A stretch of DNA of 44,647 nt, taken from positions 1-44,647 of the forward strand of contig JAJYYB010000015.1 in assembly GCA_021801355.1 (NCBI GenBank). The letters are read 5' to 3'. The position numbers and the translations under genes are program-made. Shown piece after piece: positions 1-44,647 of this stretch. Source of the stretch: Microcaldota archaeon. GTDB lineage: Archaea > Micrarchaeota > Micrarchaeia > Micrarchaeales > Micrarchaeaceae. The notes under the pieces are model-generated. The model saw only the letters and a program-made list of their open reading frames with translations, ran no database searches and was not told where the DNA came from. Position 1 is the first letter of the stretch. Each line of letters opens with the position of its first letter.

Positions 1-22
1 GAATTGCTGCTTGAGCTAGAAA

Positions 23-94
23 TGGACTCGGCGGGAATCGCACCCGCGACCTCGCCGTTGCGAACGGCGCGCTCCACTACTGAGCCACGAGCCC
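23..94 (-). tRNA. tRNA-Ala (anticodon CGC)
   Basis: A full cloverleaf of 72 nt reads on the minus strand. The acceptor stem GGGCTCG pairs with CGAGTCC and contains the G3-U70 wobble that identifies alanine tRNA. The anticodon loop TTCGCAA gives anticodon CGC, reading GCG codons. Discriminator is A and CCA is not encoded, so the neighbouring CCA-adding enzyme is needed. The T-loop reads TGCGATT, so position 55, normally U, is G; the D-loop AGTAGTG has A where G18 is expected. A TATA-like TTTAAATA lies about 22-25 nt upstream, in the gap shared with cca. Identity is secure; the loop changes are odd. Confidence 0.95.
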
Positions 95-154
95 ACGTGA
101 AATCGTTGTATTTAAAAGTATTTAAGGTTTTTTAGGCTTGTATATATTGGTTAT

Positions 155-1573
155 ATGGGTTCCAAGGTTGGTGCAGCAGAAAAAGTCCGCATGAAAAGCC
201 TCAAGTCGCGTATTCTTAAAATGGTAAAACCAACTGCTGACGAGCTTAAATCAGCAACTTACCATGCGAATGAAATAATTGCTAGGCTGAAGGCGGTGGC
301 ACCGAAAAATGTGGAGATAGTTACCGCAGGTTCCGTAGCCAGAGGGACGCAGGTCAGAGGAAGCTACGATATAGACGTGTTCTTATTGTTTCCTAAAGGC
401 GAGGATGAAAGGAGCATGGAGATGCGCGGGGTGGCGCTGGCAAAAAAGATAGTTGATAAGAGTAAGAAGGAATCGTTCATAATAAAATATGCAGAACATC
501 CTTATGTGAAAATTTTACTTGAAGGAGGCAGTATAAGTGCGGACATAGTGCCGGCCTTTAAGATAAAAAATGCACTGGACTTGGGAAGCGCTGTTGACAG
601 GACTCCGTTGCATAACGAGTTCGTAAATGCGCACCTGAGCGCCAAACAGAAGGATGATGTCAGGATCTTTAAAGCGCTGCTGAAGAACCACAATGTATAC
701 GGGGCTGAGGCCCAAGTGCGCGGCTTTTCAGGCTATCTTTGCGAATTGCTTATTTTTTATTATGGGTCTTTTGAGAGCTTAATAGGTGCATTTTCGCGAA
801 TAAAAATACCTGCGATAATAAACATAGGCAATAAAACCGAAGTTGACCCTAAATCCGAGCAGGGCACCGCCTTGCTGAAGCGGTTCGAAAGCGATTTTTT
901 AGTGATAGATCCTACTGACGTAAACAGGAACGTTGCTGCAAGCGTTTCAAAGCAGTCTATAGCAAAGCTCGTACTGGTTTCAAAAGCGCTTGCTAGGAAA
1001 CCTGTGATTGAGGTATTTAATGGAGTCCAATATTCAAGCACGCTCGCTAAAGAAAAGTTATTGGATTTTCAAAAGGCAATGGACTTTGATATATACCTGT
1101 TAGCTTTCAGTTACGATGACATTGCAGAAGACATAATATGGGAGCAACTTACGAAACTTAGGCTCAGGATAAATGATTTGCTGTCAAGAAATGGATTTGC
1201 ACCGCTTCAGTCTTTCCAAAACATTAGAGGAGGGCTATGCATCGCCGCGTTCTTCATAAACAGAATCTATAATGGATGTTCGATTCGGAGAGGGCCGTCG
1301 GTCTTCATGGGTGACGCTACAGAAGCGTTTTTGAAGGCGCACAGAGAGAGTTTGGGCTTATTCTTGCAGGATGACAGAGTCATTTCGTTGGAGAAATCCG
1401 AATATGCCGACCCAGAGATGCTCCTTCTAAATCTAAAAAGTGGTAGGGATTTCACAATCCCGTCCCACATAAGACCTGCTAGCAGATTCGTTTACATGAA
1501 CAAAAAAATACCTGAGGAGCATGCACGATTGCTGTATGAGGCATTTGAGGATGCGATGATAACTGTCTTCTAA
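155..1573 (+). CDS. cca: CCA-adding enzyme (archaeal class I tRNA nucleotidyltransferase)
   Basis: Adds or repairs the 3' CCA of tRNAs using CTP and ATP, without a nucleic acid template. The nucleotidyltransferase signature is visible: GS at residues 59-60 followed by DID at 72-74, with the third carboxylate in SADIVPAF (D129). The archaeal-family block DRTPLHNEFV spans about 147-156. At 472 aa the length is normal for the archaeal family. The ATG at 155 follows an AT-rich TATA region shared with the divergent tRNA-Ala; an internal ATG at 191 is an alternative start. The stop codon abuts the convergent kinase gene with no gap. All three tRNA genes in this window lack an encoded CCA. Confidence 0.95.
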   Translation: MGSKVGAAEKVRMKSLKSRILKMVKPTADELKSATYHANEIIARLKAVAPKNVEIVTAGSVARGTQVRGSYDIDVFLLFPKGEDERSMEMRGVALAKKIVDKSKKESFIIKYAEHPYVKILLEGGSISADIVPAFKIKNALDLGSAVDRTPLHNEFVNAHLSAKQKDDVRIFKALLKNHNVYGAEAQVRGFSGYLCELLIFYYGSFESLIGAFSRIKIPAIINIGNKTEVDPKSEQGTALLKRFESDFLVIDPTDVNRNVAASVSKQSIAKLVLVSKALARKPVIEVFNGVQYSSTLAKEKLLDFQKAMDFDIYLLAFSYDDIAEDIIWEQLTKLRLRINDLLSRNGFAPLQSFQNIRGGLCIAAFFINRIYNGCSIRRGPSVFMGDATEAFLKAHRESLGLFLQDDRVISLEKSEYADPEMLLLNLKSGRDFTIPSHIRPASRFVYMNKKIPEEHARLLYEAFEDAMITVF

Positions 1574-2143
1574 TCAAAGCTTATACTTATTAGGGCCTTT
1601 TATAAGGCTGAATAATTCTGGCATTTTGTCGATAGGCTTGCTCGACATTTCTAATTGACTTTTGCCTTTTATTCCGTTACCGATGAACTTGAGCGCGCGT
1701 TCAATTTCTTCATCACTTTCTATCTCATAGACATGCTCTGAAATGTGGGTGCTGTTAACACCGCAATAGTCCAGCGCTTCTGAGATTATGTTCTCCTTTA
1801 TTTTTTCGAATTGATAACCGCGCTTCTCCTCCCTGTTTATCAGCTCTTCGAGGCTTGCCCTTACTACGAATACTGCATCAAGGCGTATTTTAAGTTCTGG
1901 AAGTAGATGGCCCACAATTGCGATGTTTTCTTCCTCTTTGACTTTAAGCATTTTGTTTATCTCTGTTGTTAATTTTTCTATCATCACTATCTTTGTTCCG
2001 AACTTGTCCGTTCCTGAGAACAAATCATGCTCCGCAGCGACATCATTAAGCTCTATTATTGAGAAGTCGGGCATGTGCTTCTTGATAAGTGATGCAAAAG
2101 TGCTCTTTCCTGTTGCCGCAGTTCCTGTGATTCCTATTTTCAT
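1574..2143 (-). CDS. AK6/Fap7-type adenylate kinase-like NTPase
   Basis: A 189-aa P-loop kinase. The Walker A motif GTAATGKST is at residues 7-15, and the block RASLEELINREEKRGYQ, typical of the AK6/Fap7 LID region, follows the GHLL segment. In archaea and eukaryotes this family has adenylate kinase/ATPase activity and assists late small-subunit assembly through uS11; that role is transferred from the family, not shown here. The C-terminal ~30 residues (from about 160) do not look conserved. It lies upstream of nothing obvious; the hypothetical gene 2164-2760 is 20 nt upstream on the same strand and may share its transcript. It is convergent with cca. Confidence 0.8.
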   Translation of the reverse strand: MKIGITGTAATGKSTFASLIKKHMPDFSIIELNDVAAEHDLFSGTDKFGTKIVMIEKLTTEINKMLKVKEEENIAIVGHLLPELKIRLDAVFVVRASLEELINREEKRGYQFEKIKENIISEALDYCGVNSTHISEHVYEIESDEEIERALKFIGNGIKGKSQLEMSSKPIDKMPELFSLIKGPNKYKL

Positions 2144-2163
2144 TTACGCACTGTTGCTATAGT

Positions 2164-2760
2164 TTATGGGGCCATAAGCTGTGAGGCCGCGTCGAAAAGA
2201 GTGCCAATCTCAGCTTTGCTATCCTGAAGGGACTTGTATTCGTTGTAAGGCATGTAGATATTAAGCGAATAGTTCTTGCTCTGGCCGCTGAAGAGCCAAC
2301 TACCGACCTTTTTGCCATTTACTTCTCTTGTGAAATCAGCAACAAGGTAGGAATTCGCAAGCAGCTTGTCTATTAGCGCATTGATTTCAGGTCCGCCTTC
2401 GTTTACGTTTATTATGTCCTCTGTCGCGCCTCTCTCTATGGAAACAGGCTTTATCACAGGAACCTTATTCTGCTTGGCGCGGGTCGCTATTGATTGGGCA
2501 ATCATCGTAGTTGCAGCATCGCAGTTTTGCAACGTAGTCTCGAAACGCGCTTTCTGGTCGGCTACATTCTTTATGCTTGAATCAATAAAGTCATTCAATG
2601 ATTTTCGCATGCTAGCTATTGATGTCTTGATTTCAGGCTCTGATGCGAACCTCAATGGATCTGTCAGGAAATCCCTGACGGATATCTTGAGCCCTTTGCC
2701 TGATGTTGCATCAAATTGGGTTATTAACATGTCTGTATAATCGCTCCATAAATCCGCCAT
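2164..2760 (-). CDS. Hypothetical protein, 198 aa, mostly helical
   Basis: I do not recognise this family. The protein is soluble-looking, has no signal peptide or membrane segment, one Cys, and a long charged amphipathic stretch between about residues 40 and 105 that could form coiled coil or a helical bundle. The last third (KVGSWLFSG..YSLNIYMPY) looks like beta strands. It starts 56 nt from the divergent DUF357 gene, with a TTATAAATAA TATA-like element between them that could serve both directions. It sits 20 nt before the AK6-like gene and is probably cotranscribed with it. Coding potential is supported by the uninterrupted frame and flanking spacing. Confidence 0.75.
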   Translation of the reverse strand: MADLWSDYTDMLITQFDATSGKGLKISVRDFLTDPLRFASEPEIKTSIASMRKSLNDFIDSSIKNVADQKARFETTLQNCDAATTMIAQSIATRAKQNKVPVIKPVSIERGATEDIINVNEGGPEINALIDKLLANSYLVADFTREVNGKKVGSWLFSGQSKNYSLNIYMPYNEYKSLQDSKAEIGTLFDAASQLMAP

Positions 2761-2816
2761 TTAACCACAGTTTTAAATCTTGCTAACCAAATTATAAATA
2801 ATAGCATGGTGACCTT

Positions 2817-3065
2817 ATGACGGGAGACGCCGATAATGAGCTTATAGTCAAACGCATAACAAAAGACATAGCCATGTTTGATGAAAATATAAAAAAAGTC
2901 GAGGTTAAGGGGCCGTTTGGAAAGCAAATGCAGAATGTGATAGACTTATCTAAAATGTATGCGAGCGACGCAAAGAGCTACCTGGATAAGAAGGATTTTT
3001 ACACTTCGTTCTCCTGCATCTCATACGCGCACGGGCTCCTGGATGCTGTAATAAAGATTATATGA
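2817..3065 (+). CDS. DUF357 family protein
   Basis: Small 82-aa helical protein of the archaeal DUF357 family (recognised from the pattern of a charged N-terminal helix followed by ASDAKSYLDKKDFYTSFSCISYAHGLLDA). Function is not established; a helical hairpin resembling HEPN or TPR-like small proteins is likely. The gene overlaps trm1 by ATGA (its TGA stop at 3063-3065 overlaps the ATG at 3062), so translation is probably coupled. Association with trm1 recurs in archaea as far as I know. A TATA-like TTATAAATAAT sits about 25 nt before the ATG, so the mRNA is probably leaderless. Confidence 0.8.
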   Translation: MTGDADNELIVKRITKDIAMFDENIKKVEVKGPFGKQMQNVIDLSKMYASDAKSYLDKKDFYTSFSCISYAHGLLDAVIKII

Positions 3066-4204
3066 AATTATTTTCTGGTTCTATGGATCGCGATATTTAC
3101 GCAGAAGGGAAAGCCAGGGTCTATAGGACGGAAAATGCGTTCCTCAACCCGGAAGCCAAGGCATCTAGGGACATAAGTGTCGGCTTCCTAAACGCTGTCG
3201 GTGCCTCTGGCTTAACGTGCCTTGATGCAACAGCTGCGACAGGGATAAGGGGGATAAGATATTCGCTGGAGACCAAGTTGTGGGGCGTGAGCTTTCTTGA
3301 AATAAATGGATCCTCTTACAAGGAGCTACTCAGAAACCTTGAATTGAACGCTTTGGAGCCAAAAACCGCTCTGAACACAAGCATACAGGAGTTTGCTAAC
3401 ACCACGAAAAGCAGGTTTGACTTTATAGACCTAGACCCTTTCGGCGGCGTCACCCCTTACATATACGATCTCGTGAAGATTGCAACGGACGGATCCTACC
3501 TTATGGTAACGGCAACAGACACTGCCGTATTATGCGGCGCGGAGGAAAAGGCGTGCCTAAGGCTTTATGGTGCCAAGCCCATGCATAACGAGCTCTGCCA
3601 CGAGGTAGGCATGCGCATCCTGATAAGTTACATAGCAAATGTTGCAGCACAATTCAATTTTGGGATTAGAGTGCACCTGACTGCCTCTTATCTGCATTAC
3701 ATGAGGGCTTTCGTTGAGCTAAAACGTGGCAATAAAGATGCGATGGCGTCTATATCGTCAATGGGCTATGCTGGTTACTGCAACAAATGCAAGGCTGGAA
3801 CATACGATTTTGGGCAGATACCTAAGAGCAGCACGTGCAGAACATGTGGCGGAGCGCTGCAGATTTCGGGCAGGATGTGGCTTGGAAGCATTTGCAACAA
3901 GAGTATAGCCGAAAGTGTTGCCAGGAACGTTAGGGATGCGGGCGCAGAACAGAAGACCGTCAACTTCATTGACGTAGTAGCCAACGAACTTGATACGCCT
4001 TTGCACTACTCATTGCCTATGCTTACGAAACGCATGCATCTCGGCTCTGTGAGCATGAAAACGGTCATGGACGACATAATGGAGAAGGGCTATGGGGTAA
4101 CCAGGACCCAGTTCAACAAGGACGGAATAAAGACCGATGCTGGCATAGACGAGGTAATTGATTCTATAAGGAAATCAATTGGGAGCACAGCTAAGCAAAA
4201 CTAA
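3062..4204 (+). CDS. trm1: tRNA (guanine(26)-N2)-dimethyltransferase Trm1
   Basis: Methylates G26 of tRNAs to m2G/m2,2G using SAM. The 380-aa length is typical for archaeal Trm1. Visible features are the N-terminal EGKARVYRTENAFLNP block, the SAM-binding region LTCLDATAATGIRGIRY (about 51-67), the catalytic DLDPFG at 123-128, and a C-terminal four-cysteine zinc site CNKC..CRTC. The tRNA-Thr at 24298 carries G26, a suitable substrate. Translation is coupled to the upstream DUF357 gene through a 4-nt overlap. The downstream neighbour is convergent, 33 nt away. Confidence 0.95.
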   Translation: MKLFSGSMDRDIYAEGKARVYRTENAFLNPEAKASRDISVGFLNAVGASGLTCLDATAATGIRGIRYSLETKLWGVSFLEINGSSYKELLRNLELNALEPKTALNTSIQEFANTTKSRFDFIDLDPFGGVTPYIYDLVKIATDGSYLMVTATDTAVLCGAEEKACLRLYGAKPMHNELCHEVGMRILISYIANVAAQFNFGIRVHLTASYLHYMRAFVELKRGNKDAMASISSMGYAGYCNKCKAGTYDFGQIPKSSTCRTCGGALQISGRMWLGSICNKSIAESVARNVRDAGAEQKTVNFIDVVANELDTPLHYSLPMLTKRMHLGSVSMKTVMDDIMEKGYGVTRTQFNKDGIKTDAGIDEVIDSIRKSIGSTAKQN

Positions 4205-4237
4205 TGCAATATAATAAAAAAGGAAAAGGCAGAGCGA

Positions 4238-4960
4238 CTATTTCCTCCTTGAACTCACTGCAACTAGATGGCACTCGTTTTCGTAGCCAAGCGCCTGCTT
4301 GAAAACATCAGGCTCCATGGCTACCGTGCTATCGGAGTACGGATCGTTTATGTAGAATGTGTCCTTGTCGTAGCCCTTGACGACAACCCAATGGGGTGAA
4401 GCTTCAAGGTACGAATTGATCACGTTAGCGTTTACCAGCACAATAGGTATAAGCCCATTGTTGAGATGCTTCTTTATAGTGTTTGTGGTGGTCTGCGAGT
4501 AGAGTTCACTCACTTTCATTTCCTTTACCTTGCTTTTTATCTCGTTAAAAGATGAGTTAAGGGTCTCGAGGTTTATTCCTTCGTAAACTGCCAACTTCTT
4601 CTCGTAGCCCTCATCCTTTACGTTGCTCACTATGGTCGGGTTCGTGCCTCTCTTAGCAAGAGCGTACGCAAGGCCGTATCTCGAACCGTGCCATACGCTG
4701 CCATTTACCGCTTCCTGCCATATCTCAAATTCCTGCTCTTTTTGCATCTTGAATGATTTGTTTATGTACTTCAATACCATCATTGCGCAGGCAGCCGCGC
4801 TGGTGAATTCCTCCGTCTGGGCGTAAGTTGGTATATCGAAAATCTTAGCCTCCTTCAATTTTGTCTTCCTGACCTTTAGCGCGCTTTTCTTTGCGATCTT
4901 GCTAACGGCCTTCTTGCCCGACTTCTTGACAGCCTTCTTCTGCGTTTTTTTCTGTGCCAT
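4238..4960 (-). CDS. Peptidase C39-like (papain-fold) protein with Lys-rich tail and altered active site
   Basis: The ATG at 4960 (MAQKKTQKKA) is chosen because an upstream extension to 5008 would run into tRNA-Leu. The first ~38 residues are a Lys/Ala-rich basic tail, resembling histone H1-like or nucleic-acid-binding tails. From residue 41 the protein follows the C39-like fold: IPTYAQTEEF, a helix, a His in SPHWVVVKGYD and an Asp in YINDPYSD. The usual TCGPA box with the nucleophilic Cys reads TSAAA (S54), so the Cys is replaced by Ser, although C58 lies nearby. It may be inactive as a cysteine protease or act as a binding protein. No signal peptide is seen. It lies directly downstream of tRNA-Leu. 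Confidence 0.7.
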   Translation of the reverse strand: MAQKKTQKKAVKKSGKKAVSKIAKKSALKVRKTKLKEAKIFDIPTYAQTEEFTSAAACAMMVLKYINKSFKMQKEQEFEIWQEAVNGSVWHGSRYGLAYALAKRGTNPTIVSNVKDEGYEKKLAVYEGINLETLNSSFNEIKSKVKEMKVSELYSQTTTNTIKKHLNNGLIPIVLVNANVINSYLEASPHWVVVKGYDKDTFYINDPYSDSTVAMEPDVFKQALGYENECHLVAVSSRRK

Positions 4961-4985
4961 AGTTTTCACCGATAAACACAAAAAG

Positions 4986-5085
4986 TGCAGGGAGAGAGAT
5001 TTGTTCAACTTTTCTTTGAACTCCCGTAGGCCTAAGCCAACGGATCTTGAGTCCGTCGCGTTTGACCAGGCTCCGCCATCCCTGC
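4986..5085 (-). tRNA. tRNA-Leu (anticodon CAA) with a T-loop intron
   Basis: The acceptor stem GCAGGGA/TCCCTGC is a perfect 7 bp. The D-arm is leucine-like (GAGCCTGGTCAAA), the anticodon loop CTCAAGA gives CAA, and a long class II variable arm follows. The T-arm stem GGGAG/CTCTC is interrupted: the loop is 22 nt instead of 7. Removing 15 nt (5001-5015) restores loop TTCAAAT, which fits the T-loop consensus exactly, and gives an 85-nt mature tRNA. Discriminator is A and no CCA is encoded. Confidence 0.93.
5001..5015 (-). other. 15-nt intron in the T-loop (position 59/60) of tRNA-Leu
   Basis: On the minus strand the flanks form a bulge-helix-bulge: outer helix GGGA/TCTC, a 3-nt bulge AAA on the 3' side, a 4-bp central helix GTTC/GAAC, and a 3-nt bulge AAA on the 5' side, with a weak inner helix. 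Cutting after the second A of each bulge, as the archaeal splicing endonuclease does, releases AGAAAAGTTGAACAA and joins TTCAA to AT. The central helix pairs 5' exon with intron 3' end, as in other archaeal tRNA introns. Confidence 0.85.
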
Positions 5086-5109
5086 ACGTTTCATTTTTTA
5101 AATCGATAG

Positions 5110-5117
5110 TTTATATA
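5110..5117 (-). promoter_or_regulatory. TATA box of tRNA-Leu
   Basis: On the minus strand TATATAAA lies 24 nt before the first tRNA base, the usual archaeal TATA-to-start spacing for transcription starting at or near the 5' end. Confidence 0.6.
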
Positions 5118-5285
5118 GATTTGTTTGAACCTGAGCTTATTTGCCTGGCTTAAAAAGCGGGCAAGATAAGAAAGCGTTTTTATAATATATATACGTTGTT
5201 ATGAAAAAATAGAATTGTTTATAAACCTTGCGTTACGGTGCTCTCGATTTGAAAAATTTATCTTAGAAAACAGTTTGAAATTGGG

Positions 5286-6341
5286 CTATAGCTCCTTTTC
5301 GTATATTCTGTTGATAAGCCTGACCTTGTTGTCCCAGTTAAATGTGCGCGCGTATCTTATTTTTGCAGGCTCTAGCGGCTTTTGCCTATCAATTAGTTGG
5401 TCTGCTATGCCAAGCAGGCTATCGGTGGTGCCTTTGTAAGCGTATCGGGTCACCTCCGCCGGTATATGGGCGCCTTTTAGGGTCATGACAGGCGTGCCTG
5501 AAGCCATTGCCTCTAGGATCGGGATGCCGAACCCTTCGCTTGCCGATAAATGCAACAGTGCGACAGCCTTGCTAAGGTGCCTCACCACCTCCCAGTCTTT
5601 TGCGCCTTTGTGCAGCACAACGTTGCCCGATCCGAAAACGTTTTTTCCCCTGATTATGGCTTCTGCGTCGTGTGTTGAAGTGAATATGTGCAAGATCTGA
5701 TCCTTGTGGCCGCCAGCTTGCAGCAGCGACCAGAATTTCAGCAGCCCTGATACATTCTTGTTATCGTATTCTACCGAGCCGATGTACAGAAAGTCCTTCC
5801 TTTCGCCTTTCCATATCTTCGACTTGAGGAATATGTCATCTAGGCCGTCAGCCACAACATATCCGGGTTTATCATCGCCAAAATAAGCTTCGCGCTCCTT
5901 TTTCGTCTGCGTGCTAACATCGAGGAAAACATCCGCATCGCGGTTGGCCTGCTCCCATAGGGCTATCTTAAACTTGTACTTCAGCTTGTAAACGCCCCTG
6001 GCCTGCTTAAACCTATCATAAACAAGCATGTCGTTCCATTTCAGCACCTTGAGCTTTGCCTCTGCCCTGAGCACATTGGCATGGTCCGGGGCCATTGGAT
6101 GTATTATGTCAGGCCTTATTTTCCTTATCTCATCGAAAGCAGGGCCCTCGAACGCAATTTTCGAGACAGCTTGGGCTATAGGGTTGTTATGCTTCCCGGA
6201 GAAATCTTTTAGCGCAAGTTTGTAGACCTTCCTGACCTTACTCATGTGTGTGTATATCTCGTAAGAAGCGCGCCCTATTCCGTCAACATTCTTGGCGTCG
6301 AATTCTTTTGATACCAGAAGCACTTTAATATTCTCGCTCAT
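5286..6341 (-). CDS. GT4-family glycosyltransferase (GT-B fold)
   Basis: A 351-aa cytosolic or peripheral retaining glycosyltransferase. The GT4 signature EGFGIPILEAMASGTP is clear, with the E-x7-E glutamates at residues 269 and 277. The N-terminal domain carries the acceptor-side GIGRASYEIY loop (21-30), and DFLYIGSVEYDNKN (183-196) opens the nucleotide-sugar-binding domain. The donor and acceptor cannot be told from sequence. The gene is divergent from the phosphodiesterase-like gene at 6401, about 60 nt away. With AglB and the GT-C enzyme in this window, a role in surface glycan synthesis is a reasonable inference. Confidence 0.88.
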   Translation of the reverse strand: MSENIKVLLVSKEFDAKNVDGIGRASYEIYTHMSKVRKVYKLALKDFSGKHNNPIAQAVSKIAFEGPAFDEIRKIRPDIIHPMAPDHANVLRAEAKLKVLKWNDMLVYDRFKQARGVYKLKYKFKIALWEQANRDADVFLDVSTQTKKEREAYFGDDKPGYVVADGLDDIFLKSKIWKGERKDFLYIGSVEYDNKNVSGLLKFWSLLQAGGHKDQILHIFTSTHDAEAIIRGKNVFGSGNVVLHKGAKDWEVVRHLSKAVALLHLSASEGFGIPILEAMASGTPVMTLKGAHIPAEVTRYAYKGTTDSLLGIADQLIDRQKPLEPAKIRYARTFNWDNKVRLINRIYEKEL

Positions 6342-6400
6342 ATACTTTAGTATCGTTTCTAAAGCTTAAAACAGTTTCCGTGGATTGGTCGGCTTTGTTT

Positions 6401-7930
6401 ATGGAGCAGAGAAAATTGTATATTATAGGAATGGACGCGGCACCACTCTGGATAATACGCGATTTCTATAAAGAATACCGAATGGATGGGTTTGCAGAGT
6501 TGCTTTCTAAGGGCGTGCTAACCGAAATGGAGTCGACCATGCCGCCTATGACCGGCCCTTCATGGCCCAGCATATACACTGGATTCAGGCCTGGGGCGCA
6601 TGGAGTGCCGGAATTCTTCAAGATGGAACCGAACTACACCAAGTCTGTAGTTTATTACGATACTTCGATCAAGGCGCCATTCTGGACAAAGCTTTCTAGG
6701 AGAGGATTCCGCAGCCTTATAGTAACTCCTGCGATGCTGGTGAAGCAGGAGTCCGATCCTAATGTTGACATGATGACAGGGTTCCCCCTGCCTGCAAGGT
6801 TCAGTTCGAACCGCTTGAAGGAAGTCGCAGAAAAGTACTCGTTCGCTGGTGAGCCGGAGGTCGAAAGGGGGCTGAAAAGCGGAGAACTTACGCTTGAGGA
6901 GGCATCGCATGGCTATCTTAAAGGCACCAAAGCCAGGAGCGAAGTGAGCAAGGAGCTCATAGAAAAAAATGACTATGACCTGGCATTTATATGCTTCACT
7001 GAACAGGACAGGATGCAGCACTACGCGCTTAATAAGGCGCGATGGAAGGATTATATTCTGCCTATGTACAAGGAGGTGGCGGATTTCATAGAGTGGGTGG
7101 AACGCAGGGCGAAGAAAGAGGGAGCTACAGTTATGCTTGTGTCTGACCATGGCGCGCAGCCGATAAAGAGGAAATTCCTGATGAACGGCTGGCTGATAAA
7201 CAAAGGCTATGCACAGCCAAAAAAACTTATCGAAGAGGGGATCAAGCAGGTGGGCAGTGGCAAGAGCAGCATAAAATACGACCTGAGGGAAACGCTCCTG
7301 AAGAGCGGCTTGAGGAAGAGGGTGTACGACAAACTGCCAAGTTCAGGTAAGAAGCTCGTGAAGACAGCGATAGAGAAGACGCTCTCCGGAACATCTTCGG
7401 GCGACTACACGCGCCTGCATGACTTCGACTATGACATGGGCAAGACAAGGGCATTCGCCAGCATTGCGAACTGCCCTATGACTACGATATTCGTAAATGA
7501 TGACAGATTCGATGATGGAATAGTGAGCGCCGATGAGAAAAAGGCGCTCAAGAAGGAGCTAATGTCGAACCTGCTCGGGATAAAGGACGCGAACGGGGAC
7601 AAGCTCATCGTAAACGTTTACGACGCTGACGATTACTATGAGGGCACGAAGCTCTTCATAGCACCGGACATAATGGCGGAGATAAAGCCAGGTTACATAA
7701 TAGACGCTTTCGGTTACCTGAAGAGCGGCGGCCTTTTCATGGATCCTGAGCCTCCGAAAAGCGGGGATCACCTAAGGAATGGTATCTTCGGCGCGATAAG
7801 CTATGGGAAGGGGCTGGATTACGCAGGCATAAAGAAAAAGAAGCTGTACGTTTACAACGTCGAGCCTACGGTAATGAGATATTTCGGGCTCAAACCGGAC
7901 AATGACAGGCGATACGGGCCGATCTTCTAG
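6401..7930 (+). CDS. Type I phosphodiesterase / nucleotide pyrophosphatase (alkaline phosphatase superfamily)
   Basis: The ATG at 6401 gives MEQRKLYIIGMDAAP; a GTG at 6380 would add seven residues not expected in the family. The metal-binding Asp in IIGMDAAP, the nucleophile region MPPMTGPSWPSIYTGFRPG, FTEQDRMQHY, and the metal-binding SDHGAQ are all present in the usual order, so the enzyme looks intact. Such proteins hydrolyse phosphodiester or phosphomonoester bonds of nucleotide sugars or lipids; the substrate is not predictable. No signal peptide or membrane segment is seen, so it is probably cytosolic. Its stop overlaps the stop of the convergent polyprenyl synthase by 3 nt. Confidence 0.85.
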   Translation: MEQRKLYIIGMDAAPLWIIRDFYKEYRMDGFAELLSKGVLTEMESTMPPMTGPSWPSIYTGFRPGAHGVPEFFKMEPNYTKSVVYYDTSIKAPFWTKLSRRGFRSLIVTPAMLVKQESDPNVDMMTGFPLPARFSSNRLKEVAEKYSFAGEPEVERGLKSGELTLEEASHGYLKGTKARSEVSKELIEKNDYDLAFICFTEQDRMQHYALNKARWKDYILPMYKEVADFIEWVERRAKKEGATVMLVSDHGAQPIKRKFLMNGWLINKGYAQPKKLIEEGIKQVGSGKSSIKYDLRETLLKSGLRKRVYDKLPSSGKKLVKTAIEKTLSGTSSGDYTRLHDFDYDMGKTRAFASIANCPMTTIFVNDDRFDDGIVSADEKKALKKELMSNLLGIKDANGDKLIVNVYDADDYYEGTKLFIAPDIMAEIKPGYIIDAFGYLKSGGLFMDPEPPKSGDHLRNGIFGAISYGKGLDYAGIKKKKLYVYNVEPTVMRYFGLKPDNDRRYGPIF

Positions 7931-8829
7931 CCTGCAGTTCTTATGCGTATCAGGTTGGCGTACTTTGATAGGGTTTCTGCTGCGACTGTGCCTTTCAAGT
8001 TCTTATTCGCCTTGTCTATGAATGAGTTGTTGAGCGCTATTACCTTTTCTATCGCATCTTCTCTCCTTGCTACGGTTTTCAGCACAACGTCGACTATGTT
8101 GGGCCTGAATTTTGCGCCATCGTTCCCTGTGGATTTCTTGCTTGAATCGTTCAGGCCCATGAAATTGAAAAAATCGTCGCGCATCTGGAATGCGATGCCG
8201 GCGAACTTGCCGAATTCGTAGAGCCTCGAGGCCAATTTAGGCTTGTTGGCCGAGATTGCAGCTACGCTCGCTGCTGTGGCTATCAAGGATGCGCTTTTCA
8301 GCGATGCTATCTCTGTGTAGCTATTAACGTCAGGCACCCTTTGAGACTTCTGGAAGCCGAAATCCAGAATCTCTCCTGCGCACATCGACATCGCCGCGCG
8401 TGAAATCGAGTCTATCACATCGCGGCCGTACCCGGAAGAAAGCAGTATGGATTTTGATATGAGCGCATCGCCTGCCAGTATTGCGGCTTCGGTGCCGTAT
8501 TTTATGTGAACAGCAGGAAGGCCACGCCTTATCCTGTCCCTATCTATTATATCATCATGCACCAGAGAGGCGGTATGGAGCAGCTCTATAGCGGAAGCGA
8601 GATTGACGTAATCGCCCGGCTTCTCCCCTATCGCCAAAGCCGACAAGAAAACGATTGTGGGCCTTATGTATTTGCCGCCGGATGAGACAAGGTGCTTTGA
8701 AGGCGCGGAAAGAGGCTTGTTTATGAAGTCCTTGGAGCCCAATGCCTTGAGCTGCAGGGCTGTCTTGTAAAGGCTTAATTTTATCGAATTAGGCAAAGCG
8801 AAGTCGAAACTGGTGTCGATATTAACCAT
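7927..8829 (-). CDS. Polyprenyl diphosphate synthase (GGPP synthase-like)
   Basis: Trans-isoprenyl diphosphate synthase of 300 aa, expected to make the C20 or longer prenyl chain for archaeal lipids. GGKYIRP is at 51-57, the first Asp-rich motif DDIID at 92-96, and the second DDFFN at 218-222 preceded by GIAFQMR. The fifth residue before the first motif is Ala87; archaeal C20 enzymes usually carry a bulky aromatic there, so a longer product is possible. It is convergent with the phosphodiesterase gene and preceded by an AT-rich gap that runs to 8997. Confidence 0.88.
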   Translation of the reverse strand: MVNIDTSFDFALPNSIKLSLYKTALQLKALGSKDFINKPLSAPSKHLVSSGGKYIRPTIVFLSALAIGEKPGDYVNLASAIELLHTASLVHDDIIDRDRIRRGLPAVHIKYGTEAAILAGDALISKSILLSSGYGRDVIDSISRAAMSMCAGEILDFGFQKSQRVPDVNSYTEIASLKSASLIATAASVAAISANKPKLASRLYEFGKFAGIAFQMRDDFFNFMGLNDSSKKSTGNDGAKFRPNIVDVVLKTVARREDAIEKVIALNNSFIDKANKNLKGTVAAETLSKYANLIRIRTAG

Positions 8830-8997
8830 TTGAAATAACCCGTCCTTTTAAAGAGAATTCGATGATATATGATGTATGAACCTCTATAATACTTAGCTGG
8901 CTGTTGGTTTAAGCGGACTATACGTTCAGGGCGCGATAAATAGGGGATATCTTTAATTACCCTAGCGTAAATTATTCTGTATTATTGAGATGGTTTT

Positions 8998-9141
8998 ATG
9001 ATACGGCTTAGATGCGGCTGCATGGTGAACGACGATGGCAAGTTCGAGGTGGGCGACCACTGCAGGAACTGTGTCGAATGCAACGCAGTGGCGCAGATAC
9101 ATCCTTTCGGTACCCGCAGGCTTGCTGAAGTGGTTGGCTAG
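8998..9141 (+). CDS. Small Cys-rich protein, 47 aa, probable zinc ribbon
   Basis: A short frame starts at ATG 8998 and ends at TAG 9141. The translation begins MIRLRCGCMVNDDGKFEVGD and then contains CRNCVEC, giving a CxC pair followed about 14 residues later by CxxCxxC. This is the spacing of a small metal-binding knuckle. AT-rich sequence with a possible TATA (CTTTAATTA) is about 40 nt upstream. The stop is 12 nt from the convergent Pelota stop, so it fills the gap neatly. I do not know a family for it; function unknown. Short length keeps confidence moderate. Confidence 0.55.
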   Translation: MIRLRCGCMVNDDGKFEVGDHCRNCVECNAVAQIHPFGTRRLAEVVG

Positions 9142-9153
9142 GCCATATGGGCG

Positions 9154-10182
9154 CTATGAGATACTCGCTATGCTTTTGAACGAAGCAAGCTGTTGGCCCA
9201 CCTCGTCTGCCGAATTGAAGACCTCTATCTTTATGCGGTTCCGCTCGGCTGTATCCAGCACCTTCTGGATATCAGGATCGCTGAGCACATCATCATTGAC
9301 AAGTACTGTCCTGGATTCGTAGCCCTTTATCGCGTCGTCGACGCTTTCCCTGCCGTACTTGGACTTACCTATGGAAAGGCCGCTCAGGAACCTCTCCATC
9401 AGGGCAAACTCTAGGCGTATACGCTCGCGCTCGAGTATCTTTCCCACGTTGTCGCTCCTTATGAGCTCGTAAACGCCTGACCTCTCCGTGTTGCTGGCGC
9501 TCTCGAAGATCAGCCTTTTAGTGGACTTCTGTTTCCCGCCACTTGACTCCATCTGTTTCTTGATGTCGTCTTTTGTGAAACCTGGCCCGGCTATCAGCAC
9601 TGTGTCAACGTCCATACCGAGCGCGAGCTCTATCACCGAGTTGAAGTACTTGGCCTGCTGCTCTGTGAATTCCTTCTGGCTCATCCTCTTGCTAAGGCGG
9701 CTGTATAGCTCGTTGCCGAACTGCACCCCGTAACCGAGGAGATACGCTGACAGTGCCTTCTCATCGTCCACCACTATGATACCCAACCTGGGACGCTTGG
9801 AGTCCGAGACCGCGTTCTTCAGTACGTCGACCACGTATCCATGCCATTGTGGCTTTGTGACTTCCAGGACGTCGCCGGGGGCTATGTTGAGCGTGTGGTA
9901 GCTGTTAAGCCTTATGTACTCGATCGGCTTGCCCTCGACTATCTTGCCCATCACCCTGAGTCGCTCCGCGGTCTTGTCGAGTTCGGTGCGCTCTAGCCTC
10001 AGCCTTATCACAACGTCCTTCAGCTCCCCCACATCGCTCTCGCTCGACTTGAAGCGCCTGACGCTCTCAGACTTGACGAGGTCGTTCCGGAACAACACCC
10101 TCTGAAGAGTCCAGAGATCTTCCAGTGTGTCTACGCGCAGCTTCATTGACCCCTCGCCTTCATAAAACTTGATCAGCTTCAT
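9154..10182 (-). CDS. pelA: mRNA surveillance protein Pelota (aPelota)
   Basis: Ribosome rescue factor that, with aEF1A and ABCE1, dissociates stalled archaeal ribosomes. The start is set at ATG 10182 (MKLIKFYEGEGSMKLRVDT), matching the family N-terminus; a 42-residue upstream extension overlaps the promoter. The Lsm-like domain A, central domain (LGIIVVDDEKALSAYLLGYG) and C-terminal domain (VLIAGPGFTKDDIKK) appear in order, length 342 aa, normal. It is divergent from the DedA gene with a shared TATA-like element between them. Confidence 0.93.
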   Translation of the reverse strand: MKLIKFYEGEGSMKLRVDTLEDLWTLQRVLFRNDLVKSESVRRFKSSESDVGELKDVVIRLRLERTELDKTAERLRVMGKIVEGKPIEYIRLNSYHTLNIAPGDVLEVTKPQWHGYVVDVLKNAVSDSKRPRLGIIVVDDEKALSAYLLGYGVQFGNELYSRLSKRMSQKEFTEQQAKYFNSVIELALGMDVDTVLIAGPGFTKDDIKKQMESSGGKQKSTKRLIFESASNTERSGVYELIRSDNVGKILERERIRLEFALMERFLSGLSIGKSKYGRESVDDAIKGYESRTVLVNDDVLSDPDIQKVLDTAERNRIKIEVFNSADEVGQQLASFKSIASIS

Positions 10183-10209
10183 CTCTCTCTGTAGGAGTTT
10201 TGCATAGGA

Positions 10210-10218
10210 TTTTATAAG
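10210..10218. promoter_or_regulatory. Bidirectional TATA-like element between pelA and dedA
   Basis: The sequence TTTTATAAG reads as a TATA box on both strands. It lies about 25-30 nt before the DedA ATG at 10241, which suits a leaderless start there, and about 30 nt before the pelA ATG at 10182 on the other strand. Confidence 0.45.
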
Positions 10219-10240
10219 GCTTTTACTAAATTGATACGGC

Positions 10241-10900
10241 ATGTTTATGTACGACCTCATGCTTGCCGGAGTTGGCACGGCGACAAATACAACGATATGC
10301 TGCGCCATCGCCAGCTCAAGCCTGTACGCTTACGTGATGCAGCTAATACGCTCTTACGGCTTACTGAGCGTGTTCAGCCTTATGGCTCTCGAGGGATCGT
10401 CTTTGCCTGTACCCAGCGAGGTGGTCCTCCCGCTGTTCGGCCTCTTTGCTTACATGGGGCTGATAAACTTCTATGAGGCGCTTCTGGCTGCCATACTCGG
10501 CAGCACGCTGGGCCTGGCAGTAGACTACTATATAGGATATTTCATAGGAAAGGACATAGTCTACAACCATTTGGCTTGGTTCAGGATAAAGAAGGAGACA
10601 CTCAAGAACTTCGACGAGTGGTTCCAGAGGAACAGCGTAGTTGTCGTGTTCCTCAGCAGGTTCGTACCTGTCATAAGGACCGTGATAAGCTTCCCGGCAG
10701 GATTCGCGAAGATGAGAAAGACCACGTTCTTCGCATACTCTATTGCGGGATCGTTTATATGGGACGCAGCTCTCATGAGCGTAGGATTCTACGCAAAAAG
10801 CTCTTCCTCGATATTTGCGCTAACCATAGCTGCAGTTCTCGTAGCTGTCGTTTATCTGATATACCGCTATTCAGCTAAACGTTCAGTTAGAAATAAGTAG
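10241..10900 (+). CDS. DedA-family membrane protein (VTT/SNARE-associated domain)
   Basis: A 219-aa polytopic membrane protein. The family pattern is visible: LMALEGSSLPVPSEVVLP (re-entrant loop with the Glu and PSE), then LGLAVDYYIGYFIG, and FLSRFVPVIRTVISFPAG with the conserved Arg residues, followed by two C-terminal membrane helices. DedA proteins are linked to membrane homeostasis and to lipid-carrier recycling, including undecaprenyl phosphate in bacteria; in archaea a dolichol-phosphate role is only inference, though AglB is the next gene. A TATA box 25-30 nt upstream supports the ATG at 10241; ATG 10337 is closer to the family N-terminus. Confidence 0.88.
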   Translation: MFMYDLMLAGVGTATNTTICCAIASSSLYAYVMQLIRSYGLLSVFSLMALEGSSLPVPSEVVLPLFGLFAYMGLINFYEALLAAILGSTLGLAVDYYIGYFIGKDIVYNHLAWFRIKKETLKNFDEWFQRNSVVVVFLSRFVPVIRTVISFPAGFAKMRKTTFFAYSIAGSFIWDAALMSVGFYAKSSSSIFALTIAAVLVAVVYLIYRYSAKRSVRNK

Positions 10901-10943
10901 ATTGCCGTAAAATTTAGGATATCGCTAGCTTTTGGCTGATTCG

Positions 10944-13535
10944 ATGCAGGACGATTGGAAGCATATGGAGAAGGCCATGAACAAAGGGGACAACGTACAG
11001 CCCAAGAGCGAAGCTCCAACGCAGGCAAAACAGGCTGCGGAGAGCGATAAACGTGGTTTCGACTGGTCCAAGGTCAACCTGCAGAACAGATATGTTTTCG
11101 CCGCGATAGTTGCAGTTATACTCCTGCTTGCAATATGGCTAAGGTTAGGTATGCTGCAGTACCAGGGCTTCTTCGAGCCAGACGGCTTTTTCCATTACTC
11201 GGTCATAAGAGCCGCAATAGCAAACGGTTTCAGTATACCTGACACACTTGGAATCTCAGGCTTAAGCCTGCCACATAACGCCGTGACAGAGCCCGATGGC
11301 TTTTACTGGACCACTCTAGTGCCCTATTTCGTGCTGCGCTATTTCGGGGTAAGCTATTACACCATAATGAGGTTAATTCCGGTGCTCTTCGGCCTGCTTG
11401 ACGCAATAGGGGCGTACTTCCTTGTAAGGCTGCTGTTGAAGAGTAGGCTCCTCTCTCTGCTCGCCATGCTTCTGGTCGCGATATCGAGCGGTGACATAGC
11501 GAGGACTGCTGCACTTATCTATAGGGGGGATGGATTCGTTTCCGCTTACGTGATAGCCGCGCTAATACTGACTTATCTTGTCTTTAGATACGATGACAAG
11601 AAGCGCTATTACTTCGCCGCAGCTTCTGGCATTATGCTGAGTTTCGCAATGTTAGTGTGGGCCGGCGCTGCGTTCGCAGTAGTGATTTTCATAACTGCCA
11701 TATTACTTATTGGTGTATATGGGTTCTTGGTCGGCAACAAGCGCATTCTTGAAAATAGCTTGTTCATGTCAGGCAGTTTGCTGCTCGCATATATACTTGA
11801 GCATATATACATGCTGATTTATATATTGAGGAACGCGGAGACGCTTTCTGGACCTGGCTTCTTCGTATTCTATGTCCCCGCGGTGCTCATATCGCTCGTA
11901 GGCCTAGAACTCCTTAATAGGATGGACCGATTGAGTTTCGTAAGAACCATGATTGATAGACTAAAGCTCCTTGTCGCTGTTTTTATAGTAGGCTTCGCTG
12001 TTATGCTTGTGTTCTTCGGGTACTACATAGTTCAGGCCGAGACAGGCGGCGGCATAATAGCCTCACAGAACACGCTCTTGAGCACTATACAGGAGCTGCA
12101 GCCACCCACATATAACTTCCTGTGGAGCAGCTTCGGCATACAGCTTTACCTAGCACCTCTGGGCATGCTGCTTTTCATTCTGTTTGCTAAGCAGGTCGAT
12201 GGAAATGGACCAGATGGAGGTACAATGCCGCACTACAATTACATGCCAGTAGTGTTGGGTATGCTGATATACTATGCTGCGGTATTCTTCTTCAACACTA
12301 TGGTTGTATCGCAACTCACATCGCAGATGAGCGTATTTGGATTTATTAGCATAAGTCCAGTGGAGCTGAGTGCATTGCTGAACCTGGCGCCCGTAGCTTG
12401 TGCCCTTATATTCGTGCTGTTTTCGGAGAGGGCAAGAGGGTATTCAGGCCTGAGCGCGATGAGCCAAAATGTATCAGTAGGTTTCATTATTGTGCTATCG
12501 TACTTCGTTGTCACTTTCTATCTTGATATGGGTGCGCAGAGATTCAACTCACTTCTCTCTGTACCAATGGCCCTCTTCTCTGCGTATGCACTGTACGCTA
12601 CTTGCATGATATTGTACATTAAGGCGGAGGCTAATTTCAGGCTTTATATAGGCGCGGGAGTTGCTATAATAATACTTGCGCTTCTTGTATACAGTGCATA
12701 CATAACATCGGTCGAATCGGCGAACACGCCGCAGGCTGATGGTATAAATCAGCTCTTCCTCAATGCTATGGCATGGATGCGCAACAACACGGCGCCGGAC
12801 GCAACTGTGCTGGCCCTTTGGCCTGATGGCAGCGTAGTTGAGGGGTGGGCGAACAGGACGAGCTTAATGGACAGCGTAGGAGGCCAGACGCAGGCCATAA
12901 TAGTCAACTATTCGAACTTCCTTTTCAACATTTCTAACACCTCCAAGTTCCTATACCAATATGACAAGCCTGAGTATATAATCGGCAGGCAGTTCTGGCT
13001 ACAGGAGCTGGGCGGCATAGCCACAGAGGGCAACGTGACAAACGAATCCAGGTTCGGCTACATACCGTTCAGCGGATACACTGGTAGGCAGAACTCTACA
13101 GAGAGGCTGTTCGAGTACACTTCACAGAGTTATACCTCGGTGTTGACGATACAGACGCCGACAGCGAATGAGACAAACCAGAGCAACCTTGTAACGGCTT
13201 ACATAAAATGCAACGAGAACTGCCCAGGCGGCATACAGTCTTACGAGGTAATGAAGTACGTGATGTTCTATAATGAGTCGAGTGGAAGCTTCTACACCCT
13301 AACATCTCCAAGTAACCAGGCAGTCAATGTAACCCTAATGATATTCTATTCAGGAAACAGGACCGTCAGCGCGGCGATACTTGGCGCAGCGCTTCCTGAA
13401 AGCAACCTGTTCAAGATAGGACTTTTGTGCAGGGTCACGAGCGAATGCCCGTACAGCAACCCGAATGTGACATTCACATCGGTATACGAAAACAACGACA
13501 CGACGATACTGAAGGTAAATTATAAGAACGGTTGA
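10944..13535 (+). CDS. aglB: Oligosaccharyltransferase AglB/STT3 family
   Basis: Transfers the lipid-linked glycan to Asn in N-x-S/T of exported proteins. About 13 hydrophobic helices follow a charged 45-residue N-terminus, then a soluble C-terminal domain. The first external loop motif reads FEPDGFFHY in place of the usual xDxxxxY acidic motif, and YRGDGF carries the second acidic site. The WWDYG hallmark appears at about residue 628 as LWPDG, followed by the expected GWANRTSLMD. Thus the motif is degenerate. Start is ATG 10944; TTG 10932 is an in-frame alternative. It follows DedA by about 40 nt on the same strand, and the neighbouring surface proteins are rich in N-x-S/T. Confidence 0.85.
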   Translation: MQDDWKHMEKAMNKGDNVQPKSEAPTQAKQAAESDKRGFDWSKVNLQNRYVFAAIVAVILLLAIWLRLGMLQYQGFFEPDGFFHYSVIRAAIANGFSIPDTLGISGLSLPHNAVTEPDGFYWTTLVPYFVLRYFGVSYYTIMRLIPVLFGLLDAIGAYFLVRLLLKSRLLSLLAMLLVAISSGDIARTAALIYRGDGFVSAYVIAALILTYLVFRYDDKKRYYFAAASGIMLSFAMLVWAGAAFAVVIFITAILLIGVYGFLVGNKRILENSLFMSGSLLLAYILEHIYMLIYILRNAETLSGPGFFVFYVPAVLISLVGLELLNRMDRLSFVRTMIDRLKLLVAVFIVGFAVMLVFFGYYIVQAETGGGIIASQNTLLSTIQELQPPTYNFLWSSFGIQLYLAPLGMLLFILFAKQVDGNGPDGGTMPHYNYMPVVLGMLIYYAAVFFFNTMVVSQLTSQMSVFGFISISPVELSALLNLAPVACALIFVLFSERARGYSGLSAMSQNVSVGFIIVLSYFVVTFYLDMGAQRFNSLLSVPMALFSAYALYATCMILYIKAEANFRLYIGAGVAIIILALLVYSAYITSVESANTPQADGINQLFLNAMAWMRNNTAPDATVLALWPDGSVVEGWANRTSLMDSVGGQTQAIIVNYSNFLFNISNTSKFLYQYDKPEYIIGRQFWLQELGGIATEGNVTNESRFGYIPFSGYTGRQNSTERLFEYTSQSYTSVLTIQTPTANETNQSNLVTAYIKCNENCPGGIQSYEVMKYVMFYNESSGSFYTLTSPSNQAVNVTLMIFYSGNRTVSAAILGAALPESNLFKIGLLCRVTSECPYSNPNVTFTSVYENNDTTILKVNYKNG

Positions 13536-13560
13536 ATTTGAACCTTGCCATAGCAGGGTA

Positions 13561-16500
13561 TCATCTCATCCGTCCTATACGATATCTTGTCCTTATTGCC
13601 TTGTGCTTGGAACTCCTGCTTACGAACAGCAGTATGCATGCTGCGCTTATGACAATGAGAATTGTCACGACCGCGTTTATGTCGCCGTAATCGAGCTGGT
13701 ATATACCTATATTGAAGTTCTTTATCGTGGCATTGGGCGCATACGAGTAATTGTACTCCTGCAGCTGCGATATGGCGCCAGCAGATGAGAACTCCGACGA
13801 GCCTGCAGAGAGAGATAGAGGGGTTTCAGTGAATAATTGCGGTTCTGGGTATGGGTAGCCGTAGTATTTTGCCGTTATCGACTGCGGACCGGTGCCGCAT
13901 GCAGTAGTCTTATAGCTGAAGTTGCCACCATTGGTCGTACGCGCTATGTCCATCAGGCCTATCTGCGACGTGAGGAAACCGGTGCCGTTGGGGTAGGAAG
14001 GCACGCACATGCCGACCGGACCCTGACCGTTGTCCAATGTTTCAACAGCAGTTATGCTATTGTATATGTTGCAGTTTGGAACAGGATGGTAAAGGAGGCT
14101 AGATGACTCATTGGAGCAAAGGTTGCCGGTCTGATTGAATTGCGTGGCGAAGGTCGTGAAATTGGCCTGGGCATTGGCCTCGCTGCCCTGCAGATTCGTA
14201 TCGCCCGGTATGGCGAGCGTGCAGCCTACCGCATCAAGTGCATTGTACGGGAATGCGCATTCAAGCTCATGCTGCAGATAGGGCTTGAGTTCGGATACCG
14301 TTGAACGTGTCGGAGGGCCATTCCCTAAAGCAAGACTGGAATATTGTGGGCTATAGTAATTCAGGTTGTAATCGTAGTAAAGGTATATGGGCGTGCCGAC
14401 AGGGACAGGGATGAACGGCTTGCTTGCACCGACCTCCCATGAGTCGTTGAAGCCTGCAGTGCCGTTTATTATAACTATGGTCTGGTTCGGATGGGTCACG
14501 TTAGGCACTGTAGTGATCGAAACGTTGATCGTAGTTATATTGGCAAAGTCGACGTCGAATGGCATATTGATTGTGTTGTTGAAGCGGTCGACATACGTGT
14601 AGATAAGGCGGTTATAACCTTGCAGGTAGCCGTTACCTGTGAGATTTAGGAGAAGGTCATGCTGATGGGTGGACAGGTAGTATATATCGAAAAGCTCTAT
14701 CGGCTCCACGGCAGATACGCTGAGCGGACTGTAGTTTAGGTACGGGGAGACTGTTACGTATGGTGCTGTCACTTTCCTGTAGTAACCCGAAGAGGGAGGA
14801 TACGACTGCACCCCTATGTCACCGACCGGACTTTGGGATGAGCTCTGGTTCGTGCTTATCTGTATCTCATAACCGCTATTGTAGCCACCGCCTCCTGTCT
14901 GCGTCAATGTTGCTACCTGGTATGTCTGATTCTGTAGAGCCTGGAGCACGTAAGGCCCGCCAGAGCTAGGCAACAGCATCTGCTTGACATTGCTTTGAGT
15001 GCCGAATGTCTGGTTTATGTAAATCTCGCCGAAGACCCTGTTGGTGAATATGTTATAATTAACGAATGGCGGCATTATATTGCCTGCATCCGAAAGGTTT
15101 GCATTATAATACGCGCCAGTACCTGCCTGGCGGAGGTATGTAGGGCCGCCCTCGATCCTGCCCGATGTCTTGGATGGCGTTACGTTCTGCTTACCATATG
15201 TGAATACCGTGGTCAAAGTAGTTGGGGGATTGTAGCTGCTGACCCCGTAAGTATTTGGGTTGTTAGGTATGAAAGGCCTATTGCTGCATGCATTCGATGG
15301 TGGTTGGGGTGGTGCCTGTTGGCAAAGATTATTGACGGTTACAGGCACAGAATAATAGTAGTAATTATATTGGCTTATTTGTTGATAGTAGTAGTTGTAA
15401 TACGTGAAGCTATTCGGAGAACATGAGCCGACTGGAGATATCTGGCTTTGATGTAGTTGTATGTTATTCCAGCTTTCTTGCAGCGAGTAAGTCGCGTTAT
15501 ATGGTACAAGCACATAACCTGAAATCACGCTGTTGAGCGTTATGGGTTCTACAACTGCAGGCTGGGTCCCAGATTCATTGCACGTGGAAGTTGGGCATTT
15601 GCCAGTTATGCCGGGGAATTCACTTGAAGAGCCTTCGCCGTTCGGCAATTGGCCGCCATAGAGGAAATTGGCCGCTTCCGATTGCCCTGAGCTACCTGAA
15701 CCGGATGATGAGGAGCTAAACGTACTGGTTGCAATCGACAGGAATATAGAGGGGGTGCCCTCGCTCTCTATGAATTTGAACGAACTAGGCACTCCTTCTA
15801 TAGGGGGGTGCATGCTTGCTATCGCGTTGGCTACTCCACATGTGCTGCCTGCATCAGCTAAAGTGGTGTTCACATAACAGGTATAAGGCGACCCTGAGGC
15901 GAATGAAAGCGTTGTGTAGTTCTCAAGATGGGGCTTGAATGCGAGCAGCTCAGTATAAAGCGGCTTGCCAAATGAGTTTAATGTCAAGTTTGATATGAGA
16001 TAATCGGTTCCGTTGAAATCTGATGACATACTTATTTTATTGATATCCCCTCTCAAGTAGTTATTTATGAGTCCAGATTGATAATTTGGATCATTTGGAT
16101 TTGGGGTTAGGCTGTATGCAGGAATCTGGGGGCCTATTGGGGGGAATCCGTTATACGTTGCACCTTCCGTTGAAGGCGTGAAATCGCATGATGCAACGCA
16201 GTATGTTTCGTAGCCACCTCCCGGAATCGATATGTTAGCTGCAATCGGCCAGCCGTAGGGAACAAAACCAGCGCTTTGAGACCCTCCACCAGCCAACCCC
16301 GACGCTGTTGCAGGTGCTGTTTGGCTATTCGTAGTCTCTATGTCATTGTATGGATAGGGGTTTATTGGGATTTCTGCACCATCAGGTTGGAATGCGCGCA
16401 GCATTAGTATGCTTGATTGAGGGGCATTATAACAGCCGCCATTTGGGTTGTTGCAAACGGTGAATGACCAGTAATCAAGCACGTATAGCATGCCATCATA

Positions 16501-19086
16501 TTCTGCGATGGCAATTGGAACGTGGTTGCTTACAGTGTCGTTGCATGAGCTCTGGCAGTAGCCAGCATATGCATTTGCTATCTGCTGATTCAAGAAAGGG
16601 CCACCATCAGAAAGGTATTTTGAGATGCTCATATTGTTGGACGGGTTTGAATAAGATAGCGATATGTTGCCCTCGTACGGGAATGTCTGGGGGGCCGGGC
16701 TACCTCCTCCGCTTATGCTGCCTATGTCATAAACAAGAATGTTGCCAGAGTACGGGCTTGCTACGAATAGGTTTTGCCCGCCCGGGGTGACGGCGAATTC
16801 CGATGTTTGCAAATTAGTCCCTTGAGGTACCGGAGCCGGGATAGAGGTGTTTAATGATATGGTGGCGTTTGTAAATCGCTCAGAAATTCCTATCGTGTTG
16901 GTATCGATGCTGCCTAATCCAAGTACTTGGCCGAATACGAAAACATCGCCTTTGTCGTCCGTAGCTATCGCCGATGCAGCGAGATTGCCATTGTTTGCGC
17001 TGCTGCAAGACTGTTTTATGATACCGCAGAAGAAATTGAACGGGTTGTTGTTGACGCTGGATAGGACTGAGACATTGACTATGTAGAGGTTTTGAGACTG
17101 TTCCGCAGTAACGTTTGACCAGTAGTTCTCCCACTCATCACGCCACTGCTGCTCGGTTGAGTTAGGAGGCAACGTGTCAGGTTGTGCATTGGTTATATTG
17201 TACTGGCCGAGAGGTATAAACCGTGCAGTATATAGTATCACATTTGCGTTTGAACAATAGGAGAATATGCCACTGATGCATGTCGTGTTAAGTATGTATA
17301 TGTAGTCATTTGGTGCAGAAGTTATGTAGGCCGGGCTTTTTATTGACCCTCCACCGTACTTGCCTATAGGACCCTGGCTTATCAGGCCACCAACACCAAG
17401 ACCGGTTTTAGAGATAACATTCAGAGAGGTTAGAGCTGTTATTAGAGTTGGAGATGGATTGCCAAATCCCGTAGGATCCGGATTGACAAACGAAAGGGCG
17501 TTTAGTGGATATGCAGCTAACTGACTCTGGCCGCCTGGTGAAGTGGTGTTGGCGAAGAATGCAGATCCAGTGTTCAGCGGATACGGATCTAGTGAATTGA
17601 AAGGATTTAGGAAGTTGGTTGGACTATAAAGATCGAATGAAAGATTTAGATATGATATCGTATTTGGCGTTGGTACAGGGGTACTGGAGATGGCTGGCAT
17701 ACTGATATTGTATAGGAAGTAAGGAAGTATTGAAACGTTTTTGTAGATTAACTGAGCTTTCTGAACCTCGCCTTCCTGTACGTTATTTCCATAGCCGCAT
17801 CCAAGACCGCCTGCGCACCAAACAGTAGTGTAAGCGGAGGTTGGAGATGGACCAGCATAAACTCTTACGCCGCTGGTCTCAGGAGGATTCTGGCCGCTTA
17901 TCTCTCCATCGCTAGTTATGTAGGTATAGCCCGGGCCGCATAAAGTTGATACGAGGAAATTGTTGTATAACGCGCCAAGACACGCATTTGCATAGAATAA
18001 TCCTGGATTTGGAGCCTGCTCTTGTGTCCAAGCTCCGTAATTCTGCAGGTTAACAATGAGTTCGCCGGGTTGGGTAGACGTTGGCGTCAAAGATGGTATT
18101 GATATGTTGGTATTGTTAAGGCGCACAAGGCTTGCAGTATAGCTAAATGAATATGTATAGTTGCACCACCATTTATATTCTTGCGTGGTCTGTTCACTGG
18201 ACTGCTGTGACTTCTCACATGCATAAGTAGTTGGATCATTCCCCCCGGTGCTACATGTTGAAGGGTACTCGTAGCTATAGTAGTAATAGCCGTAGCCCGG
18301 GCCCGAATCGGAGTAGTTCACAGCTAAGTTGTTCACCCCTGAGTTGTATGTCTTATCAGGATAGCTCTGCTGCTGGGAAAGCTTGTCGCTTTGGTTGTTG
18401 TTGACCTGATTGAGATTGGCGAAGGTGGAATGCCATGACCAGATTCCATACTGCGTTTGTGCAGGCTCTGTTTGGTAAATGTAGGACTGGGAATCATAGG
18501 CGCTGGCTAGTATGGGCGAGGTGCATGGCAGGGTCTGGCCTGCAACGCAGGTTTCCCCGGAATAGGCTATGTCCTGCACCACTGGTGCAGCTAGGTTATT
18601 AGCCACTATAGTAAGAAGTACGACGTTCGCTGGGGAGCTTGATGACCAGAAGGTCGCTGCAGTAAGGTTGAGTGTTGTCTTAAGTTTGTTGTTCGGAGTT
18701 AGGCACGCGTCGCCACCTATGTAATTGGTGTCATTGAAATAGCCTGGCGTCCATGTAGTGCTGGGAGGGTTAGGACAGGTTATCAGGTCTATGTTATTCT
18801 GGTTATTGTATTTAAGCACGCTGGCTACGACTGGCAGGTTCTGCCCGTTTCCTGTATTAAGATTGCTAGGACTGCCTCCACCTGCACTACCATAAGATGT
18901 AGTTATAATTTCTGAGGTGGTCAAACTGCAATTACCATTAGTCTCAGAATAGCCGCCCTTATTGCAATTAAGCTGGGATGTAGTAGTTGTAGCAAATGCG
19001 ACACTTGAATAGGATAAGAGGATTACGGATGCTACCAGTATTAAACAGACTGAAAGTACGCAATAAAATTTTATCCTGTTTTGCAT
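13561..19086 (-). CDS. Giant secreted, membrane-anchored surface protein, 1841 aa
   Basis: A signal peptide (hydrophobic residues about 9-30, ending SVAFA) opens the protein. A single C-terminal membrane helix (INAVVTILIVISAACILLFV) and a basic tail RYRIGRMR close it, so it is exposed outside and anchored at its C-terminus. The body is very rich in Asn, Ser, Thr, Tyr, Gly and Pro, with many N-x-S/T sites, Tyr clusters (GYYYYSYEY, YNYYYY) and scattered Cys, often paired. Segments such as GDVFVFGQVLG, NLFVASPYSGNILVYDIG and GMLYVLDYW resemble beta-propeller blades. I do not recognise a named family. S-layer-like or adhesin roles are possible. A TATA box and AGGAAG ribosome site precede the ATG. 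Confidence 0.85.
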   Translation of the reverse strand: MQNRIKFYCVLSVCLILVASVILLSYSSVAFATTTTSQLNCNKGGYSETNGNCSLTTSEIITTSYGSAGGGSPSNLNTGNGQNLPVVASVLKYNNQNNIDLITCPNPPSTTWTPGYFNDTNYIGGDACLTPNNKLKTTLNLTAATFWSSSSPANVVLLTIVANNLAAPVVQDIAYSGETCVAGQTLPCTSPILASAYDSQSYIYQTEPAQTQYGIWSWHSTFANLNQVNNNQSDKLSQQQSYPDKTYNSGVNNLAVNYSDSGPGYGYYYYSYEYPSTCSTGGNDPTTYACEKSQQSSEQTTQEYKWWCNYTYSFSYTASLVRLNNTNISIPSLTPTSTQPGELIVNLQNYGAWTQEQAPNPGLFYANACLGALYNNFLVSTLCGPGYTYITSDGEISGQNPPETSGVRVYAGPSPTSAYTTVWCAGGLGCGYGNNVQEGEVQKAQLIYKNVSILPYFLYNISMPAISSTPVPTPNTISYLNLSFDLYSPTNFLNPFNSLDPYPLNTGSAFFANTTSPGGQSQLAAYPLNALSFVNPDPTGFGNPSPTLITALTSLNVISKTGLGVGGLISQGPIGKYGGGSIKSPAYITSAPNDYIYILNTTCISGIFSYCSNANVILYTARFIPLGQYNITNAQPDTLPPNSTEQQWRDEWENYWSNVTAEQSQNLYIVNVSVLSSVNNNPFNFFCGIIKQSCSSANNGNLAASAIATDDKGDVFVFGQVLGLGSIDTNTIGISERFTNATISLNTSIPAPVPQGTNLQTSEFAVTPGGQNLFVASPYSGNILVYDIGSISGGGSPAPQTFPYEGNISLSYSNPSNNMSISKYLSDGGPFLNQQIANAYAGYCQSSCNDTVSNHVPIAIAEYDGMLYVLDYWSFTVCNNPNGGCYNAPQSSILMLRAFQPDGAEIPINPYPYNDIETTNSQTAPATASGLAGGGSQSAGFVPYGWPIAANISIPGGGYETYCVASCDFTPSTEGATYNGFPPIGPQIPAYSLTPNPNDPNYQSGLINNYLRGDINKISMSSDFNGTDYLISNLTLNSFGKPLYTELLAFKPHLENYTTLSFASGSPYTCYVNTTLADAGSTCGVANAIASMHPPIEGVPSSFKFIESEGTPSIFLSIATSTFSSSSSGSGSSGQSEAANFLYGGQLPNGEGSSSEFPGITGKCPTSTCNESGTQPAVVEPITLNSVISGYVLVPYNATYSLQESWNNIQLHQSQISPVGSCSPNSFTYYNYYYQQISQYNYYYYSVPVTVNNLCQQAPPQPPSNACSNRPFIPNNPNTYGVSSYNPPTTLTTVFTYGKQNVTPSKTSGRIEGGPTYLRQAGTGAYYNANLSDAGNIMPPFVNYNIFTNRVFGEIYINQTFGTQSNVKQMLLPSSGGPYVLQALQNQTYQVATLTQTGGGGYNSGYEIQISTNQSSSQSPVGDIGVQSYPPSSGYYRKVTAPYVTVSPYLNYSPLSVSAVEPIELFDIYYLSTHQHDLLLNLTGNGYLQGYNRLIYTYVDRFNNTINMPFDVDFANITTINVSITTVPNVTHPNQTIVIINGTAGFNDSWEVGASKPFIPVPVGTPIYLYYDYNLNYYSPQYSSLALGNGPPTRSTVSELKPYLQHELECAFPYNALDAVGCTLAIPGDTNLQGSEANAQANFTTFATQFNQTGNLCSNESSSLLYHPVPNCNIYNSITAVETLDNGQGPVGMCVPSYPNGTGFLTSQIGLMDIARTTNGGNFSYKTTACGTGPQSITAKYYGYPYPEPQLFTETPLSLSAGSSEFSSAGAISQLQEYNYSYAPNATIKNFNIGIYQLDYGDINAVVTILIVISAACILLFVSRSSKHKAIRTRYRIGRMR

Positions 19087-19119
19087 GTGACTTCCTGTTT
19101 AATTTTTTACTGTTTACAC

Positions 19120-19129
19120 CTATAAATAT
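19120..19129 (-). promoter_or_regulatory. TATA box of the giant surface protein gene
   Basis: CATATTTATA on the minus strand lies about 34-43 nt before the ATG at 19086, within the 94-nt gap after the kelch-like gene. AGGAAG, about 6 nt before the ATG, is a likely ribosome binding site. The gene can thus be transcribed on its own. Confidence 0.5.
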
Positions 19130-19180
19130 GAATTGTTTATACGCGTTTTAGATTGTGCGGATTACTTGCTCTTCTTAACT

Positions 19181-20623
19181 TTATTTCTGCTGGGATGCCG
19201 GTTTGTTAGGCGATTGCTTTGCTCTCCTTGTAGTGTACAGATAGTAAGCGACTGCCGCTATTATTATAAATGCAATAATTATGATCGACAGCAAATCTGA
19301 GCCTGGAGAGTATGTTTGGATTATGGTGGAAGTAGATGTGCTATGCGTCACCACAGTTATGGTTGGTATTGTAGTAGCATTGGTTATTGATGTTGTTGTG
19401 TTTGATACATTTGAGATTGAGGTTGTGTTTGACGGTATCGTTGTTGTAATAGAAGTAGAATTAGATGGCCTAGCATAAGTTATGTTAAAGCTATAGACAG
19501 AGCTTGTTATCCTGCCTTGTTGCCTGGAAAAGCCGCCAACGCAGAACATTGTTATGTTGTATGCGGTGCAGCTTTCACCAGATACAAATAACGGATAATT
19601 TGGTAACTGGCTCCATTGGCTAAGTGATCCGTTATGTTCTATCGTAGCGTAATAAAAGCTGCTTGATGATATATTAGACTTACCCGTAAGGCCCCCGACG
19701 CATAGTATCTTGTTATCCGCTGTGGCGCAGCCTTGCGAACTTATTGTTATAGGATAGCTCGTAGCTTGCAACCAACTGCCAAGCGCGCCACTTGATCCTA
19801 TTTTAGCGTAATAAACGCTATCTGAATTTCCGCTTCGTGAGAGACCACCTATGCAGTAGATGTATGTATCGGATGTCAGGCACTGCTGTGCCCCTATTGC
19901 GATAGGGTAATTTGTAGTAGCACTCCAATTGCCAAGGCTCTCGTTGCTTCGTATTTGAGTATAATAAACGGCATTCGTTAGGTTGCTTTTGTATACCGTA
20001 TTTGATATACGGAAAGGATTTTGTGCTTGATTTATTTGCACAGCAGAATTCGCAACAGTCAGGTTATAACCACCGACGCAATATAAGTAGGTGCCTGTGG
20101 CCGCACAGCCTGAAAGAAATGGAGTGAATGGATACTCTTGGCCGAAACCCCAGGCCCCCAACGTGCCTATGTTGTAGGCTTTCCCGATATACGTGGTCTG
20201 CTGCGGACCGTAAGCCGGTGGAAGACCGGAGAGATGGTTTGTGGAATTCGTAGAATTTGTTGAATTAGAAGAATAGTTGGCTGGCAGGTGATGGGCATAG
20301 CCGCCTACGCACATTATGTAAGAGTTTATCTTGGAATAGGCGCAAGACTGGTAGGATTCGTTTTCAGGGAATCCTGGAAGCGTAAACCATTGATCCAAGG
20401 AGCCGTTCTGATTTATTAACGCTGCAGAAGTAAAGTTTGCTGCGCCTCCGCCTATGCAGTAGATGAATCCCTGTATAGCAAAGCAGTTGGGGTAGTAGAG
20501 GGGTGGGTTGTTGTCGTAAGTGCTGCTCCAGCTATTCTGATTAATAGACTGAGCAGGCGTGCTTATCGTAACAGCGAATGAGACTAGTAAAAGAGCGGTA
20601 AGCGTTAAGCCCAAAGCACGCAA
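19181..20623 (-). CDS. Secreted kelch-like repeat protein with C-terminal membrane anchor
   Basis: The 480-aa product has a signal peptide (MRALGLTLTALLLVSFAVT), about six kelch-like repeats, a Ser/Thr-rich stalk, and a C-terminal membrane helix (LLSIIIIAFIIIAAVAYYLY) with a basic tail. Each repeat contains an x-C-x-G-G core (YCIGGG, MCVGGY, YCVGGY, YCIGGL, LCVGGL, FCVGGF) and a second Cys about ten residues earlier, which suggests a disulfide in every blade of a beta-propeller. LxxWxxxxxYP recurs between blades. It is probably glycosylated, given many N-x-S/T sites. It lies just upstream of the giant surface gene on the same strand; the two may form one surface locus. Confidence 0.85.
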   Translation of the reverse strand: MRALGLTLTALLLVSFAVTISTPAQSINQNSWSSTYDNNPPLYYPNCFAIQGFIYCIGGGAANFTSAALINQNGSLDQWFTLPGFPENESYQSCAYSKINSYIMCVGGYAHHLPANYSSNSTNSTNSTNHLSGLPPAYGPQQTTYIGKAYNIGTLGAWGFGQEYPFTPFLSGCAATGTYLYCVGGYNLTVANSAVQINQAQNPFRISNTVYKSNLTNAVYYTQIRSNESLGNWSATTNYPIAIGAQQCLTSDTYIYCIGGLSRSGNSDSVYYAKIGSSGALGSWLQATSYPITISSQGCATADNKILCVGGLTGKSNISSSSFYYATIEHNGSLSQWSQLPNYPLFVSGESCTAYNITMFCVGGFSRQQGRITSSVYSFNITYARPSNSTSITTTIPSNTTSISNVSNTTTSITNATTIPTITVVTHSTSTSTIIQTYSPGSDLLSIIIIAFIIIAAVAYYLYTTRRAKQSPNKPASQQK

Positions 20624-20762
20624 AATATCATCTTTATATTTATTTGTAATTTTTCTATTGTATATTTCTATTTAATATATATAAGATGCTGTGTTGAATG
20701 AATCCTAACCCTTAACGTCGAAGTTATTATTGGTACCTTGCCATTAGTCATTGTTAAGGTGA

Positions 20763-21391
20763 CCAAAGTCTTTTGGGAAGAGAAGCTATAAAGACGATAA
20801 GGATTGGAAACGGTACAATGAAGAACTGGTAGTCCGGTGGACTTTCTTCCTTTACTTCAGTTTCGTAGAGGACTGGGAGAAGGAACTGGAGTGGACGAAT
20901 GCGAGAAAAAGAGGCGGACAGTGCCTCTTCCCTGACTCGTTTATGCATTGGTTGGCCGTTTGGCATCAACTGGTCAACTATATTGGTTTGGATGGGATTG
21001 CGAGAAAATTTTCGGGTCTTCAACTGATACCATACTACGAAGACTTCTCAACTGCTTGACACAGAATACACGACTACAGGCCTAAGATAAAACTTCCAAC
21101 GTTAAAAGAGCCGAACATTTAGGGCGATGGTACCGGTATGAGGGCAGGAAATAGTGGGAGATACCTTGAGATAAAGTACGGCAAGAAAGGCCGTGGCAAA
21201 TACGTCGTAGTTGTAATAACAGTGGAGTTGGACAAAAAGAAACTCCTATGGATAGATGCACATGTAGAAGGTGGAGGGCAGTCCTCTGAACCGGAAACAG
21301 TGTTGGAACAAGGCAAAACTTTGGTAGAAAAGGCATGCTCAATAAATCCCTGGCTTCTAACTGGTCAGAGAGCTCATTGTCGCTGCACCTA
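20763..21391 (+). pseudogene. Decayed IS5-type transposase
   Basis: One continuous frame reads SFGKRSYKDDKDWKRYNEEL, then WTNARKRGGQCLFPDSFMHW, GLDGIARKF, then GDGTGMRAGNSGRYLEIKYG, VVVITVELDKKKLLWIDAHV and SEPETVL. This matches the layout of archaeal IS5-group DDE transposases, with the DGTG segment as the first catalytic Asp region. The frame is broken by TGA (21056-21058, where a Trp is expected in STxWHRIHD) and by TAG just before GDGTG. It has no good start codon, and the C-terminal third with the last catalytic Glu is missing after the TAA at 21391. Terminal inverted repeats were not found. Confidence 0.75.
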
Positions 21392-21918
21392 AATCGTCTG
21401 CAGTCCTAACGCAATGATGTGCTTCACATACATCGCGCTACCCATGTACCAGTGGCCAAGTTCTCTCGATACAAAACTTACCTGTTTCATTGCGACAGGT
21501 ATAATTTTCTTTATTTTCGATATTTTCATATAGATCTACTAGGCGTGGACTGCCGCTGCAAGGCGGCGGCCCCGCTAACATTTATTAGACGTCCATCCTG
21601 CAGGAACTTTGTGAACGACCGACTTCCGCCCGTTATTTGTATAGAAGAGAAAAAAGTAGAACCTTTCGGAGTAGTGGAAGTGTCAGGGTTTACAGATTTT
21701 CAACGGCCTACCGTATTAAAGCCTATATAACATCAGATTAACTACAGAAGAATGAAAGTATAGTTACATATTATGACTTGCACTAATATTAACAATACTT
21801 ATACTTAGGTATTCTGTAATAACTAAGCTAATTCTATCTAGATAATTTTGGAGAAGCTTCTGATCTAAAGCTTCTTCATATGGTAGTGTATCACATTGTC
21901 TATTTTATAAGAAACGAC
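21392..21918. other. Intergenic region, no supported gene
   Basis: About 530 nt between the transposase remnant and ksgA. It is AT-rich after 21730. A GTG-started frame at 21419-21730 has atypical composition and matches nothing I recognise; it may be degraded transposon or other mobile DNA. A 6-bp inverted repeat (ACCTGT..ACAGGT near 21480-21500) is the only structure seen. Confidence 0.5.
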
Positions 21919-22728
21919 TCATGTGATTAGCCTTCTTTTGAACTCTTTTATGGAATACACTATCTCCATTATCTTTTCTGGTTCGAGCTTGAAAAGGCGT
22001 TCGTTTGCAAAAGGCACGCTGTCTGAGAGCTTGCGTGCCTCTTTTGGGTCTATTGAAAGCGCGCTTCGAGCGTCATTTATAGCGTTCCTTACCTTTTTCT
22101 TCTTGTGGCTCATTATGGCCCCTATGATGGACAGCGCATCTGGCTCTATGAGGTGCTGCTTTGGCTTTATGTGGGCTACAATAGAGTTGACATTTGGTAC
22201 AGGATAGAAATCTTTCAGTGGAACGTCGAGAACGTGCGAGACATTGAACTGCAGGCGGGTTATCACGCTCAGCTTCGAGTAGTCGCGCGTATCAGGCTCT
22301 GCGAGCATGTGCTCAACGAACTCCTTCTGCAGGCAGAGGACCGCTTCCGTGCCGTGCTCTGCCAGCCACCCTATAGTCTTGCTGGAAAGGTTGTATGGTA
22401 TGTTGGAGACCATTATCTCAGGGTTTCCAAGTTCCTTGTAATCGATGTCGAAAAAGTCCGCGTTTATGAGTTTGAGGTTCGGTGCGCTGATGTTCTCGCG
22501 CAGCAGCTCGAAAACCTTCCTGTCGCGCTCCACTGCCACTACATTCTTCGAGACGCTGCATAATGCATCGGTAAGTATCCCAAGGCCCGGCCCCATCTCA
22601 ACCACGCGCTTGCCTTCCGCGTATCTGGCCTCAGCCTTTGCTACCTCAGGGTTGATCAGGAAATGCTGCCCTAGCTTCTTGGATGCCCTTACGGTCATCA
22701 GCATCGACTTGTAATCTTCAGTTAGCAT
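21919..22728 (-). CDS. ksgA: 16S rRNA dimethyladenosine transferase KsgA/Dim1
   Basis: Dimethylates the two adjacent adenines near the 3' end of 16S rRNA (E. coli 1518/1519) as a late assembly check. Family motifs are present: KKLGQHFLINPEV, motif I VVEMGPGLGILTDAL, the acidic VVAVERD, NADFFDID, and catalytic NIPYNLSS. The C-terminal domain has the DFYPVPNVNSIV block. ATG 22728 (MLTEDYKSM) is preferred over upstream starts that would run into the promoter of the divergent gene; 22704 is another option. The 16S gene in this window ends in a conventional 3' region, so the substrate is present. Confidence 0.93.
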   Translation of the reverse strand: MLTEDYKSMLMTVRASKKLGQHFLINPEVAKAEARYAEGKRVVEMGPGLGILTDALCSVSKNVVAVERDRKVFELLRENISAPNLKLINADFFDIDYKELGNPEIMVSNIPYNLSSKTIGWLAEHGTEAVLCLQKEFVEHMLAEPDTRDYSKLSVITRLQFNVSHVLDVPLKDFYPVPNVNSIVAHIKPKQHLIEPDALSIIGAIMSHKKKKVRNAINDARSALSIDPKEARKLSDSVPFANERLFKLEPEKIMEIVYSIKEFKRRLIT

Positions 22729-22780
22729 CAGTCTAATTGATTGATGCATCTTTAAATATGTTTTTTGACAAGCGTTAAGT

Positions 22781-24238
22781 ATGCAATGCAAAGGCCAGAG
22801 CGCCATAGAGTTCCTTACCGTTTACTCGACGGTGTTCCTGATAATAGCGATTGTGCTCGCAGCGCTCTTCATCTACGTCAACGTGCCAATATCTACGATC
22901 CCGTCATCATGCAACTTCTACAGCGACTTCATCTGCCAGGATTCTATACTTTCGAGCAACGGCACTGGAGGCACTACTCTCTTCCTGCTCGCTTACGATT
23001 CAACTCCGGGCGTATTCAACATAAGCGGTTTCACCTCTACGCTTAACGGCCAGCATAGCACATTCGGCTACTGCGCGCCTAACGTGACCACTTCAGGGGA
23101 GCGGCTGTACTGTGTTGCTGAATTCAAGGGCACGCCAAACGTTGGAAGCACTTACAGCGGCACGTTCGGACTGTACGCCAACTTCTGCACTTCAGGTACT
23201 GGCAACCTAGTCCCGAACTGCCCGGCGAGCAGCGGCAACTACCTCTATGGTGGGAACGTAAGGCTGCAGGCACAAGGCAATGCAGCGTCGCTGGTCGAAT
23301 ATGCCAACATAAATCTGGATAACATGCAGGGCGCTGCGACACCCCAAAACTTCGATCAGATGATATCGTTTGACGGTTCGTCTGCAGCGGCAAAAGCCAA
23401 CGAAACGCCTGACCTAGGCAACATAAGGTTCTATTACAGGAGCAACGAGCTGTACAGCTGGTGCGAATCAAACTGCAGCACTTCTTCAACAGGGAACGCG
23501 ACGTTCTGGGTAAGGATACCGCAAGGCATACCTGCCGACAGGAGCATAAACATAACCATGTACTTCATGCCAGTGGGCACTGATTATAGTGGAGTGTACG
23601 CAGGCGAAGCGCCTGAACTTTCATCATCTTACGGCGAGTATGATAACGGTGATGAGGTCTTTGCGCTATATCAGGACTTTGATGGGACATCCACGCCTAG
23701 CGGCTGGCTTGAGGATAACGGTGCTGTCCAGAACAACGGGATAACTGTAAGCGGGAGCTCTGGATACGCAGTGACCTCAGCCACTTATGGCCCCTCATCC
23801 TCTCGCATATTGGACTTCTACGGCAGAGCTTCAGGATCGGCTTCAGAGTGCGGCGCAGGATTCCAGAACTCTTCGGGCGAATCAGTCGGCGATCAGGGCA
23901 TGATAACCGGTTACTTGAATCCTGTTTCGACTTCTGATTACGTGACACAGACGCAGAATGCGAGCGGGGCGCAGACACAGGCCAACCTTGCTCTTGCTCT
24001 TGGTACCAATGCGATATTCTCTCTCTGGTGGCCATCGGCGAGTGGCGCCAGCGCATCGTACAATTACGCGAATTTGCAGCTGATAAGCGCGAATGTCCCT
24101 GCAGGACCACTCTCAATAGGCGTGGTCTCGCAGTCCGGATCTGCAAGCTGCTTCGTGCAATGGCTGAGGCTCAGGACGTATCCGCCTAACGGCGCCATGC
24201 CGCAGCAGAAAATAGGCGCGATAAAAAGCGCGACATAG
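22781..24238 (+). CDS. Pilin-like secreted protein with DUF2341 domain
   Basis: The N-terminus MQCKGQSAIEFLTVYSTVFL followed by a long hydrophobic helix is a class III (type IV pilin-like) signal peptide, cut after KG by a FlaK/PibD-type peptidase. After a Cys/Ser/Gly-rich region, residues about 190-270 (FDQMISFD..NIRFYYRSNELYSW..WVRIPQGIPADRSINITMYF) look like DUF2341, a beta-rich domain found in archaeal surface proteins. The rest is Ser/Gly/Ala-rich beta-type sequence ending without a membrane anchor. It is divergent from ksgA with TTTAAATATG as the TATA region between them. It could be a minor pilin or adhesin; length is well above ordinary pilins. Confidence 0.8.
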   Translation: MQCKGQSAIEFLTVYSTVFLIIAIVLAALFIYVNVPISTIPSSCNFYSDFICQDSILSSNGTGGTTLFLLAYDSTPGVFNISGFTSTLNGQHSTFGYCAPNVTTSGERLYCVAEFKGTPNVGSTYSGTFGLYANFCTSGTGNLVPNCPASSGNYLYGGNVRLQAQGNAASLVEYANINLDNMQGAATPQNFDQMISFDGSSAAAKANETPDLGNIRFYYRSNELYSWCESNCSTSSTGNATFWVRIPQGIPADRSINITMYFMPVGTDYSGVYAGEAPELSSSYGEYDNGDEVFALYQDFDGTSTPSGWLEDNGAVQNNGITVSGSSGYAVTSATYGPSSSRILDFYGRASGSASECGAGFQNSSGESVGDQGMITGYLNPVSTSDYVTQTQNASGAQTQANLALALGTNAIFSLWWPSASGASASYNYANLQLISANVPAGPLSIGVVSQSGSASCFVQWLRLRTYPPNGAMPQQKIGAIKSAT

Positions 24239-24297
24239 CAAAATCTTATATGCCTTGATTACATAAAGTTAGATGAAATCCTGAAGTATCGATAAAC

Positions 24298-24369
24298 GCC
24301 CAAGTAGCTCAGTGGTAGAGCGCGTGCATGGTAAGCACGAGGTCGGGGGTCCAATTCCCTCTTTGGGCT
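24298..24369 (+). tRNA. tRNA-Thr (anticodon GGT)
   Basis: The acceptor GCCCAAG pairs with TTTGGGC (one terminal G-U), the D-arm is GCTC-AGTGGTA-GAGC, and the anticodon stem CGTGC/GCACG encloses ATGGTAA, giving GGT for ACC/ACU. Discriminator is U73, as usual for archaeal tRNA-Thr, and no CCA is encoded. The T-loop reads TCCAATT, so position 55 is C instead of the near-universal U. Position 26 is G, a Trm1 site. It lies between a pilin-like gene and a GNAT gene, all on the + strand. Confidence 0.94.
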
Positions 24370-24405
24370 TATCCTATCTTGATATATTGTTGGAAGGCTG
24401 TGTAG

Positions 24406-24828
24406 ATGGATGACAGCATTAGAATCGGATTTGCAGGTTTAAAAGATATCAAAGAGCTGTCAGAAATTGAAAAAGCAGCTAATAAAGAGCACTCTTCCTG
24501 GATTATAAGGAGGCGATACGAGTTCAGGCAATTGATAGATAAAAAGAGGGTACTCGTAGCCAGGCGAGGAGGGTCTATTGCGGGCTATATAAACTTCAAG
24601 AAGCCGACCGGAAAAAAAGAGAAATCCCTTTGGCTGGAGGATATTTACGTCAAAAAGGAGTCCAGGAGGATGCACGTAGCAAAAGCAATGATATACTATC
24701 TCATACGGCATTTCGATATAAAGTACGTGGCTCTGCTTACCCCTGACAGGAACATGAAGATTTTCAGGAGGATGGGGTTCAAAAAGCCTATGAACTGGAT
24801 GAGCCTTGATTTGCGGAAGAAAAAATGA
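24406..24828 (+). CDS. GNAT-family N-acetyltransferase
   Basis: A 140-aa single-domain GNAT protein. It has the N-terminal beta-helix IRIGFAGLKDIKELSEIEK, strand LVARRGGSIAGYINFKK, and LWLEDIYVKKESRRMHVAKAMIYYL corresponding to motif A, where the acetyl-CoA loop R/Q-x-x-G-x-G/A is degenerate (RRMHVA). The C-terminal VALLTPDRNMKIFRRMGFKK matches motif B and the terminal strand. Substrate (protein N-terminus, lysine or small molecule) is not predictable; the basic surface could suit a protein or RNA-associated target. No membrane segment or signal is seen. It follows tRNA-Thr by 36 nt. Confidence 0.8.
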   Translation: MDDSIRIGFAGLKDIKELSEIEKAANKEHSSWIIRRRYEFRQLIDKKRVLVARRGGSIAGYINFKKPTGKKEKSLWLEDIYVKKESRRMHVAKAMIYYLIRHFDIKYVALLTPDRNMKIFRRMGFKKPMNWMSLDLRKKK

Positions 24829-25102
24829 CTGCATTCCCAAACGCAGACGCCTTCGAAAAACGCTCATTAGCAGGAGGGCAGGGCTTGTACACAAGCTTTA
24901 AAAACGTTCTCCTATAAATCTACTTTGTCAATTAAATCATATTGCAACCAATACGGTGCGATAGATGCAAACGCAGACGCTGAACAGCACATGGCACTTT
25001 GTCCTTACAGGCAGCGTTAGCGTTGTTAGCGGAGTAGGATTTACACCGTATTACAGTTTGGCTGCATAAACTACTTTCTTTCAAATTCCTGAGGGTGTTT
25101 AT

Positions 25103-25504
25103 GTGGCTCAACTGCTAACTAGTATTGTAAATGCTAAAAGTTCTAAATTCACCGAGCGCGAGCAGCTTATGCTGCTCGAGATAGGCTCGGATGTGATAGA
25201 CACAGCGTCAAGCTTCGTGAATTACATGAGCGAGGCCTACGGCTTCTCCAAGAGCTCGGTATGGTACGTGCTCAACAGGCTGAAGGAGAAGGGCGTGGTC
25301 GACTTCGCCAGCAAGGATGAGATAGGCAAGGGCATGGCGCTCACCAAGGCAGGTCTGGACAGGCTTAGGACCATAGAGCCGCTCAGGAACAACATAATGG
25401 ACAGGTTCAGTGAGAGATCCATAATCAGGGAAGAATACCGGCCCATACAGCAGTATGCGCAGTCATATGCCATCGAGAGCATGGACCTTTACATCAAGAT
25501 ATGA
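25103..25504 (+). CDS. Winged-helix transcriptional regulator
   Basis: A 133-aa protein whose core, residues about 18-95, fits a winged helix-turn-helix: helix EREQLMLLEIGSDVIDTASS, recognition helix YGFSKSSVWYVLNRLKEKG, and wing VVDFASKDEIGKGMALTKAG. The pattern resembles PadR/MarR-like regulators that sense little and may act as local repressors. The start is a GTG at 25103 overlapped by an out-of-frame ATG at 25101. Upstream 274 nt holds no gene that I trust. The target is unknown; the adjacent MGMT gene is convergent and not an obvious operon partner. Confidence 0.75.
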   Translation: MAQLLTSIVNAKSSKFTEREQLMLLEIGSDVIDTASSFVNYMSEAYGFSKSSVWYVLNRLKEKGVVDFASKDEIGKGMALTKAGLDRLRTIEPLRNNIMDRFSERSIIREEYRPIQQYAQSYAIESMDLYIKI

Positions 25505-25540
25505 ACGCGCCTGCCTTCCCCTGCAGCTGCCCAATAATTA

Positions 25541-25867
25541 TTAGGCCATTTTAGCCATGGCACCCTCGCTCAACAGGAGCTTGCGCTTCATCCTAGTCCC
25601 CCCGGAAGAGTAATTGCCCAGCTTCCCGTCGCTCCTTATGACCCTGTGGCACGGTATCCTTATTGGGAACGGATTCTTCCTCAACGCAGTCCCGACTGCC
25701 CGGTAGGATTTAGGCTCGCCCACCAACTCGGCGACCTGTCGATAGGTCATCACCTTGCCCCGCGGTATGCCGGCAACAGCCATCAGGACGGACTTCTGGA
25801 AATCTGTAAGACCGGAGCGCTTCAGCAGCGCCTCGGTGGCGTGAATTTTCCTGTCATCCATGTTCAT
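25541..25867 (-). CDS. ogt: Methylated-DNA-protein cysteine methyltransferase (MGMT/Ogt), C-terminal domain only
   Basis: Repairs O6-alkylguanine by moving the alkyl group to its own Cys. The active-site motif IPCHRV has Cys73, and the helix-turn-helix with the Arg finger reads YRAVGTALRKNPFP. GIPRGKVMTYRQVAELVG is typical. At 108 aa the protein lacks the N-terminal ribonuclease-H-like domain seen in longer homologues; minimal versions of this kind exist. The Cys is intact, so it is not a mere alkyltransferase-like protein. It is divergent from the aminotransferase gene, 63 nt away. Confidence 0.9.
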   Translation of the reverse strand: MNMDDRKIHATEALLKRSGLTDFQKSVLMAVAGIPRGKVMTYRQVAELVGEPKSYRAVGTALRKNPFPIRIPCHRVIRSDGKLGNYSSGGTRMKRKLLLSEGAMAKMA

Positions 25868-25930
25868 ACCTGGGCTAAAAAGTATATTAATCTTTACGCT
25901 TCAGCTTTATTTAATCTGGGCTGGTTTTTT

Positions 25931-26845
25931 ATGGTCGAGAAGAAATTGAGCGTATGGCTCGAGGGAAAGATTATAGATAGTGACAAGGCAACTGTGCCTA
26001 TACTGACGCATTCGCTCCAGTACGGCAGCGGAATCTTCGAGGGCATAAGGGTATACGAAACTAGCAAGGGCGTTGCGATATTCAGGCTCGGGGACCACAT
26101 AAGGCGTTTCCTGAACAGCGCCAAGGTATACTCGATGAAGCTGAACTACGGCTTCGACGAGATAACTGATGCATGCATCAAGCTTGTAAAAACCAACGGG
26201 CTCGCATCCGGATACGTGAGGCCGTTCGCATTCTATCATGACACCAGGATAGGGGTCAGCACTGAGGGCAAGGGCGTCAGCGTCTTCATCGCCGCGCTCC
26301 CTTTCGGCGACTACTTCGATGGCAAGCATGAGAAGGGCGTGACCTGCAAGATATCTTCGTGGCACAGGATAAATTCGTCCATACTGCCAGTGGAAGCGAA
26401 GGCAAGCGGGAATTACCTGAACTCGATAATATCGAGCAATGAGGCGAGGAGCGTTGGATTCGACGAGGCGATACTCACCTCTGGGGACGGGTATGTGGCC
26501 GAAGGGCCTGGCGAGAACATCTTCCTTGTGAAGGACGGGAAGCTCATCACCCCGGGCGCAGGTGCCGACATACTGATGGGGATAACAAGAGATTCGATAA
26601 TAAAGATTGCAATGAACTCCGGAATCGGGATAGAGGAGCGCGCGGTGCACAGGGAGGAATTGCTGACGGCGGATGAGGTTTTCTTCGCCGGCACTGCAGC
26701 AGAGATAACGCATATACGCAGGATAGACAGCGTAATCATAAACGATGGAGTTGCTGGTCCACTGACAAAAATGCTGGCGCAGAAGTACAGCGATGCGGCC
26801 CATGGTAAAGACCCGGAGTTCATGAACTGGCTTACTTTTGTTTGA
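25931..26845 (+). CDS. ilvE: Branched-chain amino acid aminotransferase
   Basis: PLP-dependent fold-type IV transaminase of 304 aa, interconverting Val/Leu/Ile and their 2-oxo acids with glutamate. The ATG at 25931 (MVEKKLSVWLEGK) is chosen; a longer frame upstream lies over the divergent MGMT gene. The family marks are HSLQYGSGIFEGIR (27-40), the PLP lysine K157 in EAKASGNY, and EGPGENIF (191-198) with the cofactor-binding Glu. No other branched-chain biosynthesis genes are in the window, so the direction of the reaction in this organism is open. D-amino acid aminotransferase activity is an alternative in this fold. Confidence 0.9.
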   Translation: MVEKKLSVWLEGKIIDSDKATVPILTHSLQYGSGIFEGIRVYETSKGVAIFRLGDHIRRFLNSAKVYSMKLNYGFDEITDACIKLVKTNGLASGYVRPFAFYHDTRIGVSTEGKGVSVFIAALPFGDYFDGKHEKGVTCKISSWHRINSSILPVEAKASGNYLNSIISSNEARSVGFDEAILTSGDGYVAEGPGENIFLVKDGKLITPGAGADILMGITRDSIIKIAMNSGIGIEERAVHREELLTADEVFFAGTAAEITHIRRIDSVIINDGVAGPLTKMLAQKYSDAAHGKDPEFMNWLTFV

Positions 26846-26848
26846 ATA

Positions 26849-28087
26849 CTACCTGCATGATGCGGTTTGGCACATCCACGCTGGCGGCACCTGGGTTTGT
26901 AGTATGTAAAGCTTGTAGTCGTACGCGGCGCAGTAAGCCGGTATATTAGATAGTATTATCAGCGTTATGAGCACAGCGATTACCAAGTACGCTGCCTTTT
27001 TCCCTTTCAGTTTGGCCGATATCTTGTAGATATCTAAAAGAACGTAAGCTGCAAGGAGAACGAGGGGGATTGAGACCAGTATGAAATACCTGTTCACTAC
27101 GTCTATGAAAGCGTACTGGGATAGCGATTCTGTGCCGAAGAACAGGTATAGGAAAGTGAACCAGAACCCTACCGATGCGTACATCAGCGGCTTTTCCTTC
27201 CTCTTGAAGGCCAGATAGGTGCCTATGAAAGCTAAAAACAGTATAAAGCCCAAGGGATAAACCTGGTATATCAGGATTGGACCCATTATCACATCGAGCA
27301 TCGTGACAAAGTTAAGGAAGAGATTTTCACCTGGATTGTTGGCTATCTGCTGGGAGCTGTACTCGCTCAAAGCGCCGATGTTGCCCCCCGAAAGTATGTA
27401 GAACGTGGATGCGTAGACCAATAAACTTAGCGTTAGGCCAACAGCGAATGCGGGAAATGATCTGCGGTCAAAAAGCAGTACCGCTATCGGAAGTCCTAGG
27501 CCGAGGCCGAAACCGCCCAATTTAACGAATATTGTAAGCCCGAAGATAAGGCCGCTTGCGAGGAACATCCTTTGCTTGCGCTTATCGTCCCTTATGCCGA
27601 TGAATATCACGTAGAGCGCTGCACCGTATATTACTCCAAGCAACATGTCAGGCAGCACTCTGGTAGCATAGCTGAACACGAACGGCGCCGTTACTACCAA
27701 AAAGCTGGCAAGGAGCCCTGCTTTCCTACCAAAAAGCTTCCGGCCAATAAAGAATGCGATTGCGATTATCATGGCATATTCTATTACGTTTGGCAGAATT
27801 GCAGTAACTGGGCTGATACCGAAAGACAGGAATGAGACTGCAACAAGCGATGGCATCAGATAGCCGAATGCGGACGGATGTTCGGTTATGCTGAAATTCC
27901 CGAGCATCATCTGCCTTGCATATGAGATGTACTGACCATCGTCAAATGAGTAATACGGACCAGAGTAGAAGTACGCAGCTATTGCGAGGCCGCACAGTAT
28001 TATCAGTACAAGGATAAGATATGTGCACCGATCGTCAACGCGTGATTTTTCCCATGAAGCCTTGGTATGCCCGGCAGAAGCGCGCAT
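26849..28087 (-). CDS. GT-C glycosyltransferase (GT39/PMT_2-like), polytopic membrane protein
   Basis: A 412-aa protein with about 10-11 hydrophobic helices. The first external loop contains SFDDGQYISYARQMM, the acidic DD motif that in PMT/ArnT-type enzymes is part of the catalytic site. The loop HPSAFGYLMP that follows is also typical. The family uses polyprenyl-phosphate sugars to modify proteins or lipids on the outer face. The first ~20 residues are hydrophilic and cytosolic. It is convergent with ilvE (3-nt gap). Together with AglB and GT4 it suggests surface glycosylation; the acceptor is unknown. Confidence 0.82.
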   Translation of the reverse strand: MRASAGHTKASWEKSRVDDRCTYLILVLIILCGLAIAAYFYSGPYYSFDDGQYISYARQMMLGNFSITEHPSAFGYLMPSLVAVSFLSFGISPVTAILPNVIEYAMIIAIAFFIGRKLFGRKAGLLASFLVVTAPFVFSYATRVLPDMLLGVIYGAALYVIFIGIRDDKRKQRMFLASGLIFGLTIFVKLGGFGLGLGLPIAVLLFDRRSFPAFAVGLTLSLLVYASTFYILSGGNIGALSEYSSQQIANNPGENLFLNFVTMLDVIMGPILIYQVYPLGFILFLAFIGTYLAFKRKEKPLMYASVGFWFTFLYLFFGTESLSQYAFIDVVNRYFILVSIPLVLLAAYVLLDIYKISAKLKGKKAAYLVIAVLITLIILSNIPAYCAAYDYKLYILQTQVPPAWMCQTASCR

Positions 28088-28126
28088 TGAAGTGCACCAT
28101 CAGTTTTTATCTCAAGCACGTTATGG

Positions 28127-28489
28127 TCAAAGCAGTGGCAGCGATATGGTAAGTTTGTCTATCTCGCTGCCCAACCACGGCCCTATGCCAAGAGCAGTCT
28201 TGGTGCCAGGAGGGAGCTCAGTGAGGCCTGCGTCAGTGACAAGGGCGCAGGGGACCTTCTTGAATTGGAAAGCGTTGTAAAACTTTACCAGGGCCTCCTC
28301 GTCGTTGACCTTAAGGACTATCTTTTTCTCACCGCTCCCTAGCCAGCTTGCAGTGATTTTTTTGTCGTTCCTCTCCGCCTCGAAATAGCTCATGAGGGAG
28401 GCGTGCGCCACTTGGGCTGCGAGCTTTCCCTTGCCCATCTCAAGGTCCTTCCTAACTATTATTACCTGCTTTATCTCATCAGTAGGCAT
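28127..28489 (-). CDS. pth2: Peptidyl-tRNA hydrolase, type 2 (Pth2)
   Basis: Releases tRNA from prematurely dropped peptidyl-tRNA. The 120-aa protein shows the Pth2 motifs IKQVIIVRKDLEMGKGKLAAQVAHAS, the strand EKKIVLKVNDEEAL, LVTDAGLTELPPGTKTALGIGP, and the final DKLTISLPLL. Length matches the archaeal family. It is divergent from priS, with an AT-rich 88-nt gap between them. Confidence 0.94.
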   Translation of the reverse strand: MPTDEIKQVIIVRKDLEMGKGKLAAQVAHASLMSYFEAERNDKKITASWLGSGEKKIVLKVNDEEALVKFYNAFQFKKVPCALVTDAGLTELPPGTKTALGIGPWLGSEIDKLTISLPLL

Positions 28490-28577
28490 ATTTGTATTTC
28501 GCTCCTATATTTTTTATTACTATGTCAATGCGCTGCACGATGCATTATGCAAAATGTAATATTCTTTTCTGAGAATA

Positions 28578-29738
28578 TTGATTGGTGTTAAGTTGCTTGA
28601 TGCAAAAGTAGTGAAAGCGTTAACCCCTCTGATAAGTAGGTATTACGAGACGGCGGATGCCTTTGCACCTGCGGAGACCGAGAAGCGCGAGTTCGGCTTC
28701 GGAGATTACGAGAAGAAGATAGCGTTCAGGCACTACGCTTTCAAGAGCGAGAAGTCGCTCAGGAAGTACATGGTTGACAACGCACCTCCATTTGCTTCTT
28801 ATTCGACTGCGTTTTACCAGTATCCCGACGCTAGGCCGATGGAGAACAAGAAACTGATTGGAGCTGAGCTAATATTCGACCTTGATTCCACTGACCTGAA
28901 GCTGCCATGCCAGCAGGAGCACGGACGAGACTGGATATGCGAAAAGGACCTTAACGCAATAAAAAGGGAGACGACAAGGCTCGTTGAGGACTTCCTGATA
29001 CCGGACTTCGGCTTCTCCGAGAATGATATAAGAATAAACTTCAGCGGCAACAGAGGGTATCACGTGCATGTAAACAACAGCGATGTCTATGCGCTTGATG
29101 GAGATGCAAGGAAGGAAATAAGCGACTACATTTCAGGCACCGGAATTGAGCTCCAGGCGTTCTTTCCTACGCTGGGATTGAAGGGGGCGAAGCTCGAAGG
29201 ACCGAAGCCTGCTGACAGCGGTTGGGGCGGAAAACTTGCCAGGGCGCTCATAACGACATTGAACGGAGATGAGAATGCGCTGCCTTCCCTGGGAATAGAT
29301 GAGAGCTTCGCTAGGACGCTCAGTAAGAAAAGAGCTGATATAATATTTGGGATAACTACAGGTAACTGGGATAGGGTCAACATACCGAAGAAGTCTGAGT
29401 TCTGGGCTAACGTACTCAAGAGCATAACGATAAAACAGGGCGATTCGATAGACAAGAACGTCACCAAGGACATGCACCATCTCATAAGGATGCCGAACAC
29501 TCTGCACGGGGACACTGGACTTATAGCGAGGAAGATATCATCAATCTCAGCGCTCGAACGCTTTGATCCGATGAAGGATGCGATAGCATTTAAAGAAGGC
29601 TTAATGAATATAAAGACAGGCAGGGTCCAGAAGTTCTTTATGGACGGAATGCAGTTTGGGCCTTATGAAAACGAAAGTGTGGAGGTACCATTGTATGCTG
29701 CGTTTTATATGCTGCTCAAGAGGGTAGCGACCCTTTAA
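28578..29738 (+). CDS. priS: DNA primase small (catalytic) subunit PriS
   Basis: Catalytic subunit of the archaeal/eukaryotic primase. The metal-binding DLD is at residues 101-103 (IFDLDSTDL) and the nucleotide-binding SGNRGYHVHV at 156-165. The C-terminal part has VTKDMHHLIRMPNTLHGDTGL, matching the conserved RxP..LHG..G block. The 386-aa length is usual. No ATG is suitably placed; TTG 28578 is taken as start, and a GTG about 12 codons later is possible. PriL is not in the window. Confidence 0.9.
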   Translation: MIGVKLLDAKVVKALTPLISRYYETADAFAPAETEKREFGFGDYEKKIAFRHYAFKSEKSLRKYMVDNAPPFASYSTAFYQYPDARPMENKKLIGAELIFDLDSTDLKLPCQQEHGRDWICEKDLNAIKRETTRLVEDFLIPDFGFSENDIRINFSGNRGYHVHVNNSDVYALDGDARKEISDYISGTGIELQAFFPTLGLKGAKLEGPKPADSGWGGKLARALITTLNGDENALPSLGIDESFARTLSKKRADIIFGITTGNWDRVNIPKKSEFWANVLKSITIKQGDSIDKNVTKDMHHLIRMPNTLHGDTGLIARKISSISALERFDPMKDAIAFKEGLMNIKTGRVQKFFMDGMQFGPYENESVEVPLYAAFYMLLKRVATL

Positions 29739-29891
29739 GTAATTCTCTGTTCCGCGCGCGAGTGACGCAGGTGGCAGGGCTTTTTGGCACTGAAACAATT
29801 AGATGTTTACTCATTACCAAACCATTCGGTAAGGATTTAATGCCTTCTATTGAAAGTAATATATATAGGGCATTTATGACACGGTAATCTC

Positions 29892-31112
29892 ATGGCTGAG
29901 AGGGTGCTGGTGCTGGCCGTAGACATAGACAACGACCTCTACACCAAGACAAAGATAACTGGCCCTGTGATAGGCAGGACCGACAACCTTAAGGCAGCCG
30001 CAAAGCTCGCTCTCGCCGACCCGCTTGACACTGACTCAAATGCGATGTTCGAGGCGGTCAAGAGATACGACGAGCTCAAGGCGAAGGGATACTCGGTTGC
30101 CATAGCAACGATAACCGGAGCTGAGAAAGAGGGCTATGTGGCGGATTCGGAGCTTGCCAGGCAGACGGAACTGATCCTTAACAAGTTCAAAGCCGACGCA
30201 TGCCTGCTGGTAACTGACGGTGCGAGCGACAACAGAGTAATACCGATACTGAAGAGCAGGATAAAGGTGAACAGCGTAGATGTGGTGAGGATGAAACAGG
30301 CGGAGCAGTTTGAGACCACGTATTTCACGCTTCTTGAAAAGCTCAAGGAACCCCATTACGCGAGGATAGTGTTCGGGATACCTGCAGTGCTGTTGCTCCT
30401 GTTCGCCATAAGCTACTACCTCAACTTCGGATGGCAGCTGCCCGTCGCGCTTATAGGAGTATACCTTATATTAAAGGGCTTCGGCCTGGAGGAAGGGCTT
30501 GTCGAGTCTTTCAGGGGCTTCGGCTTCAGCATAGACAGGCTGAGCTTCGTGTTCTACCTGGGCTCGATACTGTTCTTCGTAATAAGCCTTGTAGTGGCAT
30601 CCGGAGATTATGCAGTCGCAGTGGCAGCTAAATCAGGATCGCTTGCGATAGTCTCTTACACGCTCGAGGGCTTCATACTGCTGCTCCCGATCTGCCTGCT
30701 ACTCTACCTGGTAGGTAGGGTGATAGACCTCAACAGGAAGAGGATGAGGTACATGGCCATAGCACAGGGCACATACGTGGGCTATTCGATAACTTCGCTC
30801 GTCATGCTGTATCTTGTGGCCGCGTGGTTCATAGGCCAGATATACTTCTGGCAGCTGCTGCTTTACGGCGGTGTTGCGATACTCGCAGGCTACGCGGTCG
30901 CAGCATTCAGCAGCGTACTCAGGAAGAGGGCGATGAAACTCTCCCGCATGAAGGACAAGGGTGTCATAAACGAGATAGGCGCTTATATCGGCAGGATATC
31001 AGAGGTAGACCAGAAGAGGGGCTTCATATTCGTGAAGACCGAATACGGCAACACTATACGCTACGACATAGATAGGGTGGCGAGCGTTTCCGACAGGGTA
31101 ATAATAAGATGA
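29892..31112 (+). CDS. DUF373 family membrane protein
   Basis: A 406-aa protein of the archaeal DUF373 family. The N-terminal ~150 residues are a soluble alpha/beta domain (VLVLAVDIDNDL, IGRTDNLKAAAKLALADPLD TDSNAM split across two blocks, SVAIATITG, ACLLVTDGASDNRVIP), followed by six or so hydrophobic helices and a C-terminal beta-rich tail (RISEVDQKRGFIFVKTEYGN) that resembles a small OB or beta-barrel. Function is unknown. A TATA box AATATATATAG lies about 30 nt before the ATG. The pilin-like gene follows closely, so the pair may be cotranscribed. Confidence 0.85.
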   Translation: MAERVLVLAVDIDNDLYTKTKITGPVIGRTDNLKAAAKLALADPLDTDSNAMFEAVKRYDELKAKGYSVAIATITGAEKEGYVADSELARQTELILNKFKADACLLVTDGASDNRVIPILKSRIKVNSVDVVRMKQAEQFETTYFTLLEKLKEPHYARIVFGIPAVLLLLFAISYYLNFGWQLPVALIGVYLILKGFGLEEGLVESFRGFGFSIDRLSFVFYLGSILFFVISLVVASGDYAVAVAAKSGSLAIVSYTLEGFILLLPICLLLYLVGRVIDLNRKRMRYMAIAQGTYVGYSITSLVMLYLVAAWFIGQIYFWQLLLYGGVAILAGYAVAAFSSVLRKRAMKLSRMKDKGVINEIGAYIGRISEVDQKRGFIFVKTEYGNTIRYDIDRVASVSDRVIIR

Positions 31113-31149
31113 TGGTACAGTGTCGGTGTTAGGCCGAGGCGGCGCAACA

Positions 31150-32595
31150 ATGGAAAAGAGAAGAAGGTACCGATTGCAAAGCTCAATGGAGTACCTGATG
31201 ACCTACGGATGGGCAATACTTGTTATAGCAGTTATCATCGCGGTGCTGGTCGGTGTAGGCGTGTTCGGGGCCAACCAGAACACACCAAACGTATGCGTAT
31301 CCAAGACAGAGTTCACATGCTCCAATCTTAGATACACTAATAACGGCATATCGCTATCCATAGGGCAGGACTCTGGCGAGAATTTTTATTACACTTACGC
31401 ATTCGTTACCTCAAGCAGCGAGGACATAGGAAGCTCTGGGCTGCCCGTTAACTTTTCGACTTCGAGCACAGCAAACATGGTATATTTGGGGACTCTCACG
31501 CCGGGCCAGCTGGCGCAGTTGACATACACGAATGCTTCAGCAGGTGACATAGCCGTATCAAACGTTCCTGTTGGAACACAGTTCAATGGCTACGTCTGGC
31601 TTGCGTACTGCCTCAGCTCTACCTGCTCTGCACCAACTAATTATGTACGGGCGGGCACGTTAAGCGCACAAGAAAGCGGAGTGGGCAGCTTCTCGGGGGA
31701 GGGTTCCACCACGACTTCTACAAGTACATCGACAACTACGACAAGCACCTCGACAACCTCTTCAACATCGACGTCCACATCTACTACTACATCAACAACG
31801 AGCACAATACTGCAATGCTTCAACATGGCTAGCGGCACATGCGGAGGCGACCTCTTTTATACCACAAGCATGTCACTTGCCGGCAACGTGCTTGCTGCAA
31901 ACAGCATATTCGTGCAGGGCGTCACGCTCGTCACGAATGGATGGTACATGGTAGCTAATACCGTATTCCAGAACACTGGTACAATAGAGACAGGCAACCC
32001 AAACAACCAGGGAATTGATTGCTGCACCAATCCTACTGGTTATCCGAATTCTTATGGAGGAAGCGGCGGAGGAGGCACAGGATTAGGAGGTGCGGCGAAT
32101 GGAGGGACGACTCTCGCACCAGGAGGTAGTAATGCCGGCTGCTGCGGAGGTACAGGAGGGAACGGCGGAACGCCAAGCGCGTCCGGGATAACTGATTCAT
32201 TTATAGCGAATACTATGGTGTCTGGCGGATTCATAAATTACCTTACGGGAGGCGGGGGCGGTTGGGGCTACGCGTGCTGCGGGGGTGGAAACGGCGGGGA
32301 TGGGGCTTATGGCATTTACATACAAGGCAATACTGTGATAAATAGCGGGATTATAGAAGCTAACGGAACTTATGGCAGCGGAAATTCCGGAGCAGGAGAA
32401 GCAGGAGGTGGGGGAGGGGGAGGAGCAATTTTAATCGCATATGGGAGTGGCGCGGCACCAGGTGGCTCTTATACTTTTGGAGGTGGATTAGGGGGCCCAT
32501 CATGCTGCGGCTGGCATGGCGGTACTGGAGGCTTCGGCAACGTCATAATGCATCAATATACTAACCCACCGATAGCACCGCCATCACCAACATGA
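31150..32595 (+). CDS. Pilin-like protein with Ser/Thr linker and Gly-rich CC-repeat domain
   Basis: ATG 31150 gives MEKRRRYRLQSSMEYLMTYG and a long hydrophobic helix, the class III signal peptide common in DPANN surface proteins; a GTG at 31120 would add ten residues. A beta-type region follows, then a pure Ser/Thr run (about 195-230), and a Gly-rich domain with GGSGGGGTGLGG and GGGGGGGAI runs. Cys-Cys pairs recur four times in the Gly-rich part (DCCTN, GCCGG, ACCGG, SCCGW), suggesting vicinal or cross-linked disulfides. The ending TNPPIAPPSPT is Pro-rich and unanchored. The domain might be a parallel beta-helix or adhesin. DUF373 is 38 nt upstream. Confidence 0.8.
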   Translation: MEKRRRYRLQSSMEYLMTYGWAILVIAVIIAVLVGVGVFGANQNTPNVCVSKTEFTCSNLRYTNNGISLSIGQDSGENFYYTYAFVTSSSEDIGSSGLPVNFSTSSTANMVYLGTLTPGQLAQLTYTNASAGDIAVSNVPVGTQFNGYVWLAYCLSSTCSAPTNYVRAGTLSAQESGVGSFSGEGSTTTSTSTSTTTTSTSTTSSTSTSTSTTTSTTSTILQCFNMASGTCGGDLFYTTSMSLAGNVLAANSIFVQGVTLVTNGWYMVANTVFQNTGTIETGNPNNQGIDCCTNPTGYPNSYGGSGGGGTGLGGAANGGTTLAPGGSNAGCCGGTGGNGGTPSASGITDSFIANTMVSGGFINYLTGGGGGWGYACCGGGNGGDGAYGIYIQGNTVINSGIIEANGTYGSGNSGAGEAGGGGGGGAILIAYGSGAAPGGSYTFGGGLGGPSCCGWHGGTGGFGNVIMHQYTNPPIAPPSPT

Positions 32596-32602
32596 GTTTT
32601 AT

Positions 32603-32741
32603 GAAGTTGAAAAATAGACGTAAAGCGGAGAAATAAACGTTAAGCAACGAATTTCTGGAAATGGCTTGTAGAGGAAAATCCACTGTAACTTACATGCAAA
32701 CGGAGAAGGAAACAGGTCTTTCTAAATCAAATGTCAACTCC
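32603..32741. repeat. MITE-like repeat, copy A
   Basis: About 139 bp that match copy B (33449-33586) with four or so differences. The ends are inverted: AGTTGAAA at the left and TGTCAACT at the right. It contains no ORF of note. No convincing target-site duplication flanks it. Confidence 0.85.
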
Positions 32742-32759
32742 TTAACATGAGCCCGATAA

Positions 32760-33395
32760 CCGCATGGAATGACCTCCTCCACGGGCTTCAGCCCGCGGCA
32801 TTCAGCGTGTCACATCATCAGTTTCTTCTACCCTGAGGTATCCTGCCTTCTGATATGGTTCTTGACTATTGTTTCGTCCCTTGGCCCAAAACTCCCATTG
32901 CTGTATCCGGCGCTCCAGAAATTTACGTGTGGATACCTCAACCTATGATTTGGGATATCCATGAACGCTTCGCGCGAAGAAAATCCTTTCAACAATTGGA
33001 CAGCGAAAGAAACCGACATTGCATTTGGTATGGAAACCTCCATGTGCGTATGGGCATAGACCTCGCCGAAAGACAATTCCTTTATGGTCGTGTTGTACCT
33101 CTCCGCGACATCGTAAAATGCACGGCGCAGTGCGCCCATAGTTTTCCGAACAATTTGTACCAGTATTTTGTCACAAAGACAAAGTGCCGCCAGTTGTACT
33201 GGTGGCCAACGCCATTGGCCGTTTGGTTTTTATTTGTTGCATTCACTATGCTATTTGTAGACCCATATTTCTGACAGAATTGCAGCGCAAAAATTTATGC
33301 GCTGCGCTACCGTTAACAGATATTTTGATAGGAAGTGATAGATGCATTGCTGTGGACAATTCATCCACGACTTAAAAGTCGTGGTATACTTGCCC
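32760..33395 (-). mobile_element. Remnant of an IS200/IS605-family element
   Basis: A decayed single-ORF element lies on the minus strand between the two ~138-bp repeats. Hairpins mark both ends, as expected for this family: CCACGACTT-AA-AAGTCGTGG (33365-33384) on the transposase-start side and CGGGC-TTCA-GCCCG (32782-32795) on the other. No tnpB follows. Exact boundaries are approximate, since this family makes no target duplications. Confidence 0.75.
32828..33243 (-). pseudogene. tnpA (Y1/HUH transposase) pseudogene, frameshifted
   Basis: The N-terminal part reads NWRHFVFVTKYWYKLFGK in one frame and continues as MGALRRAFYDVAERYNTTI in another, so one nucleotide is missing, plausibly in the A run near 33145. 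Then GEVYAHTHMEVSIP gives the HUH motif (H-T-H) and AVQLLKGFSSREAF and FWSAGYSNGSFG follow family order. The catalytic Tyr near the end (normally VKKYIxxQ) is replaced: the sequence reads VKNHIRRQ. It therefore cannot be an active copy. Confidence 0.78.
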
Positions 33396-33448
33396 AATCA
33401 AATAATCAAAAGAGTATGTGCAAGATATGATAAACGTATTTGAAGTAG

Positions 33449-33586
33449 GAAGTTGACAAATAGACGTAAAACGGAGAAATAAACGTTAAGCAACGAATTT
33501 CTGGAAATGGCTTGTAGAGGAAAATCCACTGTAACTTCATGCAAGCGGAGAAGGAAACAGGTCTTTCTAAATCAAATGTCAACTCC
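33449..33586. repeat. MITE-like repeat, copy B
   Basis: About 138 bp, nearly identical to copy A (about 97% by eye). Ends are AGTTGACA and TGTCAACT, a perfect 8-bp inverted repeat. It lies 35 nt before rnp1 and may affect or provide its promoter. Confidence 0.85.
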
Positions 33587-33621
33587 ATAGTATTCGGAGA
33601 ACAAAAGAAAGGTTTAAATTC

Positions 33622-33915
33622 ATGCCTAATTATAATAATAAAAACATCGTGATGCAGGAGTTGATAGGCCTAGAGATTGAAGTCGTTAACAGCAGCGACA
33701 TATCTCAGATCGGCACTAGCGGTACGGTAATAGACGAGACAAAAAACACGCTTCTCGTTAAGACTGTGCACGGGACGAAAAGAGTCATCAAAAAGATATC
33801 AACATTTAAATTCGTTGCCGGTAAAGATAAGTTCATCGTTGATGGGGAAGAAATAAACTTCAGGCCTCATGAGAGGATAGAGAAGGGGCTGAAGTTTTAC
33901 AGGAAAAGAGCTTAG
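33622..33915 (+). CDS. rnp1: RNase P protein subunit Rnp1 (Rpp29/POP4)
   Basis: Protein subunit of archaeal RNase P, which removes tRNA 5' leaders. The 97-aa protein carries the family's Sm-like barrel pattern: ELIGLEIEVVNSSD, GTSGTVIDETKNTLLV, FKFVAGKDKFIVDGEEI and FRPHERIEK. The start at ATG 33622 keeps the NIVMQELIGL N-terminus; ATG 33652 is an alternative, favoured if the TATA-like GGTTTAAATT at 33611-33620 is used. It opens the ribosomal operon here; the usual preceding genes (uL29, SUI1) are absent and the repeat/IS200 region lies upstream. Confidence 0.9.
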   Translation: MPNYNNKNIVMQELIGLEIEVVNSSDISQIGTSGTVIDETKNTLLVKTVHGTKRVIKKISTFKFVAGKDKFIVDGEEINFRPHERIEKGLKFYRKRA

Positions 33916-33955
33916 GCCTTTTTATCTCATCGCGTTCAGGATGTAAAGTGATTGT

Positions 33956-34255
33956 TTGGAGTGCACAGACCCTAAATGCCCTATACATGGGGGGCTGAAG
34001 ACCCGTGGCGCAGAGATAGAGGGAATCGTAGTCAGCGCCAAGGCGAAGAAGACCGCCATAATAGAGCATTCGTACTCGACGTTCCTGAACAAGTACGAGC
34101 GTTCGCTCAGAAAGAACTCCAGGGTACCTGCATACAACCCAGAATGCTTGAATGCAGAGGTCGGTGATACAGTAGTGATAGCAGAGACGAGGAAGCTTAG
34201 CAAGACGAAATCTTTCGCCGTCACTAAGATAATAAAGAAGCATGAAGGTGCATAA
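33956..34255 (+). CDS. rps17: Ribosomal protein uS17 (S17P)
   Basis: Primary 16S-binding small-subunit protein. The only usable start in frame is TTG 33956, giving a 99-aa product; a stop lies four codons upstream. The N-terminus ECTDPKCPIHGGLKTRG has the archaeal Cys pattern, followed by the OB fold EGIVVSAKAKKTAIIEH and KNSRVPAYNPE. It follows rnp1 by 40 nt and precedes uL14 by 2 nt in the conserved order. Confidence 0.93.
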   Translation: MECTDPKCPIHGGLKTRGAEIEGIVVSAKAKKTAIIEHSYSTFLNKYERSLRKNSRVPAYNPECLNAEVGDTVVIAETRKLSKTKSFAVTKIIKKHEGA

Positions 34256-34257
34256 TC

Positions 34258-34656
34258 ATGAAGGCTTTAACAACAAGAATTTCGCGATCATTGATCCCGG
34301 GAAGCGTGATAACGTGCGCTGACAACAGCGGCGCTAGGACGCTGATGATAATAGGCAAGATAGGCAAGGCAGGGAGGAAAGGTAGGCTCGCAGCATCCGG
34401 ACTGGGCGATATAGTGATTGCCGCAGTAAAAAGTGGCACGCCGGCCTATGTCAAGAAGAAGGTCAGAGTCATAATTATAAGGCAGAAGCAACCGATAAGG
34501 AGGGCCGATGGTCTGCGCGTTAAGTTTGAGGACAATGCAGGCATACTCGTAACAGAAACTAACCTGCCCGTAGGCACTGAGGTAAAGGGCGCCATGGCTA
34601 GGGAGATAGTCGAGAGATACATAAAGCTCGCAGGCATAGCCTCGAGAGTAATATGA
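34258..34656 (+). CDS. rpl14: Ribosomal protein uL14 (L14P)
   Basis: A 132-aa large-subunit protein. VITCADNSGARTLMII, KKVRVIIIRQKQPIRRADG and LRVKFEDNAGILVTE are the family core and match known uL14 sequences closely. Its stop overlaps the start of uL24 (ATGA), so translation is coupled. Confidence 0.96.
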   Translation: MKALTTRISRSLIPGSVITCADNSGARTLMIIGKIGKAGRKGRLAASGLGDIVIAAVKSGTPAYVKKKVRVIIIRQKQPIRRADGLRVKFEDNAGILVTETNLPVGTEVKGAMAREIVERYIKLAGIASRVI

Positions 34657-35120
34657 TGTTGGTTCGCATGATAGAAAGCTCACAGCCAAAGAAACAGAGG
34701 CATTTCAGGTTCAACGCTGATATGCACCAGAGGCAGCACTTCCTCCATGCGCACATAGACGATGCGCTGAAGAAGAAGCTCGGGATAAAGAGGAACTCCG
34801 TACAGATATCAAAGGGTGACACAGTAAAGATAATGAATGGCTCGAAGAGGGGAACCACGGGCAAGGTGACGAGAGTCAACCTCAGGAGCGGCAGGGTGCT
34901 TATAGATTCATTGATGAAGAAGAATGCGCGGGGCAAGGAATTCGGGGTCTCTATAAGCGTTAGCAGCCTGTACATAACTGACTTGAAACTTGATGACAAA
35001 CAGAGGGCAGCTAAGTTGAAGGTCGCTGTTGCGCAAAAGCAGCCTGCGGAGCAGAAGCAACCGAAGGAGACTGCAGCACAGCCGACAACACAAGCACCTG
35101 CAGCTGCACAGAACAAGTGA
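34653..35120 (+). CDS. rpl24: Ribosomal protein uL24 (L24P)
   Basis: Assembly initiator of the large subunit, 155 aa. The KOW segment is ISKGDTVKIMNGSKRGTTGKV and the N-terminus SSQPKKQRHFRF matches archaeal uL24. The last ~35 residues are an unusual Gln/Pro/Ala/Lys-rich tail (QKQPAEQKQPKETAAQPTT), which the usual family lacks. The start at 34653 overlaps the uL14 stop. Confidence 0.94.
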   Translation: MMLVRMIESSQPKKQRHFRFNADMHQRQHFLHAHIDDALKKKLGIKRNSVQISKGDTVKIMNGSKRGTTGKVTRVNLRSGRVLIDSLMKKNARGKEFGVSISVSSLYITDLKLDDKQRAAKLKVAVAQKQPAEQKQPKETAAQPTTQAPAAAQNK

Positions 35121-35124
35121 TCTG

Positions 35125-35811
35125 ATGGGAAACAAAGGTAACAACAGGCACATAAAGGGTTTGACCACGCCAAAGTACCTTGGCATAGGGAAAAAACAGA
35201 ACGCTTACGTAATAAAGCCGCGAGCCGGAAGGCATACCTTGGGCAGGAGCATTGCGCTTTCTCTGCTTCTCAGGAAGTTAGGTATGGCTGATACTGCAAA
35301 GGATGCGGCCAAGATAATAAAGACAGGAAATGTACTGGTCAACAAGAAGGTCGTCAAGGACGTGAAGTTCCCTATCGGTCTGAGCGATATTATAGAGATA
35401 CCGGAAGCGAAAAAGTGCATCTCTGTAAGCATAGACGAGAGGGCGCACATAGAGACGAAGGAGAAGGACAGTGCCGAATACGGCTCGCAGCTATTCAAGG
35501 TAATAGGCAAGTATAAGACGCACGATAACCAGATAATGCTGAGGCTCCATGATGGAAGCGTGATCAAGGCAGACAAGAAGGTCATGGTGAACGACTCGGT
35601 CGCGCTTAACGACAAGGGCGCCATGGGCAAGGTGTTCAGCCTGCAGAACGGCGCCAAGTGCTTCGTGATAAACGGAGTACACGTAGGGACCTCAGGACTT
35701 GTGAAGTCGCTCGTCAATGGCACGATACAGACTGAGGCCTCGGTCCTGATAAAGCCAGAGCAGGGAGAGGAGTTCGAGACTCTTGTCAAGAATATAATGA
35801 TTACCGGCTGA
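35125..35811 (+). CDS. rps4e: Ribosomal protein eS4 (S4E)
   Basis: A small-subunit protein of archaea and eukaryotes, 228 aa. ATG 35125 (MGNKGNNRHIKGL) is chosen; upstream codons lie inside the uL24 tail. RSIALSLLLRKLGMADTAKD and NVLVNKKVVKDVKFPIG form the S4-like RNA-binding domain. KYKTHDNQIMLRLHDG and the C-terminal KOW-like part follow. It sits 4 nt after uL24 and 5 nt before uL5. Confidence 0.95.
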   Translation: MGNKGNNRHIKGLTTPKYLGIGKKQNAYVIKPRAGRHTLGRSIALSLLLRKLGMADTAKDAAKIIKTGNVLVNKKVVKDVKFPIGLSDIIEIPEAKKCISVSIDERAHIETKEKDSAEYGSQLFKVIGKYKTHDNQIMLRLHDGSVIKADKKVMVNDSVALNDKGAMGKVFSLQNGAKCFVINGVHVGTSGLVKSLVNGTIQTEASVLIKPEQGEEFETLVKNIMITG

Positions 35812-35816
35812 TCAAG

Positions 35817-36344
35817 ATGCAAGAAAAAGCGAGCGAAGGAAACCCTATGCGCAGGATATTCATAGATAAGGTAGTTATAAACATAGGTACCGGAAGCGAG
35901 CCACAACCGCAGGCAAACGCGAAGAGGCTGCTCGAGATAATATCAGGCGAGAAGCCGGCTGATGAGATATCAAGGAAGAGGAATCCTGCATTCAAGATAT
36001 CGCAGGGGCAGAAAATAGGTGCATTTGTAACACTTAGGAGACAGAAGGCGATAGACATCGCGAAGAGGCTGCTCGAAGCTGCAGACAACAGAGTCAAGGA
36101 GCGCTCTATAACCAACAACTCGCTCAGCTTCGGCATAAACGAGTACATAGATATAAGCGGCGTGAAGTACGACCCGAAGATAGGCATGCTGGGCATGAAC
36201 GTAAGCGTCTCGTTTAAGAGGCCGGGAATGCGCGTAGGTACGCGAAAGAGGAGGAGGGCTTACGTGCACAAGTCGCACAGCGTGATAAAGCCTGAAGAGA
36301 TAAAGGATTTCCTGGTAAAACAGTTCAACGTAAACATTGTGTGA
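35817..36344 (+). CDS. rpl5: Ribosomal protein uL5 (L5P)
   Basis: Binds 5S rRNA with uL18, 175 aa. MRRIFIDKVVINIGTG, ISRKRNPAFKISQGQKIGAF and FGINEYIDISGVKYDPKIGM match the family. The end KPEEIKDFLVKQFNVNI is typical for archaea. It is followed by S14 after 11 nt. Confidence 0.95.
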   Translation: MQEKASEGNPMRRIFIDKVVINIGTGSEPQPQANAKRLLEIISGEKPADEISRKRNPAFKISQGQKIGAFVTLRRQKAIDIAKRLLEAADNRVKERSITNNSLSFGINEYIDISGVKYDPKIGMLGMNVSVSFKRPGMRVGTRKRRRAYVHKSHSVIKPEEIKDFLVKQFNVNIV

Positions 36345-36355
36345 GGAGTGGGCAG

Positions 36356-36514
36356 ATGCAAATAAAATTAGATGATAGAGCGAAGGGCAAGGGCACGAGG
36401 AAGTGCAGGATTTGCGGCACTAGCCGCGGAGTCGTAAGGTCGCACAAGCTTTACATCTGCAGGCGCTGCTTCAGGGAGGTAGCAAAGAGCATAGGTTTCA
36501 AGAAATACGGGTGA
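36356..36514 (+). CDS. rps14: Ribosomal protein uS14 (S14P), zinc-binding type
   Basis: A short 52-aa gene between uL5 and uS8. The translation starts MQIKLDDRAKGKGTRKCRIC and continues through GVVRSHKLYICRRCFREVA, giving the CxxC..CxxC zinc site of archaeal uS14, and ends with IGFKKYG. GAGGAGTGG upstream is a good ribosome-binding site. Position and motif make it certain. Confidence 0.96.
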   Translation: MQIKLDDRAKGKGTRKCRICGTSRGVVRSHKLYICRRCFREVAKSIGFKKYG

Positions 36515-36518
36515 TTAA

Positions 36519-36902
36519 ATGGTTGACATGCTTTCCGACGCCATAAACGTGATAAAGACCAACGAACGCATAGGCAGGAGGGAGTGCACAGTGCATTCCA
36601 CGAAATTCATAAAGGCCGTGCTGGGCGTCATGAAGGACAACGGTTACATAAGCGGTTACGATGAGGTGAAGGACGGGAAGTTCCTGAAGCTCAAGGTCTC
36701 CCTGTCAAACAGGATAAACAGCATAGGGGTGATAAGGCCTAGATTCGCAGTGGAGAGATCAAGGATAAACGTTTACGAGTCAAGGTACGTCCCGAGCAGG
36801 GATTTCGGAATGATAATAATGTCAACGCCAAAAGGGCTCATGACAAGCAAGCAAGCGAAGGAGCAGGGCGTAGGAGGAAGAATGATAGCGTACATGTACT
36901 GA
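36519..36902 (+). CDS. rps8: Ribosomal protein uS8 (S8P)
   Basis: Primary 16S-binding protein, 127 aa. MLSDAINVIKTNERIGRREC is the conserved N-terminus and DFGMIIMSTPKGLMTSKQAK followed by GVGGRMIAYMY is the archaeal C-terminus. It starts 4 nt after the uS14 stop. Confidence 0.96.
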   Translation: MVDMLSDAINVIKTNERIGRRECTVHSTKFIKAVLGVMKDNGYISGYDEVKDGKFLKLKVSLSNRINSIGVIRPRFAVERSRINVYESRYVPSRDFGMIIMSTPKGLMTSKQAKEQGVGGRMIAYMY

Positions 36903-36912
36903 GGTGCTTTTC

Positions 36913-37443
36913 ATGGAAGATGAGGTTAAAGTTGATATACCCGAGAAGATAACTGTGGAGATAAAGGAGGACCACGTATCTGTAAAAGGAGCGCTCGGCA
37001 CCAACACGAGAAAGTTCAACCAGCACCTTATGACGCTCAAGAAGGATTCGAACTCGATAGTGATAGAGCCTGCGCCGGAGAAACATCTCAACGAGAAGGC
37101 ATCGAATGCAGCCAAGGCTGTCGCAAAGGAGATACGCAATGACATGAAGGGCGTAGAGGAGTACTATGAGATAAAGATGCAGACTGTCTTCGAGCATTTC
37201 CCTATAACGGTTGAGATTAAGCCAGGCATTGTCAACATAAAGAACATGCTTGGTGAGAGGGACCTCAGGAAGGCCGCCATAATAGGGACGACCAAGATCG
37301 AGACCAAGGAGCAGACATTGAGGATCTACGGCACGAGCCTTGATGACGTCAAGCAGACCGCGCTGAACATAAGGAGCGCGTGCAAGATAAGGCATAGGGA
37401 CGACCGTACCTTCCAGGACGGAATATATTACGCATTGGAATGA
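36913..37443 (+). CDS. rpl6: Ribosomal protein uL6 (L6P)
   Basis: A large-subunit protein of 176 aa with two related halves. ATG 36913 (MEDEVKVDIPEKI) is preferred over GTG 36904; GAGGTG at 36901-36906 is a ribosome site complementary to the 16S 3' end CACCTC, and spacing suits 36913. SVKGALGTNTRKFNQ and FPITVEIKPGIVNIKNMLGE match the family. The C-terminal RDDRTFQDGIYYALE is typical. Confidence 0.95.
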   Translation: MEDEVKVDIPEKITVEIKEDHVSVKGALGTNTRKFNQHLMTLKKDSNSIVIEPAPEKHLNEKASNAAKAVAKEIRNDMKGVEEYYEIKMQTVFEHFPITVEIKPGIVNIKNMLGERDLRKAAIIGTTKIETKEQTLRIYGTSLDDVKQTALNIRSACKIRHRDDRTFQDGIYYALE

Positions 37444-37447
37444 TAAC

Positions 37448-37813
37448 ATGGCACTCAAGAAAAAAAACCACCCGACTTTTAGCATACCGAATTTCGGGGC
37501 AAAGGGGAGGAGTAGGGTAAGCGACAGGTGGCGCAAGCAGCGCGGGATAGACAACAAGAAGCGCACGAAGAAGAATTTCATGGGTGCGGAGCCTACCATA
37601 GGCTACGGCAACCCGGAGGAACTCAAGGGAGTCAGGCAGAATGGCAATAGGGCAGTGCTAGTGCATGATGTGAACGAGTTGCAGGAGGTCATAAGCAGTG
37701 CCAAGGGCGTTGACATAATCCTAGCGAGCACGCTCTCGGACAGAAAGAAGGCGATATTCACGAAGATAGCGCTTGAGCACAAGATACAGGTAACAAACGG
37801 TGTAATGAAATGA
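37448..37813 (+). CDS. rpl32e: Ribosomal protein eL32 (L32E)
   Basis: A 121-aa large-subunit protein. The archaeal/eukaryotic core reads RVSDRWRKQRGIDNKKR, EPTIGYGNPEELKGVR and AVLVHDVNELQEV. It overlaps eL19 by ATGA, so the two are coupled. Confidence 0.94.
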   Translation: MALKKKNHPTFSIPNFGAKGRSRVSDRWRKQRGIDNKKRTKKNFMGAEPTIGYGNPEELKGVRQNGNRAVLVHDVNELQEVISSAKGVDIILASTLSDRKKAIFTKIALEHKIQVTNGVMK

Positions 37814-38283
37814 GCATAAAGCTTACAAGGAGGCTCGCGGCAGAACTGATGGACAGAGGCGAGACAAGCATAAGGATAAAGCCTGCCTCGCTTGAGGAAG
37901 CAGAGAAGGCGATAACGAGGGATGACGTCAGGAGGCTGATAAAGAGCGGCGCAGTGTACGCAATCGCAGGGAAGAAGACGATGAGCTTCCATGCTATGGT
38001 AACGCACAAGAAGCGGGAGCAGGGACGCAGGCGCGGACCAGGAAGGCGCAGGGGCACTGCAAAGGCAAGGGGAGGTGTCGACTACAAGAAGATGATAAGG
38101 GGCCAGCGCAGGGTGCTCGCGGCGCTCAAGAAGGAGAAGGTTCTTGAGAACGAGAAGTTCAAGGAGTACTACAGGCTCGTTAAGGGAGGGCTTTTCTCAA
38201 GCAAGGCGACGCTGCTCAACAGGATAAAGAGCGATGGCATAGCGATACCTGATGAGAAGTTCGAGAAGCTGAGGCATATATGA
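37810..38283 (+). CDS. rpl19e: Ribosomal protein eL19 (L19E)
   Basis: A 157-aa basic, helical large-subunit protein. LTRRLAAELMDRGETSIRI, TRDDVRRLIKSGAVYAI and KKREQGRRRGPGRRRGTAKA are typical. The ATG overlaps the eL32 stop. The C-terminal helix KGGLFSSKATLLNRIKSDG is present, so the protein is full length. Confidence 0.95.
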   Translation: MSIKLTRRLAAELMDRGETSIRIKPASLEEAEKAITRDDVRRLIKSGAVYAIAGKKTMSFHAMVTHKKREQGRRRGPGRRRGTAKARGGVDYKKMIRGQRRVLAALKKEKVLENEKFKEYYRLVKGGLFSSKATLLNRIKSDGIAIPDEKFEKLRHI

Positions 38284-38296
38284 AAAGTTGGTGTTT

Positions 38297-38848
38297 ATGC
38301 ATAGATTGATAAGAGAGAGGAGGAAGGCCGCACTCACAAACTACAAGAGGAGGGTTGCTCTATTGAAGGGTGGGCAGCCCAGGGTTGTGGTAAGGAAGAC
38401 GAACACCGGTCTGATAATGCAGGTCATAACCTACGACCCGAAGGGCGACAAGGTATTGGCGGCTGCGCACTCATTCGAGCTTGGCAAGTTCAACTGGCCG
38501 GCGCACAAGAACATGCCGACAGCTTATCTCACAGGATTGCTTCTTGCAAGGAAGGCAAAGTCGATAGCCAAGGACGAGATGGTACTCGATATAGGGCTGT
38601 ACAAGCCAGTCAAGTCATCGCTAATATTCGCAGCTGCTAAAGGCTCGATTGATGGAGGCCTGAAGATAAAGGCCGATATAAAGGTCGATGAGACCAGGAT
38701 ACGCGGAGAACACATAGCCAAGTACGCGGGCTCGCTCAAGGGAGACGCTCTTAAGAAGCAGTTCTCCACATACACAAGCAAGAACATAGACCTAGCGAAC
38801 ATAGGAAAGCTTTTCGATGATGCTAAGAGCAAAATAATGAATGCGTGA
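38297..38848 (+). CDS. rpl18: Ribosomal protein uL18 (L18P)
   Basis: 5S rRNA-binding protein, 183 aa with start at ATG 38297 (MHRLIRERRKAALTNYKRR). TTG 38288 or GTG 38291 would add three residues. RVVVRKTNTGLIMQVITYDP, HKNMPTAYLTGLLLARKA and VLDIGLYKPVKSSLIFAA match the family. It overlaps uS5 by 8 nt if uS5 begins at 38841. Confidence 0.94.
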   Translation: MHRLIRERRKAALTNYKRRVALLKGGQPRVVVRKTNTGLIMQVITYDPKGDKVLAAAHSFELGKFNWPAHKNMPTAYLTGLLLARKAKSIAKDEMVLDIGLYKPVKSSLIFAAAKGSIDGGLKIKADIKVDETRIRGEHIAKYAGSLKGDALKKQFSTYTSKNIDLANIGKLFDDAKSKIMNA

Positions 38849-39539
38849 TTTATTGCCGATGCGTAAAAATTACCAGCGAAGAGACCGCAGGGATGATGCC
38901 CCACAGTTCAACATAGACCAGTGGGAGCCGAGGACCGAGCTCGGGAAGAGGGTCAAGGCCAGGCAGGTCACTTCGATAGAGCAGATATTCAACGAGGGCA
39001 GGCACATAACAGAGGCGGGCATAATAGACGCTCTGCTGCCGAACATAAAGAACGAGATAGTGGAGATAGCGAGCGTTCAGAGGATGACGAAGAACAACAG
39101 GAAGGCAAAGTACAGGGCCACCGCGATAGTCGGCGATGGAAACGGCCACGTCGGAGTCGGAGCGGCGAAGGACGTAGAGGTCAAGGCGGCGGTGGATTCG
39201 GCGATAGAGGTCGCGAAATTCAACATAATACCGATAATGCTGGGCTGCGGATCGTCTCAGTGCAGCTGTGGGACAAAACATAGCCTGCCGCTCATAATGA
39301 GGGGCAAGTGCGGAAGCGTTGAAGTAATACTAAAGCCTGCGCCGAGGGGACTTGGGGTAGTTGCCAACAAGCCTGTGAGGAAGATGCTGGAGATGGCCGG
39401 AGTTAGGGATCTTTGGAGCTTCTCAAGGGGTAGGACAAGGGTCAAGTACAACTCTCTTATGGCCACGTACAGGGCTCTGCAGAACATAAACTCGATAAAG
39501 AACATATCTGCGATAGCCGTAAACTACGCAAGCAAATAA
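38841..39539 (+). CDS. rps5: Ribosomal protein uS5 (S5P)
   Basis: Small-subunit protein near the decoding entrance, 232 aa. WEPRTELGKRVKARQVTSIE, NRKAKYRATAIVGDGNGHVG and CGSSQCSCGTKHSLPLIMRG are archaeal uS5 marks. ATG 38841 or ATG 38859 can start it. It is the last gene of the cluster: no uL30, uL15 or SecY follows. Confidence 0.95.
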   Translation: MRDLLPMRKNYQRRDRRDDAPQFNIDQWEPRTELGKRVKARQVTSIEQIFNEGRHITEAGIIDALLPNIKNEIVEIASVQRMTKNNRKAKYRATAIVGDGNGHVGVGAAKDVEVKAAVDSAIEVAKFNIIPIMLGCGSSQCSCGTKHSLPLIMRGKCGSVEVILKPAPRGLGVVANKPVRKMLEMAGVRDLWSFSRGRTRVKYNSLMATYRALQNINSIKNISAIAVNYASK

Positions 39540-39563
39540 AGCGCCTTTTACTTTTCTTTTTAA

Positions 39564-39586
39564 CCTATAGCAGTAGCTGCTATAGG
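39564..39586. terminator. Perfect inverted repeat after the ribosomal operon, likely terminator
   Basis: CCTATAGCAG, a 3-nt spacer TAG, and CTGCTATAGG make a perfect 10-bp stem. A T-rich run (CTTTTACTTTTCTTTTTAA) lies just before it, after the uS5 stop, which suits archaeal termination at oligo-T. On the other strand the downstream gene ends nearby, so it may serve both convergent transcripts. Confidence 0.5.
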
Positions 39587-39611
39587 CTCTAAGCGTTTAA
39601 AAAAAAGCCGA

Positions 39612-39890
39612 TTATTCCTTAAGAGAGGGCAACCATTTGTCTGTGAAGCTCCTCCTCCTTGATTTTGACCATGTCCTTGATGGGCTTATGTAACTGCCGT
39701 CTAGCATATGCTCTAGCTTCTGCGTGCCGTCCATATTCATGTGGCTAAGGCACAACTGTCTCTGCGTGATCTTTCCTATCTTTACTGCGAGGTTCCAACA
39801 GGTCGGCACTGCACATTTGGCAAGCATTATCTCCTTGAGTCTCCGGCTTTCGTCCTTGTTCAGGAAACTTGATTTTCTTGCACCAGCCAT
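39612..39890 (-). CDS. Hypothetical protein, 92 aa, possible zinc-binding
   Basis: I do not recognise it. The sequence is basic (MAGARKSSFLNKDESRRLKE start) with C26, C31, C47 and H50 in AKCAVPTC..QLCLSH, which could bind one zinc. No signal or membrane segment. The gene is convergent with the ribosomal operon and has a clear gap upstream. It might be an RNA- or DNA-binding small protein, but this is only inference. Confidence 0.55.
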   Translation of the reverse strand: MAGARKSSFLNKDESRRLKEIMLAKCAVPTCWNLAVKIGKITQRQLCLSHMNMDGTQKLEHMLDGSYISPSRTWSKSRRRSFTDKWLPSLKE

Positions 39891-40011
39891 AGATTAGTTT
39901 TTGAGCATAACGGTATTTATTCGTGTGCGTTTAGGCGCTTTCATTATGTAAAAATTTGTAAATATAAAAGCAGTTAAGTGGAAATCTGGGTGAATGGGAG
40001 TATGCATCTGT

Positions 40012-40770
40012 TTAGCTTGCACTTAAAGTTGACAGGTTGTTCCTGAGCCATCTCCTTGTTTCCTTGTAGTCCGGAAGCACAGATGAAACCTTTAACCAGA
40101 ACATTTTCGAGTGGTTCCTGAATTTTGTATGCGTAAGCTCGTGGACTATTATGTAATCGAGCATCTTCGGATCCGCCAGTAGCATCCTGAAATTTATCAT
40201 TATTGAATTGTCCGGACCACATGAGCCCATTACTTTGAGCGCATCCCGTATGATGACTCTTGGAACGGTACTGTTGAAGTAAATCTGGTTAAAGTTTTCT
40301 ATCCGCTCGACAAGATCCTTATGCACAGCTTCTGATATCAAGTTTATCGCAAGCCTTGCAGCTTTTTCATCTGCTTTTTCTCCGTCGTATTTCATGGGCA
40401 GCATGATTTTTACAGTGCTATCCTCCAAGAAATATGTTATCTTCTTTGCAGTTTGCGATGTATCGATTTCGATTGTGAAGCTCCTGCCCAATACTCGTAT
40501 TGACTGACCGTTTCGGAATGTGAGGTGATTTATTTGAGCGTAACGATTTGGATTCTTCTCTATCGAACGCTTGATCCTTTTGTAAAGGAGACCTGTTACA
40601 GTGCGGGACCTGATCGGTCCCATGTGCAATGGAAGCTCTATTACTATATGACCTGATTTGAATCTAGCGTAGGCGTTCTTTATCCTACGCCTTTCGACCT
40701 TTATCCCGAACTGTTTGCCTAGAATCTCTATAGGCGCAAACTCCTCCATTGAAGCATCCGTTTTCATCAT
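40012..40770 (-). CDS. DUF45/YgjP-like zinc metallopeptidase
   Basis: The C-terminal region contains YIIVHELTHTKFRNHSKMFW: the zinc-binding HELTH plus a downstream His-containing NHSKMFW, characteristic of YgjP-type (DUF45) minigluzincin proteins. The N-terminal ~120 residues are beta-rich, as usual for the family. Total about 252 aa from ATG 40770; the frame extends to 40791, so the start is not certain. Substrates of the family are not known. It is divergent from csl4. The role in an archaeon is unknown, and the family is widely spread in bacteria. Confidence 0.85.
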   Translation of the reverse strand: MMKTDASMEEFAPIEILGKQFGIKVERRRIKNAYARFKSGHIVIELPLHMGPIRSRTVTGLLYKRIKRSIEKNPNRYAQINHLTFRNGQSIRVLGRSFTIEIDTSQTAKKITYFLEDSTVKIMLPMKYDGEKADEKAARLAINLISEAVHKDLVERIENFNQIYFNSTVPRVIIRDALKVMGSCGPDNSIMINFRMLLADPKMLDYIIVHELTHTKFRNHSKMFWLKVSSVLPDYKETRRWLRNNLSTLSAS

Positions 40771-40913
40771 GAAGCAGCATGAATAAAGCACTTTTGATTG
40801 ATTAGTGACCTGATATGCGCTTACATGGCTTACTCTTGCGAAAAGGTTAAATCCCTTTGTTTCAAAATGCTTATGCTATTCATTCATTTTCTTATGAATG
40901 CATTTGTGGTAGG

Positions 40914-41579
40914 ATGAGTCAGGACAATCAGGAACTGGTTTTGCCGGGGGAGAGGCTCGCGACTGAGGAGGAGTTTGCCTCATCGGCGAATACTTACATA
41001 GAAAACGGGCAGATTTACTCTGCAATAGCAGGTAAGGTCAGCATAGCAGACGGCAAGATAAGCGTACACAATCAGAAGAAGGAGATAAAGAAGCTAAGGA
41101 GGAACATGCTTGTGCTTGGCACAGTTACGGACGACATGCGTGCAGTGCTTTTCGTGAAGCTTGATAACGTAGTTGCTGGAGGCAAGGAATACATGGCATT
41201 GAAGGACGGAAAGATCCTGCTGCCGAAGGAGAGACATGGTGACAGGGGCGGTAGGGGAGGCTTCAGGGGCGGCGACAGGAGGCCACAGATGCATCAAATG
41301 CCGCAGCAGACGCCAAAGCCGTGCGGCGTGGGTGATGTCATACTTGCGAGGGTGCTTGGGGAGGAGGATGACACCTATGCGCTCAAGTTGGACGAGCCGG
41401 AGACAGGGGTCGTTTATGCTATATGTGAAATATGCGGCGGAGAATTGGAAGAGAGCCACGACAGGAATGGTTTTGTATGCAAGAGCTGCAAGCATGTCGA
41501 GTACAGGAAGGTCAGCAGCCTCTACAAGAAACCTGACGAGATAGAACGTATACTTACTCATATTGAAGTGGGAAGATGA
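40914..41579 (+). CDS. csl4: Exosome subunit Csl4
   Basis: RNA-binding cap protein of the archaeal exosome. The 221-aa protein has an N-terminal domain (LPGERLATEEEF), an S1-like barrel starting near CGVGDVILARVLG, and a C-terminal zinc ribbon CEICGGEL..CKSCKH. A Gly/Arg/Asp-rich and Gln/Pro-rich insertion (GDRGGRGGFRGGDRR and following) lies between the N-terminal part and S1, longer than I would expect for the family. ATG 40914 is used; the stop overlaps the rpoL ATG. Confidence 0.9.
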   Translation: MSQDNQELVLPGERLATEEEFASSANTYIENGQIYSAIAGKVSIADGKISVHNQKKEIKKLRRNMLVLGTVTDDMRAVLFVKLDNVVAGGKEYMALKDGKILLPKERHGDRGGRGGFRGGDRRPQMHQMPQQTPKPCGVGDVILARVLGEEDDTYALKLDEPETGVVYAICEICGGELEESHDRNGFVCKSCKHVEYRKVSSLYKKPDEIERILTHIEVGR

Positions 41580-41848
41580 AAGTCAACGTAATAAAGAACG
41601 AATCTAAGGAGCTGGTGCTTGAATTTGAGACGAGCGATTTCTCCATACCGGACCTTATAGCCGGTGAGTTGCTAAAGAACGAGGATGTCGAGTTCGCTGG
41701 CGTTGCAAAGGACCATCCCGAGACTGGCAAGCCTACGCTGAATATAAAAACTGGGAAGAGGAAGGCGCAGGACACCCTTGAGAAGGCGCTCGATGACCTA
41801 GACGGCGAATTTGAGGACCTTAAGGCCCAGCTGTCCAAGGCAAAATGA
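41576..41848 (+). CDS. rpoL: RNA polymerase subunit L
   Basis: A 90-aa subunit (Rpb11/AC19-like) that pairs with RpoD in polymerase assembly. ELVLEFETSDFSIPDLIAGE and FAGVAKDHPETGKPTL match the archaeal family's LxxxxxxHTxxN..P region in altered form. Coupled to csl4 and to DUF99 by ATGA overlaps, making a three-gene operon. Confidence 0.88.
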   Translation: MKVNVIKNESKELVLEFETSDFSIPDLIAGELLKNEDVEFAGVAKDHPETGKPTLNIKTGKRKAQDTLEKALDDLDGEFEDLKAQLSKAK

Positions 41849-42414
41849 CTCATTCTGGGCTTAAAAGCGGAGCGAGGATATTGGCGTTAGCGTCCGGGCC
41901 GCTAAACAGAAATAGAAGCAAAACGCTACTGGTTGGAGTTGTAGGCAGGGATAGCATCATAGAGGGCGTCCTCTCATCGTGGGTAGGCATTGACGGGGAA
42001 GATGGATTGCGCAGCATAGAGGCGATGCTGAAAAAATCTAGATTCAATGACGGGGTGCGATTGATTTCGCTCAACGGCATAGCAATAGCTGGGCTTAACA
42101 TCGTAGCCCCAAAAAAGCTGGAGAAGGATTTGAATGTCAAGGTAGCGCTCATTACGCGGAACAGACCTAACAGAAGCAGGCTTATAGCGGCGCTCCGATC
42201 ATTTTCAGAGAGGGAAGGTGTAAATTTCGATGATAGGATACGCGTAGTAGAGAGGGATACATTGAAGGCAAAATTGATAAATGGGCTGTATGTACAGGCT
42301 GATGAAACTGTCATGGCAAAAAATGATATGCTTAAATCGGCTTACACTCTGCTCCGCATTGCGCACCTCATCGCTAGCGGCATCAGCAGGGGCGAATCCA
42401 GTGGCAGGGTATGA
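41845..42414 (+). CDS. DUF99 family protein (endonuclease dU-like)
   Basis: A 189-aa protein matching DUF99: LKSGARILALASGPL, LVGVVGRDSIIEGVLSSWVG, VDG-like GIDGEDGLRSIEAMLKKSRF, and RLISLNGIAIAGLNIV. Some DUF99 members are deoxyuridine endonucleases, resembling endonuclease V, but the usual acidic catalytic Asp after GI(D)DGPF is Ser/Gly here (LASGPLNRN), so activity is uncertain. It is the last gene of the csl4-rpoL operon. The rRNA promoter follows. Confidence 0.75.
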   Translation: MTHSGLKSGARILALASGPLNRNRSKTLLVGVVGRDSIIEGVLSSWVGIDGEDGLRSIEAMLKKSRFNDGVRLISLNGIAIAGLNIVAPKKLEKDLNVKVALITRNRPNRSRLIAALRSFSEREGVNFDDRIRVVERDTLKAKLINGLYVQADETVMAKNDMLKSAYTLLRIAHLIASGISRGESSGRV

Positions 42415-42483
42415 TCAATACGCACTAAAAACGTCAGGAAACTGTGTTTGATGGCACTTTTTTTTACCAGAGGCGAGCCAATA

Positions 42484-42495
42484 AAGTATATATAT
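42484..42495 (+). promoter_or_regulatory. TATA box of the 16S rRNA gene
   Basis: AAGTATATATAT lies about 85-95 nt before the processing stem and 150 nt before the mature 16S. It is the strongest TATA-like element in the 230-nt gap after DUF99. T-rich sequence (CTTTTTTGTTG) follows. Confidence 0.5.
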
Positions 42496-42578
42496 GTTAA
42501 TGTAAGAACTCTTAATTACCTTTTTTGTTGTCTTTGTTGTTTAGTTAGAGTTTTAAGTGAAAATTCCTGCTTGGAATT

Positions 42579-42615
42579 GGATGTAGTCTTGAGGCATGCA
42601 TAGAGGAAAATCGCA
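42579..42615 (+). other. 5' half of the 16S processing stem (with bulge)
   Basis: GGATGTAGTCTTGAGGC, then ATGCA, then a 3-nt bulge TAG, then AGGAAAATCGCA. It pairs with 44154-44190: 17 bp (one G-U), 5 bp and 12 bp, with 3-nt bulges TAG here and AAA on the other side. This is a bulge-helix-bulge of the kind cut by the splicing endonuclease to release pre-16S. Confidence 0.85.
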
Positions 42616-42644
42616 CAATTGCTTAAAAAAATCATACGACTGTG

Positions 42645-44130
42645 ACTCCAGTCGATGCTGCTGGAGGACACTGCTATCAGATTTCGACAGCCATGCAAGT
42701 TAGCTCAACGGCTTCGTTGGGCGGCGTACGGCTCAGTAACACGTAGTCAATCTACCGTAAAGAGGCGGATACCCTCGGGAAACTGAGGTTAATACACCAT
42801 AGGATAGGACATCTGGAAGGAGTTCTAACTTAAAGGTGCGCGAATTGCAGCGTAACTGCTTTACGATGAGACTGCGGCGGATCAGGCAGATGGCGGGGTA
42901 ATGGCCCACCATACCGATAACCCGTAGGGGCTGTGAGAGCAGAAGCCCCGAGAAGGGCACTGAGACAAGGGCCCTAGCGCTACGGCGTGCAGCAGGCGCG
43001 CAAACTCCACAATGCGCATACGCGTGATGGGGGGAATCTGAGCGGTTCACTTCGGTGAACCTTTTGCCAAGTCCAGTCAGCTTGGCGAATAAGTGCTGGG
43101 CAAGACCGGTGGCAGCCGCCACGGTAATACCGGCAGCACAAGTGGTGTCCACGATTATTTGGCTTAAAGCGCTCGTAGCTGGCCGATACCGTCTCATGTG
43201 AAATATTGGCGCTCAACGTCAATGCGTGCATGAGATACCTATTGGCTAGGGAGTGGGTGAGGTAAGGGGTACTCATTGGGGAGGGGTAAAATCCTGTAAT
43301 CCTATGAGGACCAACGGTGGCGAAGGCGCCTTACCAGAACACATCCGACAGTGAGGAGCTAAGGCTAGGAGAACAAATCGGATTAGATACCCGAGTAGCC
43401 CTAGCAGTAAATTATGTAGACTCTGGTGTTGCAAATGTCTAGAACGTTTGCAGTACCGTAGCGAAAGTGTTAAGTCTACCGCCTGGGGAGTACGGCCGCA
43501 AGGTTGAAACTTAAAGCAATTGGCGGGGGAGCACCACAAGGGGTGGATGCTGCGGTTTAATTGAATTCAACGTCGGAAACATTACCAGGAGCGACGGCAG
43601 GATGAAGGCCAGACTAAAGATCTTGCCTGACGAGCCGAGAGGTAGTACATGGCGATCGTCAGCTCGTGGTGTGAACTGTCCGGTTAAGTCCGGTAACGAG
43701 CGAGACCTTCGCTAATAGTTGCAACTTGGTTAGAGATAACCAGGGCACTCTATTAGGACCGCCTCTGTTTAAAGAGGAGGAAGGAGAGGGCAACGGTACG
43801 TCAGTATGCTCTGAATCTCCTGGGCTACACGCGGCATACAAAGGTTGGCACAATGAGATGCAATACCGAAAGGTAGAGCCAATCCCCTAAAACCAACCTA
43901 GGTTCGGATTGAGGGTTGAAACTCACCCTCATGAAGCTGGAATCCCTAGTAATCGCTTGTCATTATCGAGCGGTGAATCTGTCCCTGCTCCTTGCACACA
44001 CCGCCTGCCAAGTCACCCAAGTGGGGTCCTAGTGAGGCAGTGCCTTCGGGCACTTTCGAGTTAGGGTTCCGTGAGGAGGGCTAAGGCATAACAAGGTATC
44101 TGTAGGGGAACCTGCAGATAGATCACCTCG
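42645..44130 (+). rRNA. 16S ribosomal RNA
   Basis: Full-length archaeal-type 16S of about 1486 nt, from ACTCCAGTCGATGCTGCTGG to GATCACCTC. Conserved blocks include GGATTAGATACCC (43380), AATTGGCGGGGGAGCAC (43518), GGTTTAATTGAATTC and CTTGCACACACCGCC. The anti-Shine-Dalgarno end is CACCTCG. Ends are set by alignment by eye and may be off by a few bases. Several near-universal positions are changed, often as pairs: 18/917, 1404/1497, 1406/1495; also 518 and 527. No intron is seen. Confidence 0.95.
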
Positions 44131-44153
44131 AATATTTTAGTGTGCAGAGTCTA

Positions 44154-44190
44154 TGCGATTTTCCTTGCATAAAGCCTCAAGACTACGTCC
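44154..44190 (+). other. 3' half of the 16S processing stem (with bulge)
   Basis: TGCGATTTTCCT, TGCAT, bulge AAA, and GCCTCAAGACTACGTCC, complementary to 42579-42615. Predicted cuts lie after the second base of each bulge (42602/42603 and 44172/44173). A run TTTTT follows at 44191-44195 and may terminate transcription. Confidence 0.85.
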
Positions 44191-44221
44191 TTTTTCATCG
44201 ATTTGATGCATTGATAGCGCA

Positions 44222-44416
44222 TCATTTTCCTTGCAGCATGCTTATCCATGTATATATGAAATCGGTCAGCTGATTCTGTGTAGCGTTACCGTATAAGAAT
44301 ATCTCAAATGTATATTTTGATATTTGCCAAATCACATAACTTTTGGTTTCAAAAACTCCTCCTTGCCATACAATATATCCTGCCATCTCTATTGCCATAG
44401 TTTGCTTGAATGCCAC
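44222..44416 (-). CDS. Possible small protein, 64 aa
   Basis: A GTG-started frame reads MAFKQTMAIEMAGYIVWQGG and continues with YVIWQISKYTFEIFLYGN to a TGA at 44222. The aromatic and hydrophobic pattern looks protein-like, but it matches no family I know. ATG in frame at 44392 is an alternative start. It is convergent to 16S. It could be a remnant; confidence low. Confidence 0.35.
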   Translation of the reverse strand: MAFKQTMAIEMAGYIVWQGGVFETKSYVIWQISKYTFEIFLYGNATQNQLTDFIYTWISMLQGK

Positions 44417-44546
44417 CCAATATTTTACTATTTTGGGCCTGTAGAAATCCTCTCATAGAATTTTCGTCGATACATGGCTAGGTATGAAAAAGCGCAGAAA
44501 ATATGTCGTCGAGACAGTAACGCATTACAAAATCCATAGCAGAAAG

Positions 44547-44567
44547 CCCACGCACTTCAGTCGTGGG
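44547..44567. repeat. IS200/IS605-type end hairpin
   Basis: CCCACG-c-ACT-TC-AGT-CGTGGG forms a 9-bp stem with one bulged C, resembling the terminal hairpins of IS200/IS605 elements and the 33365-33384 hairpin in this window. The element itself, if any, lies past the window edge. Confidence 0.45.
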
Positions 44568-44647
44568 ATGAATGCGAATGCATATAAGTGTTGTTGGTGA
44601 AAGAATGATGTTGGTCTCGCATATGTCTGAAATACGTCCTGAAAAGG

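Follow-up and report, generated by a model that had tools for sequence, protein, structure and literature searches.

The window analysed here is a 44,647-nt contig of an archaeon of the family Micrarchaeaceae. In it, the T-stem of a tRNA-Leu(CAA) gene closes a loop of 22 nt, not 7, raising the question of whether the additional nucleotides are removed by splicing, are retained in the mature tRNA or mark a decaying gene copy. The original prediction, made from the sequence alone, had described a 15-nt intron inside this T-loop.

The interrupted tRNA-Leu(CAA) gene

Analysis with the Rfam tRNA model (RF00005) confirmed the predicted coordinates of the gene: the model spanned 4986-5085 on the minus strand end to end with a score of 43.7 bits (gathering threshold 29) and placed the insert in the T-loop. 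The stem GGGAG/CUCUC did enclose 22 nt as described, at 4999-5020: UUCAAAGAAAAGUUGAACAAAU. When 5001-5015 were deleted in silico, the T-loop read UUCAAAU and ARAGORN called tRNA-Leu(caa), indicating that removal of the insert restores a canonical tRNA. The 100-nt pre-tRNA would thereby give a mature tRNA of 85 nt, in which the CCA end is not encoded. ARAGORN made no call on the unspliced gene, and in the whole window it reported only tRNA-Ala(CGC) and tRNA-Thr(GGT). The expectation that gene-callers can miss this tRNA thus held for ARAGORN but not for the Rfam model. The features of the locus are as follows (.. joins first and last positions).

4986..5085, minus strand: tRNA-Leu(CAA) gene with T-loop intron (Rfam RF00005, 43.7 bits, and ARAGORN after in-silico splicing)
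5016..5085, minus strand: exon 1, to A58 in the 58/59 register (aligned to intron-free orthologs)
5001..5015, minus strand: intron, 15 nt, AGAAAAGUUGAACAA, in the 58/59 register (intron-free orthologs; predicted cut after the second of the three bulge nucleotides, as seen in the ARMAN-2 enzyme-RNA structure)
5000-5014, minus strand: intron in the 59/60 register (same mature RNA as 58/59)
4986..5000, minus strand: exon 2 (aligned to intron-free orthologs)
5018..5021, minus strand: GUUC, exon strand of the central helix, G53-C56 (352/352 pair cells kept in 88 sequences)
5003..5006, minus strand: GAAC, intron strand of the central helix; GAAC, GAAU, GGAC or GAGC in relatives (ortholog comparison)
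5015..5017, minus strand: AAA bulge at the 5' splice site (AAA or AAU in 88/88)
5000..5002, minus strand: AAA bulge at the 3' splice site (AAA in 81/88)
5021..5025, minus strand: T-stem 5' strand, GGGAG (ortholog comparison)
4994..4998, minus strand: T-stem 3' strand, CUCUC (ortholog comparison)
5047..5049, minus strand: anticodon CAA (ARAGORN, spliced gene)
4238..4960, minus strand: C39-like peptidase family gene, DUF3335 (Pfam; neighbour of the tRNA in 36/36 relatives' loci)

The intron had been assigned to position 59/60. The deletion of 5001-5015 leaves the junction between A58 and A59, which is formally 58/59; the 59/60 register is indistinguishable from it and gives the same product. A second, intact tRNA-Leu(CAA), which would have spoken against the prediction, was searched for in the genome (96% complete; its tRNA catalogue is based on Rfam and pattern matches). 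Only the one match was obtained, and the other tRNA-Leu genes seen were TAG, GAG and CAG. Downstream of the tRNA and in the same orientation, the C39-like gene begins after a spacer of only 25 nt (4961-4985); the pair may be co-transcribed. A Trm1 gene also lies near the tRNA, and a full archaeal 16S rRNA gene is located at 42645-44131, near the window end.

Conservation of the insert and its pairing across the order

A BLAST search with the 100-nt gene gave matches in 95 of the 99 genomes of the order, most of them over the whole length, and 93 orthologous genes, including that of the window, were read. As the original prediction had proposed, these were checked for the insert: one was present at the same T-loop site in 88 of them, with a length of 10-21 nt (mode 13), a frequency that is more than chance. 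The other five had a plain 7-nt T-loop, UUCAAAU or UUCGAAU. Four genes from one family of the same class, outside the order, served as an outgroup and read UUCAAAU without an insert. Because the C39-like gene adjoined the tRNA in all 36 relatives' loci tested, the orthologs occupy the same locus. In one relative (G057) the insert was 10 nt long, one below the archaeal minimum of 11 nt given in PMC4090602. The simplest history read from these sequences would be that the intron was gained no later than the base of the order and has since been lost several times, and its order-wide retention in tRNA-Leu(CAA) is probably ancient.

The interior of the insert was hypervariable, with 78 distinct interiors among the 88 sequences. 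The strand facing exon GUUC read GAAC in 65, GAAU in 10, GGAC in 7 and GAGC in 6, so that standard or wobble pairs were found in 352/352 cells of the helix; wobble variants, of three kinds, occurred in 23 sequences. The nucleotide opposite G53 was C or U in 88/88 and never A or G. Sliding the partner strand by 1-3 nt lowered the pairing to 14-50%. Mutational bias could account for part of this signal, since three of the four possible partner-strand transitions keep pairing; the fourth transition and all transversions were absent. Taken with the in-silico splicing and the intron-free orthologs, which have the 7-nt loop that was predicted, the conserved pairing supports the earlier identification of the insert as an intron.

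The bulge-helix-bulge that had been proposed was borne out in part. The GUUC/GAAC helix and the two AAA bulges were present. In a strict hBHBh' check, the outer helix formed only in a slipped register and the inner helix was absent or weak; a one-register shift of the T-stem is needed because G53 is borrowed by the central helix. The lowest-energy fold of the arm used this slipped register (-6.3 kcal/mol, compared with -4.2 kcal/mol for the best native-register fold tried) and also paired the first two A of the 5' bulge with UU, which in the modelled fold of the window's copy can hide the 5' splice site inside a 6-bp hairpin. This extended hairpin, GUUCAA/UUGAAC, was rejected as a conserved motif: TT preceded the GAAC strand in only 36/88 sequences. 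Inserts of about 13 nt leave hardly any room for an inner helix, and most copies therefore have a bulge-helix-loop, a relaxed motif.

Splicing machinery, sibling introns and alternative readings

The genome contains one EndA gene (contig C3), which matched the ARMAN-2 epsilon2 structure 4FZ2 over residues 6-388 (E 2.2e-175) as a single chain made up of three units (about 390 aa), in line with the predicted ARMAN-type enzyme. The equivalents of nine ARMAN-2 functional residues (Y160, K161, K228, Y236, H251, S252, R275, K282 and W384), whose roles have been reported (PMC12397907), were found by counting along the 4FZ2 alignment, and all were identical. In EndA numbering they include the catalytic triad Y237, H252 and K283 and the ARMAN-specific-loop residues Y161 and K162. 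The enzyme thus shares its functional residues with an endonuclease known for relaxed substrates (PMC12397907, PMC6379350). An RtcB ligase is also encoded. Of 24 same-class genomes sampled, 23 had a near-full-length EndA relative (48-58% identity) and the remaining one had a weaker relative (39%). Genomes with an intron-free tRNA-Leu(CAA) were among them; judged from these, the permissive endonuclease probably predates the intron. The bulge-helix-loop form of most copies suggests that a relaxed enzyme is likely to be required, as had been proposed.

Four further tRNAs of the genome carried T-loop introns. At the same site, tRNA-Arg(TCT), Arg(TCG) and Arg(CCT) had inserts of 16, 16 and 36 nt, respectively, and splicing in silico turned all three into normal tRNAs. 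tRNA-Ser(GGA), within C18:4450-4850, had two introns, one in the T-loop and one in the anticodon loop after the anticodon, an arrangement common to several relatives. A pattern for this type of T-loop intron matched 68/98 relatives (reversed control, 0) and 127/290 genomes of a phylum sample. Among the 98 distinct sequences drawn from the phylum-sample matches, T preceded GAA in 94, a feature outside the pattern that gives a UUCA/UGAA helix with cutting at 59/60, and 69 could also form an inner helix of 2 bp or more. The isotypes included Arg, Ser, Ala and Lys; they were read from the exons, as ARAGORN with a short upstream flank mislabels Ser as Ala, Pro or Thr. A Ser-like tRNA at C7:5151-5250, called a stop tRNA by ARAGORN, has an intron apparently before the anticodon and is probably Ser(CGA).

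These results allow the alternatives to be weighed. Retention of the insert as an enlarged T-loop would draw on the hairpin in which it lies, since this is able to extend the T-arm, but contact between the T-loop and the D-loop is nearly universal in tRNAs, and the orthologs lacking the insert have an exact 7-nt loop. Moreover, pairing is maintained in the partner strand but the remainder of the insert varies freely, which is the behaviour expected of a splice motif, and the genome encodes a splicing endonuclease. On the evidence of the orthologs and the conserved pairing we rejected this reading as extremely improbable. The same evidence, with the single copy, led us to reject a decaying pseudogene whose function another copy supplies. 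With 43.7 bits in Rfam the gene does score below the two remaining tRNAs of the window (62-64 bits), but its exons are conserved, its stems are intact, the insert is kept in 88/93 species read and no second copy was found in the genome; there is very little chance that the gene is such a relic.

A third alternative accepts the intron and differs in the motif: cleavage at 59/60 with a central helix UUCA/UGAA of the kind seen in the Arg/Ser/Ala siblings, GUUC/GAAC being secondary. UGAA is possible in the window's copy and in 65/88 relatives, and the preference of the siblings for T before GAA points the same way. In Leu, however, this would leave a 5-nt 3' bulge (CAAAU), and the invariable C or U opposite G53 is what GUUC pairing predicts. 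We consider the UUCA/UGAA motif unlikely, though with an appreciable chance of being correct. The reading that we hold with high confidence, on comparative grounds, is that of a protein-spliced archaeal intron located at 58/59 or 59/60 within the T-loop of the only tRNA-Leu(CAA) detected in the genome. In the predicted precursor, exon G53-U54-U55-C56 would form a 4-bp helix with intron GAAC, with an AAA bulge at either splice site and what is left of the intron as a small loop (a bulge-helix-loop or weak bulge-helix-bulge). The epsilon2 endonuclease would then cleave after the second nucleotide of each bulge, and ligation of the two halves by RtcB would yield a functional tRNA with the 7-nt loop UUCAAAU.

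Relation to known introns and significance

Position 59/60 is listed as an intron position for some archaeal genomes, and archaeal introns have lengths of 11-129 nt and medians mostly of 12-25 nt (PMC4090602). The 15 nt found here is thus an ordinary length, contrary to the earlier description of the intron as one of the shorter ones. T-loop motifs were noted in a further review (PMC6379350), and 59/60 is also the joint of the permuted tRNAs of Thermofilum and Cyanidioschyzon (PMC3218864). The tRNA-Leu(CAA) intron resembles the known archaeal 59/60 introns in its T-loop position, its BHB-like motif and the normal 7-nt loop that removal restores (PMC4090602); it differs from them in being kept across a Micrarchaeota order, mostly as a minimal bulge-helix-loop of 10-16 nt. 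Nucleomorph and red algal tRNAs likewise have T-arm introns, some far shorter (3 nt) (PMC4090602, PMC9602550), but these are eukaryotic and depend on another splicing enzyme. T-loop introns at 59/60 are therefore already known in archaea, and that of tRNA-Leu(CAA) adds a well-supported case to this kind. What is new is its order-wide and probably ancient retention, for which priority is not established: no report of order-wide T-loop introns in Micrarchaeota was found in the literature searched, the main ARMAN tRNA paper (10.1093/nar/gkr692) lying outside its scope, and PMC12397907 and PMC6379350 contain no Micrarchaeota-wide intron census.

T-loop introns might be kept by selection in that they interrupt the 3' half of the tRNA, which serves the abundant tyrosine integrases of these genomes as an attachment site. 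The integrase family of the two elements described below was found in 68/98 relatives. At 27 of 30 inspected integrase loci a recognisable tRNA gene lay within 450 nt upstream, always with an uninterrupted T-loop; Leu(UAG) was the commonest target and Glu(TTC) was also frequent. Neither tRNA-Leu(CAA) nor a recognised T-loop-intron tRNA adjoined an integrase at these 30 loci, a count made with ARAGORN, which cannot see T-loop-intron genes. Because of this blindness, and because integrase lineages share sites, the shielding of attachment sites is only a correlation, and we regard selection of this kind as rather improbable. Two elements of about 4.4 kb, C20:49963-54415 and C12:55133-59684, lie between an intact tRNA (Glu-TTC and Ala-TGC, respectively) and a 3' fragment of the same tRNA. 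In both, a tyrosine integrase adjoins the intact tRNA, and one of the two further encodes a ParA-like ATPase, a DDE transposase and a T5orf172-type protein.

If an annotation pipeline overlooks introns of this kind, it will list essential tRNAs (Leu-CAA, Arg, Ser-GGA) as absent in Micrarchaeota. The intron-bearing and intron-free orthologs offer natural substrates for studying the ARMAN-type endonuclease on bulge-helix-loop motifs outside the anticodon loop. Non-canonical introns have been described as translocatable and late-acquired (PMC4390854); the tRNA-Leu(CAA) orthologs suggest that such an intron can be retained across an order.
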